Shown here one piece after another: positions 1 through 64,000 of a stretch of DNA of 64,000 nt (positions are counted from its first letter, which is position 1; every line of letters starts with the position of its first letter). The notes below the pieces were generated by a model. It was not told the origin of the DNA, did not search any database, and saw only the letters and a program-made list of their open reading frames with translations. The position numbers and the translations under genes were made by a program. The stretch is from Beutenbergia cavernae DSM 12333 (GTDB lineage: Bacteria > Actinomycetota > Actinomycetes > Actinomycetales > Beutenbergiaceae): positions 4,403,025 to 4,467,024 of the forward strand of contig NC_012669.1 in assembly GCF_000023105.1 (NCBI RefSeq). Direction: 5' to 3'.

Positions 1-1
1 G

Positions 2-349
2 ACGTTCGCCTACTACTACATGGACGACCTCGAGGCCGTGCGGGTCGGGGACTGGAAGCTCCACCTGTCCAAGCGCCGCGACCCGATGCGGGAGCTGTAC
101 GACCTGCGCACGGACGCCGCCGAGACGCACGACGTCGCAGCGGACCATCCCGACGTCGTCGCGCGTCTCGAGGCCGTCGCCGAGACGATCCGCGCGGATC
201 TGGGAGACGCGCGCCTCGGCGTCGTCGGTGCGGGACGGCGGCCGCAGGGCCGGGTGGAGGACGCCCAGCCTCTGACGTCCTACCGGGAGGACCACCCGTA
301 CCTCGTCGCGATGTACGACCTCCCGGACATGCCCACCATGGCGGGCTGA
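2..349 (+). CDS. Sulfatase, C-terminal fragment (cut by window start)
   Basis: This is the last 115 codons of a sulfatase whose start lies outside the window. The reading frame is open from base 2. The visible part has the usual C-terminal sulfatase pattern, in which a short strand carrying VGDWKL is followed by a MRELYDLRTDAAETHDV stretch (the 'ELYDL..DP.E..N' region of arylsulfatase A-like enzymes). The catalytic formylglycine motif would be upstream and cannot be checked. The protein would hydrolyse a sulfate ester, probably on a sugar, as a second sulfatase gene lies 4.4 kb downstream in the same locus. It converges on the ROK regulator gene with only 3 bases between the stops. Confidence 0.85.
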   Translation, partial: TFAYYYMDDLEAVRVGDWKLHLSKRRDPMRELYDLRTDAAETHDVAADHPDVVARLEAVAETIRADLGDARLGVVGAGRRPQGRVEDAQPLTSYREDHPYLVAMYDLPDMPTMAG

Positions 350-352
350 GCG

Positions 353-1561
353 TCAGCGCAGGAGCCTCAGCGGATCATCCGCCATCGCAGCGACGCCGAG
401 CAGGTACGCCCCCACGAGGGACGCCTCGTCGCCCAGGCCGGTACTGACCAGCGTGGCCTCGATCTCGGGCACCCTCGGGCGGATACCGCTGAGGAAGGCC
501 GACCGGAACGACTCCCCCAGCATGAGCGGGTAGCCCCCGAGCGTGAACCGCGTCGGCGCGAAGGTCAGGATGAGGATCGACGCCGCCTCCGCGATACGCG
601 TCGCCACGAGCCGGATGGCCTCCGCGGCCCGCTCGTCGCCCCGCTGCGCGCGCTCGAGGACCAGCGCGCAGTAGTCCCGCATCACCGTGTGATCTCCGCT
701 GGGCGTCGGCGCCTCCACGCCGGCAAGCTGTACGAACGCCGGGAAGCCCGCCATCACGTCGAGGCATCCGCGCGCACCGCACGGGCACCGCTCACCGTTC
801 GGGTCGATCGGGAGGTGAGTGATCGGCGCGGGCAGCCTCGGGTGCGGTGCCCCGGTCTGACGGTCGATCCAGCCCGTTCCCGCACCGACGCCCAGCTGCA
901 GGTGGAGGAGGTCGGCGGCGGCCGGATCGCCGGAGACCTCGCGCCAGTTCGCCGACGCCGCGCACCGTGCGGCGTCGGCGAGGCGGACCGGGACGGCGTC
1001 GTCCCCGACCGCCTCGCGCAGGCGTCGGGCGATCGGGACGTCACGCCATGCCAGATGGGCCGTGCGCACGATCCGGCCGGCGGCGTCGTCGACGGTCCCG
1101 CCGACGGCGACGCCCACACCACCTACAGGCCGTTCGAGCGGCTCCGTCACTCGTCGGAGCAACGTCGTCACGCTCTGCACGAGGTCCTCCGAGGTGGCCG
1201 GGATCGGGCCGGGTGCCGTCGCCTCGGCCAGGACCGCTCCGGTCAGCGTGCGAGCCTGCGCCACCAGTCGGTCGAGTCGGATGTCGACACCGAGGAACGC
1301 GTGCGCGTCGTCGTGGGGAACGAGGCGTGATCCCGGTCGCCCCCTGCCGTTCGCTGCCTCCGGCCCGACCTCGGCCACGTACCCGGCGGCCAGAAGATCG
1401 CCGACGATGCGGGTGACCGCCGGCTTCGACAGACCCAACCGACGTGCCAGCTCAGCGCGTGTCGCCTGACCGTCGTCCAGGATCGCGCGCAAGGCCAGGG
1501 AGAGGTTGTGACGGCGCATCTGCAGCTGCGACGCCGCCGCGTTGATCGAGCCCTCCCGCAT
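353..1561 (-). CDS. ROK-family transcriptional regulator
   Basis: A 402-residue ROK repressor. An N-terminal winged helix (about residues 10-70, with LARRLGLSKPAVTRIV as the recognition region) is followed by a sugar-kinase-like ROK domain. The ROK zinc signature is present as CPCGARGCLD, and GVAVGG marks a glycine-rich kinase-fold loop. The start at 1561 is chosen because AAGGAGGT lies 5 nt upstream; an in-frame start 18 codons further upstream has no such site. It is divergent from the sugar transporter operon that begins at 1695. Members of this family usually repress adjacent sugar genes until a sugar ligand is bound, so it probably controls the transporter and sulfatase operon. The ligand is unknown. 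Confidence 0.93.
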   Translation of the reverse strand: MREGSINAAASQLQMRRHNLSLALRAILDDGQATRAELARRLGLSKPAVTRIVGDLLAAGYVAEVGPEAANGRGRPGSRLVPHDDAHAFLGVDIRLDRLVAQARTLTGAVLAEATAPGPIPATSEDLVQSVTTLLRRVTEPLERPVGGVGVAVGGTVDDAAGRIVRTAHLAWRDVPIARRLREAVGDDAVPVRLADAARCAASANWREVSGDPAAADLLHLQLGVGAGTGWIDRQTGAPHPRLPAPITHLPIDPNGERCPCGARGCLDVMAGFPAFVQLAGVEAPTPSGDHTVMRDYCALVLERAQRGDERAAEAIRLVATRIAEAASILILTFAPTRFTLGGYPLMLGESFRSAFLSGIRPRVPEIEATLVSTGLGDEASLVGAYLLGVAAMADDPLRLLR

Positions 1562-1608
1562 GCCCGACCTCCTTCCCGCGCCCATCGTTCCGCATCCGGG
1601 TCCGGGTC

Positions 1609-1654
1609 TTGACATCGGTTCCGGGCTTCGCCATATAGTTACAGCATCTTACTA
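1609..1654 (+). promoter_or_regulatory. Promoter and candidate ROK operator ahead of the sulfoglycan transporter operon
   Basis: TTGACA at 1609-1614 and TATAGT at 1634-1639 form a -35/-10 pair with a 19-bp spacer, slightly longer than ideal. A partial dyad, TAGTTAC (1636-1642) against CTTACTA (1648-1654), overlaps the -10. It resembles the TTAGTAA-type half-sites bound by NagC/XylR-like ROK regulators, and a ROK gene is divergently transcribed next door. The AT-rich patch stands out from its GC-rich surroundings. Confidence 0.5.
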
Positions 1655-1694
1655 AATCCGTAGACACGGCCGACGACGTCTGTGAGGACCACCC

Positions 1695-3002
1695 ATGAGC
1701 CGATCCATCTCGGGGACACCGCTCGCCCGGCGGACCGTCCTCGGCGCCGGCGCCGCATCCGCCGCGGCATTCCTCGCGGCCTGCAGCAGTGGCGGCAACG
1801 GCGGGAGTAGCTCCGGGAACGGCGAGGGCGGCGAGCTGAAGCTGCTGCTCATCGGCGGCAGCCCCGAGCTCGACACGTTCGTCAACGAGACCCTGCTGCC
1901 CGAGTTCGCCGATTCGAGCGGCTACACGGTCACCCTCGAGAAGGTGGACTGGGGCTCCGCGTTCCAGCAGGTCACCACGGCCGCCGGTACCGGAACGCTG
2001 GCGGACGTGCTCCTCATCGGCGGCATCTGGACGGCGCCGCTCGCGGACCGGGGCGCCCTCCTCGCGCTCGACGACCACGTGGCGTCCTGGGGCGACCTCG
2101 ACAGCTTCTACCCCGGGATGATCGAGGACGGCGCGTTCGACGGCTCGCAGTATGCCCTCCCGCTCTACTCCGACACGCGCACCACGCTCTACCGCGCCGA
2201 CCTCCTCGAGCAGGCGGGCGCCGACCCGAGCTCCCTGCCGAGGACCTGGGAGGAGTTCCGTTCCCTCGCGGAGCAGATCCAGGCCGCCCGAGTCGAGGGC
2301 GTCACTGCCGCCGTCGACTGGGGCCAGGACCAGAGCATCGGCCTGCAGCAGACGTTCGCCCAGCTCCTGCTGCAGGCGGGCGGCACCTACTACGACGAGT
2401 CGGGAAAGGCGCAGTTCTCCTCCGAACCCGGGGTCCTGGCGCTCGAGTACCTGACGGGGTTCTACCGGGACGGCCTCGCCGACGTGAACATGCAGGACCA
2501 GGGCACCGGACCGCGCGCGCTCGTCGCGGGCCAGGCGGCGATGACGTACACCGGCACCTTCACGGTCCGCAACGCCGTCGACAACGCGCCTGAGATCGTC
2601 GAGCAGCTCGTGGCGGGGCCACCGCTCATCGGACCGAGCGGTTCGCCGGTGACGAGCGCCTGGATCAACAAGCTGGGCATCGCTGCGTCGACCGACGACC
2701 CCGACGGCTCCTGGCAGCTCGTCGAGCACATGCTGTCCCGCGCGAACGTGGAACAGCTCGACGCGCTCTTCGGCGGGCTCCCCGCTCGCAGCGACCTCAC
2801 AGACGCCGAGTACCTCACGGACACGCCGCCGGGGTTCATCGAGGCCGCGGAGCACATCGTGCCGCAGCCGGCGCACCCGAACATGCTCCAGATCGCACCA
2901 GAGATCAACACCGCCATGCAGGACGCGATCCGCAACCCCGACGACGTCGAACGCGTGCTCGCCGACCTGGACGCCACGATCGACGAGATCAATGGCGTCT
3001 GA
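1695..3002 (+). CDS. Sugar ABC transporter substrate-binding lipoprotein
   Basis: A 435-residue extracellular solute-binding protein (family 1). The N-terminus has a twin-arginine stretch (ARRTVLGAG) and a lipobox ending LAAC with the lipidated cysteine at residue 30, so the mature protein is probably a membrane-anchored Tat or Sec lipoprotein. A Gly/Ser linker follows, then the two-lobe binding fold. It is the first gene of an operon. Its 3' end overlaps the first permease gene by 11 bases, as expected for a binding-protein-dependent importer. No ATPase gene is present, so it probably shares a common MsiK-like ATPase, as many actinobacterial sugar importers do. The substrate is inferred to be a sulfated sugar from the sulfatase genes alongside. 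Confidence 0.92.
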   Translation: MSRSISGTPLARRTVLGAGAASAAAFLAACSSGGNGGSSSGNGEGGELKLLLIGGSPELDTFVNETLLPEFADSSGYTVTLEKVDWGSAFQQVTTAAGTGTLADVLLIGGIWTAPLADRGALLALDDHVASWGDLDSFYPGMIEDGAFDGSQYALPLYSDTRTTLYRADLLEQAGADPSSLPRTWEEFRSLAEQIQAARVEGVTAAVDWGQDQSIGLQQTFAQLLLQAGGTYYDESGKAQFSSEPGVLALEYLTGFYRDGLADVNMQDQGTGPRALVAGQAAMTYTGTFTVRNAVDNAPEIVEQLVAGPPLIGPSGSPVTSAWINKLGIAASTDDPDGSWQLVEHMLSRANVEQLDALFGGLPARSDLTDAEYLTDTPPGFIEAAEHIVPQPAHPNMLQIAPEINTAMQDAIRNPDDVERVLADLDATIDEINGV

Positions 3003-3900
3003 GGTCCACTCCTCGAGCACACTCGACCTCCGGCGTCGCCGTGCCGCGATCGCCCTCGCGGCACCAGGGTTCGGCCTCATCTGGCTGACGATCCTCGTCC
3101 CCCTCGCGGTGGCCGTCGGCCTGAGCCTCACGCGCTACGACCTCATCAATCCGCCCCAGTTCGTCGGCCTGGACAACTACCGGAGCGTCCTCGCCGACGA
3201 CGTGTTCTGGACCGCCGTCGGAAACACCGTCGAGTTCGCCCTCGGCCAGGTCGGCATCGGCATCGTCGTCGCGATGTTCGTGGCTGTGCTCTTCAACCGG
3301 GCGTTGCACGGCGGGCCACTGATGCGCACGCTGGTGTACCTCCCGCAGGGGGCGTCCTACGTCGTCGTCGCCCTCGTGTGGACACTGCTCTTCGACCCGG
3401 TCGCGGGGCCGTTCAGCCAGCTGAGCGAGGCCGTGCGGGGCGAGCCGATCCACTTCCTCACCGACATCGACCTCGCGATGCCGTCGATCATCGCGATGAG
3501 CCTGTGGCGCAACCTCGGGTACTTCATGATCATCCTGCTCGCGGCGCTCCAGGCCGTCCCTCGGGAGCTGCTCGAGGCGGCGGAGGTCGACGGCGCGGGT
3601 CCCGTCCGGCGTTTCGCCCACGTGACGCTCCCCCAGATCCGTTCCGCGACGGTGTTCGTCCTCATCACCTGGTTCCTCGGTGCGCTCCAGATGTTCACGC
3701 AGGCCTACGTGATGACGGGCGGCGGACCCGTGAACGCGACCCGCACGATCGTGTACCTGATGTACCAGGAGGCCTTCAGCGGCCTCGCCTTCGGCAAGGC
3801 CTCGGCGATCGCCGTGCTGCTCTTCGGCACCGTCGCGGTCGTCGCCGGGGCTGCCCGCCTCGTCGGCTACCGCCAGGCGAGCGCGCGGAGGTCCGCATGA
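2992..3900 (+). CDS. Sugar ABC transporter permease (MalF/UgpA type)
   Basis: A 302-residue inner-membrane protein with six predicted membrane helices. The permease EAA loop, where the ATPase docks, is visible as ELLEAAEVDGAGPVRRF at about residues 195-212. The ATG at 2992 lies inside the end of the binding-protein gene, giving an 11-base overlap and likely translational coupling. It forms a heterodimeric channel with the product of the next gene, which it overlaps as ATGA. Confidence 0.93.
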   Translation: MASEVHSSSTLDLRRRRAAIALAAPGFGLIWLTILVPLAVAVGLSLTRYDLINPPQFVGLDNYRSVLADDVFWTAVGNTVEFALGQVGIGIVVAMFVAVLFNRALHGGPLMRTLVYLPQGASYVVVALVWTLLFDPVAGPFSQLSEAVRGEPIHFLTDIDLAMPSIIAMSLWRNLGYFMIILLAALQAVPRELLEAAEVDGAGPVRRFAHVTLPQIRSATVFVLITWFLGALQMFTQAYVMTGGGPVNATRTIVYLMYQEAFSGLAFGKASAIAVLLFGTVAVVAGAARLVGYRQASARRSA

Positions 3901-4757
3901 GCCGGCGACGGTCACGGGAGACCCCCCGGTGGTACTGGTACCTCATCGGCCTGGCACTGACGGCCGCGTACGTGCTGCCGATGGCGTACGTCCTCCTCGC
4001 CGCCGTGACGCCCACCGGCCAGGCCATCGGGAAGGTGCCCGACGGCCTCGCGTGGTCGAACTTCGTCGACGCCTTCGCGCAGCAGGAGTTCGGCCGGTTC
4101 GCGATCAACAGCATCGTCGTCGCCGTGGTCTCGACGGTGGTCCAGGTCGCGCTCGCGATGACCGCCGGGTACGCGCTCGCGAAGCTCCCCGTGCCCGGCG
4201 CCCGGAGCCACCTGGTCCTGCTCATCGCGCTGCTCGTCGTGCCGCCGGAGATCATCATGGTGCCGCTGTTCGTGCTCGCGGCACGCCTGCCGCTCGTCGG
4301 GGGCAACGACATCCTCGGGCAGGGCGGTCAGGGCCTGGTCGACTCGCTCCCCGGCCTCGTAATCCCCCACCTCATCAGCGCCCTGGCGATCTTCCTCATG
4401 CGCCAGTTCTACAAGGACCTCCCTGACGAGCTAGCCGACGCCGCACGCGTCGACGGCGCAGGAGAGCTCGCGATCTTCTGGCGGATCTACACGCCGCTGG
4501 TGCTGCCCGCCGTCGCGGTCGTCGCGATCTTCGCCCTGCAGAGCGCCTGGAACGACTTCCTCTGGCCTCTCGTGATGACGCGCTCGGTGGAGCAGCGCAC
4601 GCTCCAGCTCGGGCTGACCTCGTTCTTCCAGGAGCACTCGACCCAGTGGAACTACCTGATGGCGGTGGTCCTCGTGATCAGCATCCCGGTGGTCGCGCTC
4701 TTCCTCTGGGCGCAGCGGTGGTTCCGCGGTGACGTCATGTCCGGAGCCGTGAAATGA
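3897..4757 (+). CDS. Sugar ABC transporter permease (MalG/UgpE type)
   Basis: A 286-residue membrane protein of the MalG branch. It has six predicted membrane segments and an EAA loop reading ELADAARVDGAGELAIF at about residues 180-197. The start ATG at 3897 shares the ATGA overlap with the preceding permease stop. The frame is open further upstream, but that extension runs antisense in composition and is not coding. The gene also ends in an ATGA overlap with the sulfatase gene, so import and desulfation are translated from one mRNA. Confidence 0.93.
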   Translation: MSRRRSRETPRWYWYLIGLALTAAYVLPMAYVLLAAVTPTGQAIGKVPDGLAWSNFVDAFAQQEFGRFAINSIVVAVVSTVVQVALAMTAGYALAKLPVPGARSHLVLLIALLVVPPEIIMVPLFVLAARLPLVGGNDILGQGGQGLVDSLPGLVIPHLISALAIFLMRQFYKDLPDELADAARVDGAGELAIFWRIYTPLVLPAVAVVAIFALQSAWNDFLWPLVMTRSVEQRTLQLGLTSFFQEHSTQWNYLMAVVLVISIPVVALFLWAQRWFRGDVMSGAVK

Positions 4758-6190
4758 CGGCGTCGAACGAGCAGGTGCGCGTACCCGAGCCGGACCGCCC
4801 CAACATCGTGCTGGTGGTCGTGGACGACCTGGGGTGGCGGGACCTCGGCTGCTTCGGCTCGACGTTCTACGAGACGCCGCACATCGACGCGCTGGCCGCG
4901 AGCGGTACGCGGTTCACCCACTCCTACGCGGCGGCTCCCGTCTGCTCGCCCACGCGCGCGAGTCTCCTCACCGGGAAGTACCCGGCCCGCGTCGGCGTGA
5001 CGAACTGGATCGGCGGGCACGCCATCGGAGCGCTCAGGGACGTCCCGTACTTCCACGGGCTCCCCCAGGACGAGTACGCACTGGCACGAGCTCTCAGGGC
5101 GGGTGGCTACCGCACCTGGCACGTCGGCAAGTGGCATCTCGGCGGCGGCCGCCACCTGCCGGAGCACCACGGGTTCGACCTCAACGTCGGCGGCTCGGCG
5201 AGCGGCTCCCCGGTCAGCTACTACGCGCCCTACGGTATCGGCGCGCTCGAGGACGCACCCGACGGCGAGTTCCTCACGGACCGCCTGACGGACGTGGCCG
5301 TCGACCTCGTGCGGAGCAGCGACGACGCCCCGTTCCTCCTCAACCTGTGGCACTACGCGGTGCACACGCCGATCGAGGCGCCCGCGCACCTCGTCGAGAA
5401 GTACCGGCACAAGGCCGAGACCCTCGGCCTGCCCACCCACGGGCCTGACGCCGTCGAGGCGGGCGAGCACATGCCCGCCCGGCACCTGCGGTCCGAACGG
5501 GTGCGCCGTCGTCGCATCCAGTCGGACCCCACGTACGCGGCGATGCTGGAGACGCTCGACGGCGCCGTCGGCCGCCTCGTGACCGCACTCCGGGACGTCG
5601 GGAAGCTCGACGACACACTGATCGTCTTCACGTCGGACAACGGCGGCCTCTCCACGGCTGAGGGCTCACCCACGTGCAACGCGCCCCTCAGCGAGGGCAA
5701 GGGCTGGATGGCCGACGGCGGAACCCGCGTACCGACGATCGTCTCCTGGCCCGGCCGGGTCCCCGCCGGCGCACGGTCCGACCTGCCCTTCACGTCACCG
5801 GACTTCTACCCGACGCTGCTTGCTGCTGCCGGGCTCACCCAGCTACCCGAGCAGCACGTCGACGGCGTGAACCTGTGGCCGGCGTGGCAGGGCGCACCAC
5901 TGGACCGCGGCCCGATCTTCTGGCACTACCCGCACTACTCGAACCAGGGCGGCGCACCGTCGGCAGCCGTCCGGGACGGCCGCTGGAAGCTCGTGCGCCA
6001 CTTCGGGATCGAGCACGACGAGCTGTTCGACGTCGTCGCCGACGTGTCGGAAAGCCACGACGTCAGCGGCCGGCGCCGCGACGTCGTCGCCCGGCTGTCG
6101 GTGACGCTCGACTCCTGGCTCGCCGACGTCGGTGCGCTGATCCCGCGTCGTACGACGCCGCCGCCCGACACGTTCGACAGACCGCAGTAG
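4754..6190 (+). CDS. Sulfatase, Cys-type formylglycine-dependent
   Basis: A 478-residue sulfatase of the arylsulfatase A superfamily that cleaves sulfate esters. The maturation motif C-S-P-T-R is at residues 64-68, where Cys64 is the residue converted to formylglycine. Metal-binding aspartates are visible at DD24-25 and in TSDNGG. A matching formylglycine-generating enzyme gene is not in the window. No signal peptide is visible: the first 17 residues are polar and lead straight into the NIVLVVVDD strand. The enzyme therefore probably acts in the cytoplasm on imported sulfated oligosaccharides. ATGA overlap with the permease gene supports coupling with uptake. Confidence 0.93.
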   Translation: MTASNEQVRVPEPDRPNIVLVVVDDLGWRDLGCFGSTFYETPHIDALAASGTRFTHSYAAAPVCSPTRASLLTGKYPARVGVTNWIGGHAIGALRDVPYFHGLPQDEYALARALRAGGYRTWHVGKWHLGGGRHLPEHHGFDLNVGGSASGSPVSYYAPYGIGALEDAPDGEFLTDRLTDVAVDLVRSSDDAPFLLNLWHYAVHTPIEAPAHLVEKYRHKAETLGLPTHGPDAVEAGEHMPARHLRSERVRRRRIQSDPTYAAMLETLDGAVGRLVTALRDVGKLDDTLIVFTSDNGGLSTAEGSPTCNAPLSEGKGWMADGGTRVPTIVSWPGRVPAGARSDLPFTSPDFYPTLLAAAGLTQLPEQHVDGVNLWPAWQGAPLDRGPIFWHYPHYSNQGGAPSAAVRDGRWKLVRHFGIEHDELFDVVADVSESHDVSGRRRDVVARLSVTLDSWLADVGALIPRRTTPPPDTFDRPQ

Positions 6191-6220
6191 TACGGATCGA
6201 CGATGAACCGGAGGCCCACC

Positions 6221-7792
6221 GTGCCAGCACCGACGTCCACCCTCGCCCGCCGTTCCTTCCTGACGATCGCCGGGGTCGCCTCGAGCGGCGCCGTCGTCGC
6301 CGCCGCGGCGCCCGCCGTCGCCGCTCCCGCCGGGCCCGTGCCGCGTGACCCGCTCTTCACGCTCGGGGTCGCCTCCGGCGACCCGCACCCGGACGGCGTC
6401 GTGCTCTGGACCCGGCTCGCCCCCGACCCGCTCGCGACCGACGGCCGCGGAGGCATGCCCGACCGCGTCGTCCCCGTCACGTGGGAGGTGGCCGAGGACG
6501 AGCGGTTCCGCCGGATCGTGCGCCGGGGGGTCGAGCACGCCAGCGCCGCGTGGGCTCACAGCGTCCACGCCGAGGTGCACGGACTGAGACCGGACCACAC
6601 GTACTGGTACCGGTTCCGCGCCAACGGCCAGGCGAGCCCCGCGGGCCGGACACGGACAGCTCCCGCGCCCGGGGCGCGCCTGCGCGAGCTCAGGTTCGCG
6701 TTCGCGAGCTGCCAGAACTACTCGGTCGGCTTCTTCACGGCGCTGCGACACCTGGCCCACGAGGACGTCGACTTCCTCGTGCACCTCGGTGACTACATCT
6801 ACGAGGGGGACGCGGCAGGCGACATCGGCCGCGCCCACCTCCCGGCGGTGGAGCTCTACTCGCTGACCGACTACCGCCTCCGGTACTCCCAGTACAAGCT
6901 CGACGCCGACCTTCAGGCGGCCCACCACGCCCACCCGTGGATCGTCGCGCCCGACGACCACGACCTGGAGAACAACTGGGCGGGCGACCACTCGGAGCCG
7001 GACGACGAACCGGACCAGGACCCGGCAGTCTTCCGGCAGCGGCGCGCCGCCGCGTACCAGGCGTACTGGGAGAACCTTCCGCTTCGCCGCTCCTCCATGC
7101 CCCGAGGTCCGGAGATGCAGGTCTTCCGGCGGCTCGTGTTCGGCGACATGCTGCAGCTCGACGTGCTCGACACCCGGCGCTTCCGGGATCCGCAGGTCAC
7201 GGATCAGGCCGACCGGTGGAACCCCGAGCGCCAGATCCTCGGTCCGGAGCAGGAGGCGTGGCTGCTGGCCGGTCTCGGGGCTGCCACAGCGCGCTGGAAG
7301 GTGCTGGGCAGCCAGGTCTTCATGTTCGACGCCGACACGGTCACGGGTCCGGGCGAGCGGTACGGCACCGATCCGTGGCCCGGGTACGCCGCCGCCCGCC
7401 AGCGTCTGTTCGACGGTCTGGCAGAGCGCGACGTCGACAACTTCGTCGTGCTCTCCGGCGACGCACACCGGAGCGCGGCGGCGGACCTCAAGCTCAGCTT
7501 CGCGGACGAGGGCTCGCCGACAGTCGGCACGGAGTTCCTCGGCACGTCGTTGACGTCGGGCAAGGACGGATCCGACATGGACGGCACCGGCACCGTGTGG
7601 CTGGCGGAGAATCCTCACCTGCGCTTCCACAATGCGCAGCGGGGATACCAGGTGTGCCGGCTCGGGAGGGACGAGATGCACACGGAGTACCGCATCGTCC
7701 CCTACGTCACGAGCCCGGGCGCCCCGATCACGACGCGAGCGACGGTGTTCGTCGAGTCGGGGCGCCCCGGCGTCGCGCACGTCAGCGACTGA
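6221..7792 (+). CDS. phoD: PhoD-like phosphodiesterase/alkaline phosphatase, Tat-exported
   Basis: A 523-residue PhoD-family metallophosphatase. The N-terminus carries a Tat signal (LARRSFLTIAG followed by an alanine-rich core ending AVAAPAGP). A PhoD N-terminal Ig-like region comes next, then the metal-binding blocks FASCQN, HLGDYIYEG, DDHD.ENNWAG and LSGDAHRS. The GTG at 6221 is preferred over the in-frame ATG at 6203 because GGAGG at 6210-6214 has ideal spacing only for the GTG. It lies 30 bases after the sulfatase gene in the same direction and may belong to the operon. It would release phosphate from phosphodiesters or phosphomonoesters outside the cell. It is the only clearly exported hydrolase in this locus. 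Confidence 0.9.
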   Translation: MPAPTSTLARRSFLTIAGVASSGAVVAAAAPAVAAPAGPVPRDPLFTLGVASGDPHPDGVVLWTRLAPDPLATDGRGGMPDRVVPVTWEVAEDERFRRIVRRGVEHASAAWAHSVHAEVHGLRPDHTYWYRFRANGQASPAGRTRTAPAPGARLRELRFAFASCQNYSVGFFTALRHLAHEDVDFLVHLGDYIYEGDAAGDIGRAHLPAVELYSLTDYRLRYSQYKLDADLQAAHHAHPWIVAPDDHDLENNWAGDHSEPDDEPDQDPAVFRQRRAAAYQAYWENLPLRRSSMPRGPEMQVFRRLVFGDMLQLDVLDTRRFRDPQVTDQADRWNPERQILGPEQEAWLLAGLGAATARWKVLGSQVFMFDADTVTGPGERYGTDPWPGYAAARQRLFDGLAERDVDNFVVLSGDAHRSAAADLKLSFADEGSPTVGTEFLGTSLTSGKDGSDMDGTGTVWLAENPHLRFHNAQRGYQVCRLGRDEMHTEYRIVPYVTSPGAPITTRATVFVESGRPGVAHVSD

Positions 7793-7828
<36 letters not shown>

Positions 7829-7831
7829 AGA

Positions 7832-9097
7832 TCACGCCTCGAGGAGCGCACGCACCTCCAGCGCCATCACGGCGCTGAGCTGCGTGGAGTAGCCGACCGT
7901 CGGCGGCGCGGGCCGGGTCCAGTCGTCCCCGGCCCGGAGGAGCTCGCCGGGAGCCCCGGCCGAGGCGGCGGCCGCAGAGATCCTCTCGCCGTTGCGCAAA
8001 CTTCCTCTCGCGGTGGCACCAACTTCCTCTCGCGAAGGAGTGGGGGCCGGGATCCGGGCATGCGCCCAGAGCGCGTCTGTGCTGGAGCGCACGAACGCCG
8101 CCACCCCCGGCACGTCCCGCTCGGCCAGCAGCTGCGCCGCGTACCGGTACCAGATCCCCTTGAAGAGCCCGACGTCGCCGCCGTCGGCCTCCGGCACGTC
8201 GTCCGGCGCGAGGTTGCCCTCGCGGCGGAAGACGCCGTCGGTCGCGAGCTCGCGGATCGACGTCAGCGCCGTGCGCTCCGCCTTGTCGAGCCACGCAGCC
8301 GCTCGTCGGTCGCGGTCCTCCTGCGCTCGTTCCTCACTGCCGGCGCCTCGCCGTGCCGCCCGGGCGAGCTCCACGCACGCCCCGATGTACAGCCCCTGGT
8401 TGTACGTGAAGCGCCAGTGGGTGTCGACGACGTCGCCGCCCTCCCGCCCGAGCCCGTCCTCCACGAACCCGTCGTCACCCACGAGGTGCGCCTCGAGCCA
8501 GTCCATCGACCGCTGCGCCCACGTCAGGTACGTCGCGTCACCCGTGACGCGGGCGAGCCTGGCCCCGAGGATGATGAACGGCCCGTTGGCCGGCGTGTTC
8601 TTGTAGTCCGGCTGCTGCGTGCGCCAGCTCACCGACTCCCCGTGCACGTCGGTCCAGCCGTGCTCCAGCACGTGGTCCCACAGCGCGACGACGTCGCGCA
8701 TGACGCCGTCGTGCCCGCCGCCCGCCGCTCCGGGCGGCGTCGCCTCCGCCACCCGGAGCAGCGCGAGCGCGTACCAGAGCATGTCGTCGAAGTAGTCGTT
8801 GAACAGGCTGTCGCCGTTGCGCGTCCGGATGTTCGACGCCGTATCCCGGGCGGCGTCGAGCCACGCGCCGTCGCCGGTGCGCAGGTACGCGTCCACCTGC
8901 ACGTCGATCACGTGAGCCAGCCACCAGTAGTTGAAGACCCGTTCGTCCTCGGCGGCGCTCGTCGGGTGCGTGTTGTGCAGCAGCTGGGGCCAGGGCGCCC
9001 ACCACAGCTCGGACAGGCTCAGCTGCGCCACGTCCGCACGCCCCGGCCACTCCCCAGGTGCCACCCGCCGAAAGGTGAGCGCCGCCGTCGTCGTCAT
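7832..9097 (-). CDS. GH76 family alpha-1,6-mannanase, cytoplasmic
   Basis: A 421-residue glycoside hydrolase of family GH76 (endo-alpha-1,6-mannanase). The paired catalytic aspartates are DD104-105 in NDYFDDMLWYA, and the family's KNTPANGPF block is present. There is no signal peptide, so it probably cuts imported mannan oligosaccharides inside the cell. The start at 9097 gives an ATGA overlap with the binding-protein gene. It is the last gene of the five-gene mannan operon. Near the C-terminus the sequence carries a three-copy DNA repeat (7980-8032) that encodes an Arg/Ser/Gly-rich segment and looks like an insertion into the family fold before the final helix. Confidence 0.9.
   Translation of the reverse strand: MTTTAALTFRRVAPGEWPGRADVAQLSLSELWWAPWPQLLHNTHPTSAAEDERVFNYWWLAHVIDVQVDAYLRTGDGAWLDAARDTASNIRTRNGDSLFNDYFDDMLWYALALLRVAEATPPGAAGGGHDGVMRDVVALWDHVLEHGWTDVHGESVSWRTQQPDYKNTPANGPFIILGARLARVTGDATYLTWAQRSMDWLEAHLVGDDGFVEDGLGREGGDVVDTHWRFTYNQGLYIGACVELARAARRGAGSEERAQEDRDRRAAAWLDKAERTALTSIRELATDGVFRREGNLAPDDVPEADGGDVGLFKGIWYRYAAQLLAERDVPGVAAFVRSSTDALWAHARIPAPTPSREEVGATARGSLRNGERISAAAASAGAPGELLRAGDDWTRPAPPTVGYSTQLSAVMALEVRALLEA
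7980..8032 (-). repeat. Three 9-bp direct repeats, period 22, inside GH76
   Basis: On the minus strand CGAGAGGAA occurs at 8032-8024 and 8010-8002 and CGAGAGGAT at 7988-7980, exactly 22 bp apart. They lie inside the GH76 coding sequence in an apparent low-complexity insert. The CGAG start is shared with the palindromic elements described elsewhere in this window. Confidence 0.7.
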
Positions 9098-10362
9098 CGA
9101 TTGGCCTCCAGGATCCGGTCGCCTTGCTCTCGCGCCTGCGCGAGCGCCGCCTCGCCCGAGAGGGTCCCGGACATCACCTGCTGCAGGGCGGGGATGAGCG
9201 CGAGACCCTCGACGTCGGAGTAGCCGGGCACGGGTGGGCGGATCCGTGCCACGGAGATGGTCTCCACGAGCGGCGCGAAGCGTTCGTCGGCCACGAAGTA
9301 GGGATCGTTCGCGGCCTCGACGTTGGCCGGGATCCAGCCGCTGATCTCGCTGAACGCCACGTTGTTCGCCGACTCCCCCGCCCACCACTTCATGAGCTCC
9401 CACGCACCCTCGGGGTCCGGCGCGCCGGTCGGGATGATGAGCCCGAAGCCGCCGAGACCGGCGCCCTGGTCGCCGCGAGGCCCGGCCACGGCCGGCACGA
9501 TCCCGTACTCGAGACCCTCGACAGCGTCCCAGGTGGGGAGCTGCCACGGCCCGTCGTACTTGATCGAGACGATCCCCTGCGCGAAGGCGTCGATCCCGTC
9601 GGAGAACCCGAGCTCGTACACCTGACGCTCGTGGAGCAGCTCGTCCCAGAAGCTCAGGACGTCCAGCCCCTCCGGCGCGTCGAACGCCGTGCGCGTGAAC
9701 GAGGCGTCCAGCATCTCGCCGCCCGCCTGGTACATGTACATGCTGAACAGCCCGACGTCCTGGATCTCGAACCCGGCCCGCTTCAGCGCGCCGCCCTCCC
9801 GGGTCGTCAGCGCCTCAGCGGCGTCGGCCAGCTCGTCCCACGTGGTCGGTGGCGCGATGCCCGCCTCGTCGAGGTGCGCGCGGTTGTAGAAGATCGAGCG
9901 AGCGTCCACGAGCAGCGGCAGGCCGAACGTCTCGCCCTCGACCTGCATCTCGCGCATCGACTCCGGGAAGAACGCGTTGAGGTCGAACCCGTCGCGCTCC
10001 GCCCACGCGTCGATCGACTGCAGCGCACCCCGCCGGGCGTACTTCGCCGTCTGCCAACGGTCCCAGAGCACGAGGTCGGGGATGTTCCCGCCAGCGATGC
10101 CCGTGAGGAGCTTCTGCTCCATCGCGCCCTGCGGGACGTACCGGAACTCGTAGTCGCCCTGCGAGGCGTTGAACGCGTCGAGCTGCGTCTGGATCTGCCC
10201 CGCCTGATCGCCGGCCCAGCCGCCCCACATGGTGAGGATGCGCGCTCCGGAGGCCGCGAACTGCGGCTGGTTGGGCGCCCCGCACGCGGCGAGGAGACCG
10301 GCGCCGGCTCCCCCGGCGGCGAGCGCACCGAGGACCGTCCTTCGACTAACGCGCGTTGACAT
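9094..10362 (-). CDS. Sugar ABC transporter substrate-binding lipoprotein (mannan locus)
   Basis: A 422-residue family-1 solute-binding lipoprotein. The signal has a twin-arginine motif (SRRTVLGAL) and a lipobox LLAAC with lipidated Cys27. The mature protein begins with ILTMWGGW, typical of sugar-binding proteins. It would capture alpha-mannan oligosaccharides outside the membrane and deliver them to the two permeases encoded upstream. It overlaps the MalG-type permease gene by 17 bases and GH76 by ATGA. The substrate is inferred from the GH76 and GH125 genes in the operon. Confidence 0.92.
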   Translation of the reverse strand: MSTRVSRRTVLGALAAGGAGAGLLAACGAPNQPQFAASGARILTMWGGWAGDQAGQIQTQLDAFNASQGDYEFRYVPQGAMEQKLLTGIAGGNIPDLVLWDRWQTAKYARRGALQSIDAWAERDGFDLNAFFPESMREMQVEGETFGLPLLVDARSIFYNRAHLDEAGIAPPTTWDELADAAEALTTREGGALKRAGFEIQDVGLFSMYMYQAGGEMLDASFTRTAFDAPEGLDVLSFWDELLHERQVYELGFSDGIDAFAQGIVSIKYDGPWQLPTWDAVEGLEYGIVPAVAGPRGDQGAGLGGFGLIIPTGAPDPEGAWELMKWWAGESANNVAFSEISGWIPANVEAANDPYFVADERFAPLVETISVARIRPPVPGYSDVEGLALIPALQQVMSGTLSGEAALAQAREQGDRILEANR

Positions 10363-11320
10363 GTGCCACTCCCTCGATGATGTAGCGCTGGGCGAACACG
10401 AACAGCAGCAGGACCGGGAGGCTGGCGATCACGGTGCCGGCCATGAGGGGCCCGTAGTCGGTCGCGTAGTCGGTCATGAACGACGCCAGGCCCACCTGCA
10501 CCGTCCACATCTCCTGGACGTTCAGCACGATCAGCGGCCACATGAAGTTGTTCCAGCCCGCCTGGAAGGTGAGGATGCCGAGGACGGCGGCTCCGGCCTT
10601 CGCCAGCGGCAGGTACACCTGGGCGAAGATCCGGAACTCCGAGGCGCCGTCGATACGCGCGGCCTCGCCGAGCTCGTCGGGGATCGTCGAGAAGAACTGC
10701 CGCATGAAGAAGACGGCGAAGGCGCCTGCCGCGCCGGGCAGGATGATCGCCCAGTAGGTGTTGAGGAAGCCGACGCCGCCCTGGCCGAGGATGTTGTTGC
10801 CGCCCGCCAGCGGGAACGCCCGCAGCACGAGGAACGACGGCACCATCGTCACGATCCCGGGGATCATGAGCGAGGAGAGCAGGGTCGCGAAGAGCGCCTT
10901 CTTCCCGCGGAACTTCAGCTTCGCGAACGCGTACCCGGCGAGCGAGCCGAAGAACAGGTTCGCGATCACGCCCGCCACCGCGAGCACGAGCGAGTTCACG
11001 AAGTACCTGCCGAACGGGACCTCCGTGACGGCGCGCTGATAGTTCTCGAGCGTGACGACGCGCGGGATGAGCTCCAGAGCGCCGGAGAGGATGTCGCCCG
11101 CCGGCTTCAGGGACGTGATGAGCGTCCACAGCAGCGGGAAGACCGTGAGGACCGACACGACGACGACGGCGACCCACCACACGAGTGCGCGGACCCGGCT
11201 GCTCGGCGTGCGCCGTCGGGCATTCATGGGCAGAGGCGGCGAGGAGGCGGCACCGCCGGCCGCCCGCGCACGCGACGTCGTCGTGACGAGCGGGTTGCTG
11301 GGAGCGGGTTGCGCGCTCAT
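10346..11320 (-). CDS. Sugar ABC transporter permease (MalG type, mannan locus)
   Basis: A 324-residue membrane protein. A polar N-terminal tail of about 45 residues leads into six predicted membrane helices. The EAA loop is ELGEAARIDGASEFRIF. The start at 11320 shares ATGA with the stop of the MalF-type permease. An upstream extension of the frame overlaps the other permease gene and is not coding. Its 3' end overlaps the binding-protein gene by 17 bases. Confidence 0.92.
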   Translation of the reverse strand: MSAQPAPSNPLVTTTSRARAAGGAASSPPLPMNARRRTPSSRVRALVWWVAVVVVSVLTVFPLLWTLITSLKPAGDILSGALELIPRVVTLENYQRAVTEVPFGRYFVNSLVLAVAGVIANLFFGSLAGYAFAKLKFRGKKALFATLLSSLMIPGIVTMVPSFLVLRAFPLAGGNNILGQGGVGFLNTYWAIILPGAAGAFAVFFMRQFFSTIPDELGEAARIDGASEFRIFAQVYLPLAKAGAAVLGILTFQAGWNNFMWPLIVLNVQEMWTVQVGLASFMTDYATDYGPLMAGTVIASLPVLLLFVFAQRYIIEGVAHVNAR

Positions 11321-12270
11321 GTGTTGTCCCTTCCCGTGATCCGCACGTTGATGAGCGCGAAGACCGCGATGATCGCGAACAGCACGAACGAGATGGCCGA
11401 CGCGTAGCCCATCTCGAGGTTCCCGAAGCCCTGCGTGTAGATGTAGTAGACGAGCGTGATGGTCGAGTTGCCCGGGCCACCCTTGGTGAGGACGTAGGCC
11501 TGGTCGAAGACCTGGAACGCGCCGATGACGAGCAGGGTCGAGACGAGGAACGTCGTCCGCGACAGGCTCGGCATCGTGATGAAGCGGAACTGCTGCCACC
11601 CGGACGCGCCGTCCGTGCGCGCCGACTCGTACAGCTGCGGCGGGATCCCCTGCAGGCCGCCCAGGTAGATCATCATGTTGGTGCCGAAACCGGCCCACAC
11701 GCTCATGAGCACGATCGCCGGCATCGCCCACGCGGAGTCGTACAGCCACGCCGGGCCGTCGATCCCGAACCACCCGAGCGCCACGTTGAGCATCCCGAAC
11801 TGCGGGTTGAGCAGCCAGTACCAGATGGTCGCGGTCGCGACCGTCGAGGAGACGACCGGGATGTAGAACAGCGTGCGGAAGAGCCCTGCCACGCGCACGT
11901 TCCGGTTGAGGAGCAGCGCCGTCGAGATGGCCACGATCAGCCCCAGCGGGACGAACATCAGCGTGTACCAGGCCGTGTTCCGCAGCGCGATGAAGAAGTA
12001 CGGGTCGAGGAAGAGCTTCGTGTAGTTGTCGATCCCGACCCAGCCCGTGTCGCCGATGATCGAGTAGTTGCTGAAGCTCAGCACGAGCGCCATCCCGGCC
12101 GGGATCAGCACGAAGATCGCGAACAGGAGCATGGGCAGGGCGACGAAGAGCCACGCCCACCGTTCCTGGATCCGCCACTGGCGCGACGGCCGTCGTCGGG
12201 TGCGCCCGCCCGCGCGCGGCGGATCCGCCGCCCGCGCGCCCGGACGCACCACCGCTGTCGTCGTCGTCAT
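11317..12270 (-). CDS. Sugar ABC transporter permease (MalF type, mannan locus)
   Basis: A 317-residue permease with an Arg-rich cytoplasmic N-terminus and six predicted helices. An EAA-like loop is visible as PQLYESARTDGASGWQQF. The start at 12270 is chosen from a strong AAAGGAGG site 8 bases upstream. It follows GH125 by 35 bases, a gap occupied largely by a 10-bp hairpin. It pairs with the MalG-type protein encoded next. Confidence 0.92.
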   Translation of the reverse strand: MTTTTAVVRPGARAADPPRAGGRTRRRPSRQWRIQERWAWLFVALPMLLFAIFVLIPAGMALVLSFSNYSIIGDTGWVGIDNYTKLFLDPYFFIALRNTAWYTLMFVPLGLIVAISTALLLNRNVRVAGLFRTLFYIPVVSSTVATATIWYWLLNPQFGMLNVALGWFGIDGPAWLYDSAWAMPAIVLMSVWAGFGTNMMIYLGGLQGIPPQLYESARTDGASGWQQFRFITMPSLSRTTFLVSTLLVIGAFQVFDQAYVLTKGGPGNSTITLVYYIYTQGFGNLEMGYASAISFVLFAIIAVFALINVRITGRDNT

Positions 12271-12293
12271 GATCGATCGCCTCCTTTGCCGAT

Positions 12294-12319
12294 CGCACCT
12301 GGCCTCTATGCCAGGTGCG
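12294..12319 (-). promoter_or_regulatory. Intercistronic hairpin with the GH125 stop codon in its loop
   Basis: CGCACCTGGC (12294-12303) pairs perfectly with GCCAGGTGCG (12310-12319) around a 6-base loop. The loop contains the TAG stop codon of the GH125 gene (12306-12308). No U-rich tract follows on the mRNA strand, and a strong ribosome binding site for the permease lies about 14 bases further on. It is more likely an mRNA-processing or stability element than a full terminator. Confidence 0.6.
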
Positions 12320-13652
12320 GGACTTTCCCTGCGTCCGACCTGACCCGGCCGGGCACCGCGTAGCCGACGACGTCGAGCACCAGCTCGCAGAACATCGAGT
12401 CGGCCCACGAGAACCACTCGCGGGTGAAGCGTGCGGGGTCGTCCACGTCGTACGACTCGCACATGCGACCCCGCGCGCCGTTCACCTCGCGCAGCATCGT
12501 GAGGATGCGGCGCTTCTCGCCGTCGTCGCCGCTCGTGAGGCCCTCGACGGCAGCCGCGATCGGCCACACCCAGCGGGGCGGCGTGTGCGGGCTGCCGACG
12601 CCCTCGCCGGTCGTCCCGCGAGCGAACGTCGGGTTCGCGTCGCTCAGCACGAACGCGCGCGTGGCGCGGTAGACCTCGTCCTCCGGGTCGACGGCGCCCG
12701 TGAGCGGCAGCGAGAGCAGGCTGGGCATGTTCGAGTCGTCCATGAGCAGGTGGTTCCCGAGGCCGTCCACCTCGTACGCCCAGATCCGTCCGTGCGCCGC
12801 GTGCTCGACGACGCCGTGGCGGCGCGTGGCCGCGTCCAGCTCGTCCGCGAGCTGCTCCGCGTCGCGCGCGAGGGTCGGGTCAGCGAGCGGTCCGCTGGCG
12901 AGCTCCGCGAGGTCACGCAGGGAGGCGACCGCGAACAGGTTGCCCGGCACGTTGTAGTGGTAGGCGCACGCGTCGTCGCTCGGGCGGAACGCGCTCCACG
13001 TCATGCCGGTGACGCCGACCGGGGACCCCTGCCCGCCGCGGGTCAGCGTGTCGCTCGGCGGGCAGTCGGTGCGCTCGAACCGGTAGGTGGAGAGCTCGTC
13101 GTGGCGCTGCTCGGTGGTCAGGGTCTCGACGACGGCGCGGCCCGCGGCGCGGAACGCCTCGTCGAGGTGGTCGGTGCGGCCGGTCGCGCTCCACAGCTGG
13201 TGGGCGAGCTGGAGCGGGAACGCGAGGGAGTCGACCTCGTACTTGCGCTCCCACGTCCATGGGGTCATGGCCGTGGCGTCCGCCTGGTGGCCGGCGCCCG
13301 TGGGGCCGTCGTTGAACGCGTTCGCGTACGGGTCGCGCAGGATCTGGCGGGACTGGCGACGCACGAGCGCGGCGACGACGTCGCCCAGTCCCGGGTCGAC
13401 GCCCAGCAGCGCGAGGTACGGCCGCATCTGCGCCGCGGAGTCGCGGAGCCACATCGCGGGGATGTCGCCGGTGAGGACGAACGCGGTGGGCGGTTCGGTG
13501 GTGTCTCCACTCTCGAGGACGACGGCGTCGCTCAGCGTGCGTCGCATGGCCTCCGCGAACATCGTGGCCGTCTCGGCGTCGAGCGCCTCCGTGACCTGTG
13601 CGGTCACCTCATCCAGGACGTCGCCGTCCATCGTCGCCGCGATCCGGCCCAT
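12306..13652 (-). CDS. GH125 family exo-alpha-1,6-mannosidase
   Basis: A 448-residue metal-independent alpha-mannosidase (GH125, DUF1237). The family hallmark DIPAMWLRDSAAQMRPY is at about residues 61-77. NVPGNLFAV and LMDDSNMPSLLSL, the conserved active-site region, are also present. No signal peptide is visible, so it probably trims imported alpha-1,6-mannosides in the cytoplasm, complementing GH76. The start at 13652 has GGGAG nine bases upstream. It is the first gene of the operon, which continues with two permeases, a binding protein and GH76. The AT-rich patch at 13678-13689 is the likely -10 region. No regulator gene is adjacent. Confidence 0.92.
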   Translation of the reverse strand: MGRIAATMDGDVLDEVTAQVTEALDAETATMFAEAMRRTLSDAVVLESGDTTEPPTAFVLTGDIPAMWLRDSAAQMRPYLALLGVDPGLGDVVAALVRRQSRQILRDPYANAFNDGPTGAGHQADATAMTPWTWERKYEVDSLAFPLQLAHQLWSATGRTDHLDEAFRAAGRAVVETLTTEQRHDELSTYRFERTDCPPSDTLTRGGQGSPVGVTGMTWSAFRPSDDACAYHYNVPGNLFAVASLRDLAELASGPLADPTLARDAEQLADELDAATRRHGVVEHAAHGRIWAYEVDGLGNHLLMDDSNMPSLLSLPLTGAVDPEDEVYRATRAFVLSDANPTFARGTTGEGVGSPHTPPRWVWPIAAAVEGLTSGDDGEKRRILTMLREVNGARGRMCESYDVDDPARFTREWFSWADSMFCELVLDVVGYAVPGRVRSDAGKVPHLA

Positions 13653-14166
13653 CGTGGTGCACTCCCAGCCCTTTGGGTATATCGAATAGGCGGGAACGTA
13701 GCACACGACGTGACGCGCGCGACAGCCTTTCGGCCGGGCCGCGCCGGGCACCTGGCGCGGGGCTCACGTGGGTACGCCCGGGCACTCGGGCAACGACCGT
13801 CCAGGAGGCGATGGGTCGCGTCCCGAGCCCTCAGACCGCGACTCGTCGCCTGGTCGCGGCCCCACGCGCGACTCACGACCTGGTCGCGGCGCCCCGACTC
13901 GTGCCGCCGCCCGCCGCGAACGTGCGATCTGGGCACCCATAGGGCCGTCTCGCGCCCCTCATGGCGCGTTCGGGTCGGGGCTGCACCGACGTCTCACGCG
14001 AGCGCGGGCCAGGGCGCGCGGGGCGCCGAGCGGCTCCGGCCCTGACCCCGGGACGCACGTCAAGACATCGTCACGTCGAGCCCTGGATCCGCCGCGGTGT
14101 GATCGGTCGTACTTTGCGCTATCTTGACTCTATCCAGGGCATCACCATGGCGAGAGGCGGTGGCAC
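13653..14166. other. 514-bp divergent intergenic region
   Basis: There is no convincing gene between the divergent GH125 and proline-rich membrane protein genes. It contains the AT-rich promoter patch of the mannan operon (13678-13689), a 30-bp-period repeat pair (13837-13890), and a lower-GC stretch at 14108-14136 that probably holds the promoter of the gene at 14167. Short open frames here have no ribosome sites and poor codon use. Confidence 0.6.
13837..13890. repeat. Two imperfect 24-bp direct repeats, period 30
   Basis: Both copies start CGCGACTC and end CCTGGTCGCGGC, at 13837-13860 and 13867-13890. They differ at four central positions. A further CCCGACTCG follows at 13893. The function is unknown; they lie in the long divergent promoter region. 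Confidence 0.6.
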
Positions 14167-15378
14167 ATGACCGACCACGACCCGCGCAGCGCGACGCCCC
14201 CTCAGCGCGACTGGCTGCCCCGGTACGCGCCCGCGCCGCCCGCATCAGCGTCACCGCTTCCCGGGACGCGGCCGCCCACGCCGGAGGAGCTCGCGCAGAG
14301 CCTCGGCGTCACGCTGCCGCCCGCACCACCGCCACCCCCTCCCCCACCACCGGGGCCGTCGCCGTCGTCCATCGCGCAGCCCGGCTACCCGCCGCCGCCC
14401 CCACCGCCCGGACACCCGCCGTCGGCGACCTCCGGCCTGCCCGTGCACCCGGCGGGGGCGACGCCGGACGCCACGGGCGAGCACTCCGACGTCGCAGCGA
14501 TCCCACGGGAGAAGCTCCCCGCGTTCTCGACCTCGGCCACGGGTGACGCCGTCGTCGTCGACCCGCACGAGGCCCCCGACGACGAGACGGTGCCGGTCGG
14601 CCTGTGGGCGGGCATCGTCGTCGTGCTCGGGGTGCCCGCCGTCACGATGGCCGTGCTGCGCTTCATGCCCGAAGGGTCGGACGGCGCAGCCACGCATTGG
14701 ACGCCCCCGTGGTGGGCGATCGTGATCCTGGTGGTCCTGGTCATGGCGACGGGCCTCGTCGCCGCGTCGATGCACAGCGACCTCGCGGAGCGCTACGGCC
14801 AACGGCGGGTCGCCTCACGCATCACCGAGGTCCCCGTGTTCCTGGCCGTCGCCGTGGGGTGCCTCACCGCCGTCGCGATCATGGCGCCGCCGTGGCCGCC
14901 GGGTCTCGGCACGGGCGACGGCGCGTCGACGTTCGACGTCGTGAGCTCGATCATCCCCGTGGTCTTCTCTGTCGCCGCCCTCGTCTGGGCCTTCGTCTCG
15001 TTGGCCCTCGCGCGCGCCGGCCTGAGGGCCGTCCGGGCCGAGCAGGAACGGATGCGGGAGCTGCGTGCCGCCGGGCGCGCCGCGCCAGGGACCATCACGG
15101 AGCGCTCGTTCCTGAGGAAGTGGTCGGACTCGCGCCCGCAGTTCAGCGTGAGGATCGCGTACTCGACTCCGGCCGGACCGCGGCAGCTCGCGGCGCACAT
15201 GATCGCGAGCACGTCGCACCTGCCGACGGTGGGCAGCCCCGTCGTCGTCACCTACCGACCGTGGGACCACCCGGCAGCCGCCCGGGCGCTCATCGAGCTC
15301 GACCCGCGCCGTACCGCACTGTTCGACGAGCACACCCACCCGTACATCCAGCCGAGCGCGGATGGCGGCGGCTCGTGA
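14167..15378 (+). CDS. Proline-rich membrane protein with DUF3592-like C-terminal domain
   Basis: A 403-residue protein of unknown function. The first 140 residues are disordered and proline-rich, with poly-Pro runs at about 51-62 and 75-81. Four predicted membrane helices follow at about 145-167, 183-202, 222-241 and 258-283. The soluble C-terminal part contains RPQFSVRIAYSTPAG and VTYRPWDHP, which resemble the beta-rich DUF3592 domain. The ATG at 14167 is preceded by a GAGAGGCGG purine stretch. An acetyltransferase gene follows 51 bases downstream. The C-terminal assignment rests on pattern similarity only. Confidence 0.72.
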   Translation: MTDHDPRSATPPQRDWLPRYAPAPPASASPLPGTRPPTPEELAQSLGVTLPPAPPPPPPPPPGPSPSSIAQPGYPPPPPPPGHPPSATSGLPVHPAGATPDATGEHSDVAAIPREKLPAFSTSATGDAVVVDPHEAPDDETVPVGLWAGIVVVLGVPAVTMAVLRFMPEGSDGAATHWTPPWWAIVILVVLVMATGLVAASMHSDLAERYGQRRVASRITEVPVFLAVAVGCLTAVAIMAPPWPPGLGTGDGASTFDVVSSIIPVVFSVAALVWAFVSLALARAGLRAVRAEQERMRELRAAGRAAPGTITERSFLRKWSDSRPQFSVRIAYSTPAGPRQLAAHMIASTSHLPTVGSPVVVTYRPWDHPAAARALIELDPRRTALFDEHTHPYIQPSADGGGS

Positions 15379-15417
15379 GCACGGGACGCGGCACCGGGGC
15401 GGACGAGCCGCGACTGG

Positions 15418-15423
15418 CATGCT
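15418..15423 (+). promoter_or_regulatory. Candidate leaderless -10 box (GNAT gene)
   Basis: CATGCT lies 6 bases before the GTG start at 15430, with no ribosome binding site between. This spacing fits a transcript that starts at the start codon. Confidence 0.4.
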
Positions 15424-15429
15424 GACCCG

Positions 15430-15882
15430 GTGACCGACGCGACGTTCCTCGATCTGGACCCCCACGACCCACGTCTGGCGGACCTGGTCCTGCCCGTGCT
15501 GGTCCAGCTCCGCCCGCACCTCACGGCGGCGTCCCTGGCCGCCGTGTACGCGGAGGCTCATCCGGGCGGCCTGCGGCTGACGGCGCTCGTCGGCGCGGAC
15601 GGCGAGTGCCTCGCCGTCGCCGGCTGGCGCGAGACCGTCAACACCGCGATGGGTCGTCACGTGTACGTCGAGGACCTCGTGACGGCGTCCGAACGCCGGT
15701 CCCGCGGCGCCGGCGCCACGCTGCTCGCCGAGATCGAGCGGCGGGCACGGGCGGTCGGCTGCCGGTTCGTCGACCTCGACTCCGGCACGCACCGCACCGA
15801 CGCCCACCGCTTCTACCACCGCGAGGGCTACACGGTGAGCTCGTTCCACTTCCGCAAGGACCTCGGGCCGACGACGGTCTAG
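15430..15882 (+). CDS. GNAT-family N-acetyltransferase
   Basis: A 150-residue GNAT acetyltransferase. The acetyl-CoA binding motif is seen as RRSRGAGATLLAEIE at about residues 87-101, preceded by the VYVEDLVT strand and followed by the DAHRFYHREGY C-terminal motif. The substrate cannot be predicted. The GTG start at 15430 has no Shine-Dalgarno site but has a -10-like CATGCT six bases upstream, suggesting leaderless translation. It converges on the NgcG-like permease gene, and a large palindrome lies between them. Confidence 0.85.
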   Translation: MTDATFLDLDPHDPRLADLVLPVLVQLRPHLTAASLAAVYAEAHPGGLRLTALVGADGECLAVAGWRETVNTAMGRHVYVEDLVTASERRSRGAGATLLAEIERRARAVGCRFVDLDSGTHRTDAHRFYHREGYTVSSFHFRKDLGPTTV

Positions 15883-15918
15883 CACGCCTCCGACCCGGCC
15901 AGGCCGCGGCCGCAGCCA

Positions 15919-15986
15919 CGAGACAGACCCGAGCGGTCGAGTCAGACCCTCGGGAGGGTCTGACTCGACCGCTCGGGTCTGAGTCG
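15919..15986. repeat. Quadripartite palindromic element (CGAG element 1)
   Basis: Four 9-bp blocks are arranged 9-10-9-12-9-10-9. CGAGACAGA is at 15919, CGAGTCAGA at 15938, TCTGACTCG at 15959 and TCTGAGTCG at 15978. The 10-bp spacers are perfect complements of each other, so 15925-15950 pairs with 15955-15980 without mismatch. It lies between two convergent genes and could terminate both. Its core is shared with the element at 42181-42248. Confidence 0.75.
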
Positions 15987-16011
15987 GCGGTACCGCCAGC
16001 GAACGAGCCGA

Positions 16012-16923
16012 CTACTTCATCGTCCCCTGCGACACGGAGCCCTGGAGCTGCCGCTGGAAGACGATGTACACGATGAGCACGGGCACCACGGTGATGACGA
16101 CTGCAGCGAACATCGAGCCGAAGTCGACGGCGTAGCCCGCCTGCGACACGAACGACGCCATGCCCTGGGAGAGCACGTAGTTGTCGCGGTCCGTGTTCAA
16201 CGCCACCGGCAGCAGGAACTGGTTCCAGAGGCCGAGGAAGTTGAAGATCGCCACGGACGCCATGCCCGGGATCGCCATCGGCAGCATGACCTGGAAGAAC
16301 GTCCGCCAGTGCCCGGCGCCGTCGATCGCGGCCGCCTCGGCCAGCTCCTCCGGCAGCGTCTTGAAGAACGCGTACAGGAAGAACACCGTGAACGGCAGCG
16401 CGAACGCGATGTACGTGACGATGAGGCCGGGCAGCGTGTTCAGCAGCCCGATGTTGTCGAGCACGAAGAACAGCGGGACGATCGCGAGGAACGGCGGGAA
16501 CGTGAGGCCCGCGAGCATGAGGTAGTAGATCGCTCGGCGCCCCGGGAAGCTGTACCGCGCGAGGACGTACGAGCACATCGCCCCGAGCAGCATGACTCCC
16601 GCGAGCGCGAACCCGACCACGATGACCGTGTTGACGAACCACGTCCCGATCGCGTGCTCCGTCCACGCCGACACGTAGTTGTCGAAGTTCCAGTCCGCAG
16701 GCAGCCCGAACGGCGAGCTGAAGATCTCGTTCGTGGTCTTGAACGACGAGAACAGCGTCCACAGCATCGGCCCGATGACGATGACCGCCCACACGACCAG
16801 GACGATGTGGGCGATCGTGGTGGTGCCACGATCGCCGTGGGCCAACCGGGAGGATCCGCCTCCCACCGGGCGGGCGGGCGGGGCGGGAGCCTGCTCGGCG
16901 CTCTCAGGAGCGATGGCAGTCAT
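16012..16923 (-). CDS. Amino-sugar ABC transporter permease (NgcG-like)
   Basis: A 303-residue MalG-type permease with six predicted helices. The EAA loop is ELAEAAAIDGAGHWRTF. It overlaps the upstream permease gene by ATGA (16920-16923) and is the last gene of the importer operon. By neighbourhood it is the second channel subunit for the NgcE-like binding protein. No ATPase gene is in the operon. Confidence 0.9.
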   Translation of the reverse strand: MTAIAPESAEQAPAPPARPVGGGSSRLAHGDRGTTTIAHIVLVVWAVIVIGPMLWTLFSSFKTTNEIFSSPFGLPADWNFDNYVSAWTEHAIGTWFVNTVIVVGFALAGVMLLGAMCSYVLARYSFPGRRAIYYLMLAGLTFPPFLAIVPLFFVLDNIGLLNTLPGLIVTYIAFALPFTVFFLYAFFKTLPEELAEAAAIDGAGHWRTFFQVMLPMAIPGMASVAIFNFLGLWNQFLLPVALNTDRDNYVLSQGMASFVSQAGYAVDFGSMFAAVVITVVPVLIVYIVFQRQLQGSVSQGTMK

Positions 16924-17942
16924 GCTCGTCCCTTCTCGTCCCGGCCGCCCAGGAGCCGGTTCACACTGAAGACGATCGCGGCGAACAGCAGCGTGACGAG
17001 TGCGAGGATCACGCCCATCGCGCTCGCGTAGCCGAACTGGCCCTGGGTGAATGCCGTTCGGAACAGCTGCTGCGACATGACGAGCGTCGAGTTCTCCGGC
17101 CCGCCGCTCGGATTGAGGGCCACCACGTAGACGAAGCCGTCAAGAGCTCCGATGCCGAGGTAGATCCAGGCTGTCTGCACGTTGTCGCGGATCAGCGGGA
17201 GCGTGACGGACCAGGCCATCCGGATCCGTCCGGCGCCGTCCAGTCGTGCCGCCTCGTACGTCTCGGCCGGGACGCCCTTGATCGCCGCGATGAACAGCAG
17301 CATGTAGAAGCCGACGAAGCCCCAGATCATCACGAACATCGTCCACGGCATCGCCGTCGCGACCCTGCCGAGCCAGGGGAAGTCCTCGAACTGGTTCAGG
17401 CCGATCCCGGTCAGGACGCCGTTCACGAGCCCCATCTGCGGGTCGAGGATCAGGCGCCACATGATCGCGATCACGATGCCCGGGATCACGTACGGGAAGA
17501 ACGAGATCACCCGGTAGAAGCCCGACCCGCCGAGGCCCCGGATCTGCCCGCGGCCCTGCCCGCCCACGGTGATGAGCGACGCGAACGCGAGCGAGACGAC
17601 GACTGTCACCAGCGGCACGACGAGCGCCAGCTTCATGCTGTTCCCGACTGCCGTCATGAACAGCGGGTCGTTCCACAGCTTCACGAAGTTGTCGAGGCCC
17701 ACCACGTTGAACTCGTCGCTGAAGCCCGACCAGTCCGTCAGGGCGTAGAACGCCGCCTGCGCGAACGGCCAGATCACGAACAGCAGGAACAGGCCGACCG
17801 GGAAGACGAGGAACACCGCCAGGAAGGACACGTACTCCCACGACATGCGGGGCCGGAGCCCGCCCCGGGGCGCACGACGGCGCCCCGGGGCACGAGCCCC
17901 GACCTTGGCGATCGCGTCGCCGCCATCGACTACTTCGGTCAT
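16920..17942 (-). CDS. Amino-sugar ABC transporter permease (NgcF-like)
   Basis: A 340-residue MalF-type permease. A basic N-terminal tail of about 35 residues is followed by six predicted helices, and the EAA loop reads ETYEAARLDGAGRIRMA. The start at 17942 shares ATGA with the binding-protein stop. An in-frame extension further upstream lies over the binding-protein gene and is rejected. It forms the channel with the product of the next gene. Confidence 0.9.
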   Translation of the reverse strand: MTEVVDGGDAIAKVGARAPGRRRAPRGGLRPRMSWEYVSFLAVFLVFPVGLFLLFVIWPFAQAAFYALTDWSGFSDEFNVVGLDNFVKLWNDPLFMTAVGNSMKLALVVPLVTVVVSLAFASLITVGGQGRGQIRGLGGSGFYRVISFFPYVIPGIVIAIMWRLILDPQMGLVNGVLTGIGLNQFEDFPWLGRVATAMPWTMFVMIWGFVGFYMLLFIAAIKGVPAETYEAARLDGAGRIRMAWSVTLPLIRDNVQTAWIYLGIGALDGFVYVVALNPSGGPENSTLVMSQQLFRTAFTQGQFGYASAMGVILALVTLLFAAIVFSVNRLLGGRDEKGRA

Positions 17943-19357
17943 ACCACTTCGATCTTCTCGATGGAGTCGTCCTCGCGGATGCGGTCCGTGATGGCCTGCA
18001 GCTCGGACGTGAGGTCGTCCACAGACTTCGCGCCGTCGAGGAACGAGTTCCAGATGACGAGCTGCTCCTGGTTCATGCCGTACGTGCCGACGAAGTTCCA
18101 CGTGAACTTGTTCTCGCCGGCGGCAGCGAGCATCTCCTGCTGGGAGACGAGCGCCGTCGACCCGAAGCCGTCCTCCGGCACCGTGTCCATGACGATCGTC
18201 GGAGCGAGCTTCGACCTCGCGAAGTTCTCCGCCGCCTCACGCGACAGCATGATCCGGATCATCTCCTTGCCGGACTCGACGCTGTTCGCGTCGGTCGGCA
18301 CGACGAACGGTTCGCCGGCCGTCGAGTGCAGCGTCCCGGCTGGCATGGCCGAGCTGCTCGACAGCGGCCACGTGGCGACACCCTTCATCTCGAAGCCCTC
18401 GGCGACCTGGTTCTCCTTGTTCATCTCGTTCTCGATCCAGGACCCGGACGGGTACAGCAACGCCTGCCGGTCGTTGCTCCACCGCGCCTGAGCGGCAGTG
18501 AACTGCGTGCCGGAGCCGCCGGGGACGAAGTACCCGAGGTCGACGATCTCCTTGAGCGCGGCGAACACGTCCTGCAGGGCCTCGTGCGACCAGCAGTCGG
18601 GCTGCAGGTTCTCGAGCGCGAGGCGAAGCTCGTCGCCGGCCTCGATGATCGCGGAGTCGACGGCGAGGGTCTGGTAGTACGTCGCCGCCTCCTGACCCCA
18701 GACGAACAGCTTCAGGTCCTGCTCGGCCGCAGCTGCGCCGAGCTCCTTCGCCTCGTCCCACGTGGTGGGCGGCGTCCAGCCGTTCTCGTCGAACAGCGAG
18801 CCGGAGTACCAGACGCCGTACACGGTGAGCACGTAGTTGATGGCCACGAACTTGTCGTTGAACGTGCCGGGAAGCTCCGAGCCGGCGTACACCGTGTCCC
18901 GGATGATCTCACCCTCGAGGTTGGGGGCGTCGAACACGTCGTTCAGGTCCTCGAGCTGCTCGAGGATCGTGTTGAAGCCCATCGCCTGGGCGCCGGAGTT
19001 GTCGATGAGGTCCGGCGGGTTGCCGCCGACGAACCGCGGCTGCATCTCCGTGGCGATCTGGGTGGATGGCGCCACGGCGACCGACGAGCCCTCGTGGAGC
19101 TGCTCGAACAGGTCGGCGGCGAACTCGACGTAGTCGATGCCGTAACCGCCGTCGAAGATGACGGTGTCGACCTCGACGTCGGCAGGGACGTTGAACGGGT
19201 TGTCGGGATCGACGTCACCGGTGGGTTCGGTGGTCTCCTCGTCGTCGTCGCCGCTGCCACCGCCGGTGGCACAGGCGGCAAGCAGCGGGAACACCGCCGC
19301 GGTAGCGATACCGGCCTGCAGGATCGTACGCCGGTGGATCGTGATGCTCTCAGACAT
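17939..19357 (-). CDS. ngcE: N-acetylglucosamine/chitobiose-type substrate-binding lipoprotein (NgcE-like)
   Basis: A 472-residue binding lipoprotein. The signal contains a twin-arginine (HRRTILQAG) and a lipobox LLAAC with Cys29. An acidic linker (GDDDEETTEPTGDVDPD) precedes the binding fold. Length, signal layout and the IDYVEFAADLFEQLHEG region resemble NgcE, the GlcNAc/diacetylchitobiose binding protein of streptomycetes. The SIS-domain, RpiR and BadF-type kinase genes next to it support an amino sugar or muropeptide sugar as substrate. The start at 19357 has an AAGGG site upstream. It follows the SIS gene by 53 bases with a hairpin in the gap. The exact ligand is inferred. Confidence 0.8.
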   Translation of the reverse strand: MSESITIHRRTILQAGIATAAVFPLLAACATGGGSGDDDEETTEPTGDVDPDNPFNVPADVEVDTVIFDGGYGIDYVEFAADLFEQLHEGSSVAVAPSTQIATEMQPRFVGGNPPDLIDNSGAQAMGFNTILEQLEDLNDVFDAPNLEGEIIRDTVYAGSELPGTFNDKFVAINYVLTVYGVWYSGSLFDENGWTPPTTWDEAKELGAAAAEQDLKLFVWGQEAATYYQTLAVDSAIIEAGDELRLALENLQPDCWSHEALQDVFAALKEIVDLGYFVPGGSGTQFTAAQARWSNDRQALLYPSGSWIENEMNKENQVAEGFEMKGVATWPLSSSSAMPAGTLHSTAGEPFVVPTDANSVESGKEMIRIMLSREAAENFARSKLAPTIVMDTVPEDGFGSTALVSQQEMLAAAGENKFTWNFVGTYGMNQEQLVIWNSFLDGAKSVDDLTSELQAITDRIREDDSIEKIEVV

Positions 19358-19385
19358 CTGTTGGGCACCCTTCTCGTGGGTCGGA

Positions 19386-19406
19386 CGCGGCGTGGGGGGC
19401 GCCGCG
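19386..19406 (-). promoter_or_regulatory. Intercistronic hairpin between SIS and NgcE genes
   Basis: CGCGGCG (19386-19392) pairs with CGCCGCG (19400-19406) around a 7-base loop, directly after the SIS stop codon. No U-tract follows. Such hairpins before binding-protein genes often protect the downstream mRNA, which would raise binding-protein output. Confidence 0.45.
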
Positions 19407-19410
19407 CGGG

Positions 19411-20175
19411 TCAGGCTCCGCGCCGGATCTTCCCGGCGTAGCGGTTCTCCAGGGCGTTGTTGTGGTCGTCGCCTCCTGGGATGTTCGCGGAGATGTATAC
19501 GGGCGGGACGTCGCCGCGCGCGGCCATGCGCTCGGCGACGCCGATGGTGAGGAGCTGCGCGATGAACGCAGCGGTGAGGGACGAGACCGCCCCGACGCCG
19601 ATCCCCTCCCCGATCGTGAGGGTGGTGTCGCCGTACGGCGCGAGGTTGTCGATCGTGACGTCGGCGATCTCGGACAGCCGCTTCCCGCTCGGGTGCTTGG
19701 GTGTCACGGCCCCCGTGTGCTCGAGGCTGGTGACGGCGATGACGGCGTGCCCCCGCTCCTTCGCCGCGAGCGCCATCCCGACGATCGACCCGTTCACGCC
19801 GGAGTTCGACGCGATCACGAACAGGTCGGCGGGGTGGATGATCGACGCGTCCCACAGGTCGCTCACGACGTCGACGTCGCGCTCGAGGATGCCCGAGTGG
19901 AGGACCTCGACGTCCCGGGGACCGTGCAGGACGACGTCGCGCAGCGCGATCCGCGTGGTGGGGATGAGCCCGCCGGCGCGGCCGGCGATCTCCATCGCGA
20001 ACGCCTCCGAGTGGCCGGTGCCGAACGCCTGGATGACGCCTCCGCCGTCGAGCGTGGAGACGATCAGGTCGATGGCGGCGTCGAACCCGCCCGCCTCGGC
20101 CTGCTCACGCAGGCGCTCGATCCGGGCGGTGACCTCGTGCGTGAACTGCGAGGTCGTCGTCGGGGAGTTCGTCAA
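19411..20175 (-). CDS. SIS-domain sugar phosphate-binding protein (UPF0309-like)
   Basis: A 254-residue protein with a single SIS (sugar isomerase) domain. The phosphosugar-binding loop is seen as GTGHSEAFAMEIAGRAGG at about residues 51-68, and a second conserved stretch is SNSGVNGS. Related UPF0309 proteins lie in amino-sugar operons but have no settled reaction. Catalysis on GlcNAc-6-P or MurNAc-6-P is a plausible inference. Translation appears to start at TTG (20173-20175), forming a TTGA overlap with the RpiR stop codon. AAGGGA lies about 9 bases before it. Confidence 0.8.
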   Translation of the reverse strand: MTNSPTTTSQFTHEVTARIERLREQAEAGGFDAAIDLIVSTLDGGGVIQAFGTGHSEAFAMEIAGRAGGLIPTTRIALRDVVLHGPRDVEVLHSGILERDVDVVSDLWDASIIHPADLFVIASNSGVNGSIVGMALAAKERGHAVIAVTSLEHTGAVTPKHPSGKRLSEIADVTIDNLAPYGDTTLTIGEGIGVGAVSSLTAAFIAQLLTIGVAERMAARGDVPPVYISANIPGGDDHNNALENRYAGKIRRGA

Positions 20176-21110
20176 CGGGTGGTCCCTTCATCGGTGCGGC
20201 CCGCGGGTTCGGGACGGCGGTGGCTGGCCACGGCGCGGCCGGAGACGGCGATCTTGGAGATGCTCTCGGTGTAGTTCTCCTGGGTGACCAGGAGGTAGAG
20301 CAGGTCGAGCACGAACAGCTGCGAGTGCTTGGCCGACAGGTCGGCGGGGTGGAGGTAGCGCGCCGGGACCGACGCGACGAGGCACGCGTCGGCGAGCTGG
20401 CCGAGCGGAGAGGCCACCCGGCTCGTGATCGCGACGGTGAACGCCCCCGCGGCCTTGGCCTCGGCGACCATCTCGATGGTCTCCTTGGTGCGCCCGCTGT
20501 TCGAGATGCCGATGGCGACGCAGTCCTTGTCCTGGATCGAGGCGCTCGAGAGGCCGTTGTGGACGTCGCTCCACCAGTGCGTCTCGATGCCGATCCGGTA
20601 GAGCCTCCCGGTCATCTCCTCGGCCATGGTGGCGCTGCCGCCGGTGCCGTAGATGTCCAGGTGCCGGCACCGGGAGATCGCCGCGGCGACGTAGGCGCAC
20701 TGCACGAGGTCCAGCTGGGTGGCCGTGGCCCGCAGCGAGCGGACGTGCGCGTTGAGCAGCGTGCGCAGGACGTCCGACGGCGTGTCGTCCGGGTCGAGCG
20801 TGCGGCCCACCTCCAGACGCCACGTGTCGACGTCGGCAGTGACCCCGCGTCCGCGGTCGGCGGCGACGGCGACGCGGAGCTGAACGTACCCGGGGTAGCC
20901 GATCTCACGGCAGAATCGGGTGACCGTGGCGGCGGAGACGCCGGCGCGGTCCGCGAGCTCCGTGATCGACAGCTCGAGCGGAGCTGTCGGTTCGGCCAGC
21001 AGGAGACCGGCGATCTTGAGCATCGCGGAGGACATGCCGGAGTGGTGCGCCTGGATCCGCTCGGAGACGCCGATCGCGCTCTCCGCAGGAGACAACAGGT
21101 CCGACACCAT
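20172..21110 (-). CDS. RpiR/MurR-family transcriptional regulator
   Basis: A 312-residue regulator with an N-terminal RpiR helix-turn-helix (about residues 25-95; ITELADRAGVSAATVTRFCREIG is the binding region) and a C-terminal SIS domain. The SIS signature IYGTGGSATMAEEMTGRL and SNSGRTKET are visible, so its effector is probably a phosphosugar. The start at 21110 is preferred over a GTG five codons upstream because AGAGGGA is correctly spaced only for it. It heads the importer operon and is divergent from the sugar kinase gene, with a long inverted repeat between the two starts as the likely operator. Confidence 0.9.
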   Translation of the reverse strand: MVSDLLSPAESAIGVSERIQAHHSGMSSAMLKIAGLLLAEPTAPLELSITELADRAGVSAATVTRFCREIGYPGYVQLRVAVAADRGRGVTADVDTWRLEVGRTLDPDDTPSDVLRTLLNAHVRSLRATATQLDLVQCAYVAAAISRCRHLDIYGTGGSATMAEEMTGRLYRIGIETHWWSDVHNGLSSASIQDKDCVAIGISNSGRTKETIEMVAEAKAAGAFTVAITSRVASPLGQLADACLVASVPARYLHPADLSAKHSQLFVLDLLYLLVTQENYTESISKIAVSGRAVASHRRPEPAGRTDEGTTR

Positions 21111-21156
21111 GAAAATCCCTCTCACGCCAGCGTGGGTTGCGGTGAAAGGTATTCTC
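21111..21156. promoter_or_regulatory. Inverted repeat between RpiR and kinase genes, candidate RpiR operator
   Basis: GAAAATCCCTCTCAC (21111-21125) and GTGAAAGGTATTCTC (21142-21156) match as inverted arms at 12 of 15 positions, with a 16-base spacer. It abuts the RpiR start codon and contains TATTCT, a possible -10 for the kinase gene. The position fits a shared operator for both directions. Confidence 0.5.
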
Positions 21157-21225
21157 AGCCCCCACGAGCGTCAACCCCTCGCAGGCGATGTCGCCGAGTC
21201 GTTACCGAAGGGAAACACATCCGAG

Positions 21226-22224
21226 ATGCCGGGACCTTCCACGCACACCGGGGTGCACCTCGCCGTCGACGCGGGGGGAACCTCCACCCGCGCCGTCGTC
21301 GTCCGCGACGACGGCACCTGCCTGGGGTACGGCCGGTCCGGGAGCGGGAACCCGATCTCGGCCGGACCCGAGCGCGCGGGCGAGGCGGTCGCCGCCGCCG
21401 CGCGAGATGCGCTCGACGCCGCCGGCCTGCCGGCCGAGGAGATCTCGTCGGTCGTCGCCGCGATGGCCGGTGCCGACACGCGCGGGCCGACGGACTGGCT
21501 CGTGCAGCCTCTCGCGCACGTCGGACTGCCGACCGACGTCGCCGTGGAGGCGGATCTGCTGGCCGCGTTCCTGTCCGGCGGGGTCGACGACGCCGGGTAC
21601 GCGCTCGTCGCGGGCACGGGTGCCATCGCCGTCCGGGTGCGCTCGGGCCGGCTCGACGGCGTCGCGGACGGGCTGGGCTGGCTGCTGGGCGACGACGGCT
21701 CAGGGTTCTGGATCGGCGCGCGCGTGGTCCGTGCCGCGCTCGCGGCCGTGGACGGTCGGCGCCCGCCGACGGCGCTGACGCAGCTCGTGCTCGACGAGCT
21801 GCGTCTGACCCCGCCGGAGGGGACGGACCCCAGCGGGCAGTCCGCGGCCGCGATCGCCATCACCCGCGAGCTGTACCGGGCCCTGCCCGTCACGCTCGCC
21901 CGGTTCGCCCCGCTCGCGTTCGCCGTGGAGGGCGACCCGACCGCTGACCAGATCGTGGCCGAGGCCGGGGCGCTCCTCGTGCGCACGCTGCGGGCGGTCC
22001 TCACGCCCGGCGTGACCGGGCCGCTCGTGCTCGGCGGCAGCGTCCTCGCCCAGCAGGAACGCCTCGCGACGACCGTCCGGGCGGCGTGGCCGACCCAGGA
22101 CGTGCGGGCGGTGGACGACGGCGTGATCGGGACCGCCGTCCTGGCCCTGCGGCGCGCGGGGGTGCCCGTCGATGCGGCCGTTCACGCCCGCATCGCGGCC
22201 ACCCTCGCGCCGTTGCGCGGCTAG
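21226..22224 (+). CDS. BadF/BadG/BcrA/BcrD-type N-acetylglucosamine kinase
   Basis: A 332-residue ASKHA-fold kinase. The phosphate-1 loop is VDAGGTSTRAVVV at about residues 14-26, the second glycine loop is VAGTGAIAVRV, and GWLLGDDGSGFWIG is the conserved sugar-kinase block. Relatives phosphorylate GlcNAc or similar amino sugars with ATP. It is divergent from the NgcE-like importer and RpiR genes, so it probably phosphorylates the imported sugar. GAAGGGA upstream of the ATG at 21226 is the best ribosome site, though spaced rather far. Confidence 0.88.
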   Translation: MPGPSTHTGVHLAVDAGGTSTRAVVVRDDGTCLGYGRSGSGNPISAGPERAGEAVAAAARDALDAAGLPAEEISSVVAAMAGADTRGPTDWLVQPLAHVGLPTDVAVEADLLAAFLSGGVDDAGYALVAGTGAIAVRVRSGRLDGVADGLGWLLGDDGSGFWIGARVVRAALAAVDGRRPPTALTQLVLDELRLTPPEGTDPSGQSAAAIAITRELYRALPVTLARFAPLAFAVEGDPTADQIVAEAGALLVRTLRAVLTPGVTGPLVLGGSVLAQQERLATTVRAAWPTQDVRAVDDGVIGTAVLALRRAGVPVDAAVHARIAATLAPLRG

Positions 22225-22272
22225 GAGCCGGTAGGGACGCGTCGAGGTCGCCTCACGACGGTGCCGCGCGCG

Positions 22273-23263
22273 TCAGAGCGCGAGCCAGCCGTGACCGTCG
22301 TGCCAGTGCTCGCCGGACCGGAGGTGCGCGACGAGCGCCCGCTGCACCGCCGTGTCCTGCGGGAGCGAGTCGATGTCGCCGGCCGGCCGCCCGAAGACGA
22401 ACGTGAAGAACGAGTCGTCATGGGGCTCGCCGTCGCGCTGGGTGACGGTGAACCGGCGCTGGAACGCCAGCACGTTCGACGACGCCGGCAGGTAGTCGGC
22501 GAGCTGCGGCGCGAGGAGCCACGAGTGGCACATCGCGACGTCGTACCGCTCCTCCGGGAAGTGCTCCGCGAAGAAGCCGCGGGCGAGCGCGAACGACGCG
22601 TCGCACTCCGCCGGGTCGAGCGGCCCGCTGAAGTCCGGCACGTGCACGCCGAGCACCGGCGTGCCCGGCTCGGTCGGCCGGCCCGACGCCGTCATCTCCG
22701 CCGCGGTCGTGCGCCCCACCCGCGTCCGCTCGAACTGGAGCCGGCCGAGCTGGACGAGCGACCCGCCGAGCGTGAACCCGGGCCACGCGGTGTTCTCGCA
22801 CAGGCCGCCGGTCCCCTGGCGTCGCCGGGTGTGCACCATCTGCCGGCCGACGTCGACCAGGCTCGCGGTCGTGATCGCGCCGTCGATGCGCCGCTCGGCG
22901 TGCCACCGGCGCAGCGCGGGCACGCACGCCGCGTACACCCAGGCGTACAGGTAGCGCTCCACCGGGGCGACGCCGTCGTCGAGCCGGGGGAGCCGCGGCG
23001 GGGTGCGCACCTCGCCGAGCTCGCCGAGGACCAGCGCGACGGACCGCTCGAGCACCCACCAGGCGTCCGTCCCGGGCACCGGCGCCGCGGCGAGCATCGG
23101 ATTGACGTCCTCGTGCGGCACGCCGATCTCGAGGAGGCGCGCGACGGCGTCAGCCCCCCCGGGGGAGCTCCACCGGTGCGGCGAGTTCCGGGGCGTCGTC
23201 GAGCACCCCGAGCCACGTGGCCGTCTCCTCGTGCCGCCGCAGCTCGTCGAGCCAGCCGCCCAT
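22273..23263 (-). pseudogene. Acyltransferase-domain protein, frameshifted at a C7G5 run
   Basis: An intact start is present at 23263: ATG with AAGGGGGAG seven bases upstream, giving MGGWLDELRRHEETATWLG. After about 37 codons this frame meets TGA just past a homopolymer run (C7G5 at 23154-23165). The rest of the protein, from GADAVARLLEIGVPHED to the stop at 22273, is in the neighbouring frame. Removing one G or C from the run would restore a single protein of about 329 residues. The long C-terminal part resembles actinobacterial acyltransferase-like proteins with NAT_N/GNAT_C domains. It could be a true null allele, a slippery phase-variable gene or an assembly error. Confidence 0.75.
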
Positions 23264-23362
23264 GGCGCACTCCCCCTTCGTCGGTGAGGCCCTGCCGGCG
23301 ACGTGCGCGCCGGTCGGCCGGGTCGCACGACCCTATGCGACGGGCCGATCCCGGCGCGGCGC

Positions 23363-24031
23363 TCATCCACCGCCCGGGACGACGAGGCCCGCCTCGTACG
23401 CGAGCACCACGAGCTGGGCCCGGTCGCGCGCGTCGAGCTTGGTGAGGAGCCGCGAGACGTACGTGCGCGCCGTCGCCGGCGAGAGGAACAGCTCGCCGGC
23501 GATCTCGTCGTTGGACAGACCGCGTGCGACGGCGGCGAGCACCTCACGCTCGCGGTCGGTGATGCGGTCGAGGCGTGCGGTGGCGTCGGCGTCCACGCCC
23601 GTCGACGCGGCCACCCGCGCGAGGACGGTGCGGGTCACCGCCGGCGCGAGGAGCGCGTCCCCGGCCGCGACCACGCGCACGGCGGCACGCAGGTCCTCGG
23701 GCGACGCGTCCTTGAGGAGGAACGCCGCGGCGCCGGCGCGGATCGCGCCGAGCACGAGCTCGTCGTCGTCGAACGTGGTGAGGACGATGACGCGTACGTC
23801 GCGCAGCTCCGGCGAGGCGACGATCCGGCGGGTGGCCTCGAGCCCGTCGACGCCGGGCATGCGGATGTCCATGAGCACGACGTCGGGCCGCAGCTCGCGG
23901 ACGAGGCGGACCCCGGAGGCGCCGTCGTCGGCCTCGCCCGCCACCTCGATGTCCTCCGCGCGCTCGAGCAGGGCGCGCAGCCCGGAGCGCACGAGCGCCT
24001 GGTCGTCGACCACCACGGCCCGGATCGTCAT
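23363..24031 (-). CDS. NarL/LuxR-family response regulator
   Basis: A 222-residue response regulator. The receiver domain (1-120) has the acidic pair DD9-10 and phosphoacceptor Asp55 in VVLMDIRMPG. A C-terminal LuxR helix-turn-helix is visible as LTDREREVL-like DRITDREREVLAAVARG and NDEIAGELFLSPATARTYV. It overlaps the histidine kinase gene by ATGA (24028-24031) and would be phosphorylated by it. It may control the divergent membrane protein and multicopper oxidase genes, as an 11-bp inverted repeat lies in the shared upstream region. Confidence 0.94.
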   Translation of the reverse strand: MTIRAVVVDDQALVRSGLRALLERAEDIEVAGEADDGASGVRLVRELRPDVVLMDIRMPGVDGLEATRRIVASPELRDVRVIVLTTFDDDELVLGAIRAGAAAFLLKDASPEDLRAAVRVVAAGDALLAPAVTRTVLARVAASTGVDADATARLDRITDREREVLAAVARGLSNDEIAGELFLSPATARTYVSRLLTKLDARDRAQLVVLAYEAGLVVPGGG

Positions 24032-25278
24032 GGGTTCTCCTCCGTTCCGTCCGCCGACGGCGGAGGCAGCGGCAGGACGGCGGCCACCACCCAGCCGTCC
24101 CCGCCTCCGGGAGGGCCGGCGTCGAGCGTGCCGCCGAGCTCCTCGGCGCGTTCGCGCATCCCTCGGATACCGTGCCCGCCCGACGGCTGGGACGCGGCCT
24201 CGCTCCCGGTCGCTGCCGCACGGGCACCGTCGTCACGCACCTCGAGCTCCACGACGTCGTCCGCCTCGTGCACGGCGACGCTCACGTGCTCGGCACCCGA
24301 GTGCCGCAGCACGTTCGTCAGCGACTCCTGGACGATGCGCACGCCGGCGGCCCACACCTCCGGCGGAACGCTGTCCGCCAACCCGGCGTCGACGTCGGCG
24401 TCCACCACGAGCCCGCCGTCACGCGCCGCGAGCAGCACACGATCGAGGTCGAGGTGCGCACCGCCGTCGCGCAGGAGGCCGACGCTCGCTCGGAGCTCTC
24501 GCATCGAGTCGGCGGCCGCTGATCGCGCGAGCGCAAGGGAGCGGGCCGCGGCGTCCGGCTCGCCGGCCGCGAGCGCCTCCGCGGCGACGTCGGCGTGCAG
24601 CGACACGGCGACCACCGTGTGCCCGACCGAGTCGTGCAGGTCGCGCGCGATCCGCAGCCGCTCGTCGGCGACCCGGCGGGCCGCCTCCGCCTCGCGCTCC
24701 GCCTCCCGCCGCCGGGCGACCTCCCGCTGCTCGGCGAGCAGGCGTCGCCGTGACCGTTGCCCGTCCCCCAGCGCGATCGCCGCCGCCATGATGGCGACGT
24801 TCGTGGCGAGCTCGTAGCCGAGGAGGTAGGCGGCGTCCTGGCCCGCCCCGATCCGGTAGGCGTACGTGAAGAGCAGGAGCGCGACGGCGGCGAGGATCGC
24901 CACGAGCGTCCGGCCCGCCTCGGCAGCGGAGTACAGGGCGGCCGCCACCGGCACCGCGAGGCCGATCGAGGGCAGGCCGCTCGCGTAGTACCAGATGAGG
25001 CCGAGGCTCGTGGCGACGACGACGATCACCGGCTGGGTACGTCGCACGAACATGAGGGCGCCGAACGCCGCGGCGAAGACGTAGCCCAGCGCCGGCGAGC
25101 CGGCGACCTCCTCCCGGGAGGTCGCGATGGCCGCGGCGACCGTCGCCGTGACGGCGACCGCCAGGATCACGTCGAGCGGTGTGACGCGCGGGGCTCCGAC
25201 CCGGTCGGCCGCGGGCGGGGCAGGCCGCGCCGCGGCGGGGGTCACGACGTCGCCGCCCTCCGTCTCGTCGGGTGCCAT
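24028..25278 (-). CDS. Sensor histidine kinase (HisKA_3 type)
   Basis: A 416-residue kinase. Several predicted membrane helices occupy about residues 35-170, followed by a coiled coil rich in Arg and Glu (175-205) and the HisKA_3 box with phospho-accepting His215 in ARDLHDSVGH. The ATPase domain ends in SGGHGIRGMRERAEELGG. No large extracellular sensor domain is visible, so it probably senses membrane or intramembrane signals. The start at 25278 has no well-spaced ribosome site; a TACGCT box six bases upstream suggests leaderless translation. Confidence 0.92.
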   Translation of the reverse strand: MAPDETEGGDVVTPAAARPAPPAADRVGAPRVTPLDVILAVAVTATVAAAIATSREEVAGSPALGYVFAAAFGALMFVRRTQPVIVVVATSLGLIWYYASGLPSIGLAVPVAAALYSAAEAGRTLVAILAAVALLLFTYAYRIGAGQDAAYLLGYELATNVAIMAAAIALGDGQRSRRRLLAEQREVARRREAEREAEAARRVADERLRIARDLHDSVGHTVVAVSLHADVAAEALAAGEPDAAARSLALARSAAADSMRELRASVGLLRDGGAHLDLDRVLLAARDGGLVVDADVDAGLADSVPPEVWAAGVRIVQESLTNVLRHSGAEHVSVAVHEADDVVELEVRDDGARAAATGSEAASQPSGGHGIRGMRERAEELGGTLDAGPPGGGDGWVVAAVLPLPPPSADGTEENP

Positions 25279-25284
25279 CGCTCC

Positions 25285-25290
25285 AGCGTA
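25285..25290 (-). promoter_or_regulatory. Candidate leaderless -10 box (histidine kinase gene)
   Basis: On the minus strand TACGCT is separated from the ATG at 25278 by six bases, matching the spacing seen before several other genes of this window. Confidence 0.45.
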
Positions 25291-25329
25291 GGGACGAGGG
25301 ACGGCGCGCGCGTCGGCCGGGGGTCGCAC

Positions 25330-25357
25330 GGCGATGTCGCTCCGGGGCGACATCGCC
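25330..25357. promoter_or_regulatory. 11-bp perfect inverted repeat, candidate operator
   Basis: GGCGATGTCGC (25330-25340) and GCGACATCGCC (25347-25357) are perfect inverted copies with a 6-base centre. It lies between the divergent two-component and multicopper-oxidase transcription units and is a natural candidate for response-regulator binding. Confidence 0.5.
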
Positions 25358-25473
25358 TCACCACAGGGGACGACGCCGCGGCGCGGAAGGAGTCGCTCCC
25401 GGCCCGACGACGCGGCTCGGCCCCGTCCATAGCGTCGAGGCAGTACACATCCCCTGCCTCACGGAGACCCCTC

Positions 25474-25695
25474 ATGCGTTCCCTCGGCCTCGCGATCGCC
25501 GGCCTGTTCGGCGGCTGGCTCCTGGCCACCGCCGTCATCGGCGCCTTCCGCGCGCTGACGCTCGCCGCCACCGGCGCGGCGGCACCCGTGCCGTTCGTGC
25601 TCCGCTTCGCCCCGGAGGTGCTCGCGGTGCTCGGGGCCGTGCTCGTGCCGGTGCTCGCCGCCCGGGCGCGCGCACGACGGGAGGCCCGGCGATGA
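25474..25695 (+). CDS. Small two-helix membrane protein
   Basis: A 73-residue protein with two hydrophobic segments (about residues 3-28 and 40-63) and a basic C-terminal tail (ARARARREARR). It is not recognised as any named family. ACGGAG lies 8 bases before the ATG. Its stop overlaps the multicopper oxidase start as ATGA, so the two are almost certainly co-translated. It could help the oxidase reach or stay at the membrane; that is inference from position only. Confidence 0.7.
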   Translation: MRSLGLAIAGLFGGWLLATAVIGAFRALTLAATGAAAPVPFVLRFAPEVLAVLGAVLVPVLAARARARREARR

Positions 25696-27209
25696 GGCTC
25701 TCACGACGCACGATGCTCGGCCTGATGGCCGGAGGCACCGCCGTGGGAACGGCCGCCGTCGTCTCCGGCTGCTCGTTCGCGGGCGGTGCGTTCGACGGCC
25801 CGCGCGACGAGGTCGGCCAGGTGCCGCTGACGACGCCGCTCGCGATCCCGCCGCTCGCGCCGTCGGAGATGGACGACGACGGCGTCCGGACGTTCGCGCT
25901 GACGGCGCGGCCCGGATCTCGCGAGTTCCTTCCGGGCACGACCACCGCCACGATGGGCTACGACGGCGACTACCTCGGGCCCACGCTGCGCGCGAAGCGC
26001 GGCGAGCAGGTGCGCGTGCGGGCACGCAACGAGCTGGACGCGGAGACGACCGTCCACTTCCACGGCATGCACCTGCCGGCGATCATGGACGGCGGCCCGC
26101 ACCAGCGGATCCCGCCCGGCGGCGAGCGCACCCCGACCTGGGCGATCCGGCAGCACGCGGCGACGCTCTGGTACCACCCGCACCCGCACGGTGCGACGGA
26201 GGGTCAGGTCACGGCCGGCCTCGCCGGCCTGTTCATCCTGGACGACGACGAGGAGGCGGCCCTCGACCTGCCGCGGGACTACGGCGTCGACGACGTCCCG
26301 GTGATCGTGCAGGACATGCTGCTCGGCGACGACGGCGCCTCGCGCCGCGAGAACGGCCGGTTCGTGGGGACGCTCGGCAACACGCTGATCGTCAACGGCA
26401 TCTACGGCCCGTACCTCGACGTGACGACGCAGCGGGTGCGCCTGCGCATCCTCAACGCCTCCGGCGCGCGGATCTACGGGTTCGAGATGAGTGACGGCCG
26501 GGACCTCGTGCAGATCGCGTCCGACGGCGGGCTGCTCGCCGCGCCGCACGCCACCCGCCAGGTGGTGCTGTCACCGGCGGAGCGGGCGGAGGTCATCGTG
26601 GAGCTCCAGCCGGGCGAGACGGTGGTCCTGCGCTCCGAGCCGTACGAGTTCGACGACGGCCCGGGCGGGATGATCGGCCGGGACGACCGGTTCGACGTGC
26701 TCGAGCTCCGCGCCGCCGCCACGCTCACGCCGTCGCCGGCCGTGCCCGCCGCGCTCGCCGCGGTGGAGAAGCTGCGGGTCGAGGACGTCACCCAGGAGCG
26801 GTCCATGGAGTTCAGCGGGACGTCGATCAACGGGCAGGACATGGACATGGGTCGGATCGACGAGGTCGTGACGATCGGCGCGACGGAGATCTGGAACGTC
26901 CGCAACGACAACGGGTCGCTGCCGCACAACGTCCACGTGCACGACGTGCAGTTCCAGGTGCTGACGATCGACGGTGCGGCGCCGCCCCCGCCCCTGGCCG
27001 GATGGAAGGACACTGTGCTGCTGCTGCCCGAGGTCGAGTACCGGCTGATCATGCGCTTCACCGACTACGCCGACCCCGCGGTGCCGTACATGTACCACTG
27101 CCACCTGCTGTGGCACGAGGACCAGGGGATGATGGGCCAGTTCGTGGTGGTCGAGCCCGGTCAGGAACCCATCCCGCCGACGGACGACGGCGCCCACGCC
27201 CACCACTGA
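25692..27209 (+). CDS. Multicopper oxidase (laccase/CueO-like), Tat-exported
   Basis: A 505-residue multicopper oxidase. The N-terminus carries a Tat signal (LSRRTMLGLMAGG) with a cysteine at 27 in VSGC that may make it a lipoprotein. Copper ligands appear in order: HFHG (122-125), WYHPHPHG (160-167), PHNVHVH (about 424-430) and HCHLLWHEDQGMM (469-481). It would oxidise phenols, metal ions or cuprous copper with O2 outside the membrane. The gene is coupled to the small membrane protein gene and is divergent from a two-component system. It is 15 kb from the copper locus, so a copper role is possible but not shown. Confidence 0.93.
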   Translation: MRLSRRTMLGLMAGGTAVGTAAVVSGCSFAGGAFDGPRDEVGQVPLTTPLAIPPLAPSEMDDDGVRTFALTARPGSREFLPGTTTATMGYDGDYLGPTLRAKRGEQVRVRARNELDAETTVHFHGMHLPAIMDGGPHQRIPPGGERTPTWAIRQHAATLWYHPHPHGATEGQVTAGLAGLFILDDDEEAALDLPRDYGVDDVPVIVQDMLLGDDGASRRENGRFVGTLGNTLIVNGIYGPYLDVTTQRVRLRILNASGARIYGFEMSDGRDLVQIASDGGLLAAPHATRQVVLSPAERAEVIVELQPGETVVLRSEPYEFDDGPGGMIGRDDRFDVLELRAAATLTPSPAVPAALAAVEKLRVEDVTQERSMEFSGTSINGQDMDMGRIDEVVTIGATEIWNVRNDNGSLPHNVHVHDVQFQVLTIDGAAPPPPLAGWKDTVLLLPEVEYRLIMRFTDYADPAVPYMYHCHLLWHEDQGMMGQFVVVEPGQEPIPPTDDGAHAHH

Positions 27210-27244
27210 GCCGCGGCACTCGCCTGCCCGCACCACCCGCTACG

Positions 27245-27260
27245 ATGAACCTGCGTTCAT
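27245..27260. promoter_or_regulatory. Palindrome ahead of TetR gene, candidate autoregulatory operator
   Basis: ATGAAC (27245-27250) and GTTCAT (27255-27260) flank four bases, 20 bases before the TetR start. This is the size and position typical of TetR-family operators. Confidence 0.6.
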
Positions 27261-27279
27261 TTCATTGCGGGAGGGCTCG

Positions 27280-27888
27280 GTGGCACGAACGGAGGCGCAG
27301 AACGCCGCGCTGCGAGCCTCGACGCGCGACGCCGTGCAGACCGCTGCCGTGCGCGTCTTCGCGCGGCACGGGTTCGCGGCGTCGACGATCCGCCAGATCG
27401 CGCTCGAGGCCGGTCTCAGCGTCGGGTCGATCTACCGCCACTACGCCACGAAGGATGCGCTGTTCTCCGACCTCCTCGACACCGCGGCGAACGGTCTCGC
27501 CGCGACCGCGGCGGAGCTCACGGAGGCGGACCGCCCGCTCGAGGCGCTGCACGTGTTCACGGAGCGCTTCCTGGCGGGGATCGCGGCGGACGACGGCGCG
27601 GCGGAGTTCGTCATGGTCGTGAACCACGGCTTCACGACGGACACGCCGGCCGGGACGGTCGACCGGCTCGTCGCCGCCCACGGCTCCCTGTGGGCGGCGC
27701 TCGAGGGACTCGTGCGGCGCGGCCAGTCCTCCGGCGACTTCTCCGCCGGCCACCCCGGACGCCTGACGACCGCGTACCTGGCGATGCTCGCGGGCGTCAC
27801 GACGATGCGTCTCGCTCTCGGCCCGGAGCGCCCCGTCCCGGAGGCGGACGTCGTCCTCCGGATCCTCACGAAGGAGTCACCCGCATGA
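27280..27888 (+). CDS. TetR-family transcriptional regulator
   Basis: A 202-residue TetR regulator. The DNA-binding domain covers about residues 10-58, with STIRQIALEAGLSVGSIYRHYATKD as helices 2-4. The C-terminal ligand domain is not assignable. GTG at 27280 is chosen because GGGAGGG lies about five bases upstream; a TTG five codons earlier has no site. A 16-bp palindrome just upstream suggests autoregulation. The stop overlaps the start of the acetyltransferase gene (ATGA), which is its probable target. Confidence 0.9.
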   Translation: MARTEAQNAALRASTRDAVQTAAVRVFARHGFAASTIRQIALEAGLSVGSIYRHYATKDALFSDLLDTAANGLAATAAELTEADRPLEALHVFTERFLAGIAADDGAAEFVMVVNHGFTTDTPAGTVDRLVAAHGSLWAALEGLVRRGQSSGDFSAGHPGRLTTAYLAMLAGVTTMRLALGPERPVPEADVVLRILTKESPA

Positions 27889-28481
27889 CCCACATCACCG
27901 TCCGGCGCGGCGACGAGCTCGGCGAGCCCTACCGACGCCGGATCACCGAGGTCCTCGTGGGCGGCTTCGCCGAGGACTTCGCGTACTTCTCCCGCGACCC
28001 GCGCCAGCTCGCTGACGCGTTCGAGCACATGCTCCTGCTCGACGTGTTCGTGGTGGCGCTCGCCGACGGCGAACCCGCCGGCGTCGCCACCGTCACGACC
28101 GGGGCCCAGGAGTGCTTCGCACCTCGTGCTCGCGAGCTGCGCCGCCACCTCGGAGGAGTCCACGGCACGATCTCCTACCAGGTGATCCGGAGCCAGTTCC
28201 TCGGGGGGTACGACGGCGCACGCGACGGGCTCGCCGAGATCGGGTTCGTCGCGACGGCGCCCGCCTACCAGGGCCGGGGGGTCGCGACGGCGCTGCTGCG
28301 CCACGTCCTGGCCCTGCCGGAGTACGACGAGTACGTGCTCCGCGACATCAAGGACACGAACGCCCCGGCCCTCGGCCTCTACCGCAAGCTCGGATTCACG
28401 GAGGTCGCCCGGCGCCCGGTCCGGTTCGCGAAGCGCGCCGGCTTCTCCGCCTACGTCTCCCTCGGGCTGCACCAGGTCTGA
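27885..28481 (+). CDS. GNAT-family N-acetyltransferase
   Basis: A 198-residue GNAT acetyltransferase. The acetyl-CoA loop is seen as VATAPAYQGRGVATALLRHV at about residues 121-140, followed by KDTNAPALGLYRKLGFTEV. AAGGAG sits correctly before the ATG at 27885. It is translationally coupled to the TetR gene. It could modify a small toxic compound sensed by TetR; the substrate is unknown. It converges on the DUF2330 gene with a 7-base gap. Confidence 0.9.
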   Translation: MTHITVRRGDELGEPYRRRITEVLVGGFAEDFAYFSRDPRQLADAFEHMLLLDVFVVALADGEPAGVATVTTGAQECFAPRARELRRHLGGVHGTISYQVIRSQFLGGYDGARDGLAEIGFVATAPAYQGRGVATALLRHVLALPEYDEYVLRDIKDTNAPALGLYRKLGFTEVARRPVRFAKRAGFSAYVSLGLHQV

Positions 28482-28488
28482 GCGGGAC

Positions 28489-29616
28489 CTACGCGCGAAG
28501 GCGGGCCCGCCGTCGTCGTCCTTGCACAGCGGCCACCCCGAGCACGGCTCCCGTGCCGAGCACGCCGACGCCGAGCACCACGAGCACCCACCCCGCCGGG
28601 AGGCCCAGGATCACGCGGTCGACGACGATCGTCTCGACCTCGCGGACGTCGCCGCCGCTGGACGGCGCGAACACGAAGTCCGCGTAGATCTGCGTGGGCG
28701 GGTCGGTGAAGGTCTGGTCGGTCGTCGTGAGGTACGCGGAGCCGTCGTTCTCGGCGAGCACGTCCGCGAGAGCCGGCCAGTCCTGCGCGCTCACCTCGCC
28801 GGCGAAGCGCACCTCGGCGTCGCCCGCCTGGTCGTCCACCCGGTCGGTCCGCTGCGGCGCGAGGACGTACGTGCGGACGCGCTGCGTGTCCTCGGCCGCC
28901 GAGGACAGGCGCATCGGGTAGACGAACGTGTCGCTGCCGAACGTCACCTGGAGCGGCTGGAGCTCCCCGGTGAGGGCGACGGCGTCGCTCCCCTCGGGCG
29001 TGAGGCGCACCGCCACGTAGGACCACCCCTCGGCGACGTACGGCACGAGCGCGCTCTCGAGGCCGGCGCTGAGCACGTAGCCGTTCTCGTCCAGCCAGTC
29101 GGTGAGCGCGCCGGCGTCCCGCGCGGCGAGCGTGGTGGCCTCGACGGGACCGAGGTCGACCTGGTCGAGGACGTCGACGCCCGGGTCACCCGGTGCGCCG
29201 CCGGCGCCGCCGTCGAGGCCGAACCCGCCGACCTCCGGCCACCAGTCGGAGACCCGTACCACCTCCGGGCGGGAGGCCTCGTCGAGGGCGTCCAGCACCG
29301 CCGGGTCGCCGAGCTCGACCTCGGCGGGCTCCGGGGTGGGAAGCAGGAGCGCGGCCTCCGGCGCGTCACTGATCGCGTCCAGCTCCATGAGCAGGCGCTC
29401 GGTGCTCCCGTCCCACTGCAGCAGGACCCGTTCGTGCGTGATCGCGACGTCGTACGCCTCCGACGTCACGACACCCCCGCACCCGCACGCCTGTGCCGGG
29501 CCGGGCACGACGACGAGCGCGCCGGCACCCACCAGCGCACCGACGGCGACGAGCGCGCGTCGCCGCGCGCGAACAGGCGCGCCGATCAGCGCGCGGACGA
29601 CCCCCAGGAACCCCAT
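28489..29616 (-). CDS. DUF2330 exported membrane-anchored protein
   Basis: A 375-residue protein of the DUF2330 family. A signal peptide ends near PGPAQACGCGGV, giving the family's Cys-rich mature start, and is followed by VAITHERVLLQWDG. A single C-terminal helix (VLVVLGVGVLGTGAVLGVAA) and a basic tail anchor it facing outwards. The family's role is unknown. The start at 29616 has no ribosome site, but TACCGT lies six bases upstream, indicating a leaderless transcript. Confidence 0.9.
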   Translation of the reverse strand: MGFLGVVRALIGAPVRARRRALVAVGALVGAGALVVVPGPAQACGCGGVVTSEAYDVAITHERVLLQWDGSTERLLMELDAISDAPEAALLLPTPEPAEVELGDPAVLDALDEASRPEVVRVSDWWPEVGGFGLDGGAGGAPGDPGVDVLDQVDLGPVEATTLAARDAGALTDWLDENGYVLSAGLESALVPYVAEGWSYVAVRLTPEGSDAVALTGELQPLQVTFGSDTFVYPMRLSSAAEDTQRVRTYVLAPQRTDRVDDQAGDAEVRFAGEVSAQDWPALADVLAENDGSAYLTTTDQTFTDPPTQIYADFVFAPSSGGDVREVETIVVDRVILGLPAGWVLVVLGVGVLGTGAVLGVAAVQGRRRRARLRA

Positions 29617-29622
29617 GGCACG

Positions 29623-29628
29623 ACGGTA
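29623..29628 (-). promoter_or_regulatory. Candidate leaderless -10 box (DUF2330 gene)
   Basis: TACCGT on the minus strand is followed by six bases and then ATG at 29616, with no Shine-Dalgarno sequence in between. Confidence 0.45.
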
Positions 29629-29760
29629 GGGGCGCTGCCCGGCCCGTGGCAGCGTCGTCCACGGCAGCCGGTCGAATCGATGCGGGATCGATGCACGATC
29701 GTGTCCCATCCGTGACGCGAGACTCGGCGTCTCACATCGTGGCCACTCCTCCGGCGCGAG

Positions 29761-31101
29761 CTAATCCGGGAAGAGGAGCCGCAGCGCCTCGACGTACTCC
29801 TCACCGCGCCCGGCCCGCGCGGCCTCGCGCGCGGCCTCGGTCGGCGCGTGCGCCAGCGTCGCGGCCAGCCGGTGCAGGGCTCGCTCGGCGTCCTCGCGGC
29901 TCACCGGGCCGACCGGAAGGCGACCCACCTCGGCGTCGAGCACCTCGCGCACCCGTCCCCGCAGCCGTGTGATCGCCGGGTCCATCTCCCGCGCCGCCCG
30001 CACCAGAGCGTGCTGCGCCACCGCGTCGTCGACGATCTCGCGGGCGCGCTCGACGTCGCGGGTCGCTGCCGCCGGGGCGTGCGCCCGGATCGTGCCGAGG
30101 TCGAGCAGCTCGACGCCGTCGACCGACCCGACGGCCGGGTCGACGTCCCGGTGCAGGGCGAGGTCCACCACCACGAGCGGCCGGGGCTGGACGGCCGTCC
30201 CGACGGCGTGGCCGGCCCGCTCCTCGGCGCGGCGCTCGGCCGCCGCCCGCGCACCGGCCACCGCCGCGGCGTCGAGCACCGGACGCACGGAACCACGGCA
30301 CGAGACGACGACGTCGGCGTCGGCGATCGCCGTCAGGAGCTCGCCCGGCGGGACGGCCTCGGCCTCCCGCGCCCGCGCGAACTCCTCGGCCCGGCCCGAC
30401 TCCGAGTGCACCCGCACGTCCGTGCAGCCCCGGGCGCGCAGCGCCGCGAGGCTCGCCCCCGCGTACGACCCGGTGCCGATGAGCACCACCCGCGCCAACG
30501 GCCACGGCGGCGCCGAACGCGCCGCGAGGTCGAGCGCGACCCCGACCACCGAACGGCCCGCGGCCGCCAGGCCGGTCCCGGCCTCGACGGCGCGCGACGT
30601 GCGCTGGGCCTGCGCGAAGAGCCGCTCCAGGGCGCCGGTGGTGGTCCCTGCCCGCCTCGCGGCGGCGATCGCGCGACGCACCTGACCGGCGATCTCCCGC
30701 TCCCCGACGACGATCGAGTCGAGCCCGCTCGCGACGCCGAACAGGTGCCGCGCGGCGTCGTCGCCCACCCGCACCCGCAGGGCGGCCGACGGGTCGGGGC
30801 CGGGCCCAGCGGCGTCGTCGTCAGCGCCGGGCGCGGCGAGCGGCGACTCCGGCACCGTCCGCACGAGGTCACGGACCACGGCCAGCGCACGCTGGGGGTC
30901 CGTGCCGTCGGCGACGTCGAGGTAGACCTCGAACCGGTTGCACGTCGCCAGGAGCACGACGCCGGCGCCGTCGAGCCCGTGCGCGACGAGCGGCGCGTCG
31001 GCCCAGACCCGCCCGACGCCGGAGCTCAGGCGCTCCAGGTCGGCGAGGTCGGCGTCGCGGTGCGAGGCGGAGACGGAGAGCAGCACAATGCGTCGATTCA
31101 A
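29761..31101 (-). CDS. hemA: Glutamyl-tRNA reductase
   Basis: A 446-residue HemA that reduces glutamyl-tRNA(Glu) to glutamate-1-semialdehyde, the first committed step of haem synthesis by the C5 route. Catalytic Cys54 is in [27 protein letters not shown] and the NADPH-binding [11 protein letters not shown] follow, and the C-terminal dimerisation helices end at LLFPD. The start is not certain: TTG at 31101 and GTG at 31086 are both in frame without a good ribosome site. It is divergent from hemE, with only 31 bases between starts, and the gap holds a nested inverted repeat. Confidence 0.93.
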
Positions 31102-31130
31102 CCATTCGGAGTTTCTCCGTCACAATCGAC
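31092..31130. promoter_or_regulatory. Nested inverted repeat in the hemA-hemE divergent region
   Basis: GTCGATT (31092-31098) pairs with AATCGAC (31124-31130), and inside it CGGAG (31107-31111) pairs with CTCCG (31115-31119). It covers the whole gap and the hemA start codon, so a bound protein would affect both directions. Confidence 0.45.
31121..31126 (+). promoter_or_regulatory. Candidate leaderless -10 box (hemE)
   Basis: CACAAT is followed by six bases and the GTG start of hemE at 31133. TTCAAC at 31097-31102 could be a weak -35 with an 18-bp spacer. Confidence 0.4.
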
Positions 31131-31132
31131 GT

Positions 31133-32200
31133 GTGAATCACCACACCGCCGCTTCGCCGTCCCCGGACAATTCGCCCTTGCTCGCCGCCTATCACGGTCG
31201 GCCCGTCGGGCCCGCGGTGTGGTTCATGCGGCAGGCCGGTCGCTCGCTCCCCGAGTACCGCGCGGCGCGCGCCGGGACCGAGATGCTCGAGGCGTGCCTC
31301 ACCCCGGAGCTCGCCGCCGAGATCACGCTGCAGCCCGTCCGGCGGCACGGCGTCGACGCCGCGATCTTCTTCTCGGACATCGTCGTCCCGCTCGCCCTCG
31401 CCGGCGTGGACGTCCACATCGAGCCCGGCCTCGGCCCGGTGATCGCGGAGCCGGTCCGCGACGCCACGGCCGCACGTGCGCTCGCCGCGCGCGCCCCGGG
31501 CGACGCCGCCCGGATCACCGAGGCCGTCCGGCTCACCGTCGCGGAGCTGGGCGCGACGCCGCTCATCGGCTTCGCGGGGGCACCGTTCACGCTCGCGGCG
31601 TACCTGGTCGAGGGCCGCCCGTCCCGCGACCACCTCGCCGCGCGCACGATGATGCACGCCGACCCCGAGGCGTGGGACGCGCTGCTCGGCTGGGTGGCCG
31701 AGATCTCGGGCGCGTTCCTGCGGGCGCAGGTCATGGCCGGTGCGAGCGCCGTGCAGCTGTTCGACTCGTGGGCCGGGTCGCTCGGCCGCGCCGACTACGC
31801 CGCCCACGTCCAGCGCTACAGCGCCCGCACGCTCGACGCCGTCGCCGATCTCGGCGTGCCCATGGTCCACTTCGGCACGGGGACGTCCGACCTGCTCGAC
31901 CTGCTGCGCGACGCGATCCCCGCCGGCTCGCCCGGCACGGGACCCGCCGTCGTCGGCGTCGACCACCGCATCGGGCTCGACGAGGCGAACGCGCGTCTGG
32001 GCGGCGCGACGCCGCTGCAGGGCAACATCGACCCGGCGTTCCTCGCCGCCCCCTGGCCGGTGCTCGAGGCGCACGTGCGGGACGTCGTCGCGCGCGGCAC
32101 CGCTGCCCCGGGGCACGTCGTCAACCTCGGCCACGGCGTGCCGCCGGACACCGACCCGGGCGTGCTCACGCGCGTCGTGGAGCTCGTGCACGGTGGCTGA
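31133..32200 (+). CDS. hemE: Uroporphyrinogen decarboxylase
   Basis: A 355-residue HemE that decarboxylates uroporphyrinogen III to coproporphyrinogen III. The active-site signature FMRQAGRSLPEYR is at residues 31-43, FSDIVVP holds the conserved Asp, and GFAGAPFTLAAY is the second family signature. The GTG at 31133 is preferred for family length and its leaderless spacing; an upstream in-frame ATG at 31088 would overlap hemA. It overlaps hemY by 8 bases. Confidence 0.94.
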   Translation: MNHHTAASPSPDNSPLLAAYHGRPVGPAVWFMRQAGRSLPEYRAARAGTEMLEACLTPELAAEITLQPVRRHGVDAAIFFSDIVVPLALAGVDVHIEPGLGPVIAEPVRDATAARALAARAPGDAARITEAVRLTVAELGATPLIGFAGAPFTLAAYLVEGRPSRDHLAARTMMHADPEAWDALLGWVAEISGAFLRAQVMAGASAVQLFDSWAGSLGRADYAAHVQRYSARTLDAVADLGVPMVHFGTGTSDLLDLLRDAIPAGSPGTGPAVVGVDHRIGLDEANARLGGATPLQGNIDPAFLAAPWPVLEAHVRDVVARGTAAPGHVVNLGHGVPPDTDPGVLTRVVELVHGG

Positions 32201-33707
32201 CGACGGCGCCCCGCGCGGGGCCGTGCCGGGTGCTGGGCGCGGCGCCGGGCCGGGCGCCGGGCCGGGCGCCGAGCGCCGCGCCGACGCGGTGGTCGTGGGC
32301 GGCGGGATCGGCGGGCTCGTCGCGGCGCGCGAGCTGACGCGCGCCGGGCTGACGACGCTCGTGCTCGAGGCGAGCGACGCCGTCGGCGGCCCGCTCCGCG
32401 CCGTCACGATCGACGGCCCGGGCGGTGCCGCACTGCGCCTGGACGCCGGCGCGGAGTCGTTCGCGACCCGGACCGACGCCGTCGCGGCGCTCGCCGCCGA
32501 GCTTGGCCTGGCGACGGCCGACCCGGCCGCGGGCGGAGCCTGGGCGTGGGCCGGCGGGCGCGCGTTCCCGCTCCCGGCCCCCGCGCTGCTGGGCATCCCC
32601 GGCCGGCCGTGGAGCGCTGCCGTCCGCGCCGCCCTCGGTGCGGGTGGCCAGGTCCGGGCGGCCCTCGACGCCGCGCTCCCCCGGCGGGTCGGGGCGCGCG
32701 AGCAGACGCTCGCCGGGCTGGTCCGACGGCGGATGGGCCGCCGCGTCGTGGACCGTCTCGTGGGGCCGGTCGCGGGAGGCGTGCACGCGGCCGACCCGCG
32801 CGACCTGGCGGTGGACGCCGTGGCGCCCGGGCTCCGGGCGGCGCTCCGGCGCACGGGGTCGCTCGCCGGCGCCGTGCGGGCGCTGCGCAGCGGCGCGGCG
32901 CCGGGCGCGGCGGTGCGCGGGATCGTCGGCGGGATGCATCTGCTCCCGACGGCGCTCGCCGCCCAGGCGGGCGAGGTCCGGCTGCGGGCGCCGGTGACGG
33001 CGATCGAGCGGGCCGACGACGGGTGGGAGGTGGTCGTCGCCGGCGGCCGGGTCCGCACGCCGCGGGTGGTGCTCGCCACCGACGCCGCCACCGCGGCCGC
33101 GCTGCTCGCGCCGCACACCCGTCTCGACGACGGCGACGTGTCCGCCGTCGCCCCGGATCGGGCCGCGGACATCGCGCTCGTCACGCTCGTCCTGCGCACC
33201 GACGAGCTCGCCGCGGCGCCGCGGGGAACCGGCGTGCTGGTGGCCGCTGACGGACCCGAGCACGGCGTCCGCGCGAAGGCGCTCACCCACGTCGACGCGA
33301 AGTGGGCGTGGGTGCGCGACCTGGTCGGGCCCGGGCACGCCGTCGTCCGCCTGTCCTTCGGGCGGCCCGGTGAGCGCCTCGAGCCGCCCGCGGGTGCGGC
33401 GTTCGAGCCGTGGCTCGTCGAGCGCGCGACGTCGGACGCCGCGACGCTCCTCGGCGTCGGGCTCGCGCCGGCCGACGTCGTCGCGAGCGCCGTCACCCGC
33501 TGGCCTGGCGCGCTGCCTCCCCCGACGCCCGCCGCGCGGGCCGCACGCGAACGCGTGCTCACCGCCGCCTCGGGCCTGCCCGGGGTGGGCGTGACCGGCG
33601 CGTGGGTCGCCGGGACCGGGCTCGCGGCGACTGTCCCGCACGCGGCGAGCTGCGCCGTCGCCCTCGTGCCGGAAATCCCGACCGAAGAAACGACGCAGAA
33701 TCGTTAG
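32193..33707 (+). CDS. hemY: HemY-type porphyrinogen oxidase (coproporphyrinogen/protoporphyrinogen oxidase)
   Basis: A 504-residue FAD-dependent oxidase. The dinucleotide-binding motif VVVGGGIGGLVAARELTRAG starts near residue 28, and the C-terminal FAD contact is GVTGAWVAGTGLA. In Actinobacteria this enzyme (also called CgoX) usually oxidises coproporphyrinogen III in the coproporphyrin-dependent route. HemQ and HemH, which would complete that route, are not in this window. The first 25 residues are a Gly/Ala/Pro repeat encoded by a 12-bp tandem DNA repeat (about 32239-32275). GTG at 32193 overlaps hemE. Confidence 0.92.
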   Translation: MADDGAPRGAVPGAGRGAGPGAGPGAERRADAVVVGGGIGGLVAARELTRAGLTTLVLEASDAVGGPLRAVTIDGPGGAALRLDAGAESFATRTDAVAALAAELGLATADPAAGGAWAWAGGRAFPLPAPALLGIPGRPWSAAVRAALGAGGQVRAALDAALPRRVGAREQTLAGLVRRRMGRRVVDRLVGPVAGGVHAADPRDLAVDAVAPGLRAALRRTGSLAGAVRALRSGAAPGAAVRGIVGGMHLLPTALAAQAGEVRLRAPVTAIERADDGWEVVVAGGRVRTPRVVLATDAATAAALLAPHTRLDDGDVSAVAPDRAADIALVTLVLRTDELAAAPRGTGVLVAADGPEHGVRAKALTHVDAKWAWVRDLVGPGHAVVRLSFGRPGERLEPPAGAAFEPWLVERATSDAATLLGVGLAPADVVASAVTRWPGALPPPTPAARAARERVLTAASGLPGVGVTGAWVAGTGLAATVPHAASCAVALVPEIPTEETTQNR

Positions 33708-33754
33708 TGACACGTCGTCGTGACATTCTGTCGTGACGTCCGGACAGCGTGTCA
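33708..33754. promoter_or_regulatory. Inverted repeat in hemY-hemC gap
   Basis: TGACACG (33708-33714) and CGTGTCA (33748-33754) are perfect inverted copies directly after the hemY stop, with CTGTC/GACAG (33728/33743) inside. It may fold as an mRNA element or bind a regulator. Confidence 0.35.
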
Positions 33755-33779
33755 GACATTCACGGCGTGGGCTCCGGAA

Positions 33780-34784
33780 ATGACCACTTCGACATCACCC
33801 GAGGAAAGCGCGACACTGGTCCGCGTGACCTCCACTCGGACCCTGCGGGTCGGCACCCGGGCCAGCGCCCTCGCGACCACGCAGTCCGAGTGGGCCGGCG
33901 AGGCGATCGCCGCTCGGGTCGCGGCTGCCACGGGATCCGACGTCGAGGTCGAGCTGGTGCGTGTCACGACCACGGGCGACGTGCTCACCGGCTCGCTGGC
34001 CTCGATGGGTGGGACGGGCGTCTTCGTCACGGCGCTGCGGGAGGCCCTGCTCGACGGACGGTGCGACGTCGCCGTCCACTCCCTCAAGGACCTCCCCACC
34101 GCCGCCGCTCCCGGCCTGGTCCTGGGCGCCGTCCCGCAGCGCGAGGACCCCCGGGACGTGCTGTGCGCGCGGGCGGGCGCGGGACTCGCGGACCTGCCCG
34201 CGGGTGGTCGGGTCGGGACGGGCTCGCCCCGGCGGGCCGCGCAGCTGCGGCGCGCCCGGCCGGACCTCGAGATCGTGGACATCCGCGGCAACGTCGACAC
34301 CCGCCTGAGCCGCATCTCCCCGGGGAAGGGCGACCTCGACGCCGTCGTCCTGGCTCGCGCCGGCCTCGCCCGGCTCGGCCGGCTCGACGCCGTGACCGAG
34401 GCGCTCGACGCCGGCGTCATGGTGCCGGCCCCCGGCCAGGGCGCCCTCGCCGTCGAGGCCGTCGACGCCGCACCCGACTGGCTCCTGGCTGGGCTCCGCG
34501 CGTTCGACGACGCCCCCACGCGGCTCGCCGTCACCGCCGAGCGCGCGATGCTCGCCCGGCTCGAGGTCGGCTGCTCGGCGCCGGTCGGGGCGCTCGCCAC
34601 GCTCGCCGGGTCACAGCTCCTCCTGCGGACCTCCGTGGGCGAGGACGCCGAGGACCTCGGCGGCTCGTTCCGCGTCGGCCTGCCGGACGACGACGACGCT
34701 CGGCTCGACGCCGCCGCCGGGCTCGGGCGGGCGGCCGCCGAGGCCGCGCTCGCCCGCATAGAGGCGGGCGGGCCGCCGTCGTGA
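33780..34784 (+). CDS. hemC: Porphobilinogen deaminase (hydroxymethylbilane synthase)
   Basis: A 334-residue HemC that joins four porphobilinogens into hydroxymethylbilane. It begins its family fold with TLRVGTRASALATTQS. The substrate-binding region HSLKDLPT and arginine stretch VGTGSPRRAAQL are present, and the cysteine that carries the dipyrromethane cofactor is in LEVGCSAPVGA. The ATG at 33780 is used; a GTG at 33825 closer to the fold is possible. It is followed by a 67-bp palindromic element before hemD. Confidence 0.93.
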   Translation: MTTSTSPEESATLVRVTSTRTLRVGTRASALATTQSEWAGEAIAARVAAATGSDVEVELVRVTTTGDVLTGSLASMGGTGVFVTALREALLDGRCDVAVHSLKDLPTAAAPGLVLGAVPQREDPRDVLCARAGAGLADLPAGGRVGTGSPRRAAQLRRARPDLEIVDIRGNVDTRLSRISPGKGDLDAVVLARAGLARLGRLDAVTEALDAGVMVPAPGQGALAVEAVDAAPDWLLAGLRAFDDAPTRLAVTAERAMLARLEVGCSAPVGALATLAGSQLLLRTSVGEDAEDLGGSFRVGLPDDDDARLDAAAGLGRAAAEAALARIEAGGPPS

Positions 34785-34812
34785 GGTGTCGCGCGACGCT
34801 CCGGTCGAGCCG

Positions 34813-34879
34813 CGAGCACGTACCGCACGTTCGAGCACGTACCCCCGGAGGACGTGCTCGAACGTGGAGTACGTGCTCG
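34813..34879. repeat. Quadripartite palindromic element (CGAG element 2)
   Basis: Blocks are CGAGCACGT at 34813 and 34832 and ACGTGCTCG at 34852 and 34871, in the geometry 9-10-9-11-9-10-9. All four blocks agree without mismatch, and the arms of 28 bp pair at 26 positions. It fills the space between the hemC stop and the likely hemD start. Confidence 0.8.
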
Positions 34880-34896
34880 GCACCCGGGGCACGCTC

Positions 34897-36231
34897 GTGA
34901 GCGAGCGCTCACTCACCGGACGGACCGTGCTCGTGCCTCGCACGGACCCCGACGACGCGATCGTCCGCGCCGTCGAGGACGCCGGCGCGCACGTGCTGCG
35001 GGCCGAGCTCCTCGCGTTCGTCCCGCCCGACGACGTCGCGCCGCTCGACGCCGCGCTCGGTCGCCTGGCTGCCGGCGACTACGACTGGCTGGCCGTGACG
35101 AGCCCCCGCACCGTCGACGCGCTCGTCGCAGCTGCCCGGCGCGGAGCGGCTGGAGGCTCGCGCGGCGCAGGTGCGCCGGAGGCCGGCTCACCGGTCGTGG
35201 GCCCGTTGGGGGCGGCTGAGCCTGCCGCGCGCACGTTGGGGGGACCTGAGCCTGCCGCGCGCACGCTGGCGGCGACTGAGCCAGTCGTGCACACCTTGGG
35301 GGGACCTGAGCCTGCCGCGCGCACACTGGCGGCGGCGCTCGGCGCGACGCGCGTGGCGGCGGTCGGCCCGGCCACAGCGGCGGCGCTCGACGCCGCCGGC
35401 GTCCCGGTGCACCTCGTCCCGGGCGACCGCGCGCCGTCGTCGGCGGCCGGCCTCGTCGCCGCGTGGCCCGCGGCTCCCACCACCGAGGTAGCACCGGGCG
35501 GGCGAGGTAGTGGTCCGCACCCACTACCTCACCCGCCCGCTACTACCTCGGCGAGAGGTCTCCGGCTCGAGGGCGACCCGGATGCCCCCGAGCCGGAGAC
35601 GCGCGTCCTGCTGCCGCAGTCGGCGCGCGCCGAGCCGACGCTCGCCGAAGGCCTGGCCGCGAAAGGCTGGGACGTCGACGCCGTCACCGCCTACCGCACG
35701 GTGCCCGGCACTCCGCCCGGACCCGAGATCGCCCGCGCCTGGACGGCTGGCGAGGTCGACGCCGTCGTCCTCACGTCGGGGAGCGCCGCCGAGCACCTGC
35801 TGGCGCTGCTCGGCCCGCCACCCGCCGCCACGCGGGTGTGTGCGATCGGGGACGTGACGGCGGCCGCGGCGTCGCGGCTCGGCATCCCGGTCGCCGTGAC
35901 GGCTGACCAGCCCACGCCGTCCGCGATCGTCGCCGCGCTGGCCCACGCGCTCAGCGCACCCCCGTTCGCACCCGCTCCCCCCACCCCCGCACGTCCGCCC
36001 GCACCCGCACCCGCACCCGCACCGTCGCCCGCACCCGCACCCGCACCCGCACCCGCACCTTCGGCTGTGGGTGCGGTTTCCGGGGCTCGTGAACGCTCAC
36101 ACGGCCCGGAACCCGCACCCACAACCGAGGGCGGGCACGCCAGCGGGTTCGAGCCCCAGCCCCAGCCCGAGCCCGAGCCCCAGCCCGAGCCCGAGCCGCG
36201 TCGTCGACCCCTCCCGAAGGATCCGTCATGA
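34897..36231 (+). CDS. hemD: Uroporphyrinogen-III synthase with expanded linker and tail
   Basis: A 444-residue HemD, against about 250-280 for most bacterial relatives. It closes hydroxymethylbilane to uroporphyrinogen III. Recognisable pieces are [14 protein letters not shown] near the start, [30 protein letters not shown], and the second domain [17 protein letters not shown] through [15 protein letters not shown]. Three stretches look added: a 10-residue repeat (EPAARTLG type) from a 30-bp DNA repeat, a segment made by a 67-bp palindrome (35484-35550), and a tail of about 90 residues rich in Ala-Pro and Glu-Pro repeats. GTG at 34897 is taken as start because a palindrome precedes it. It overlaps hemB by ATGA. 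Confidence 0.88.
35181..35330 (+). repeat. 30-bp tandem repeat, five units, inside hemD
   Basis: Five codon-aligned 30-bp units run from 35181 to 35330 and encode decapeptides of the type [AGP][ATP]EP[AV][AV][RH]TL[GA]. Units 3 and 5 are nearly identical and units 1 and 4 are most diverged. The number of copies could vary between strains without breaking the frame. Confidence 0.85.
35484..35550. repeat. Quadripartite palindromic element (CGAG element 3), in frame in hemD
   Basis: Blocks are CGAGGTAGC at 35484, CGAGGTAGT at 35503, ACTACCTCA at 35523 and ACTACCTCG at 35542, spaced 9-10-9-11-9-10-9. The arms pair at 28 of 31 bases. It encodes a Gly/Pro/His-rich segment between the two HemD domains without breaking the frame. 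Confidence 0.8.
36061..36128. repeat. Long imperfect palindrome in the hemD tail
   Basis: Arms of 24 bases (36061-36084 and 36105-36128) match at 22 positions around a 20-base loop, for a total of 68 bp. It is translated as part of the HemD tail. The outer ends read TCGG and CCGA rather than CGAG and CTCG, so membership of the CGAG family is doubtful. Confidence 0.65.
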
Positions 36232-37238
36232 CCGTCCTGCCTCCCGGCAGCCCTCGCCCGCGGCGCCTGCGCGCGACGCCGGCCCTGCGCCGCCTCACGG
36301 CGGAGCACCGCCTCGACGCCCGCGACCTCGTGCTCCCGCTCTTCCTCCGAGAGGGCGCGAGCGAGGCCGTCCCGATCGCGTCGATGCCCGGCGTCGTCCA
36401 GCACTCCCGCGACTCGCTGCGCGCCGAGGTGGTACGCGCCGCGGAGGCCGGCATCGGTGGCGTCATGCTGTTCGGCGTCCCGACGACGCGCGACGCCGAG
36501 GGCTCCGGCGCCGACGACCCCGACGGCGTGCTGAACACGGGCATCCGCGACGCGATCGCGGAGGTGGGGGACGCCGTCGTCGTCATGGCGGACCTGTGCC
36601 TCGACGAGTTCACCGACCACGGGCACTGCGGCGTGCTCGACGGCGCCGGGCGGGTCGACAACGACGCCACCCTCGAGCGGTATGCCGCGATGGCGCTCGC
36701 GCAGGCAGACGGCGGCGCCCACGTGCTGGGGCTCAGCGGGATGATGGACGGCCAGGTGGGCCACGTGCGGGCGGCGCTCGACGACGCCGGCCGCGCCGAC
36801 ACCGCGCTCCTCGCCTACTCCGCGAAGTACGCGAGCGCGTTCTACGGGCCGTTCCGGGACGCCGTCGAGTCGAGGCTCGTCGGGGACCGGCGCGCGTACC
36901 AGCTCGACCCGGCGAACCGCCGCGAAGGCCTGCGCGAGACCCTGCTCGACCTGGCCGAGGGCGCGGACGCCGTCATGGTCAAGCCCGCGCTCGCCTACCT
37001 CGACGTGCTCGCCGACGTGGCCTCCGCCAGCGACGTGCCCGTGTGGGCGTACCAGGTGAGCGGCGAGTACGCGATGGTCGAGGCGGCCGCCGCGAACGGC
37101 TGGATCGACCGGGAGCGTGCCGTGCGCGAGACGCTGCTGTCCATCGTGCGGGCCGGCGCGGACGCGGTCCTCACGTACTGGGCGCTCGACGTCGCCGGCT
37201 GGCTGCGCGCGGACGGCGGCGCGGGAGGTGCCCGGTGA
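36228..37238 (+). CDS. hemB: Delta-aminolevulinic acid dehydratase (porphobilinogen synthase)
   Basis: A 336-residue HemB that condenses two 5-aminolevulinates to porphobilinogen. Active-site lysines are in [14 protein letters not shown] and [10 protein letters not shown]. The metal region reads [14 protein letters not shown], so two of the three cysteines of zinc-type enzymes are kept and the middle one is Asp. The ATG at 36228 overlaps the hemD stop and has GAAGGA six bases upstream. Its last codons are duplicated just past the stop by a 27-bp repeat. Confidence 0.95.
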
Positions 37239-37271
37239 GCCGCCGGCGCGGGAGGTGCCAGGTGAGCCGCT
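37218..37271 (+). repeat. 27-bp tandem duplication spanning the hemB stop codon
   Basis: Positions 37218-37244 and 37245-37271 are identical at 25 of 27 bases. Each copy contains GGTGAGCCGC, so the hemB TGA (37236-37238) is repeated in frame at 37263-37265. Confidence 0.8.
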
Positions 37272-37302
37272 GGCATCCGGGGCAACCTTCCGCCGCCCCC
37301 AC

Positions 37303-37367
37303 CGCCGAGTGCGTGATGCGTGCACGCCTCGGCCGGCGTGTCGCGGGGACGGATCACGCACTCGGCG
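37303..37367. repeat. Palindrome, 59-bp subtype, between hemB and hemL
   Basis: CGCCGAGTGCGTGAT (37303-37317) and ATCACGCACTCGGCG (37353-37367) are perfect inverted 15-mers. Measured from CGAG to CTCG the element is 59 bp. Its loop, on the minus strand, contains CGCGACACGCCG, which also occurs in the loop of the element at 53316-53385. Confidence 0.75.
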
Positions 37368-37383
37368 AGAGGAGAGGCCAGCG

Positions 37384-38859
37384 ATGAGCGCAGCGAGCAC
37401 GATGGACGAGGTCTTCGACCGCGCCCGAGCGGCCATCCCCGGCGGGGTGAGCTCGCCCGTGCGAGCGTTCGGCTCCGTGGGCGGCACGCCGCGGTTCATC
37501 GCGAGCGCCAGCGGCCCGCACGTCACGGACGTCGACGGCCGCGAGTACGTGGACCTCGTCGGCTCGTGGGGGCCGGCGATCCTCGGGCACGCGCACCCGG
37601 AGGTCGTGGCGGCGGTGCAGGAGGCGGCGTCCCGAGGGCTGTCGTTCGGGGCGCCGACGCTCGGCGAGGTCGAGCTCGCCGAGGAGATCCGACGGCGGGT
37701 GCCCCCGGCCGAGCGCGTGCGGCTCGTCTCCACGGGCACCGAGGCGACGATGACGGCGATCCGGCTCGCGCGCGGCGTCACCGGCCGCGATCTCGTGGTG
37801 AAGTTCGCCGGCTGCTACCACGGACACGTCGACGCGCTGCTGGCCGCGGCCGGCTCCGGCCTCGCGACGCTGGCCCTGCCCGGGTCGGCCGGCGTCACGC
37901 CGGCCACCGCCGCCGAGACCCTGGTGCTGCCCTACGGCGACGTGCCCTCGCTCGAGGCCGCGTTCGCCGCGCACGACGGCCGCATCGCCGCCGTCATCAC
38001 GGAGGCGGCGCCGGCGAACATGGGCGTCGTCGAGCCAGGCACCTTCAACGCGGAGATCCGGCGCGTCACCGCCGCGCACGGCGCGCTCATGATCTGCGAC
38101 GAAGTGCTGACCGGGTTCCGCACCGGGCCGTCCGGGTGGTGGGGCGTCGAGAACGACGTCGCCGACGGCGCCGCCGCGCTCGCTGCGGCCGCCGACCAGG
38201 GGTCAGGTGCTCGAGCTCGTACCCCGGCGACGAGCTCGTACTCCCCGGTGTCCGATCTCGCCGCCGACGTACGAGCTCGGCGGGACGACCCCCTCGCGGC
38301 CGACGCCGGGCCGAGCACAACAGCCGTCTGGACGCCGGACCTGTTCACGTTCGGGAAGGTCGTGGGCGGCGGCATGCCCGTCGCCGCGATCGGCGGACCT
38401 GCCGCGATCATGGACGCGCTCGCCCCGCTCGGGCCGGTGTACCAGGCGGGCACGCTGTCGGGGAACCCGGTGGCGGTGGCAGCCGGGCTCGCGACGCTCC
38501 GCCTGGCCGACGACGCCGTGTACGCCCGCCTCGCGGACACCAGCCGCGCGGTCCGCACGGGCCTCACGGAGGCGCTCGACGCCGTCGGCCTCGCGCACGC
38601 CGTGTCGAGCGCCGCGAGCCTGTTCTCCGTCGCGTTCCGGGACGAGCGGCCGCGGGGCTGGGACGACGTCCAGGCCCAGGAGACGTTCCGCTACCCGGCG
38701 TTCTTCCACGCGATGCTCGACGCGGGCGTGGCGCTGCCGCCGTCGGTGTTCGAGGCGTGGTTCGTCTCGGCAGCGCACGACGACGCCGCCGTCGGCCGCG
38801 TGCTCGACGCGCTCCCCGGTGCGGCGCGGGCCGCCGCGGCCGTCGTCGCGCCGCGCTGA
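37384..38859 (+). CDS. hemL: Glutamate-1-semialdehyde 2,1-aminomutase
   Basis: A 491-residue PLP-dependent aminomutase that converts glutamate-1-semialdehyde to 5-aminolevulinate; relatives are usually 425-440 residues. Features include [17 protein letters not shown] at the N-terminus, the PLP contact [25 protein letters not shown], and the PLP-binding Lys325 in [11 protein letters not shown]. About 50-55 extra residues lie between GWWGVEND and TPDLFTFGK, where relatives run straight on. This insert includes a 68-bp palindromic element (38212-38279). GAGAGGAGAGG precedes the ATG at 37384. Confidence 0.94.
38212..38279. repeat. Quadripartite palindromic element (CGAG element 4), in frame in hemL
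   Basis: Blocks are CGAGCTCGT at 38212 and 38231, a degenerate CCGATCTCG at 38252 and ACGAGCTCG at 38271, spaced 9-10-9-12-9-10-9. It sits in the insert before the active-site lysine of HemL and keeps the frame open. Confidence 0.7.
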
Positions 38860-38923
38860 GGTCGGCTCGAGCGGCTGGGCCGGTCTCGGGGCTCCGCCGA
38901 CGCCGCGGGGGTAGCGCGGCCGG

Positions 38924-38981
38924 CGAGTGGTCGCGAAGGGTCGCCGGCCCGGCAACCCGGACCGCCGTTCGCGACCACTCG
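38924..38981. repeat. Palindrome, 58-bp subtype, downstream of hemL
   Basis: CGAGTGGTCGCGAA (38924-38937) and TTCGCGACCACTCG (38968-38981) are perfect inverted 14-mers. It could terminate the hem operon, though no T-run follows. Confidence 0.75.
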
Positions 38982-39008
38982 ACACACCGGCTCGCGCCCA
39001 CCCATGGC

Positions 39009-39039
39009 CGAGGGGTCACGAACGGTCGCCTACCGGCAA
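39009..39039 (+). repeat. Partial second copy of the 58-bp palindrome
   Basis: This stretch resembles the left half and loop of the element at 38924: it keeps CGAG, GTC.CGAA, GGTCGCC and CCGGCAA in the same order but lacks the right arm. It looks like a decayed or truncated copy. Confidence 0.55.
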
Positions 39040-39079
39040 GCCCGAGGTAAGCAGGAGGCAGAACGTCCGCATTCGGTTC

Positions 39080-39085
39080 TACGCT
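39080..39085 (+). promoter_or_regulatory. Possible -10 box (winged-helix gene)
   Basis: TACGCT occurs 62 bases before the start of the winged-helix gene. No convincing -35 is visible. Confidence 0.25.
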
Positions 39086-39146
39086 GACCCGGGACGATGA
39101 CGACACCCTGGAGTGCCGCCCCTTGCTCGCACCGGAGGATGGCGTG

Positions 39147-40301
39147 GTGGTGACGACGACCCGCAGGCAGGTGCTCGCGTTCCGGCTTCGCCAGCAGCAC
39201 CTGGCGCGGAGGCTCGGCGCCGCGCGGATGGGAGAGGCGACGGCAACCTGCGGCGTGCGCAACAGCCCGGCCGGTTCGGCACCGGTCGCGCTGCTGGCCC
39301 GGGTGAACGGCGTCTCGGAGGACCGGGTGTCCGCGGCGTTGTCCGGCAAACACCTGGTCGAGGTGGAGGACCCGCGCCTGGTACCCGCGCTGGTGCGCCC
39401 GGAGGATCTGGCGGTCTTCACCGTCGGCGGCATCGACACCGACGACGCGTCGCTGCGCGTGAAGTTCGGCCGAGGCGCCGCGAAGGCGCTCGCAGCCGCC
39501 GGCATCAGACCGATCGAGGCCCTGAACCGCGTGGTCGAGGCAGCGCACGCCGAGCTGGCCGGCGGCGTTCGCAGCACCGGCGAGCTCAGCGCGGCCATGA
39601 CCGCCCGGCTTCCCGGGCCGATGTCGTTGTGGTGCCAGCGCTGCGGCTCACGCCACATCCACGAGAGCCTGTTCCGACTCCCCAGCGCGGCCGGCATCTC
39701 CTGCCTCGCACCACGCTCCGGCCGGCAGGTCCGCTACGTCCGGGTCGACAAGTGGCTGGGCACCGACGTCCCCGAGGTCGGGTCGCCCGCCGCACGAGAC
39801 GCGGGCCGCGAGCTGCTCCGGCGGTTTCTCCACTGCTACGGGCCCGCGACGCCCGGCGAATTCGCCGACTGGACCAGAACCGCCGCCGGGGCCGCCCGGC
39901 ACCGGTTCGCCGAGATCGCCGACGACCTCCAGGACGTGAGCTGGGACGGCCACACGGGTTCAGTCCTGCGCGACGATGTCGACGAGCTGCGCGACGCCCG
40001 CACGCCCTCCGGAGTGCGCCTGCTGCCGCCCAACGACCCCTACCTCCTCGCCCCCGACCGAGCCGCACTGATCCCGGATCCATCCAGCCGCACAGTGCTC
40101 TGGCCGGCGCTCAGCGCGCCGGGCGCCGTCGTCATCGACGGCGAGATCGTCGCCACCTGGCGCTCGCAGAAGAAGGGCACCGCGCTCCGCGTACAGATCA
40201 GCCCCTTCGACCGACCCATCGCCACAGCCGCCGCGCTCATCGAGCAAGAGGCTCACCTCCTCGCGGACCTGCGCGGCTGCCAGAGGGTCGAGGTCACGTA
40301 G
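39147..40301 (+). CDS. Winged-helix DNA-binding domain protein (HTH_42/AlkZ-like)
   Basis: A 384-residue protein of the HTH_42 family (PF06224), which includes the AlkZ/AlkX-type DNA glycosylases. The order LRQQHLARRLG at the start, a central WCQRCGSRHIHESLFR and a C-terminal LLPPNDPYLLAPDR followed by VVIDGEIVATWR agrees with the family. A role in removing crosslinks or as a DNA-binding protein is inferred from relatives. The start is set at GTG 39147 because GGAGGA lies seven bases upstream; GTG 39144 or 39150 and TTG 39123 remain possible. Its last 8 bases overlap the convergent DUF4091 gene. Confidence 0.8.
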   Translation: MVTTTRRQVLAFRLRQQHLARRLGAARMGEATATCGVRNSPAGSAPVALLARVNGVSEDRVSAALSGKHLVEVEDPRLVPALVRPEDLAVFTVGGIDTDDASLRVKFGRGAAKALAAAGIRPIEALNRVVEAAHAELAGGVRSTGELSAAMTARLPGPMSLWCQRCGSRHIHESLFRLPSAAGISCLAPRSGRQVRYVRVDKWLGTDVPEVGSPAARDAGRELLRRFLHCYGPATPGEFADWTRTAAGAARHRFAEIADDLQDVSWDGHTGSVLRDDVDELRDARTPSGVRLLPPNDPYLLAPDRAALIPDPSSRTVLWPALSAPGAVVIDGEIVATWRSQKKGTALRVQISPFDRPIATAAALIEQEAHLLADLRGCQRVEVT

Positions 40302-42057
40302 CCCGGGCGCCGGCGAGCTCGGCGAGGATCCGCGCGTCGACGGCGCGACGCGTCTCCAGGTAGTGCTCGGGGTCGTAGGTGAACGCGTCGTACGCCAGGG
40401 CACCGCCCTCGTCGACGTACGACCGCGCCGTCGCCTGGTCCGTGAGCGTCCGCAGGAGCTGCAGCGCCCGGTGGTCGTCCATCGCCTGCGCGAACACGCG
40501 GTGCCGCAGCGACGGCCACGCCTCGCCGTTGGGCCCCGGGTACACGATGAACGGGTCGCCCGAGGGGAACGCGCCGCCGGCGGAGGTGTCGGCGTGCGGG
40601 TCGATCGGGCGGGTCGAGTGCTGCGCGAACCAGAAGTTGAAGCCCCAGTGCAGGAACCCGGGGGCGCTGAACGCGAACAGCTGCCGCCCCAGCACGCGGT
40701 TGCGCACGGAGGGCAGCGCGATGAACCGGTTCGCGACGTCGCGGTTCTGCGACACGCAGTAGTACACCCACGGCGTCATCCCGGCGTCGAGGAACGGCTG
40801 CACGTGGTTCGTGGCCACGATCGGCGTGTCCACGACGCCGTCCTGCGCGAACGCGAGATCGCTCAGCGCGTCGGCGATCGTGGCGCCGTCGAGCAGGTCG
40901 TCGACGACGGCCCGCGCCTCCCGGTAGTCGCTCAACATCTCAGGGCGCGGCTCGTCGCTCACGTGGAAGATCACGTCGCCCGACCAGTGCTCCGCGAGGT
41001 ACCCGCGCAGCGCGGGCAGCAGCGAGGCGAGCAGCTCGCGGTAGCTCGGGTCGGTCGCCGGCACGTGCCAGCCGAAGCGCTGCTCGGTGCCCGACGGCGT
41101 CTCGACGTAGATCGCCGGCGTCGCCGTCGCACCCCACTGCGTGAAGAGGTGTGCGACCTCGAGCGTGGTGATGCCGTGCCGCTTGCACAGCGCCAGCCAC
41201 CGCCCGAGGCGGGAGAAGTCGAACGCGTACGCCCCGCCGTCGTCGTCGCTGATCCCGACGAGCTGGACGGGCGGGCGTGTACCGCCGATCGCGGTGTCGA
41301 GGGGCGGCGTCCACGTCGGCGTGAGCAGCGAGTTGGCGCGCATCGCCGCGGCGGAGGCCACGTACTCCTCGAGCAGGCGCCAGTGCTCCTCGCTGAACGC
41401 GTCGACGCCGTAGTACGTCAGGAGGCTGTCGGCGTGCAGCCAGTGCATGTTGACGATGTCGAGCGCGGGCAGGGCCACGGGATGGACGACGACGGCGAGC
41501 TCGGCCGTGTGCAGCGGCTTGCCGTCGGCGTCGCTCATCTCGAGCGTGAGGGTGCGGCGCCCGGCGAGCGCGGGGTCGTCGACCTGGAGGTCGACCCACA
41601 CCGCCTGCCAGTAGCCCAGGCGTGGGTGGAGCGTGCCGGCGAGACCGGCGGCGTCGACGGCGCCTGGGGCGCCGGCCCGGGCGTCGCCGGCGTCCGCCTG
41701 CTCGATCGGCCGCAGCAGGTCGGGGTACAGCCCTGGCGTATCGCGGAGGTAGCCGTCGTCGTGGCCGTCGAACGCGGGGAGCTGGCACGGCACGAGCTCG
41801 ACGGTGCTGAGCCGCGCGAGGTGGGCGAGCTCGCCGCGCGCCCGGACCGTCACCGGTCCGATCGCGGCGGGGCTGTGGGCGGCCGGGGGCAAGAAGGCGA
41901 GCTGGACGGCGAGCGCCTCGCCGAGGAACCCCGAGAGCTCCGGCCGGCTCATCGGCCGCGGCGCGACGTCGGGGAACACCTTCTCGAGGGAGTCGGCGAG
42001 GACGAAGGTCCAGTCGGGGCGGGGGTACGGGCGGGCGTCGGTGGTCGCGCGTCTCAT
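40294..42057 (-). CDS. DUF4091 domain protein, probable glycoside hydrolase
   Basis: A 587-residue protein. An N-terminal beta-rich part (about 1-190) is followed by a TIM-barrel-like region with HVSDEPR and the C-terminal DUF4091 block GDPFIVYPGPNGEAWPSLRHRVF. DUF4091 proteins are thought to be glycoside hydrolases; the activity is not established here. No signal peptide is visible. The start at 42057 is chosen as the first Met of the family fold, with a weak upstream purine stretch. A palindromic element separates it from the copper ATPase gene that precedes it on this strand. Confidence 0.8.
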   Translation of the reverse strand: MRRATTDARPYPRPDWTFVLADSLEKVFPDVAPRPMSRPELSGFLGEALAVQLAFLPPAAHSPAAIGPVTVRARGELAHLARLSTVELVPCQLPAFDGHDDGYLRDTPGLYPDLLRPIEQADAGDARAGAPGAVDAAGLAGTLHPRLGYWQAVWVDLQVDDPALAGRRTLTLEMSDADGKPLHTAELAVVVHPVALPALDIVNMHWLHADSLLTYYGVDAFSEEHWRLLEEYVASAAAMRANSLLTPTWTPPLDTAIGGTRPPVQLVGISDDDGGAYAFDFSRLGRWLALCKRHGITTLEVAHLFTQWGATATPAIYVETPSGTEQRFGWHVPATDPSYRELLASLLPALRGYLAEHWSGDVIFHVSDEPRPEMLSDYREARAVVDDLLDGATIADALSDLAFAQDGVVDTPIVATNHVQPFLDAGMTPWVYYCVSQNRDVANRFIALPSVRNRVLGRQLFAFSAPGFLHWGFNFWFAQHSTRPIDPHADTSAGGAFPSGDPFIVYPGPNGEAWPSLRHRVFAQAMDDHRALQLLRTLTDQATARSYVDEGGALAYDAFTYDPEHYLETRRAVDARILAELAGARAT

Positions 42058-42180
42058 CGGGCACCATCCTGGCAGGCCGCGCTCGGCCCTCCGATCACGC
42101 CCGGCACCATCGCCCGCCGTCACGCGCACCCGCCGCCGCCCGCACCCGCCGCCGCCGTCCGCATCCGCCGTCGTCGTCGC

Positions 42181-42248
42181 CCACTCAGACTCCAGCGGCC
42201 GAGTCAGACCCTCGGGAGGGTCTGACTCGGCCGCTGGAGTCTGACTCG
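42181..42248. repeat. Quadripartite palindromic element (CGAG element 5)
   Basis: A degenerate CCACTCAGA at 42181, CGAGTCAGA at 42200, TCTGACTCG at 42221 and TCTGACTCG at 42240 keep the 9-10-9-12-9-10-9 spacing. The central 30 bases are identical to element 1 (15919-15986), while the spacer arms differ but remain perfectly complementary. It lies just past the copper ATPase stop. Confidence 0.75.
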
Positions 42249-42273
42249 ACGCACGGCCCGCCCGCGGATCGCC

Positions 42274-44607
42274 TCAGCGGGCGCCGGCGCCGTCGGTCGC
42301 ACGCGACGCGAAGGACCGCAGCCGCAGGCTGTTGCCCACCACGAACACGCTGGAGAACGCCATCGCTGCCCCGGCGAGCATCGGGCTCAGCAACCCGAGC
42401 GCCGCGAGCGGGATCGCCGCGGTGTTGTACGCGAACGCCCAGAACAGGTTGCCCTTGATGGTCCCGAGCGTGCGGCGCGAGAGCCGGATGGCGTCGGCCG
42501 CGGCGCGGAGGTCGCCGCGCACGAGCGTGAGGTCGGCCGCCTCGATCGCCACGTCGGTGCCCGTGCCCATGGCGAGGCCGAGGTCGGCCTGAGCGAGCGC
42601 CGCGGCGTCGTTGACACCGTCACCGACCATCGCGACCACCCGACCCTCGGCCTGGAGCGCCGCCACCGCCTCGACCTTGCCCTCCGGCAGGACCTCCGCG
42701 ATCACGCGCTCGATCCCGACCTCCGCGGCAACCTGCTCCGCCACCGCACGGTGGTCGCCGGTGAGCAGCACAGGCGTCAGCCCGAGGATGCGGAACTGGC
42801 GCACGGCCTCAGCGCTCGTCGGCTTCACGGCGTCGGCCACGACCAGGACACCGCGGGCCGCGCCGTCCCATCCGACGACGACGGCGGTGCGTCCGTCGCG
42901 CTCGGCGCTCGCCTGGGCCGCGGCGAGCGCGGGCGGGAGGTCGGCCTCCGGCGTCGTCCCGCCGTCGTCGGACGTACCCTCAGCACCGCCGGTCGCGCGT
43001 CCGGAACCCGCGACGAGCGACGCGCGACCCACCACGACCGCACGCCCCTCCACGGTTCCGCGCACCCCGAGCCCGCCGAGGTTGGTGAAGCCGTCGGGCG
43101 TCGGCAGCTCCCCGACCTCGTCGGCCGCGGCTGACGCGATCGCCCGCGCGATGGGGTGCTCGGAGGCGTGCTCGAGCCCGCCCGCGAGGCGGAGCAGCTC
43201 GGTGCGGTCGACGCCGTCGTCCGCCACGACGGCGGTGAGCGTCATGCGCCCGGTGGTCACCGTGCCGGTCTTGTCGAGCACGATCGTGTCGACGCGCCGC
43301 GTGGACTCGAGCACCTCCGGGCCCTTGATGAGGATCCCCAGCTGGGCGCCGCGCCCCGTCCCGACGAGCAGCGCCGTCGGCGTCGCGAGGCCCAGCGCGC
43401 ACGGGCAGGCGATGATGAGCACGGCGACGGCGGCCGTGAACGCCGCGGTGGCCGGGAAGCCGCCGCCGAGCCACACGCCGAGCGTGCCGACGGCGATCGC
43501 CACGACGATCGGCACGAAGACCCCGGAGATGCGGTCAGCGAGTCGCTGCACTTCGGCCTTGCCCGACTGGGCCGCCTCGACGAGCCGCGCCATCTGGGCG
43601 AGCTGCGTGTCCGAGCCCACCCGCGTGGCCCGCACGACGAGCCGCCCGCCGGCGTTGACCGTCGCGCCGACGACGGCGTCGCCCTCCGTGACCTCGATCG
43701 GCACGGACTCGCCGGTGAGCATCGACTCGTCGACCGCCGACGCGCCGGCGACCACCACGCCGTCCGTCGCGATCTTCTCCCCCGGGCGGACGACGAACTC
43801 GTCGCCCACCACGAGCTGGTCGATGGGGATGCGCGTCTCGGCGCCGCCGCGCAGCACGGCGACCTCCTGTGCGCCGAGCTGCAGGAGGGCCCGGAGCGCC
43901 GCCCCCGCCTGCCGCTTGGACCGCTTCTCGAAGTAGCGGCCCGCCAGCACGAACATCGTGACGCCCGAGGCGACCTCGAGGTAGATGTTGGCGGCGCCGT
44001 CGCTCCGGCCCACGGTGAGCTCGAAACCGTGCGTCATGCCGGGCTCGCCGGCCGTCCCGAGGAACAGGGCGTACAGGGACCAGCCGAACGCGGCGAGCAC
44101 ACCGACCGACACGAGCGTGTCCATCGTCGCCGCACCGTGCCGCAGGTTCAGCCACGCGGCCCGGTGGAACGGCCACGCCGACCACAGCGCCACGGGCGCG
44201 GCCAGCGCCAGCGACGCCCACTGCCAGTACGTGAACTGCCACGCCGGCACCATCGCGAGCACGATCACCGGCACCGAGAGGACGACGGCGCCGACGAGTC
44301 GCTGCCGGAGCGAGGTCAGCTCCGGGTCGGGCCGGTCGGCGTCGTCGTCATCCGCCGTGGCGGACGACGGCGGCACCGGAACCTGCGCCGTGTACCCCGT
44401 CTTCTCGACCTCCGCGATGAGCAGCTGCGGGTCGTAGCCCTCGGGGGCCGTGACCGTGGCCTTCTCCGTCGCGTAGTTCACCGTGGCCTCGACGCCGTCG
44501 AGCCGGTTGAGCTTCTTCTCGATCCGCATCGCGCACGACGCGCACGTCATGCCGCCGACCTCGAGCTCGATCACGCCGGGTGCGCTCTGGAAGGACGCCG
44601 CGGCCAT
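42274..44607 (-). CDS. copA: Copper-exporting P-type ATPase
   Basis: A 777-residue P1B-type ATPase that pumps Cu(I) out of the cytoplasm. An N-terminal metal-binding domain has GMTCASC at 19-25. Eight membrane helices are predicted. Transport motif CPC is at 401-403, phosphorylation motif DKTGT at 445-449, the SEHP motif at 482-485, and the hinge GDGVNDAAA near 660. The gene follows the secreted copper protein gene with a one-base TGATG overlap and is the last gene of an operon that starts at a CsoR-box promoter. Confidence 0.95.
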
Positions 44608-45680
44608 CAGTGCTCGCCGCCGTCGGTGCTGTCCTCGTTGCCGTCGTCGCTGCTCTCCGGGGCGTGGTGGTCAGCCGCCGCATCGAGCACGAACGCGGCC
44701 GTGTGCACCTCGCCGTCGACCTGGAAGTCCAGGTAGAGGAGGTAGCGGCCCGGCGTCGGCGCCTGCGTGGCGAAGACCACCTCCGGGCCGGACACGTCGC
44801 CGGCAGCCGGCTCGGCGCCCTCCGGGTGGACGTGCAGGTAGGCGAGATCGCCCTGGCGCAGCGCGACGAGGTGACCGAACGCGCCGAGGTACGGCTCGAG
44901 CGTCGTCACGTCCTCGCCGGCCCGGGTGATGGTCGCGGTGAGGGTGGAGTCGGCGCCCGCGAGGAGCTCGCCGTCGAGCGTCACGTCGAACCCGTCCACC
45001 GACGTGGTCGTCCGTACGGTCGTGGCGGGCGACGGCGTCGCGGCGCCTTCCACGTCGACGCTGCGGGTCAGCGTCACGTCCGGCGGGTCGTCCGCTGCGC
45101 CGTCGGCCGGCACGAAGTCGGCGAACACGCGGTAGGTGCCCGGCTCGTCCCACGTCCAGGGGATCGTCCAGGTGCCGTCGTCGGACATCTCCGGGTGGAC
45201 GTGCCGGAACTCGCTCCCGTCCGAGCGCACCACGATGAGGTGCAGGCGCTTCTCGTGCGACTCGGCGAACGCCGTCAGGGGGTGGCCGTCGCCGCCGTCG
45301 ACCCGGAACGACAGGTCGCCGGCCTCGCCGACGCCGCCGGGCGCCGTCACCTCGCTGAGCACGTAGCCGTCCTGCTCGAGCGACAGCCCGCGGACCGGTT
45401 CGCCGTGCCCGCCGGAGGCGCCGTCGTCGTGCGTCCCGCCGGCCTCGGCTGCGCCGTCCTCGTGGCTGGCCTCGTCGTCCGGCGCCGGTGCCGCTGGGTC
45501 CTCGGTGCTCGTCATGTCGTCCTCGTGGCTCATGTCGTCGCCGGCCTCGCGGGTCTCGTCGGTGTCTGCCCACCCCGCCGCGGCGTCGTCGGGGATCACT
45601 GCGGACCCGACCGCGAACGTCGCGGCGAAGATCGCCGCCAGCCCGGCGCCGAACAGCCCGAGCCTCGTGGGTGTCCTCAT
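44607..45680 (-). CDS. Secreted acidic, His-rich protein of the copper operon
   Basis: A 357-residue protein with an N-terminal signal or anchor ([21 protein letters not shown]). An acidic linker rich in Asp, Glu, Met and His ([23 protein letters not shown]) may bind copper. Two beta-sandwich-like repeats follow, marked by [12 protein letters not shown] and [13 protein letters not shown], and it ends with [12 protein letters not shown]. The family is common in actinobacterial copper operons but has no fixed name. It is coupled by ATGA to copZ and by one base to copA. It probably holds or buffers copper outside the membrane. Confidence 0.8.
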
Positions 45681-45889
45681 TCCGCACGCTCCGCGGAGTA
45701 GCCGGCCTCGTCGACGGCGGCGAGGACGGCGTCGTCGGCCAGGATCGCCTCGGCGACGACGACGAGCCGTCCGGTCACCGCCGACACCTCCACGCGCGTG
45801 ACGCCGGGGAGGGTGGCGACCTCGCCGTGCACGGCGCTCTCGCAGTGGCCGCACGTCATCCCGGTCACCTGGTAGGTCTGCGTCGACAT
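45677..45889 (-). CDS. copZ: CopZ-type copper chaperone (HMA domain)
   Basis: A 70-residue single HMA domain with the copper-binding motif MTCGHC, cysteines at 13 and 16. It would carry Cu(I) to CopA. The start at 45889 has GAGAGGA seven bases upstream. It is the first gene of the minus-strand copper operon, directly downstream of a CsoR box. Confidence 0.92.
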   Translation of the reverse strand: MSTQTYQVTGMTCGHCESAVHGEVATLPGVTRVEVSAVTGRLVVVAEAILADDAVLAAVDEAGYSAERAE

Positions 45890-45910
45890 GTCGGATCCTC
45901 TCCCCATCGG

Positions 45911-45927
45911 ATACCCCCTCGGGGTAC
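45911..45927. promoter_or_regulatory. CsoR operator 1
   Basis: ATACCCC-CTC-GGGGTAC, a CsoR box with one mismatch in the outer base, lies 22 bases before the copZ start. Copper-free CsoR would block the copZ-copA operon here. Confidence 0.75.
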
Positions 45928-45944
45928 TGGTCGTGAGTCAACGT

Positions 45945-45961
45945 ATACCCCTCGGGGGTAT
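45945..45961. promoter_or_regulatory. CsoR operator 2
   Basis: ATACCCC-TCG-GGGGTAT is a perfect inverted repeat of the CsoR type. Its centre is 34 bp from operator 1, about three helical turns, so the two could be bound on one face of the DNA. Confidence 0.8.
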
Positions 45962-46013
45962 GAGGCAAGCGATCCGCCGAGAAGAAGCCCGGCCGCCGTC
46001 GTCGCCTCGAATG

Positions 46014-46030
46014 ATACCCCTGTGGGGTAT
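46014..46030. promoter_or_regulatory. CsoR operator 3 (csoR promoter)
   Basis: ATACCCC-TGT-GGGGTAT is a perfect CsoR box 27 bases before the csoR start and indicates autoregulation. Confidence 0.85.
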
Positions 46031-46057
46031 GCTTCTCCACAGACGAGAGGAGCTCCC

Positions 46058-46339
46058 ATGCCCGGCTACAGCGGAACCAAGGCGGACTACGCCAAGCGCA
46101 TGCGTCGCATCGAGGGTCAGGTCCGCGGGATCGCGCGGATGATCGACGAGGACGAGTACTGCATCGACGTCCTCACCCAGGTGTCGGCAGTGACCAAGGC
46201 GCTCCAGGCGGTGAGCCTCGGACTGCTCGAGGACCACCTCGGCCACTGCGTCGTCGACGCCGCGCGCGCGGGCGACGAGGAGGGCGACGCGAAGGTCCGC
46301 GAGGCGGCCGACGCGATCGCGCGGCTCGTCCGCAGCTGA
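46058..46339 (+). CDS. csoR: Copper-sensing repressor CsoR
   Basis: A 93-residue all-helical CsoR. The Cu(I)-binding triad is intact: Cys35 in DEYCIDVL, His60 and Cys64 in EDHLGHCV, matching the Cys-His-Cys set of mycobacterial CsoR. GAGAGGAG lies six bases before the ATG. It is divergent from the copZ-copA operon and has its own perfect operator. A second HMA chaperone gene follows after a hairpin. Confidence 0.96.
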   Translation: MPGYSGTKADYAKRMRRIEGQVRGIARMIDEDEYCIDVLTQVSAVTKALQAVSLGLLEDHLGHCVVDAARAGDEEGDAKVREAADAIARLVRS

Positions 46340-46368
46340 ACGACCCGAATCGCCTGCAGCCCGCGGAG

Positions 46369-46395
46369 GATTCGTTGCCGTCGCGGCGACGAATC
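46369..46395 (+). promoter_or_regulatory. Hairpin between csoR and the second HMA gene
   Basis: GATTCGTTGCCG (46369-46380) pairs with CGGCGACGAATC (46384-46395) at 11 of 12 positions with a TCG loop. No T-run follows. It may partly terminate csoR transcripts or set the ratio of the two genes. Confidence 0.45.
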
Positions 46396-46434
46396 GTCCA
46401 CGGCGGGCCCACCCCACGACCCAAGGAGCCCCTG

Positions 46435-46833
46435 ATGCCCACCACCCTCACCACGCTCGACGTCACCGGCATGACCTGTGGTCACTGCGTGTCCGCGGTC
46501 ACGAACGAGCTGGAGACGGTCGACGGCGTGCAGAGCGTCACGGTCGAGCTGCACGCCGGCGGTACGTCCGAGGTCACGGTTCTCTCGCACGCACCGCTCG
46601 CGGAGGACGCGCTGCGCGCCGCGATCGACGAGGCCGGGTACGACGTCACCGGCGTGCGCGCCCACGGCGAGGCCGAGGAGTGGGCCGAGGAAGGCCACGC
46701 GCAGCAGACCGCCGACGACGCCGCTGCGGGCAGCGCGGGTGTGCCCGCCTCGGGCGGTGGGTGCGGCTGCGGCTGCGGGACGGCGTCCGACGCCGGCCCG
46801 AACGTCGTCGAGATCGGGAAGCGCCCCAGCTGA
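46435..46833 (+). CDS. HMA-domain copper chaperone with Cys-rich CGCGCG tail
   Basis: A 132-residue protein. The first 70 residues are an HMA domain with MTCGHC (Cys15, Cys18). A charged linker (EAEEWAEEGHAQQ) leads to a tail with GGGCGCGCG at about 108-116, a cluster of three cysteines that could bind extra metal. The ATG at 46435 has AAGGAG seven bases upstream. It follows csoR in the same direction and is probably copper-induced. A fused Cys-rich tail is not usual for CopZ. Confidence 0.88.
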   Translation: MPTTLTTLDVTGMTCGHCVSAVTNELETVDGVQSVTVELHAGGTSEVTVLSHAPLAEDALRAAIDEAGYDVTGVRAHGEAEEWAEEGHAQQTADDAAAGSAGVPASGGGCGCGCGTASDAGPNVVEIGKRPS

Positions 46834-46835
46834 CG

Positions 46836-47130
46836 ACCGTGTGGTTCGTCCCGCGAATAGCCACCACAGGGGAACACCCACACGGTGACCAGCCAGAGGC
46901 CCGAGCACCGTGTCGTTGTTCCCCCGAACGACCCCTTCCCGGGAACAACCACACGGTGACCCCGGCGTCACGGCGACCGTGTGGTTCGTCCCGCGAATAG
47001 CCACCACAGGGGAACACCCACACGGTGACCAGCCAGAGGCCCGAGTACCGTGTCGTTCGTCCCCCGAACGACCTCTTCGGGGGAACAACCACACGGTGAC
47101 CCCGGCGCCACGGGGGAACCACCTCACGGT
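46836..47130 (+). repeat. Hairpin array 1: four 51-bp palindromes plus a half unit
   Basis: Units at 46836-46886, 46907-46957, 46976-47026 and 47047-47097 each start ACCGTGT and end CACACGGT, with arms of 17 bases around a 17-base loop. Units 1 and 3 are nearly identical, as are 2 and 4, giving a 140-bp higher-order repeat. The joining segments (GACC..) are conserved too. A lone right arm lies at 47112-47130. The array fills the 307 bases between the HMA gene and the 3' end of the AbiEi-like gene. Confidence 0.85.
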
Positions 47131-47140
47131 AGGTGCCCAG

Positions 47141-48094
47141 TCACGCGCCCCGACGCCGACGCGATCGCAGGAACTCCTTCACCTCCGCGGGGATCACACC
47201 CGTCCACACGTCCGCCGGGTCGTACCGGAGAACTGTCGCCTCGCCCGAGATCGTGAGGCCGTTCTGCCGACGTTGGTCCTTGCGCCGGGCACGGCGTGCA
47301 GCGTGAGCATCCTCGCCCTCGATCTCGGCGAGCAGCCAGGTCCTGGGGTCGATCTGCCACCCGAGATCGCCGCGGGCGCGCCGGCCGTCGGGAAGGACCA
47401 TCGGGACCTGGAGCTCGTCGGGAGCGATCCCGGCGTCGTGACACTCGAGCCGGGCGAACGTCTCGTACGTCGACTCGGACCTGGCGTCCACGAGGTCCCA
47501 CCACCCTGCGGCTCGGCTGGCGCCTCGACGGTGGCGGACGACGTCGCGCACCTTGGCGATGTCAGCGCCGTCGATGCGCTCCAGGTTGAGTGCGGAGTCG
47601 AGCAGAGCGACGGCGTGGTCACGATCGAGCTCCGGGATCGCCTGTGCGAGTGCGAGGCCAACGGGAGCTACCGCATACCCCTCGCCGGTTCGCGTGACCC
47701 GCGGGACGGTGAAACGGCGCACGCGGATTCCGTCGCGGGACAGTCGGCTGTCGCCGCTCGGGAGCGCTACCTGCGGGAGAGAGCGAAGCGGCAGACCCCA
47801 GAGGCCGTGCAGCGCGAGCGCAGACGTCCCCACCGCCACCGCTTCCGGGCCATAGGCGAGCAGGCCGAGCACCGCACCGCGTCTCCGGCGCCATCCGGGG
47901 TCCATGTCGACCGCCGCACCGGGTGCAAGGTCGTACACCCCACGCGTCGGGCGCACCCAATCACCACGTGCCACGCGGACGGCGCGGGCGTTCCTGGTGA
48001 TCCCGGCCGCCTCGCACTGCGCCGTCGTCACCAGGCCGAACTGCAGCCGGGCCGCATCGAGCAACGCCTGCGGAGTGGGAGCGAGCGTGCGCAC
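47141..48094 (-). CDS. AbiEi-like winged-helix protein with DUF559 nuclease-like domain
   Basis: A 317-residue protein. The N-terminal part (LDAARLQFGLVTTAQCEAAGI, then WVRPTRGVY) matches the AbiEi-type winged helix of type IV antitoxin-like proteins. The C-terminal part (RARGDLGW, then LLAEIEGEDAHAARRARRKDQRRQNGL and VLRYD) resembles the DUF559 fold, related to very short patch repair and PD-(D/E)XK nucleases. No AbiEii toxin partner is adjacent. The GTG start at 48094 is placed by family fit; no strong ribosome site is seen. Two arrays of the same hairpin type flank it, one on each side. Function is unknown; DNA binding is likely. Confidence 0.8.
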   Translation of the reverse strand: MRTLAPTPQALLDAARLQFGLVTTAQCEAAGITRNARAVRVARGDWVRPTRGVYDLAPGAAVDMDPGWRRRRGAVLGLLAYGPEAVAVGTSALALHGLWGLPLRSLPQVALPSGDSRLSRDGIRVRRFTVPRVTRTGEGYAVAPVGLALAQAIPELDRDHAVALLDSALNLERIDGADIAKVRDVVRHRRGASRAAGWWDLVDARSESTYETFARLECHDAGIAPDELQVPMVLPDGRRARGDLGWQIDPRTWLLAEIEGEDAHAARRARRKDQRRQNGLTISGEATVLRYDPADVWTGVIPAEVKEFLRSRRRRGA

Positions 48095-48202
48095 CCCACG
48101 AGGAGACCACCTCCGTCGGACTCCGCGACGTCCAGGTGTGGACAGCCGCTCACACCCGGCCCTGTCCGCGCCCTGGGGACAACCGGTGCGACGCCGGCAC
48201 CG

Positions 48203-48487
48203 ACCGTGCCGAACCTCCCCTGAACGACCACCCTCGCGGGAGCAACCACACGGCGACCCAGGCAAGGACCCGACGATCGTGTGGTTCGTCCCCCGAACCG
48301 TCCCTCCAGAGGAAGAACCACACGGCGACCCAGGCACAGACCCGGCGTCACCGCCACCGTGCGGTTCGTCCCCCGAACCGGCCTCTCCGGGGGAACAACC
48401 ACACGGCGACCCAGGCAGAGACCCGGCGTCACCGCCACCGCGTGGTTCGTCCCCCGAACCGCCCTTCCAGGGGAACAACCACACGAT
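48203..48487 (+). repeat. Hairpin array 2: four 51-52 bp palindromes
   Basis: Units at 48203-48254, 48276-48326, 48356-48407 and 48437-48487 share the arms of array 1 (ACCGTGTGGTTCGTCCC type on the left, GGGAACAACCACACGG type on the right). The period is 73-81 bp with conserved linkers containing GACCCAGGCA. The array lies in the 428-bp region upstream of the AbiEi-like gene start, in the same orientation as array 1. Nothing else is recognised in that gap. Confidence 0.85.
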
Positions 48488-48522
48488 CGACCGGGCTCCA
48501 GCGATGCGGCCCGGAGGGCCCG

Positions 48523-49323
48523 TCAGCGGAAGCGGCGCCCCTCGTCGCGCCGGTACGCCCACACCACGAACACCGCGAACAGCACGGTCCACCCGAGGAG
48601 CACAGGCAGGGCGAGGCCGTAGGCCGGTTCCCCGGACGTCACCTGCACCAGCAGGTCCCGCCCGGCCCGCGAGGGCAGCGCCTGCGAGAACGCGTCGAGC
48701 CACCCCGGGAACATCTGCGGCGGCAGGAACAGCCCACCGGCGAACGCCAGCGGGAACAGGACCACCTGCACGACGGCGATCGCCGCCTTCGAGGGCAGCG
48801 AGTACCCGATCCCGAGCCCCAGCATCGTGAACGGGATCGCGAGCGCGAGGATCGTCAGGACGCTCACCAGCAGCCGCGACCAGGACAGGGTCGCCGCCGT
48901 GAGGATCCACCCCGCCAGCACCAGCGGCAGCAGCCCGAGCGCCGCGAAGATCAGCCCGTTCGCCACCCGCCCGATCATCTGGGCGGACGCCCCGGCCGGC
49001 AGCGTCCGCATGTACGGGTCGAACGGCCGGTCGCGGTCCTCCGCGACGCCGGTGCCGTACGTGAACAGGCACGTCGCCATGATCGAGAACATCCCGAGCT
49101 GCGCGACGGCGGCCGTCGCAAAGACCGGGTTCTGCGCCACCGCCTGGTTCGGCACGACGAAGAACACCATCGCCAGCGTCGGGAACATCATCGTGCCGAT
49201 GACGGCGATCGGGATGCGGATCGCCTCAAGGAACTGGTACTTGGCGTGCAGCAGCCCCAGGCGGAGCGCCGAACGCGGAGGGCGAGCCGGTCGGACCGGC
49301 ACAGAGGCAGTGGCGGCGGTCAT
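48523..49323 (-). CDS. ABC-2 type transporter permease
   Basis: A 266-residue membrane protein with six predicted helices, typical of ABC-2 export permeases. The conserved region PLAFAGGLFLPPQMFPGWLDAFSQALPSR-like segment before the last helix is present (GGLFLPPQMFPGWL). It overlaps the ATPase gene by ATGA and is the last gene of a four-gene operon. It would form the membrane part of an exporter for an antibiotic, lipid or other hydrophobic compound; the substrate is unknown. Confidence 0.9.
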   Translation of the reverse strand: MTAATASVPVRPARPPRSALRLGLLHAKYQFLEAIRIPIAVIGTMMFPTLAMVFFVVPNQAVAQNPVFATAAVAQLGMFSIMATCLFTYGTGVAEDRDRPFDPYMRTLPAGASAQMIGRVANGLIFAALGLLPLVLAGWILTAATLSWSRLLVSVLTILALAIPFTMLGLGIGYSLPSKAAIAVVQVVLFPLAFAGGLFLPPQMFPGWLDAFSQALPSRAGRDLLVQVTSGEPAYGLALPVLLGWTVLFAVFVVWAYRRDEGRRFR

Positions 49324-50282
49324 CGGAGTGCTCCCTGGGTCTGGTCGGAGGGGGACGACGACGGCGCAACGTGCGCACCGGAGGAGGCGTCGCCGTCGTC
49401 GTCACTTGCGGTCATGGCGAGGAAGGCTTCCTCCAGGCTGGCGCCGCGGACCTCGAGGCCCGAGAACGTCACGCCCTGAGTGACGAGCGCGCGGATGACG
49501 GCGTCGGAGTCGGTCGTGAGGATCGTCCAGCGGTCGCCGTCGGCGGTCGCGTCGACGACGCCCGGCAGCGCGTCGACGACGGCGCGCGCGTCTCCGGCCA
49601 GGCGGAGCCGGACGTGCCGGGCGGAGACCCGGCCGACGATCGTGGCGAGGTCGTCGTCGGCGAGCACGTGCCCGTGCCCGATGACGACCACCCGCTGAGC
49701 GAGCGCCTCGATCTCCTCGAGGTAGTGGCTCGTGACGACGATCGTGGCGCCGTCGGCGTGGTACTCGCGCACCGCGTCCCACAGCAGGCGCCGCGCCTCG
49801 ACGTCGAGCCCGGTGGTGGGCTCGTCCAGGAGCACCAGCCGAGGCCGACCGACGATGGAGAGCGCGACGGCGAGCCGCCGCTTCTGCCCGCCGGACAGCC
49901 CACCGGTCTGGCGCTGCGCGAGGTCGGCGAGGCCGAACCGGCTCAGCAGCTCGTCCCGCGACATCGGATCCGGGTAGTGCCCGCCCACGAAGTCGACGAC
50001 CTCCCCGACGCGGAGCGTGGGCGGCAGCCCCGTCTCCTGCGGTGTCGTGCCGAGCTGGATGCGGCTCGCCGGGACGCGCGGGTCGGCGCCGAAGATGCGG
50101 ACCGTGCCGGACGTCGTCGGGCGCAGCCCGTTGACCAGGTTGAGCAGCGTGGACTTGCCGGCGCCGTTCGGGCCGAGCAGGCCGACGAGCTCGCCGGCCG
50201 GCACCTCCAGCGAGACGTCGTCGAGCGCGACGACGTCTCCGTAGCGCCGCGTGGCGTGGTCGAGCGAGATGACGGCGGTCAT
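49320..50282 (-). CDS. ABC exporter ATP-binding protein
   Basis: A 320-residue ATPase of the drug/lipid exporter type. Walker A is GPNGAGKST at about residues 36-44, the signature is LSGGQKRR, Walker B is LVLLDEP, and the switch His is in VVTSHYLEE. A C-terminal domain of about 90 residues ends in a Ser/Asp-rich tail. The start at 50282 overlaps the regulator gene. It energises the ABC-2 permease encoded next. Confidence 0.94.
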   Translation of the reverse strand: MTAVISLDHATRRYGDVVALDDVSLEVPAGELVGLLGPNGAGKSTLLNLVNGLRPTTSGTVRIFGADPRVPASRIQLGTTPQETGLPPTLRVGEVVDFVGGHYPDPMSRDELLSRFGLADLAQRQTGGLSGGQKRRLAVALSIVGRPRLVLLDEPTTGLDVEARRLLWDAVREYHADGATIVVTSHYLEEIEALAQRVVVIGHGHVLADDDLATIVGRVSARHVRLRLAGDARAVVDALPGVVDATADGDRWTILTTDSDAVIRALVTQGVTFSGLEVRGASLEEAFLAMTASDDDGDASSGAHVAPSSSPSDQTQGALR

Positions 50283-50581
50283 GAGACGGCTCCCTTGAGC
50301 AGGCTGGTGACGGCGGCCCTGTAGCGCTCGAGCGCGACGCGGCCTTCGGACGTGAGCGCGAGATACGTGACGGGCGTGCGCCGTTCGTGGGTCTTGGTGA
50401 CAGCGACGTACCCGGCGTCCTCGAGCTTGCGGACGTGGGTGGACAGATTCCCGGCGGTCATGTCGAGCTCCTTCTGCACGCGGGGGAACGAGATGCGGTC
50501 CTCGGGGCCGAGCTGGGCGAGGACGACGACCAGTCGCAGCCGCGCCGGAGCGTGGATGACCGGGTCGAGGCCGTCGTTCAT
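50279..50581 (-). CDS. Winged-helix transcriptional regulator (HTH_34)
   Basis: A 100-residue single-domain regulator of the HTH_34 type. FPRVQKELDMTAGNLSTHVRKLEDAGYV is the recognition region, and RRTPVTYLALTSEGR is the wing. Such proteins usually repress an adjacent ABC exporter. It overlaps the membrane protein gene before it and the ATPase gene after it, both as ATGA. An imperfect palindrome at 51263-51281 upstream of the operon is its likely target. Confidence 0.9.
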   Translation of the reverse strand: MNDGLDPVIHAPARLRLVVVLAQLGPEDRISFPRVQKELDMTAGNLSTHVRKLEDAGYVAVTKTHERRTPVTYLALTSEGRVALERYRAAVTSLLKGAVS

Positions 50582-51240
50582 CGCGACGCCGTGGCCCGGC
50601 GGAGGCTGAGGCGGGTGAGGAGAGCGCCGACCAGCATCCCCCCGCCACCGGCGGTGGCCATGATGAGGAACGCGGTCGGGACACCTGAGAGAGTCGCGAC
50701 GGCACCGACCAGCACGATCCAGACGCCGAGCGCGAACTGGCTCCAGGAACGCCAGATCGCGGCACCGGCCATGTAGAGCGCGCCGACGATGAGGCACGAG
50801 ATCCCGTTGGCCATGAGGCCGATGAGCTCCTCGGAGGCGCCGTGCTCACCCATCGTTCGCAGGAGAACCCCCAGCATGACGAACGACAGCGACCACGCCC
50901 AGCCGTACATCGCCCCGCTGACCGCGCTCGCGCCCCGCACCCCCATGGTCCGGCGAGCGATGTGCACCGCCGTGAGGACGATCGCGATCACCAGCGCCGC
51001 GGTGAACACCACGAAGGCCCAGCCCGGGGGCACGCCGTCGTCGCGGCTCGCGACCCAGAGCGTGAGGTAGCCGATCGTCCACGCGATTCCCCACACGAGG
51101 AACAGCACGCGACCGTCGGGCTCGATCCGCACCCTGACGCGTGCGGCGTCCGCGCCAAGGATGCGGAGGCTCTCCGCGGCGTCCAGGCCCTCGGACGGCT
51201 CGACCTCCGACGAGGGACCACCTTCCCGGGGATCCGTCAT
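50578..51240 (-). CDS. Six-helix membrane protein of the exporter operon
   Basis: A 220-residue protein with an acidic N-terminal tail of about 40 residues and about six predicted membrane helices. No family is recognised with confidence. It is the first gene of the operon that contains the HTH_34 regulator and ABC exporter and is coupled to the regulator by ATGA. This gene order is common for regulator-exporter operons of Gram-positive bacteria, where the membrane protein's role is unknown. Confidence 0.8.
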   Translation of the reverse strand: MTDPREGGPSSEVEPSEGLDAAESLRILGADAARVRVRIEPDGRVLFLVWGIAWTIGYLTLWVASRDDGVPPGWAFVVFTAALVIAIVLTAVHIARRTMGVRGASAVSGAMYGWAWSLSFVMLGVLLRTMGEHGASEELIGLMANGISCLIVGALYMAGAAIWRSWSQFALGVWIVLVGAVATLSGVPTAFLIMATAGGGGMLVGALLTRLSLRRATASR

Positions 51241-51262
51241 CTGACCTCCTCAGGTCCCGTCG

Positions 51263-51281
51263 AACTTTGCAGTACAAACTT
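51263..51281. promoter_or_regulatory. Imperfect palindrome, candidate HTH_34 operator
   Basis: AACTTTG (51263-51269) and CAAACTT (51275-51281) flank five bases, matching at 14 of 19 symmetric positions. It lies 22 bases before the operon start in an AT-rich patch, where the promoter must be. A second ACTT...AAGT dyad follows at 51278-51292. Confidence 0.5.
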
Positions 51282-51364
51282 CTTTGCCAAGTATGCACGG
51301 CCCGGCCCACCGGGACAACCGCCGTCGTCGATCCACCCGACGCGCGGGCGGCTCGCCGGCGCCC

Positions 51365-51370
51365 TACAGT
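51365..51370 (+). promoter_or_regulatory. Possible -10 box of the CPBP protease gene
   Basis: TACAGT lies 47 bases before the GTG start at 51418. The -35 region is not clear. Confidence 0.3.
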
Positions 51371-51417
51371 CCCCACGAACGCGCACATCCGACGGCGCCC
51401 AGCCCTGGAGGATCCCT

Positions 51418-52260
51418 GTGGCCACATCGATCGCCGACAGCCCCTGGCGCACCTTCTGGAACCGGGGCGGCGTATGGCGCGCCGTCCTGCTGGCCGTCGT
51501 CTACCTCGCGATCTACCTGGCCGCTGGCCTCCTCGCGGGGACGCTGTTCCGCGACCAGCTCGGCGACGACGACGTCTTCGCGACGCCGATGAGCGTGTTC
51601 GCCGGCCTGACGTTCGCGCTGATCATCGGCGCGATCGTGCTGACGGCGTTCCTCGCCTCCGTGCGCTGGTTCGGCCCGGTCTTCGGCCCCCAGCCGATCG
51701 GCGGACGAGCCTGGATGTGGGTCATCCCGGTGCTCGTGGCCGTCCCGATCGTGCTGCGGCTCGCCGGCATCGACTACGAGAGCTACGCCTCGGGCGTCGT
51801 GCTCGTGACTCTCCTGTCCGGGTTGCTCATCGGGTTCTGCGAGGAGGTGCTCTGCCGCGGGATCGTCGTGAAGATGCTCCGCGACGGTGGCCGGTCCGAG
51901 TGGACGGTCATGGCCGTGTCCTCGCTCATCTTCGCCCTGCTCCACAGCGCCAACCTCCTCGCCGGGATGGCGCCCGCCACGGTCGCGCTGACGATCGTCT
52001 ACACGTTCGGCTTCGGTGCCTGCATGTACCTCACGCTTCGCGTGACGGGGCGCCTCATCTGGCCGATCGTCCTGCACGGCCTCTTCGACCCCACGCTCTT
52101 CCTCGCGACGGGCGGGATCGACGCCGAGTCCGGGGAGCAGACCTCGTCGCTGCTCGCGCTCGCGGCGCCGTTCAACTTCGTCTTCATCGCAGCCGGACTC
52201 GTGGCGCTCCTGGTCGTCCGGGGCCGCGTGCAGCGTGTTCCGGAGCCGCAGGCGGCCTGA
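51418..52260 (+). CDS. CPBP-family intramembrane protease
   Basis: A 280-residue membrane protein with about eight helices. The CPBP (Abi) catalytic motifs are complete: EEVLCR (Glu-Glu-x3-Arg) near residue 140, LLHSAN with the second-motif His, and VLHGLFD. Relatives cleave CAAX-like or other membrane substrates, or protect against bacteriocins. GTG at 51418 has GGAGG seven bases upstream. It is divergent from the exporter operon and converges on panE. Confidence 0.9.
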   Translation: MATSIADSPWRTFWNRGGVWRAVLLAVVYLAIYLAAGLLAGTLFRDQLGDDDVFATPMSVFAGLTFALIIGAIVLTAFLASVRWFGPVFGPQPIGGRAWMWVIPVLVAVPIVLRLAGIDYESYASGVVLVTLLSGLLIGFCEEVLCRGIVVKMLRDGGRSEWTVMAVSSLIFALLHSANLLAGMAPATVALTIVYTFGFGACMYLTLRVTGRLIWPIVLHGLFDPTLFLATGGIDAESGEQTSSLLALAAPFNFVFIAAGLVALLVVRGRVQRVPEPQAA

Positions 52261-52266
52261 GCCGGG

Positions 52267-53253
52267 CTACTGCGCGGCGAGTGCGGCGAGCAGCTCCGCC
52301 GCGCGGCCGGAGCCCGGCGCGGCGCCGGCCGCTGCGGCGACGGCGGCACGCGCCTGGAGCGCCGCGTTCACCGGGGTCGGGACGCCGTGCGTCCGCCCGA
52401 GGAGCACGATCTCCCCGTTGAGGTAGTCGACCTCGACCGACCCGGTGCCGCGTGCGAGGGACTGCCACGTCGAGCTGCCGCCGCGTTCGAAGCCCGGCAC
52501 GGTCCCCACGCCGAAGGCGGAGCGCATCGCCGACTGCTCCTCGTCCGACGTCCACGGGATCCCCGCGGCCTCCAGCGCCGCCTCGCCCTCCTGGCGGGCG
52601 CGTCGCACGAGGCTCGCGGCATCGTCGTCCCGCCCGAACAGCGCGTCGGCCGCGTTCCCGAGGTTGCCGAGCAGCTTGGCGTACTTCCAGCGCATGACGT
52701 CGTCGCGCACCGGTGCGACGAACCCGCCGGCGGCGAGGTCCGTGCCGATGAGCTCGACCGTCGCGTCGACGCCGGACGGGTACCGGCCCAGCGTCAGCAC
52801 CCCGGGGGCCGGGTCGCCGGGCGCGACGACGACGCCCGGCCGCAGGTGCGTCGCCGGCAGCCACACCGTGACGGCGACGACGTGCCCGAACCGGCGCAGC
52901 ACCTGCCGTTCGTTGTCGACGCCGTTCTGCGCGCACACCACCGTCAGTCGCTCGCCGGCCGTTCCGCCGTCCACCGTCGCCGGCGCCCAGGCCGCGAGCG
53001 CACCGGCGGTGTCCTGCGACTTCGTCGCGAGCACCAGGACGTCGTCCGGTCGGAGCACCAGGTCGTCCGGCCCGCCCGCTGCCGGGATGGGCAGCACGCG
53101 GGTGCTCGACGGCGTCGCGAACGTCAGGCCGTCCTCGCGCAGCACACGCAGGTGCTCGCCCCGTGCGACGAGAACGACGTCGCGTCCCGCCTCGTGGAGG
53201 GACGCACCGATGGTCGCGCCGACCGCGCCGGCGCCGATGATCACGTATCGCAC
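52267..53253 (-). CDS. panE: 2-dehydropantoate 2-reductase family protein
   Basis: A 328-residue ketopantoate reductase (ApbA/PanE). The NADPH-binding motif GAGAVGATIG is at 7-16. Further matches are LATKSQDT, VCAQNGVDNER, and the C-terminal active-site Lys in MRWKYAKLLGNLGNA. It would reduce 2-dehydropantoate to pantoate in the pantothenate pathway. Non-operonic homologues can act on other 2-keto acids, so the substrate is not certain. The GTG at 53253 is the only start before the NADP motif. Confidence 0.88.
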   Translation of the reverse strand: MRYVIIGAGAVGATIGASLHEAGRDVVLVARGEHLRVLREDGLTFATPSSTRVLPIPAAGGPDDLVLRPDDVLVLATKSQDTAGALAAWAPATVDGGTAGERLTVVCAQNGVDNERQVLRRFGHVVAVTVWLPATHLRPGVVVAPGDPAPGVLTLGRYPSGVDATVELIGTDLAAGGFVAPVRDDVMRWKYAKLLGNLGNAADALFGRDDDAASLVRRARQEGEAALEAAGIPWTSDEEQSAMRSAFGVGTVPGFERGGSSTWQSLARGTGSVEVDYLNGEIVLLGRTHGVPTPVNAALQARAAVAAAAGAAPGSGRAAELLAALAAQ

Positions 53254-53315
53254 AGGACCACTCTTCCAGGTCGAGACCCCGCCGGTCCCGAGGTCCCGCC
53301 GCCCTCGACTCTCTC

Positions 53316-53385
53316 CTTCGCCGAGTGCATTCCTTCTGCCGCGACACGCCGACGGCACCCGGGAGAGACCACGCACTCGGCGAAG
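53316..53385. repeat. Palindrome, 58-bp subtype, between panE and CPBP genes
   Basis: CTTCGCCGAGTGC (53316-53328) and GCACTCGGCGAAG (53373-53385) are perfect inverted 13-mers. From CGAG to CTCG the element is 58 bp. Its outer arm matches that of the hemB-hemL element, and both loops contain CGCGACACGCCG in opposite orientation. Confidence 0.75.
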
Positions 53386-53411
53386 CGCGGGGCACCCTCG
53401 GGTCGGAGTGG

Positions 53412-53417
53412 TAGAAC
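53412..53417 (+). promoter_or_regulatory. Candidate leaderless -10 box (second CPBP gene)
   Basis: TAGAAC lies six bases before the ATG at 53424, and no ribosome binding site is present. Confidence 0.35.
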
Positions 53418-53423
53418 CAGCAC

Positions 53424-54329
53424 ATGACGGACGCCGAGGGCGCACCACCGGGCGCGCCGGGGCCTGCCGACGCTCGCGCGTCCGCGCCAACGCCCACCGA
53501 CCGCCCAGCGGCACCCACGCCAGCGCCCACCGACCGCCCAGGGGCACCCGCACCGTCGCCCGCAGCGACGCGCCGCCGCCTCACCTGGGAGATCTGGCTC
53601 GTGCTCGGCGTGTCGCTGCTGGGCAGCGCGACGCTCGCGATCCTCAACCTCGTCGACCGCCTCACGATCGACATCCCGCTCGGCGACCAGTCCGCCACCC
53701 TCAACCCGCCGGCGAACGAACGCCCGTGGCTCGATCTCCTGTACCAGCTGCGCCGCATCGCGTTCCTGGCGTTGCCCGCGTTCCTCGCCCTGTACCTCCT
53801 CTCGGCGAACGGGCGGAGCGCCGCGCGGCGGATCGGGCTCGACCTGACGCGGCCGTGGAAAGACCTGCGGGACGGCGTCGTGCTCGCCGCGCTCGTCGGC
53901 ATCCCCGGGCTGGGGGTCTACGCGATCGGGCGGGCGCTCGGTATCACGGTCGAGGTGCGCGCGTCCGGGCTGGACGGCATCTGGTGGACGGTGCCCGTGC
54001 TCATCCTCGCCGCGCTCGCGAACGCGCTCGTCGAGGAGGTCGTCGTCGTCGGCTACCTCGCCGAGCGGCTGCGGGAGCTGCGGTGGCAGGTGCCGGCGAT
54101 CCTCGTCGTGAGCGCGCTCCTGCGGGGCAGCTACCACCTGTACCAGGGGCCCGGAATGGCGATCGGCAACGTCGCGATGGGTGTGCTGTTCGCCTGGTAC
54201 TACCTGAGCCCGCGGTGGGGGCACCGCGTGCTGCCGCTCGTGATCGCGCACACGCTCATCGACGTCGTCGCGTTCGTCGGGTACCAGCTGCTCCCCGAGG
54301 CGTGGCTGACGGCGCTCGGCCTCGCCTGA
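53424..54329 (+). CDS. CPBP-family intramembrane protease-like protein
   Basis: A 301-residue membrane protein. A disordered Pro/Ala tail (residues 1-50) contains a duplicated APTPTDRP unit from a DNA repeat. About eight helices follow. The CPBP motif is LVEEVVVVGYL: the Glu pair is present but the usual Arg is missing, a variation seen in one CPBP branch. Other motif residues are in SYHLYQG and IAHTLID. Whether it is proteolytic is uncertain. It is probably leaderless and converges on the DUF308 gene with a 12-base gap. Confidence 0.85.
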   Translation: MTDAEGAPPGAPGPADARASAPTPTDRPAAPTPAPTDRPGAPAPSPAATRRRLTWEIWLVLGVSLLGSATLAILNLVDRLTIDIPLGDQSATLNPPANERPWLDLLYQLRRIAFLALPAFLALYLLSANGRSAARRIGLDLTRPWKDLRDGVVLAALVGIPGLGVYAIGRALGITVEVRASGLDGIWWTVPVLILAALANALVEEVVVVGYLAERLRELRWQVPAILVVSALLRGSYHLYQGPGMAIGNVAMGVLFAWYYLSPRWGHRVLPLVIAHTLIDVVAFVGYQLLPEAWLTALGLA

Positions 54330-54341
54330 CGGCGCCCCGCG

Positions 54342-54932
54342 TCAGGCGGTCCGGGCGTCGTTCGCGGCCCGCTTGCCGGCCGACCGGATCTGGAAGCCCA
54401 GGATCACGAGCACGAGGCCGACGACGATCGCCCAGATGCCCAGCGTGAGCACGAGTGCCGCGGCGGTGATGCCGGGCTGCACGAGCAGCAGGATGCCCAG
54501 GATCGCGATGACGATGCCGGTGAAGAGGGTCCATCCCCAGCCGGGAAGCGGCCGCGCCTGGAACGCGGCGACCACGATGAAGATCCCGCCGAGGATCGCC
54601 CAGATGCCGCCGACGATGATGATGACGTCGAGCGACATGCCCGGCCGGAAGAGCAGCACGAGGCCGGCGATGATGCTGACGATCCCGAAGAAGATGCGCC
54701 ATCCCGCGCCCGGGAGCCCGCGCCACCGGATGCCGTCGACGAGCTCGACGATCCCGTCCACGACCCAGAACGCGCCGAGCAGGAGCACCAGCGTGAGCAC
54801 CGTGGCGCCGGGCCACACGAGCGCCAGGATGCCGAGGATGATCGCGAGCACGCCACGGATCACCGGGTAGTACCAGACCTGACCCGCGAGCTGTGAGAAC
54901 AGGGGCGCGGGGGCCCCGGGCGACTCCGACAT
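54342..54932 (-). CDS. HdeD-like membrane protein (DUF308)
   Basis: A 196-residue protein with six predicted helices arranged as three similar hairpins, each with an ILGILALVWPG-type turn (DUF308 repeat). HdeD relatives respond to acid or membrane stress, but their mechanism is unknown. The ATG at 54932 has GGAAGG upstream. It is divergent from the large flippase-like gene. Confidence 0.88.
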   Translation of the reverse strand: MSESPGAPAPLFSQLAGQVWYYPVIRGVLAIILGILALVWPGATVLTLVLLLGAFWVVDGIVELVDGIRWRGLPGAGWRIFFGIVSIIAGLVLLFRPGMSLDVIIIVGGIWAILGGIFIVVAAFQARPLPGWGWTLFTGIVIAILGILLLVQPGITAAALVLTLGIWAIVVGLVLVILGFQIRSAGKRAANDARTA

Positions 54933-55071
54933 GACTGTCCTGCCTTCCGGTTCGTCAACACCCACCGCGGCGTGGCACCAGCCGCGCCGTGTCTTTCGCA
55001 CCGCGGCCCATTCGTACCGCGAGCGGGGTGCCGCGGCAACGCGGCACACGGGAGTTCCGCAAGGTGCCGCC

Positions 55072-55077
55072 TAGACT
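55072..55077 (+). promoter_or_regulatory. Candidate leaderless -10 box (flippase gene)
   Basis: TAGACT lies seven bases before the ATG at 55085 without a ribosome binding site. An 8-bp hairpin (55028-55035 with 55040-55047) lies upstream of it. Confidence 0.45.
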
Positions 55078-55084
55078 CGCACGC

Positions 55085-57835
55085 ATGAGCGAGGCGGACG
55101 CGCCGGGCACCACGGTGCCCCAGGCGCCGGCACCGTCGGTGCCCCCGCCGACGCGCACGGTCGAGATCATCGACGTGCCCGCGCACCGGCTGCGCCGGCC
55201 CGGTGACCTGGTGGCGATGATCCTGGCGCTGCTCGGCGTCGTCCTCGTCCTGCTCCTCGCCGTGTACGCGCACCGCACCACCGAGGGCGTGACGGAGGAC
55301 ATCGAGAACGCCCTCCCTGACTTCCTGGAACGTCTTCTCGACATCCCGCTGAACCTCCTCGAGGGTCTCGTCACGTTCCTGCTGCCGCTCCTCGTCATCG
55401 TCGAGCGGCTGATCCGGCGCCAGGTCCGCGTGGTCCTCGAGGCGCTCGCGGCCGCAGTCGTCGCGGCGTTGCTGACCGGCGCCGGCGCGTGGCTGCTCAG
55501 GTCGTTCGCGCCGGACGCGCTCGTCGACGGCCTCGCGATCGCCTCCGGCACAGCGCTGTCGCCGGCGGTCGCCGCGATCGCCGCCCTGCTCACCACGATC
55601 GGCTCGCGCGACCGGCGCCGCGCGGTCGGGTGGTCGTGGAACCTGCTCTGGATCGTCCTCGTGCTCCAGGTGCTCATGGGCGCGATGTCCCTGCCCGGGG
55701 CCTTGGTCTCGGTGCTTCTCGGCCGCGCGCTGGGCCTGGCCGCCCGGTACCTGTGGGGCGTGCGCGGGGAGCGCGCGTATGGTCGCGACCTGGTCACCGC
55801 CATCCGCCGGGCCGGGCTCGATCCCTTGCGGATCCAGCGGATCGCTGATCCCGAGGACCTCGCCGAGGCCACCGCCGAGCTCGTGACGACCAACTCACCG
55901 ATCGGCTACGTCACCGAGCACCCGGACGCGCTGCCGGCCCGTGCGGAGCGGCGGGCGGAGATCCGTGAGGAGCGAGGGGCGGACGACGACGGCGCGCCGC
56001 CGACGTCGTCACCGGCCTTCATGGCGGCCACGTCGGAGCAGGCCGACGACGGCGAACCCGCGCCGTTCTCGTCGCCCACCCCGGTCGTCACGCTCGACGA
56101 CGAGAGCGCGCCCGCCGACGCCGGACCTCCCGCCCCGATTCGCCTCCGGGTGAGCGACCCGGCCACGGTGGCGCTCGCGCGCGAGGGCGAGAACCGCGTG
56201 TACGCCGTCGTCGACGCCGACGGCACCCGGTGGGACGTGGTGGTGCTCGACGGCGACCGGCAGGTGGTCGGCACGCTCGCCGCGTTCTGGTCGACGATCC
56301 GGCTCAAGGGCCTCGAGCAGCGAGCCGTGGTGTCGCTGCGGGCGGCCGCGGCGCGCGCGGCCCTCATGACGTACGCGGCGGCCGCCGCGGGGGTGCGGGC
56401 GCCCAGGCTGCAGGGCATCGCGGACGAGGAGGACTCGGTGCTGCTCGTCGGGGAGCACGTGTCCTCGGCCACGACCCTGTCCGCGATGCAGCCGGACGAC
56501 ATCACCGACGAGCTGCTCGACGGCGCCTGGGAGCAGCTGCGGGTGGCGCACGACGCCGGTCTGGCGCACCGGGCGATCACCGGCGACGCGATCCTCGTGG
56601 CCAGCGGGCGCGACGTGTGGCTCACCGCCTGGGAGAACGGCGAGATCGCGGCGTCCGAGCTCGCCCGCCGGCTGGATCTCGCGCAGATGCTCGCGCTCCT
56701 GGCGCTCACCGTCGGGCCCGAACGGGCCATGGCGAGCGCCTCGCGCTCCCTCACGGAGGAGCAGCTCGTCGCGATCGCACCCATCCTGCAGCCGGTGGCC
56801 CTGCCGCCCGCCACCCGGGCGGCGGCGCGCCGCGACAAGCAGGTGCTCGCGCGCGTCCAGAACCTGCTCGTCGACCTCATCCCGACGGCGCAGACGGAAC
56901 CGATGCAGCTCGCCCGGTTCAGCGCCCGGACGGTCGTCACGGTCACCGTCGCCGTCATCGCCGGCTTCATCCTGCTGACCACGCTGAACTTCGACCAGAT
57001 CATCGCCGCGGTGCGCGAGGCGAACCCGGTGTGGATGGTCGTGGCGTTCCTGCTGGGACTCCTCACCTACCTCGGCTCCGCGATGAGCCTCGTCGCGTTC
57101 TCCCCCGAGAAGCTCCCCCTCTGGCGCACCACGCTCGTGCAGGTGGCGGCGTCCGTCATCACGCTCGTGGCTCCCGCGGGGATCGGGCCGGCCGCCCTCA
57201 ACCTGCGGTACCTGCAGAAGAACCGCATCGCGACCCCGATGGCGCTCGCGACGGTGGCGCTCGTGCAGGTGTCGCAGTTCGTCACCACCGTCCTGCTGCT
57301 CCTGGTGATCGCTCTCGTCACCGGCTCGTCGGGCGCCCTGGACTCGTTGCCGTCCGGGGCCGTGCTGCTCGTCGTCGCTCTCGTGCTCGTGGCCGCGTCG
57401 ACGGCGTTCGCGTTCCCGGCGGTGCGCCGCTGGGTGCTCGCCCGGCTGGTGCCGATGCTGCGCCAGGTGTGGCCGCGCGTCGTGTGGGTCGTCGGGCAGC
57501 CCGGACGGCTCGCGATGGGGATCGGCGGCAACCTCATCATGACCATCGGCTACCTCGCGGCGTTCCAGGCGGCGCTCGAGGCGTTCGCTCAGAGCGTCCC
57601 GCTCACGTCGCTGGCGATCATCTACCTCGTCGGGACGGCGGCGGGCTCCGCGATCCCGACACCCGGGGGCGTCGGGACCGTCGAGCTCGCGCTCACGTCC
57701 GGCCTGCGGACGGCGGGCGTGCCGACGGCGGTGGCGGCGTCGTCGGCGGTCCTCTTCCGCGTGCTGACGTTCTGGGGCCGCGTGCCCCTCGGCTGGCTCG
57801 CGATGCGGTACCTGCAGAAGCGCGACGCGATCTGA
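55085..57835 (+). CDS. Pseudokinase-LPG synthetase TM/flippase-like membrane protein
   Basis: A 916-residue protein. The N-terminal third has about six helices (residues 40-240). A cytoplasmic linker rich in Asp, Ser and Pro is followed by a kinase-like domain (about 370-580), with VVSLRAAAARAALM and AHDAGLAHRAITGDAILV in the positions of the ATP lobe and catalytic loop. The catalytic Asp of HRD is replaced (HRA), so it is probably a pseudokinase. The last 300 residues match the LPG_synthase_TM (YbhN/AglD2) family, including VAPAGIGPAALNLRYL and IPTPGGVGTVELALT. No lysyl-transferase domain is present. It may move or regulate a polyprenol- or phospholipid-linked substrate. Confidence 0.85.
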   Translation: MSEADAPGTTVPQAPAPSVPPPTRTVEIIDVPAHRLRRPGDLVAMILALLGVVLVLLLAVYAHRTTEGVTEDIENALPDFLERLLDIPLNLLEGLVTFLLPLLVIVERLIRRQVRVVLEALAAAVVAALLTGAGAWLLRSFAPDALVDGLAIASGTALSPAVAAIAALLTTIGSRDRRRAVGWSWNLLWIVLVLQVLMGAMSLPGALVSVLLGRALGLAARYLWGVRGERAYGRDLVTAIRRAGLDPLRIQRIADPEDLAEATAELVTTNSPIGYVTEHPDALPARAERRAEIREERGADDDGAPPTSSPAFMAATSEQADDGEPAPFSSPTPVVTLDDESAPADAGPPAPIRLRVSDPATVALAREGENRVYAVVDADGTRWDVVVLDGDRQVVGTLAAFWSTIRLKGLEQRAVVSLRAAAARAALMTYAAAAAGVRAPRLQGIADEEDSVLLVGEHVSSATTLSAMQPDDITDELLDGAWEQLRVAHDAGLAHRAITGDAILVASGRDVWLTAWENGEIAASELARRLDLAQMLALLALTVGPERAMASASRSLTEEQLVAIAPILQPVALPPATRAAARRDKQVLARVQNLLVDLIPTAQTEPMQLARFSARTVVTVTVAVIAGFILLTTLNFDQIIAAVREANPVWMVVAFLLGLLTYLGSAMSLVAFSPEKLPLWRTTLVQVAASVITLVAPAGIGPAALNLRYLQKNRIATPMALATVALVQVSQFVTTVLLLLVIALVTGSSGALDSLPSGAVLLVVALVLVAASTAFAFPAVRRWVLARLVPMLRQVWPRVVWVVGQPGRLAMGIGGNLIMTIGYLAAFQAALEAFAQSVPLTSLAIIYLVGTAAGSAIPTPGGVGTVELALTSGLRTAGVPTAVAASSAVLFRVLTFWGRVPLGWLAMRYLQKRDAI

Positions 57836-57938
57836 GGATCGCGACCGACGAACGACGCCTCACATGTGCGCGCACGCGGCCGGTGCGTCGGTAGGCTGAC
57901 CGGGGCCCGGATCCAGTGGCGAGCGAGGCGGTGAGTCG

Positions 57939-59153
57939 ATGACGGTGTCGTTCCGTTTCGCCGCCATCACCGACCTCGGGACGGTCCGCACCAACAACGA
58001 GGACACTGCACTCGCGACGCCGCACCTGCTCGCCCTGGCGGACGGCATGGGCGGCCACGCGGCCGGCGAGGTCGCCTCAGCGGTGGCGATGCGCGCCGTC
58101 CTCGACCTCGTCCGCGATCCCCCGGCCGGCGACCTCGCGGGAGCCGTCGTCGGGGCTGCGCAGCGCGCCCGAGGGGCGCTGCACGCGATGTCGCGGGCGG
58201 ACCCCGAGCTCGAGGGCATGGGCACCACGCTCGTCGTGCTCGCCGCCGGCGGCGACGGCCTCACGCTGGCGCACATCGGCGACTCCCGCCTGTACCGGAT
58301 GCGCGACGGTCAGCTGACCCAGCTCACCGTGGACCACACGCACGTCCAGCGCCTCGTCGACAACGGCCAGCTCACCCCCGCCGGCGCCCGCACCCACCCG
58401 TACCGCTCCATGATCCTGCGGTCCCTGGACGACACGAGCGACGACGAGCCCGACATCGCCGTCCCGGACATCGCGCCCGGCGACCGTCTGCTGCTGTGCA
58501 GCGACGGCCTGAGCGACTACGTGGCGGACGAGCACCTCGAGGCGCTGCTGGCCGACGGCGACGTCGAGCACGCGGCGCAGGCCCTCGTCGACGTGGCGCT
58601 CACCATGCACTCGCGCGACAACGTCACGGTCGTGGTGGCGGACGTGCTGGACGACGACGCACCCGACGCACCCGACGGCGTCGCCGTCGGCGCCTCGCTC
58701 GACGCCGCCGTGCTGAGCGGCCCTGCGCGGCGCGCGCTGCAGGCGGTGTTCGACGACGTCGAGCCGGACGCCGACACCGTGCCGCGGCCCGGCGAGGCGG
58801 CCGCGGCGTCCGCGGCGGCGCCCGCGTCCGCGGAGGGGGACGAGGACGAGCCCGATCTCGCGGAGGAGCTGCTCGGCACGTCGGACGAAGCGGTCGACGA
58901 CGAGGACGAGGTCCACGAGGACCCGCCCGGAGACGTCGACGACGAACCTGCCGATCCGGCGCCCGCTGACGTCGGGCACGTGGCGAGCAGCGAGTCCGGG
59001 CGGAGCTCCGACGTCGTCGCCGGCACGTCCGATCCCGTCTCCTCCGCCGCCCCCGACAGCGTTCCCGCAGGTCGCCGCGCCTGGCCGTGGGTGGTGGGCG
59101 CGGTGGCGGTGCTCGCCGCCGCGGTCGCCGCGTGGTGGGTGTGGCTGCGGTGA
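57939..59153 (+). CDS. PP2C-family Ser/Thr protein phosphatase, membrane-anchored
   Basis: A 404-residue phosphatase. The PP2C domain (1-235) has VRTNNEDTAL, LADGMGGHAAGE, LCSDGLSDYV and SRDNVTVVV, which supply the metal-binding Asp residues. An acidic linker of about 140 residues leads to a single C-terminal helix (WPWVVGAVAVLAAAVAAWW). It would reverse the action of Ser/Thr kinases at the membrane. A -10-like TAGGCT lies about 42 bases before the ATG. The next gene, an anti-sigma-like ATPase, suggests a link to stress signalling. Confidence 0.93.
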   Translation: MTVSFRFAAITDLGTVRTNNEDTALATPHLLALADGMGGHAAGEVASAVAMRAVLDLVRDPPAGDLAGAVVGAAQRARGALHAMSRADPELEGMGTTLVVLAAGGDGLTLAHIGDSRLYRMRDGQLTQLTVDHTHVQRLVDNGQLTPAGARTHPYRSMILRSLDDTSDDEPDIAVPDIAPGDRLLLCSDGLSDYVADEHLEALLADGDVEHAAQALVDVALTMHSRDNVTVVVADVLDDDAPDAPDGVAVGASLDAAVLSGPARRALQAVFDDVEPDADTVPRPGEAAAASAAAPASAEGDEDEPDLAEELLGTSDEAVDDEDEVHEDPPGDVDDEPADPAPADVGHVASSESGRSSDVVAGTSDPVSSAAPDSVPAGRRAWPWVVGAVAVLAAAVAAWWVWLR

Positions 59154-59233
59154 GCCTGTGGACCGCCGGCGACGAGTTGCCGAGCGGGGGCGGAGGCCGG
59201 ATCGTAGAGGCCAGACGTCGGGAAGGGGCGCGC

Positions 59234-59623
59234 GTGCACGAGGAGCGGGACATCGAGTCCGAACCTGCTGCGATCGCGCCCGCTCGGCACTGGGCTGAGG
59301 ACCATTTCGCGGGCGCCGGCCTGGCGGAACGCGACCGGGACCTGCTCGTCCTCCTGGTCAGCGAGGTGGTGACGAACGCCGTCCTGCACGCGCAGCCACC
59401 GGTGCACCTCACGATCGACATCACGGCCGAGCGCACGCGGGTCGAGGTGACCGACGGCGCCCGCGTCGTCCCGATCCTGCGCAACCCGGGGCCGGACGAG
59501 TTCAACGGCAGGGGCATCGCCCTGGTCGACGCGATCGCCACCACGTGGGGCACGATCATGCACCCCGACGGCGCCAAGACCGTCTGGTTCGAGCTGCGTC
59601 AGCCGGCGCCCGCCGTCGCCTGA
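59234..59623 (+). CDS. Anti-sigma-factor-like ATP-binding protein (HATPase_c, RsbW type)
   Basis: A 129-residue single HATPase domain. The N-box is VSEVVTNAVLHA, the G1 box VEVTDGA and the G2 box GRGIALVDAIATTWG. Such proteins bind and inhibit sigma factors or phosphorylate antagonists on Ser. GTG at 59234 is chosen from GGAAGGGG five bases upstream. An earlier in-frame GTG at 59150 would overlap the phosphatase stop (GTGA) and remains possible, adding 28 residues. No antagonist or sigma gene is in the window. Confidence 0.82.
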   Translation: MHEERDIESEPAAIAPARHWAEDHFAGAGLAERDRDLLVLLVSEVVTNAVLHAQPPVHLTIDITAERTRVEVTDGARVVPILRNPGPDEFNGRGIALVDAIATTWGTIMHPDGAKTVWFELRQPAPAVA

Positions 59624-59648
59624 TCGCTCCCGCCCGCGCTCGGGGGGC

Positions 59649-60797
59649 TCACCACTCCGCGAAGCTGCCGTCGGCCGCCGTCCAGATCGGGGAACCCGCG
59701 TCGAGCGTGCCCGTCGCGACCCGCTCCCGCACGGCGTCCTCGTCGACGTCGACACCGAGCCCCGGGCCGGTGAGCCGCGGGATCGCTCCGTCCACGGGCG
59801 TGAGGACCGACGGGTCCGTGAGGATCGCGAGCGCGGGGCTCGCCGGGTCGTGCACGTCGACGACCTGCTCCTGCGCGTACGCGTTCGGCACGGCCAGGTC
59901 CACCTGCAGGCAGGCCGCGAGCGCGACGGCGCCGAGCGGGCAGTGCGGCGCGATCTGCGCGTCGTACACCTCGGCCTGCGTGGCGATGCGGAAGCACTCG
60001 GTGATGCCGCCGGCGTGCGAGAGGTCGGGCTGGACGATCGCGACACCCGCCTCGAGCACGGAGCGGAACTCGTAGCGGTCGTAGAGCCGCTCGCCGGTGG
60101 CGATCGGCACCGGCGACGCGTGCACGAGCTCCCCGATGAGCGCCGAGTGCTCCGGACGCAACGGCTCCTCGACGAACGCCGGAGCGATGTCGTCGAGCAG
60201 GCTCAGCGCGCGCCGCGACTGCGCGACCGACAGGCGGCCGTGGAAGTCGATGGCGATGTCGATCGCCGGTCCGACGGCGTCCCGCAGCTCCCGCAGGTCG
60301 CTGACGAAGCGCTCCGCCCACGCCGGCGACTCGAGGAAGCCCACGGGGCCGTAGTCCGGGGCGACCTTGACGAGCGTGTACCCCTGCTCCACGCGCCGGC
60401 GGGCGAGATCCGGGTCGCCGGTGCGTCCGGAGCCGCCGGCGTGGGCGTAGACGCGCACCGCGTCGCGCGCCGGCCCGCCGAGCAACTCGTGCACCGGCGC
60501 ACCGAGCGCCCGGCCCTTGATGTCCCAGAGCGCCTGGTCGATCCCCGCGACGGCGGACCCCATGAGCGGCCCGCCGCGGTAGAACCCGCCCCGGGTCAGC
60601 ACCTGCCAGTGCTTCGTGATCTCGCGCGGGTCCCGGCCGACGAGGTGCTCCGCCATGCGCTCGAGCGTGGCGACGGTCGCGAGCGCCCAGTTCTCCGCGA
60701 CCGCCTCGCCCCAGCCGGCGATGCCCCGGTCGGTCGAGATCTTGACGAGCACGCAGCGGTTGCTCAGGACGAACGTCTCGACGGCGGTGATCCGCAC
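59649..60797 (-). CDS. dgoD: Galactonate dehydratase-like enolase superfamily enzyme
   Basis: A 382-residue enolase-superfamily enzyme very close in pattern to D-galactonate dehydratase. Matches include GFYRGGPLMGSAVAGIDQAL, the metal-binding Asp in DFHGR, then EEPLRPE and TGERLYDRYEF, PDLSHAGGITEC, and APHCPLGAVALAACLQ. It would convert a sugar acid to its 2-keto-3-deoxy form. GTG at 60797 has GGAG seven bases upstream. It follows a carboxylesterase and a GntR regulator on the same strand, but genes for KDPGal kinase and aldolase are not visible. Confidence 0.88.
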   Translation of the reverse strand: MRITAVETFVLSNRCVLVKISTDRGIAGWGEAVAENWALATVATLERMAEHLVGRDPREITKHWQVLTRGGFYRGGPLMGSAVAGIDQALWDIKGRALGAPVHELLGGPARDAVRVYAHAGGSGRTGDPDLARRRVEQGYTLVKVAPDYGPVGFLESPAWAERFVSDLRELRDAVGPAIDIAIDFHGRLSVAQSRRALSLLDDIAPAFVEEPLRPEHSALIGELVHASPVPIATGERLYDRYEFRSVLEAGVAIVQPDLSHAGGITECFRIATQAEVYDAQIAPHCPLGAVALAACLQVDLAVPNAYAQEQVVDVHDPASPALAILTDPSVLTPVDGAIPRLTGPGLGVDVDEDAVRERVATGTLDAGSPIWTAADGSFAEW

Positions 60798-60898
60798 GGC
60801 GGGCTCCGATCGGTGGTGACGACGTCGTCGGGCCGCGGCGTGGTGCGGCCGATCGCCGCCGACCCTACCGGTGCCCGCCCGCCCCGAGGCACGGGGGT

Positions 60899-62512
60899 TC
60901 AGTAGATGAAGAACTCCTGCTCTCCCCACACCTCGCGGCGCCCGCGCTCGGGATCGGAGGCGACGACGTCGTCCGCCCCGAAGAGCATCGTGGTGCGGTT
61001 CCGCGGGTCGTAGGCCGTCCAGTCCGGGGCGAGGTCCGGGTCCGGCGTGCCGTGGGCGACGAAGTGCGCCCAGTGCCGCTGCATCCGGTCGGCGAGCTCA
61101 GGGCCGGACGGGTCGCGGCCGAGCACGAGCAGCCGGGTGAGGGAGCGCTGCGGCCACAGCAGCAGCACGTCGAGGCCATGGAACGCCCCGAGCCCGAACG
61201 CCGGCGAGCGGTAGTCGAGCCGGTACCGCCAGACGTTCGCCGACCGGGCCTGCCGGTCCGAGTGCTGGATGCCGGGCATCGTGAACGCGAGATCGGTGCC
61301 GAGGGCCGTCAGCCCGGCGTCGTCGTCCGGGTACAGCGCGAGCAGCTCGGCGGCCCGCACGGGACCCACCGCGTCGTCGAGGGCGACGGCGATCGCGGCG
61401 CGCGTCGTCGGGAACTGGCCGCGGGCGAACCGGCGGAAGAACGTGTGCTCCTCCCGGTTGTGGCCCGACAGGAAGGCGACGGCGGACGGCTCGTCGCCCG
61501 CCCGGGCGAGGCCGGCGTAGTCGTCGGGCAGCAGGTCGCCGTCCAGCCACGGGCGGCACGTGATCGCGGACGGGCGCGCCTGCGACACCACGAGCTCGGC
61601 GCGCAGGACCTCCGCGATCGGCGCCGTCCACAGCGACGACGGGTCCTCCCGGCTCGCCCCGACCTGCGCACAGAACTCGCGCGCGAGCCGGGCGGCGTCG
61701 TCGCGGTCGGTGGCCATGTTCGCGGAGCCGGACTGGGCGATCGCTTGGTGGAACAAGCCGCGCGCGGCGGTGATCTGCATGAGCAGGGACACCGAGCACG
61801 CCCCGGCGGACTCCCCGGCGATCGTCACGCGATCCGGGTCGCCGCCCATGCCGCCGATGTTGTCGCGCACCCACTCGAGCGCGCGGATCTGGTCGCGCAG
61901 CCCGACGTTCGTGGCGACCCGCTCGTGGGGTGCGCCGATCCCGTCCCGCTCCCCGACGACGTCGAGCATGTTCCCGAACCCGAGCATCCCGAGCCGGTAG
62001 TTGATCGCCACGACGACGATCCGTCCGCGCGCCGCGAGCAGGGCGCCGTCGAAGTCGCCGGCCGTGCCCGTCTCGAATCCGCCGCCGTGGATCCACACGA
62101 GCACGGGGTGCGGGCCGTCGAGGTCGGCGGCGACCGACGGCGCGGCGCCCGGTGCGTGGGGTCCGGCCGCCGCCGGGACGTGGACGTCGAGCGTCAGGCA
62201 GTCCTCGTGGTTCGCCCCGCGGCTGCCGAAGATCGGGGCGAGCTGTGGGGGCAGGAGCGGGTTCGGCTGGGGCGCCTGCGGGCCGCGCACCGTGGCCGGC
62301 CGGACGCCGTCCCACGCCAGGGGCGGCCGGGGCGCCGCGAACCGGAGCTGCCCGGTCGGCGGTGCGGCGTACGGGATGGCGCGCCACGAGATCGCGGGGC
62401 CGAAGCGCGTCGCCCGGACCACGCCGGCCACCTCGCCGGACTCCGTCCGTGCGACGGGCCGCGCCTCCGGGTGGCGCGCCAGGGCCCCCGTCACCGCCGT
62501 CACGTCAGTCAT
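60899..62512 (-). CDS. Type B carboxylesterase/lipase
   Basis: A 537-residue alpha/beta hydrolase of the carboxylesterase family. The oxyanion region is WIHGGGF, the nucleophile elbow IAGESAGACS, and the catalytic His probably lies in AFHGLDVLLLWP. EDCLTLDVHVP is the family's N-terminal signature. No signal peptide is visible, so it is probably cytoplasmic. It may remove acyl groups from sugars or lactones; the neighbouring DgoD-like enzyme favours a sugar-acid pathway. Confidence 0.9.
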   Translation of the reverse strand: MTDVTAVTGALARHPEARPVARTESGEVAGVVRATRFGPAISWRAIPYAAPPTGQLRFAAPRPPLAWDGVRPATVRGPQAPQPNPLLPPQLAPIFGSRGANHEDCLTLDVHVPAAAGPHAPGAAPSVAADLDGPHPVLVWIHGGGFETGTAGDFDGALLAARGRIVVVAINYRLGMLGFGNMLDVVGERDGIGAPHERVATNVGLRDQIRALEWVRDNIGGMGGDPDRVTIAGESAGACSVSLLMQITAARGLFHQAIAQSGSANMATDRDDAARLAREFCAQVGASREDPSSLWTAPIAEVLRAELVVSQARPSAITCRPWLDGDLLPDDYAGLARAGDEPSAVAFLSGHNREEHTFFRRFARGQFPTTRAAIAVALDDAVGPVRAAELLALYPDDDAGLTALGTDLAFTMPGIQHSDRQARSANVWRYRLDYRSPAFGLGAFHGLDVLLLWPQRSLTRLLVLGRDPSGPELADRMQRHWAHFVAHGTPDPDLAPDWTAYDPRNRTTMLFGADDVVASDPERGRREVWGEQEFFIY

Positions 62513-62563
62513 GCTGCCTGTGCGGGCTCCGCGGCGCCAACGGATACCCGCGGTCCGCTCGCC

Positions 62564-62630
62564 CGAGTGTGGTGTGAGCGTCCGAGTGCGGGCCGTGCCG
62601 CTCCGCACTCGCGCGCTCACCCCGCCCTCG
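62564..62630. repeat. Quadripartite palindromic element (CGAG element 6)
   Basis: Blocks are CGAGTGTGG at 62564, CGAGTGCGG at 62583, CCGCACTCG at 62603 and a degenerate CCGCCCTCG at 62622, spaced 9-10-9-11-9-10-9. The 28-bp arms match at 23 positions. It lies between the GntR gene and the esterase gene. Confidence 0.7.
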
Positions 62631-62666
62631 AGCGCTCCGGGGTGCGGGCGACGGCGAGCGGCGCCC

Positions 62667-63347
62667 TCAGCGCCGCCGGGCGGCGTCGGCGAGCCACTGC
62701 TCGATGCCGCCGATGTGGGCGACGGCGAGAGCGTGGGCCAGGTCGGCGTCGCCGCGCTCGACGGCGTCGAGGATCGCGCGGTGCTCGGCGAGCGTGCGCG
62801 GCACCGCACCCTGCTGCGTCAGGCCGCGCCACACGCGGGCGCGCATCGTGTCGCTGGACAGCGTGTCCACGAGGCTCGCGAGGTAGGAGTTGCCCGCCGC
62901 GGCCACGAGCGTGCCGTGGAAGGCGAGGTCGTGCGCGACCAGGCTCTCGACGTCGGCGTCGTCCCCGATCGCGCCGAGCAGCTCACGCAGCGCGGCGACG
63001 TCGTCGGGAGCGATGCGCCGCGCCGCCATCGCCGTCGCCGCCGGCTCGAGGATGCGCCGGACGGCGAAGATCTCGAGCACGGAGTCGTCGTCGTGGAGGT
63101 CGACGACGAACGACATCGCCTCCAGCAGCAGGCGCGGCTCCAGGCTCGTGACGTAGGTGCCGTCGCCACGGCGGACGTCGAGCACCCGGATCATCTCGAG
63201 CGCCTTCACCGCCTCCCGCATCGAGCTGCGGGACAGACCGAGCCGCTCGGCGAGCTCCTTCTCGGGGGGCAGCCGGTCGCCCGGGGCGAGCTCACCCGTG
63301 ACGATCATGTCCTTGATCTGCAGGATCGCTCGGTCGGTGAGCGCCAT
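62667..63347 (-). CDS. GntR-family (FadR subfamily) transcriptional regulator
   Basis: A 226-residue FadR-type regulator. The winged helix (about 1-70) contains LPPEKELAERLGLSRSSMREAVKALE. The FCD ligand domain has the metal-binding pattern DLAFHGTLVAAAGN and LAEHRAILDAVERGD. Relatives sense sugar acids or other small carboxylates. It lies upstream of the esterase and DgoD-like genes on the same strand and probably controls them. Confidence 0.92.
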   Translation of the reverse strand: MALTDRAILQIKDMIVTGELAPGDRLPPEKELAERLGLSRSSMREAVKALEMIRVLDVRRGDGTYVTSLEPRLLLEAMSFVVDLHDDDSVLEIFAVRRILEPAATAMAARRIAPDDVAALRELLGAIGDDADVESLVAHDLAFHGTLVAAAGNSYLASLVDTLSSDTMRARVWRGLTQQGAVPRTLAEHRAILDAVERGDADLAHALAVAHIGGIEQWLADAARRR

Positions 63348-63389
63348 GGGGCCCGATCGTAGCCGCGGCGGACGCCGTGACCCGCTCCC

Positions 63390-64000
63390 TCAGCCCCGCT
63401 CGGCGGTGACGGCGCCGGCGCCGGCGCCGTCGGCGAGGAGGGCGACGGCGTCGGCGAGCGCGGCGCGCGAGGGGCCGACGTCGGACCGCTCGCGGCTCGG
63501 GTGCACCCGGTTCGTGAGGAGGACGGCGACAGTTCCGCGCTCGCGGTCCACGACGAGGGACGTGCCCGTGAAGCCGGTGTGCCCGACGCCGTCGACCCCG
63601 CCCATGAAGCCGGCGTCGCCGATCCGCAGCCCGAGCGACTGGCCGTACCCGGGCAGGTCGCGGGTGCCGAGCGGGCCCAGCGCGTCGGTGCTCAGCGCCG
63701 CCACGACCGCGGGCGAGATCCCGCCGTCCCCGAGCAGGCCCCCGCCGAGCGCCAGCAGGTCCGCCGCCGTGCCGAACAGGCCGGCGTTCCCGACCGGCCG
63801 GCCGAACGCGTGCGCCATCTCGTCGTGCACCGCGCCCCGGACCAGCCCGCGGTGCGGCTCCACCTCGGTGGGCAGCACCGCCGCGCCGTCGCCGACCGGG
63901 CCGTACTGCAGGGTCCGGGCGCCCACCGGGACGGCGACGAGCTCCGCCACGAGATCCGCGAGCGGCCGCCCGGTCGCGATCTCGGCGAGGCGCCCGGCCG
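63390..64000 (-). CDS. Serine hydrolase (beta-lactamase-related), cut by window end
   Basis: The C-terminal 203 codons of a serine hydrolase; the frame stays open to the last base of the window. Visible blocks are ATGRPLADLVAELVAVPVG, NAGLFGTAADLL and the KTG-like GHTGFTGTSLVVDRERGTVAVLLTNRVHP, typical of class C-like esterases and DD-peptidase relatives. The SxxK catalytic motif lies outside the window. It is on the same strand as, and upstream of, the GntR gene, 42 bases away. Confidence 0.85.
   Translation of the reverse strand, partial: AGRLAEIATGRPLADLVAELVAVPVGARTLQYGPVGDGAAVLPTEVEPHRGLVRGAVHDEMAHAFGRPVGNAGLFGTAADLLALGGGLLGDGGISPAVVAALSTDALGPLGTRDLPGYGQSLGLRIGDAGFMGGVDGVGHTGFTGTSLVVDRERGTVAVLLTNRVHPSRERSDVGPSRAALADAVALLADGAGAGAVTAERG

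Follow-up and report, generated by a model that had tools for sequence, protein, structure and literature searches.

An AbiEi-like gene family with a putative nuclease domain bracketed by private, REP-like hairpins in actinobacteria

Why does an AbiEi-like gene lie between two arrays of one and the same hairpin? The question is raised by a stretch of 64,000 nucleotides, hereafter the window, which spans positions 4,403,025-4,467,024 of the 4,669,183-bp single-contig genome of Beutenbergia cavernae DSM 12333. An initial sequence-only reading had described four hairpins and a half unit after the gene and four more hairpins before it, all in one orientation, and both arrays were confirmed at 46836-47130 and 48204-48487. 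Because the gene runs on the minus strand, it is the left array (46836-47130) that lies downstream. The features of the locus are listed below in window positions.

46836..46886: hairpin 1, downstream array
46907..46957: hairpin 2, downstream array
46976..47026: hairpin 3, downstream array, a 140-bp tandem copy of hairpin 1
47047..47097: hairpin 4, downstream array
about 47111..47130: half unit (one arm), directly past the stop codon
47141..48094, minus strand: gene for a 317-aa protein with an AbiEi-like winged helix and a putative nuclease fold, GTG start (Pfam, PADLOC, predicted structure)
48204..48254: hairpin 5, upstream array, about 110 nt 5' of the start codon
48275..48326: hairpin 6, upstream array
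48356..48407: hairpin 7, upstream array
48437..48487: hairpin 8, upstream array

The locus and its protein

Within the 64-kb window, the hairpins are confined to these two full arrays. The half-site of the hairpin matches the window 18 times with up to three mismatches, against 2.0 matches expected, and at least 18 matches were reached in 0 of 100 shuffles. The linkers between the hairpins, taken to be conserved in the sequence-only reading, are shared in part only; the left array contains a 140-bp tandem duplication whose copies are 95% identical. The full hairpin unit, including its ends, is CGACCGTG...CACGGTCG and measures 55-56 bp. As single-stranded DNA, hairpin 4 (57-nt stretch 47044-47100) folds at -17.6 kcal/mol with a z of -3.6, and the only match in Rfam is a sub-threshold one to a miRNA. 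The genes next to the window gene encode an HMA protein and ABC-2 transporter proteins; no AbiEii nucleotidyltransferase toxin gene adjoins it, as the sequence-only reading had said.

The GTG start codon of the gene was inferred from homologues. Its product matches the Pfam family AbiEi_4 (E 2e-7) and the AbiEi models of PADLOC (E 2.5e-13), which match all ten homologues compared. The best of five predicted structures has a pLDDT of 85.9, the other four ranging from 56 to 65, and its best match in the PDB, at E 4e-5, is 6y8q, an AbiEi antitoxin. The same structure matches nuclease folds, among them PvuRts1I, TnsA and I-Bth0305I, only weakly (E > 0.3). The sequence-only reading had called the gene AbiEi/DUF559-type; the AbiEi half of this name stands, but DUF559 (PF04480) has no match at E<=1 in the 10 homologues. 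The C-terminal part instead matches PF18741 (REase_MTES_1575) in 6 of 10 homologues, weakly (best E 0.0036) and below the curated cut-off (21.2 bits against 38.2 for the protein of locus L043). Three acidic residues, E211, D243 and E257, are invariant in 81 of 81 sequences, and G260, R276 and Q229 are present in 96-99% of them, as would suit an active PD-(D/E)XK-type site. The protein is thus an AbiEi-like winged helix to which, judging from the weak nuclease matches and the invariant acidic residues, a nuclease-fold domain is probably joined.

Bracketing across the protein family

The arrangement recurs around related genes. Seven homologues from Cellulomonas, Promicromonospora and Xylanimicrobium, together with paralogues in the B. 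cavernae genome, mostly share one repeat between their upstream and downstream flanks, and these repeats differ from locus to locus. A homologue search in 297 genomes of the order provided 80 partly non-independent loci, at each of which the 400-nt upstream flank was locally aligned with the 400-nt downstream flank. The two flanks reach a score of at least 55 at 54 of the 80 loci, in 35 of 45 genomes and 18 of 20 genera; this threshold was picked after the data were seen, and 45, 50 and 60 give the same picture. Such scores occur in 0.37% of 2138 within-locus shifted windows and in 0.92% of 6208 between-genome flank pairs. Shared flanking repeats are not detectable at 26 of the 80 loci, and in the genus g6 which includes loci L131-L133 and L136, bracketing is seen in just 1 of 10 loci. 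Bracketing by a private hairpin is a trait of the protein family. The sequence-only reading had proposed looking for hairpins beside homologues in other genomes; they are found there, each lineage with repeats of its own, and the contrary expectation, that homologues lack them, proved false. At one locus, L185 in genome G092, the gene has not one hairpin per side but a long (114 bp) pair of inverted repeats that are highly identical to each other.

Most of the repeats beside the genes are palindromes, 50-70 bp long. Typically, the upstream copy ends 60-200 nt before the gene and the downstream copy starts at most 110 nt past it. Their arms are unrelated between lineages. CGA...TCG tips are found in 16 of 36 strong hairpins, all 16 of them being 55, 56 or 57 bp from tip to tip, and the window family has the same tips (its ends are CGAC...GTCG) and the same length. 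Several families form very stable single-strand folds (z of -9 and -11 in two examples); those of the window hairpins are weaker, with z between -1.4 and -3.6. Some loci show additional features. In the hairpin family of the genus g8 (flanks of L204-L212 and L223), a second conserved box, G(T/C)CGGT, lies about 10 nt beyond the end of the hairpin, and on the opposite side there are hints of a mirror image of this box. The flanks of L301 and L303 contain shortened palindromes (GCATGAAACCGGGTTTCATC) or single ends next to full 70-bp elements, and the shortened forms look like remnants of internal deletions.

Hairpins also resemble each other only where the proteins do. Between loci, hairpin similarity stays at background until protein identity exceeds about 55-65%. 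In one conserved neighbourhood, where orthologous genes are 54-67% identical, hairpins compared across loci score only 14-25 in five of six pairs and 60 in the sixth, and the upstream and downstream copies within each locus match with scores of 72-117. Mostly unrelated hairpins between orthologues, with a matching pair at each locus, are what would be expected if protein and hairpin change together. Co-change of this kind, with both flanking copies kept alike, requires some homogenisation of the two.

The B. cavernae genome itself encodes further members of the family. The paralogue L046 (582,726-583,673) is 65% identical to the window protein and has its own, different hairpin on both sides (CGACCGTGTCGTGAGGGTCC...); dispersal of this second hairpin was considered and found unsupported, few copies existing beyond the gene flanks. 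Two more distant members, L052 and L053 (at about 1.94 and 1.99 Mb), lie between tandem arrays with CGCGAGAGG that are oppositely oriented on the two sides, and one of the two proteins weakly matches REase_MTES_1575. Their layout may be a direct-repeat version of the hairpin-gene-hairpin arrangement.

Dispersal and presence at orthologous sites

The hairpin arms, which had been described as absent elsewhere in the window, are indeed restricted to the two arrays there but not in the genome. The half-site CCGTGTGGTTNNTCCCC, with at most one mismatch, has 64 copies in the 4.67-Mb genome (the reversed control has 0), and 46 full hairpins were recovered from 20 of 24 fetched genomic loci. The family is present at about 20 sites other than the window, most of its clusters being far from AbiEi genes; 4 of 20 clusters lie in divergent intergenic regions as judged with a crude gene caller. 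Across the 46 hairpins, sequence conservation drops off abruptly beyond CGACCGTG...CACGGTCG. Arrays often have a period of about 82 bp and linkers that are specific to each site, which suggests that hairpins were amplified in tandem on the spot after they had arrived. At locus L056 (about 3547-3766; genome positions 3,300,346-3,300,565), eight head-to-tail half units with 29-bp spacing adjoin full hairpins at 82-bp spacing. The occurrence of the same hairpin far from the gene had been named in the sequence-only reading as an argument against a selfish unit. It did come true, but in the form of a dispersed REP-like element, by which the idea of a selfish unit is extended rather than killed.

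Two ideas about the hairpin family were rejected. A hairpin family common to the whole order is contradicted by the 296 other genomes, which stand at control level (0-4 half-sites). Mobilisation by a RAYT is ruled out by the lack of Y1_Tnp (PF01797) in the B. cavernae genome at E<=0.1, a domain found in 8 of 14 control genomes.

Hairpins are dispersed in other genomes as well. When 22 concatenated hairpins were searched in 19 genomes, many matched repeatedly in their own genome or genus. For instance, 22 copies of a 70-bp element (GCATGAAACC...GGTTTCATGC) were fetched from genome G150, all with unrelated flanks. Among the 16 copies that could be classified with the crude gene caller, 10 are in convergent, 6 in tandem and 0 in divergent gene contexts. 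No target-site duplications were evident by eye in the 22 copies, and covariation within the family is slight, the variation being mostly one-sided. Another example is one hairpin family of the genus g8: three species have 34, 26 and 15 half-sites, two more have 6 and 3, and the remaining ones have 0-3. Counts of 3 and 0 belong to the two species in which the gene has no close homologue (G020 and G021), yet G017 possesses a homologue and none of the tested hairpin family.

Comparison of sister species shows the hairpins to be variable at fixed sites. At orthologous intergenic sites, hairpins of three species are missing in others, which once have a short scar and once a single remaining arm. 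Whole units vary in the same manner. Species G019 carries a 1,210-bp hairpin-gene-hairpin segment where its sister species G016 has 2 bp, between flanks that are 95-97% identical; beyond the hairpins and the gene, the segment comprises some 13-15 bp on the left and about as much on the right. Three further units are without counterpart in G020, with less exact edges. Both for hairpins and for whole units, then, orthologous sites can be filled or empty, a pattern compatible with gain or loss. The sequence-only reading had offered a selfish or a defence unit as explanations; the first fits the bracketing of 54 of 80 loci and the presence and absence of units between sister species, and the second found no positive evidence.

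Explanations and known systems

In the explanation that we consider probable, the hairpins form a family of short, REP-like palindromes whose dedicated partner is the AbiEi-nuclease gene, situated between cognate copies in a layout like that of RAYTs but with an unrelated protein. We infer that this protein mobilises the hairpins, their association with its gene being directly observed. Its AbiEi-like domain would recognise the hairpin and its nuclease domain would cut at or near it, and repair from another copy, or insertion of one, would spread the hairpins. The same repair or insertion process could convert both flanking copies to one sequence and sometimes move the whole unit. Local tandem amplification of hairpin plus linker, following insertion, would account for the arrays at 46836 and 48204.

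The findings suggest that the hairpins and their genes form a family of selfish elements, with an AbiEi-nuclease as the enzyme. A broader proposal, for and against which we see the case as evenly balanced, is that of a second, independently evolved class of REP type, in which an AbiEi-derived winged helix joined to a nuclease fold spreads and homogenises its own hairpins in actinobacteria without a transposase, and in which recognition re-evolves so fast that almost all lineages have hairpins of their own.

Other explanations account for parts of the data. AbiEi antitoxins control their own expression by way of inverted repeats (PMC7319586, PMC3985639), the protein finds its best fold match in AbiEi, and the upstream hairpin precedes the gene by 60-200 nt in most homologues, all of which would suit an AbiEi-type repressor that binds the palindromes for autoregulation upstream and for control of other genes elsewhere, with no mobility. 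Such a repressor leaves unexplained the matching downstream copy, the tens of dispersed copies with sharp ends, the G150 placement with no divergent context (crude gene caller), the presence and absence of units and the conserved nuclease-like acidic residues. We hold a pure regulator with multiple operators to be unlikely, and less likely than a dispersed element; regulation in addition is possible, given the four B. cavernae clusters in divergent intergenic regions. The placement of most B. cavernae clusters at a distance from AbiEi genes might also suggest that unrelated REP-like repeats and an orphan antitoxin met at one locus by coincidence, but the family-wide bracketing, set against its controls, makes this barely credible.

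The hairpins might be spread by another enzyme of the cell, with the AbiEi-nuclease gene as a frequent cargo caught between two copies. No transposition chemistry is known for the AbiEi-nuclease protein, and recombination could in principle let hairpin pairs bracket any gene. Set against this are the bracketing of the same protein family in 18 genera by unrelated hairpins, the near absence of bracketing in shifted windows of the same loci and the rise of hairpin similarity only with protein similarity, and we regard such hitchhiking as improbable. Improbable, too, is a homing-type or restriction-like selfish gene, whose nuclease would cut DNA lacking or carrying the hairpin and so spread or protect the gene, the hairpins being immobile recognition sites. 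Vsr-like and related nuclease folds (I-Bth0305I, PvuRts1I) among the weak structure matches and the presence or absence of a unit at a precise site speak for it, but hairpins dispersed in many copies without the gene are not needed for homing.

A dedicated partner gene for private hairpins would matter beyond this locus. REP-like repeats have so far been tied to one class of enzymes, the RAYTs, and many palindromic families, for example the CGTC REPs, are without a known partner; a partner gene that is not a transposase would offer a new handle on the origin and spread of such repeats. It would also account for a set of 'orphan AbiEi antitoxin' genes and provide dozens of matched protein-hairpin pairs for studies of DNA recognition. 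No earlier description of such a system was found in searches of open-access papers.

Several known systems share single features with this one. Type IV toxin-antitoxin systems of the AbiE type have the N-terminal AbiEi fold and inverted repeats upstream of the gene in common with it; they differ in that the window gene has no AbiEii toxin gene next to it, a putative nuclease-fold C-terminus and a repeat that is also downstream and dispersed. REase_MTES_1575 and Vsr-like nucleases (PF18741) resemble the C-terminal part through the weak Pfam match in 6 of 10 homologues and the invariant E, D and E. The passages on REase_MTES_1575 in PMC3710099 place this domain in very large conflict-system proteins and mention no association with repeats. 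CGTC-tagged REPs are likewise dispersed palindromes without a RAYT, but they follow other sequence rules, are mostly alphaproteobacterial and have no known partner gene (PMC3733652).

The closest parallel is the system of REPs or REPINs and RAYT (TnpA-REP) (PMC2817692, PMC3116915, PMC3733652). Its hallmarks are a gene between two cognate palindromes, co-evolution of the two, repeat abundance tied to the gene and arrays near the gene (PMC2817692). Both systems have short palindromes dispersed in many copies and often clustered, a dedicated gene flanked by two cognate copies (here a different gene, at 54 of 80 loci), joint change of gene and repeat, and tandem, BIME-like arrays beside the gene. 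As to repeat abundance, five g8 congeners with the gene and two without show the link to the gene that is known from REPs, and G017, with a homologue but none of this hairpin, departs from it. They differ in the enzyme, which is a Y1/HUH transposase of the IS200/IS605 type in RAYTs and an AbiEi-like winged helix with a putative nuclease fold here; in the repeat, which has a GTAG/CGTC tetranucleotide head in REPs and no such head here, but often CGA...TCG tips and a length of 55-70 bp; and in the host, here an actinobacterium. Lacking both a Y1 transposase and a GTAG/CGTC head, the system is not a member of RAYT/REP, though it resembles RAYT/REP in its working, and it would form a separate class if the protein proves to move hairpins. 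Dispersed hairpins with a dedicated, bracketed and co-changing gene are already known from RAYT/REP, from which this system departs in its enzyme, in the design of its hairpins and in its host group.
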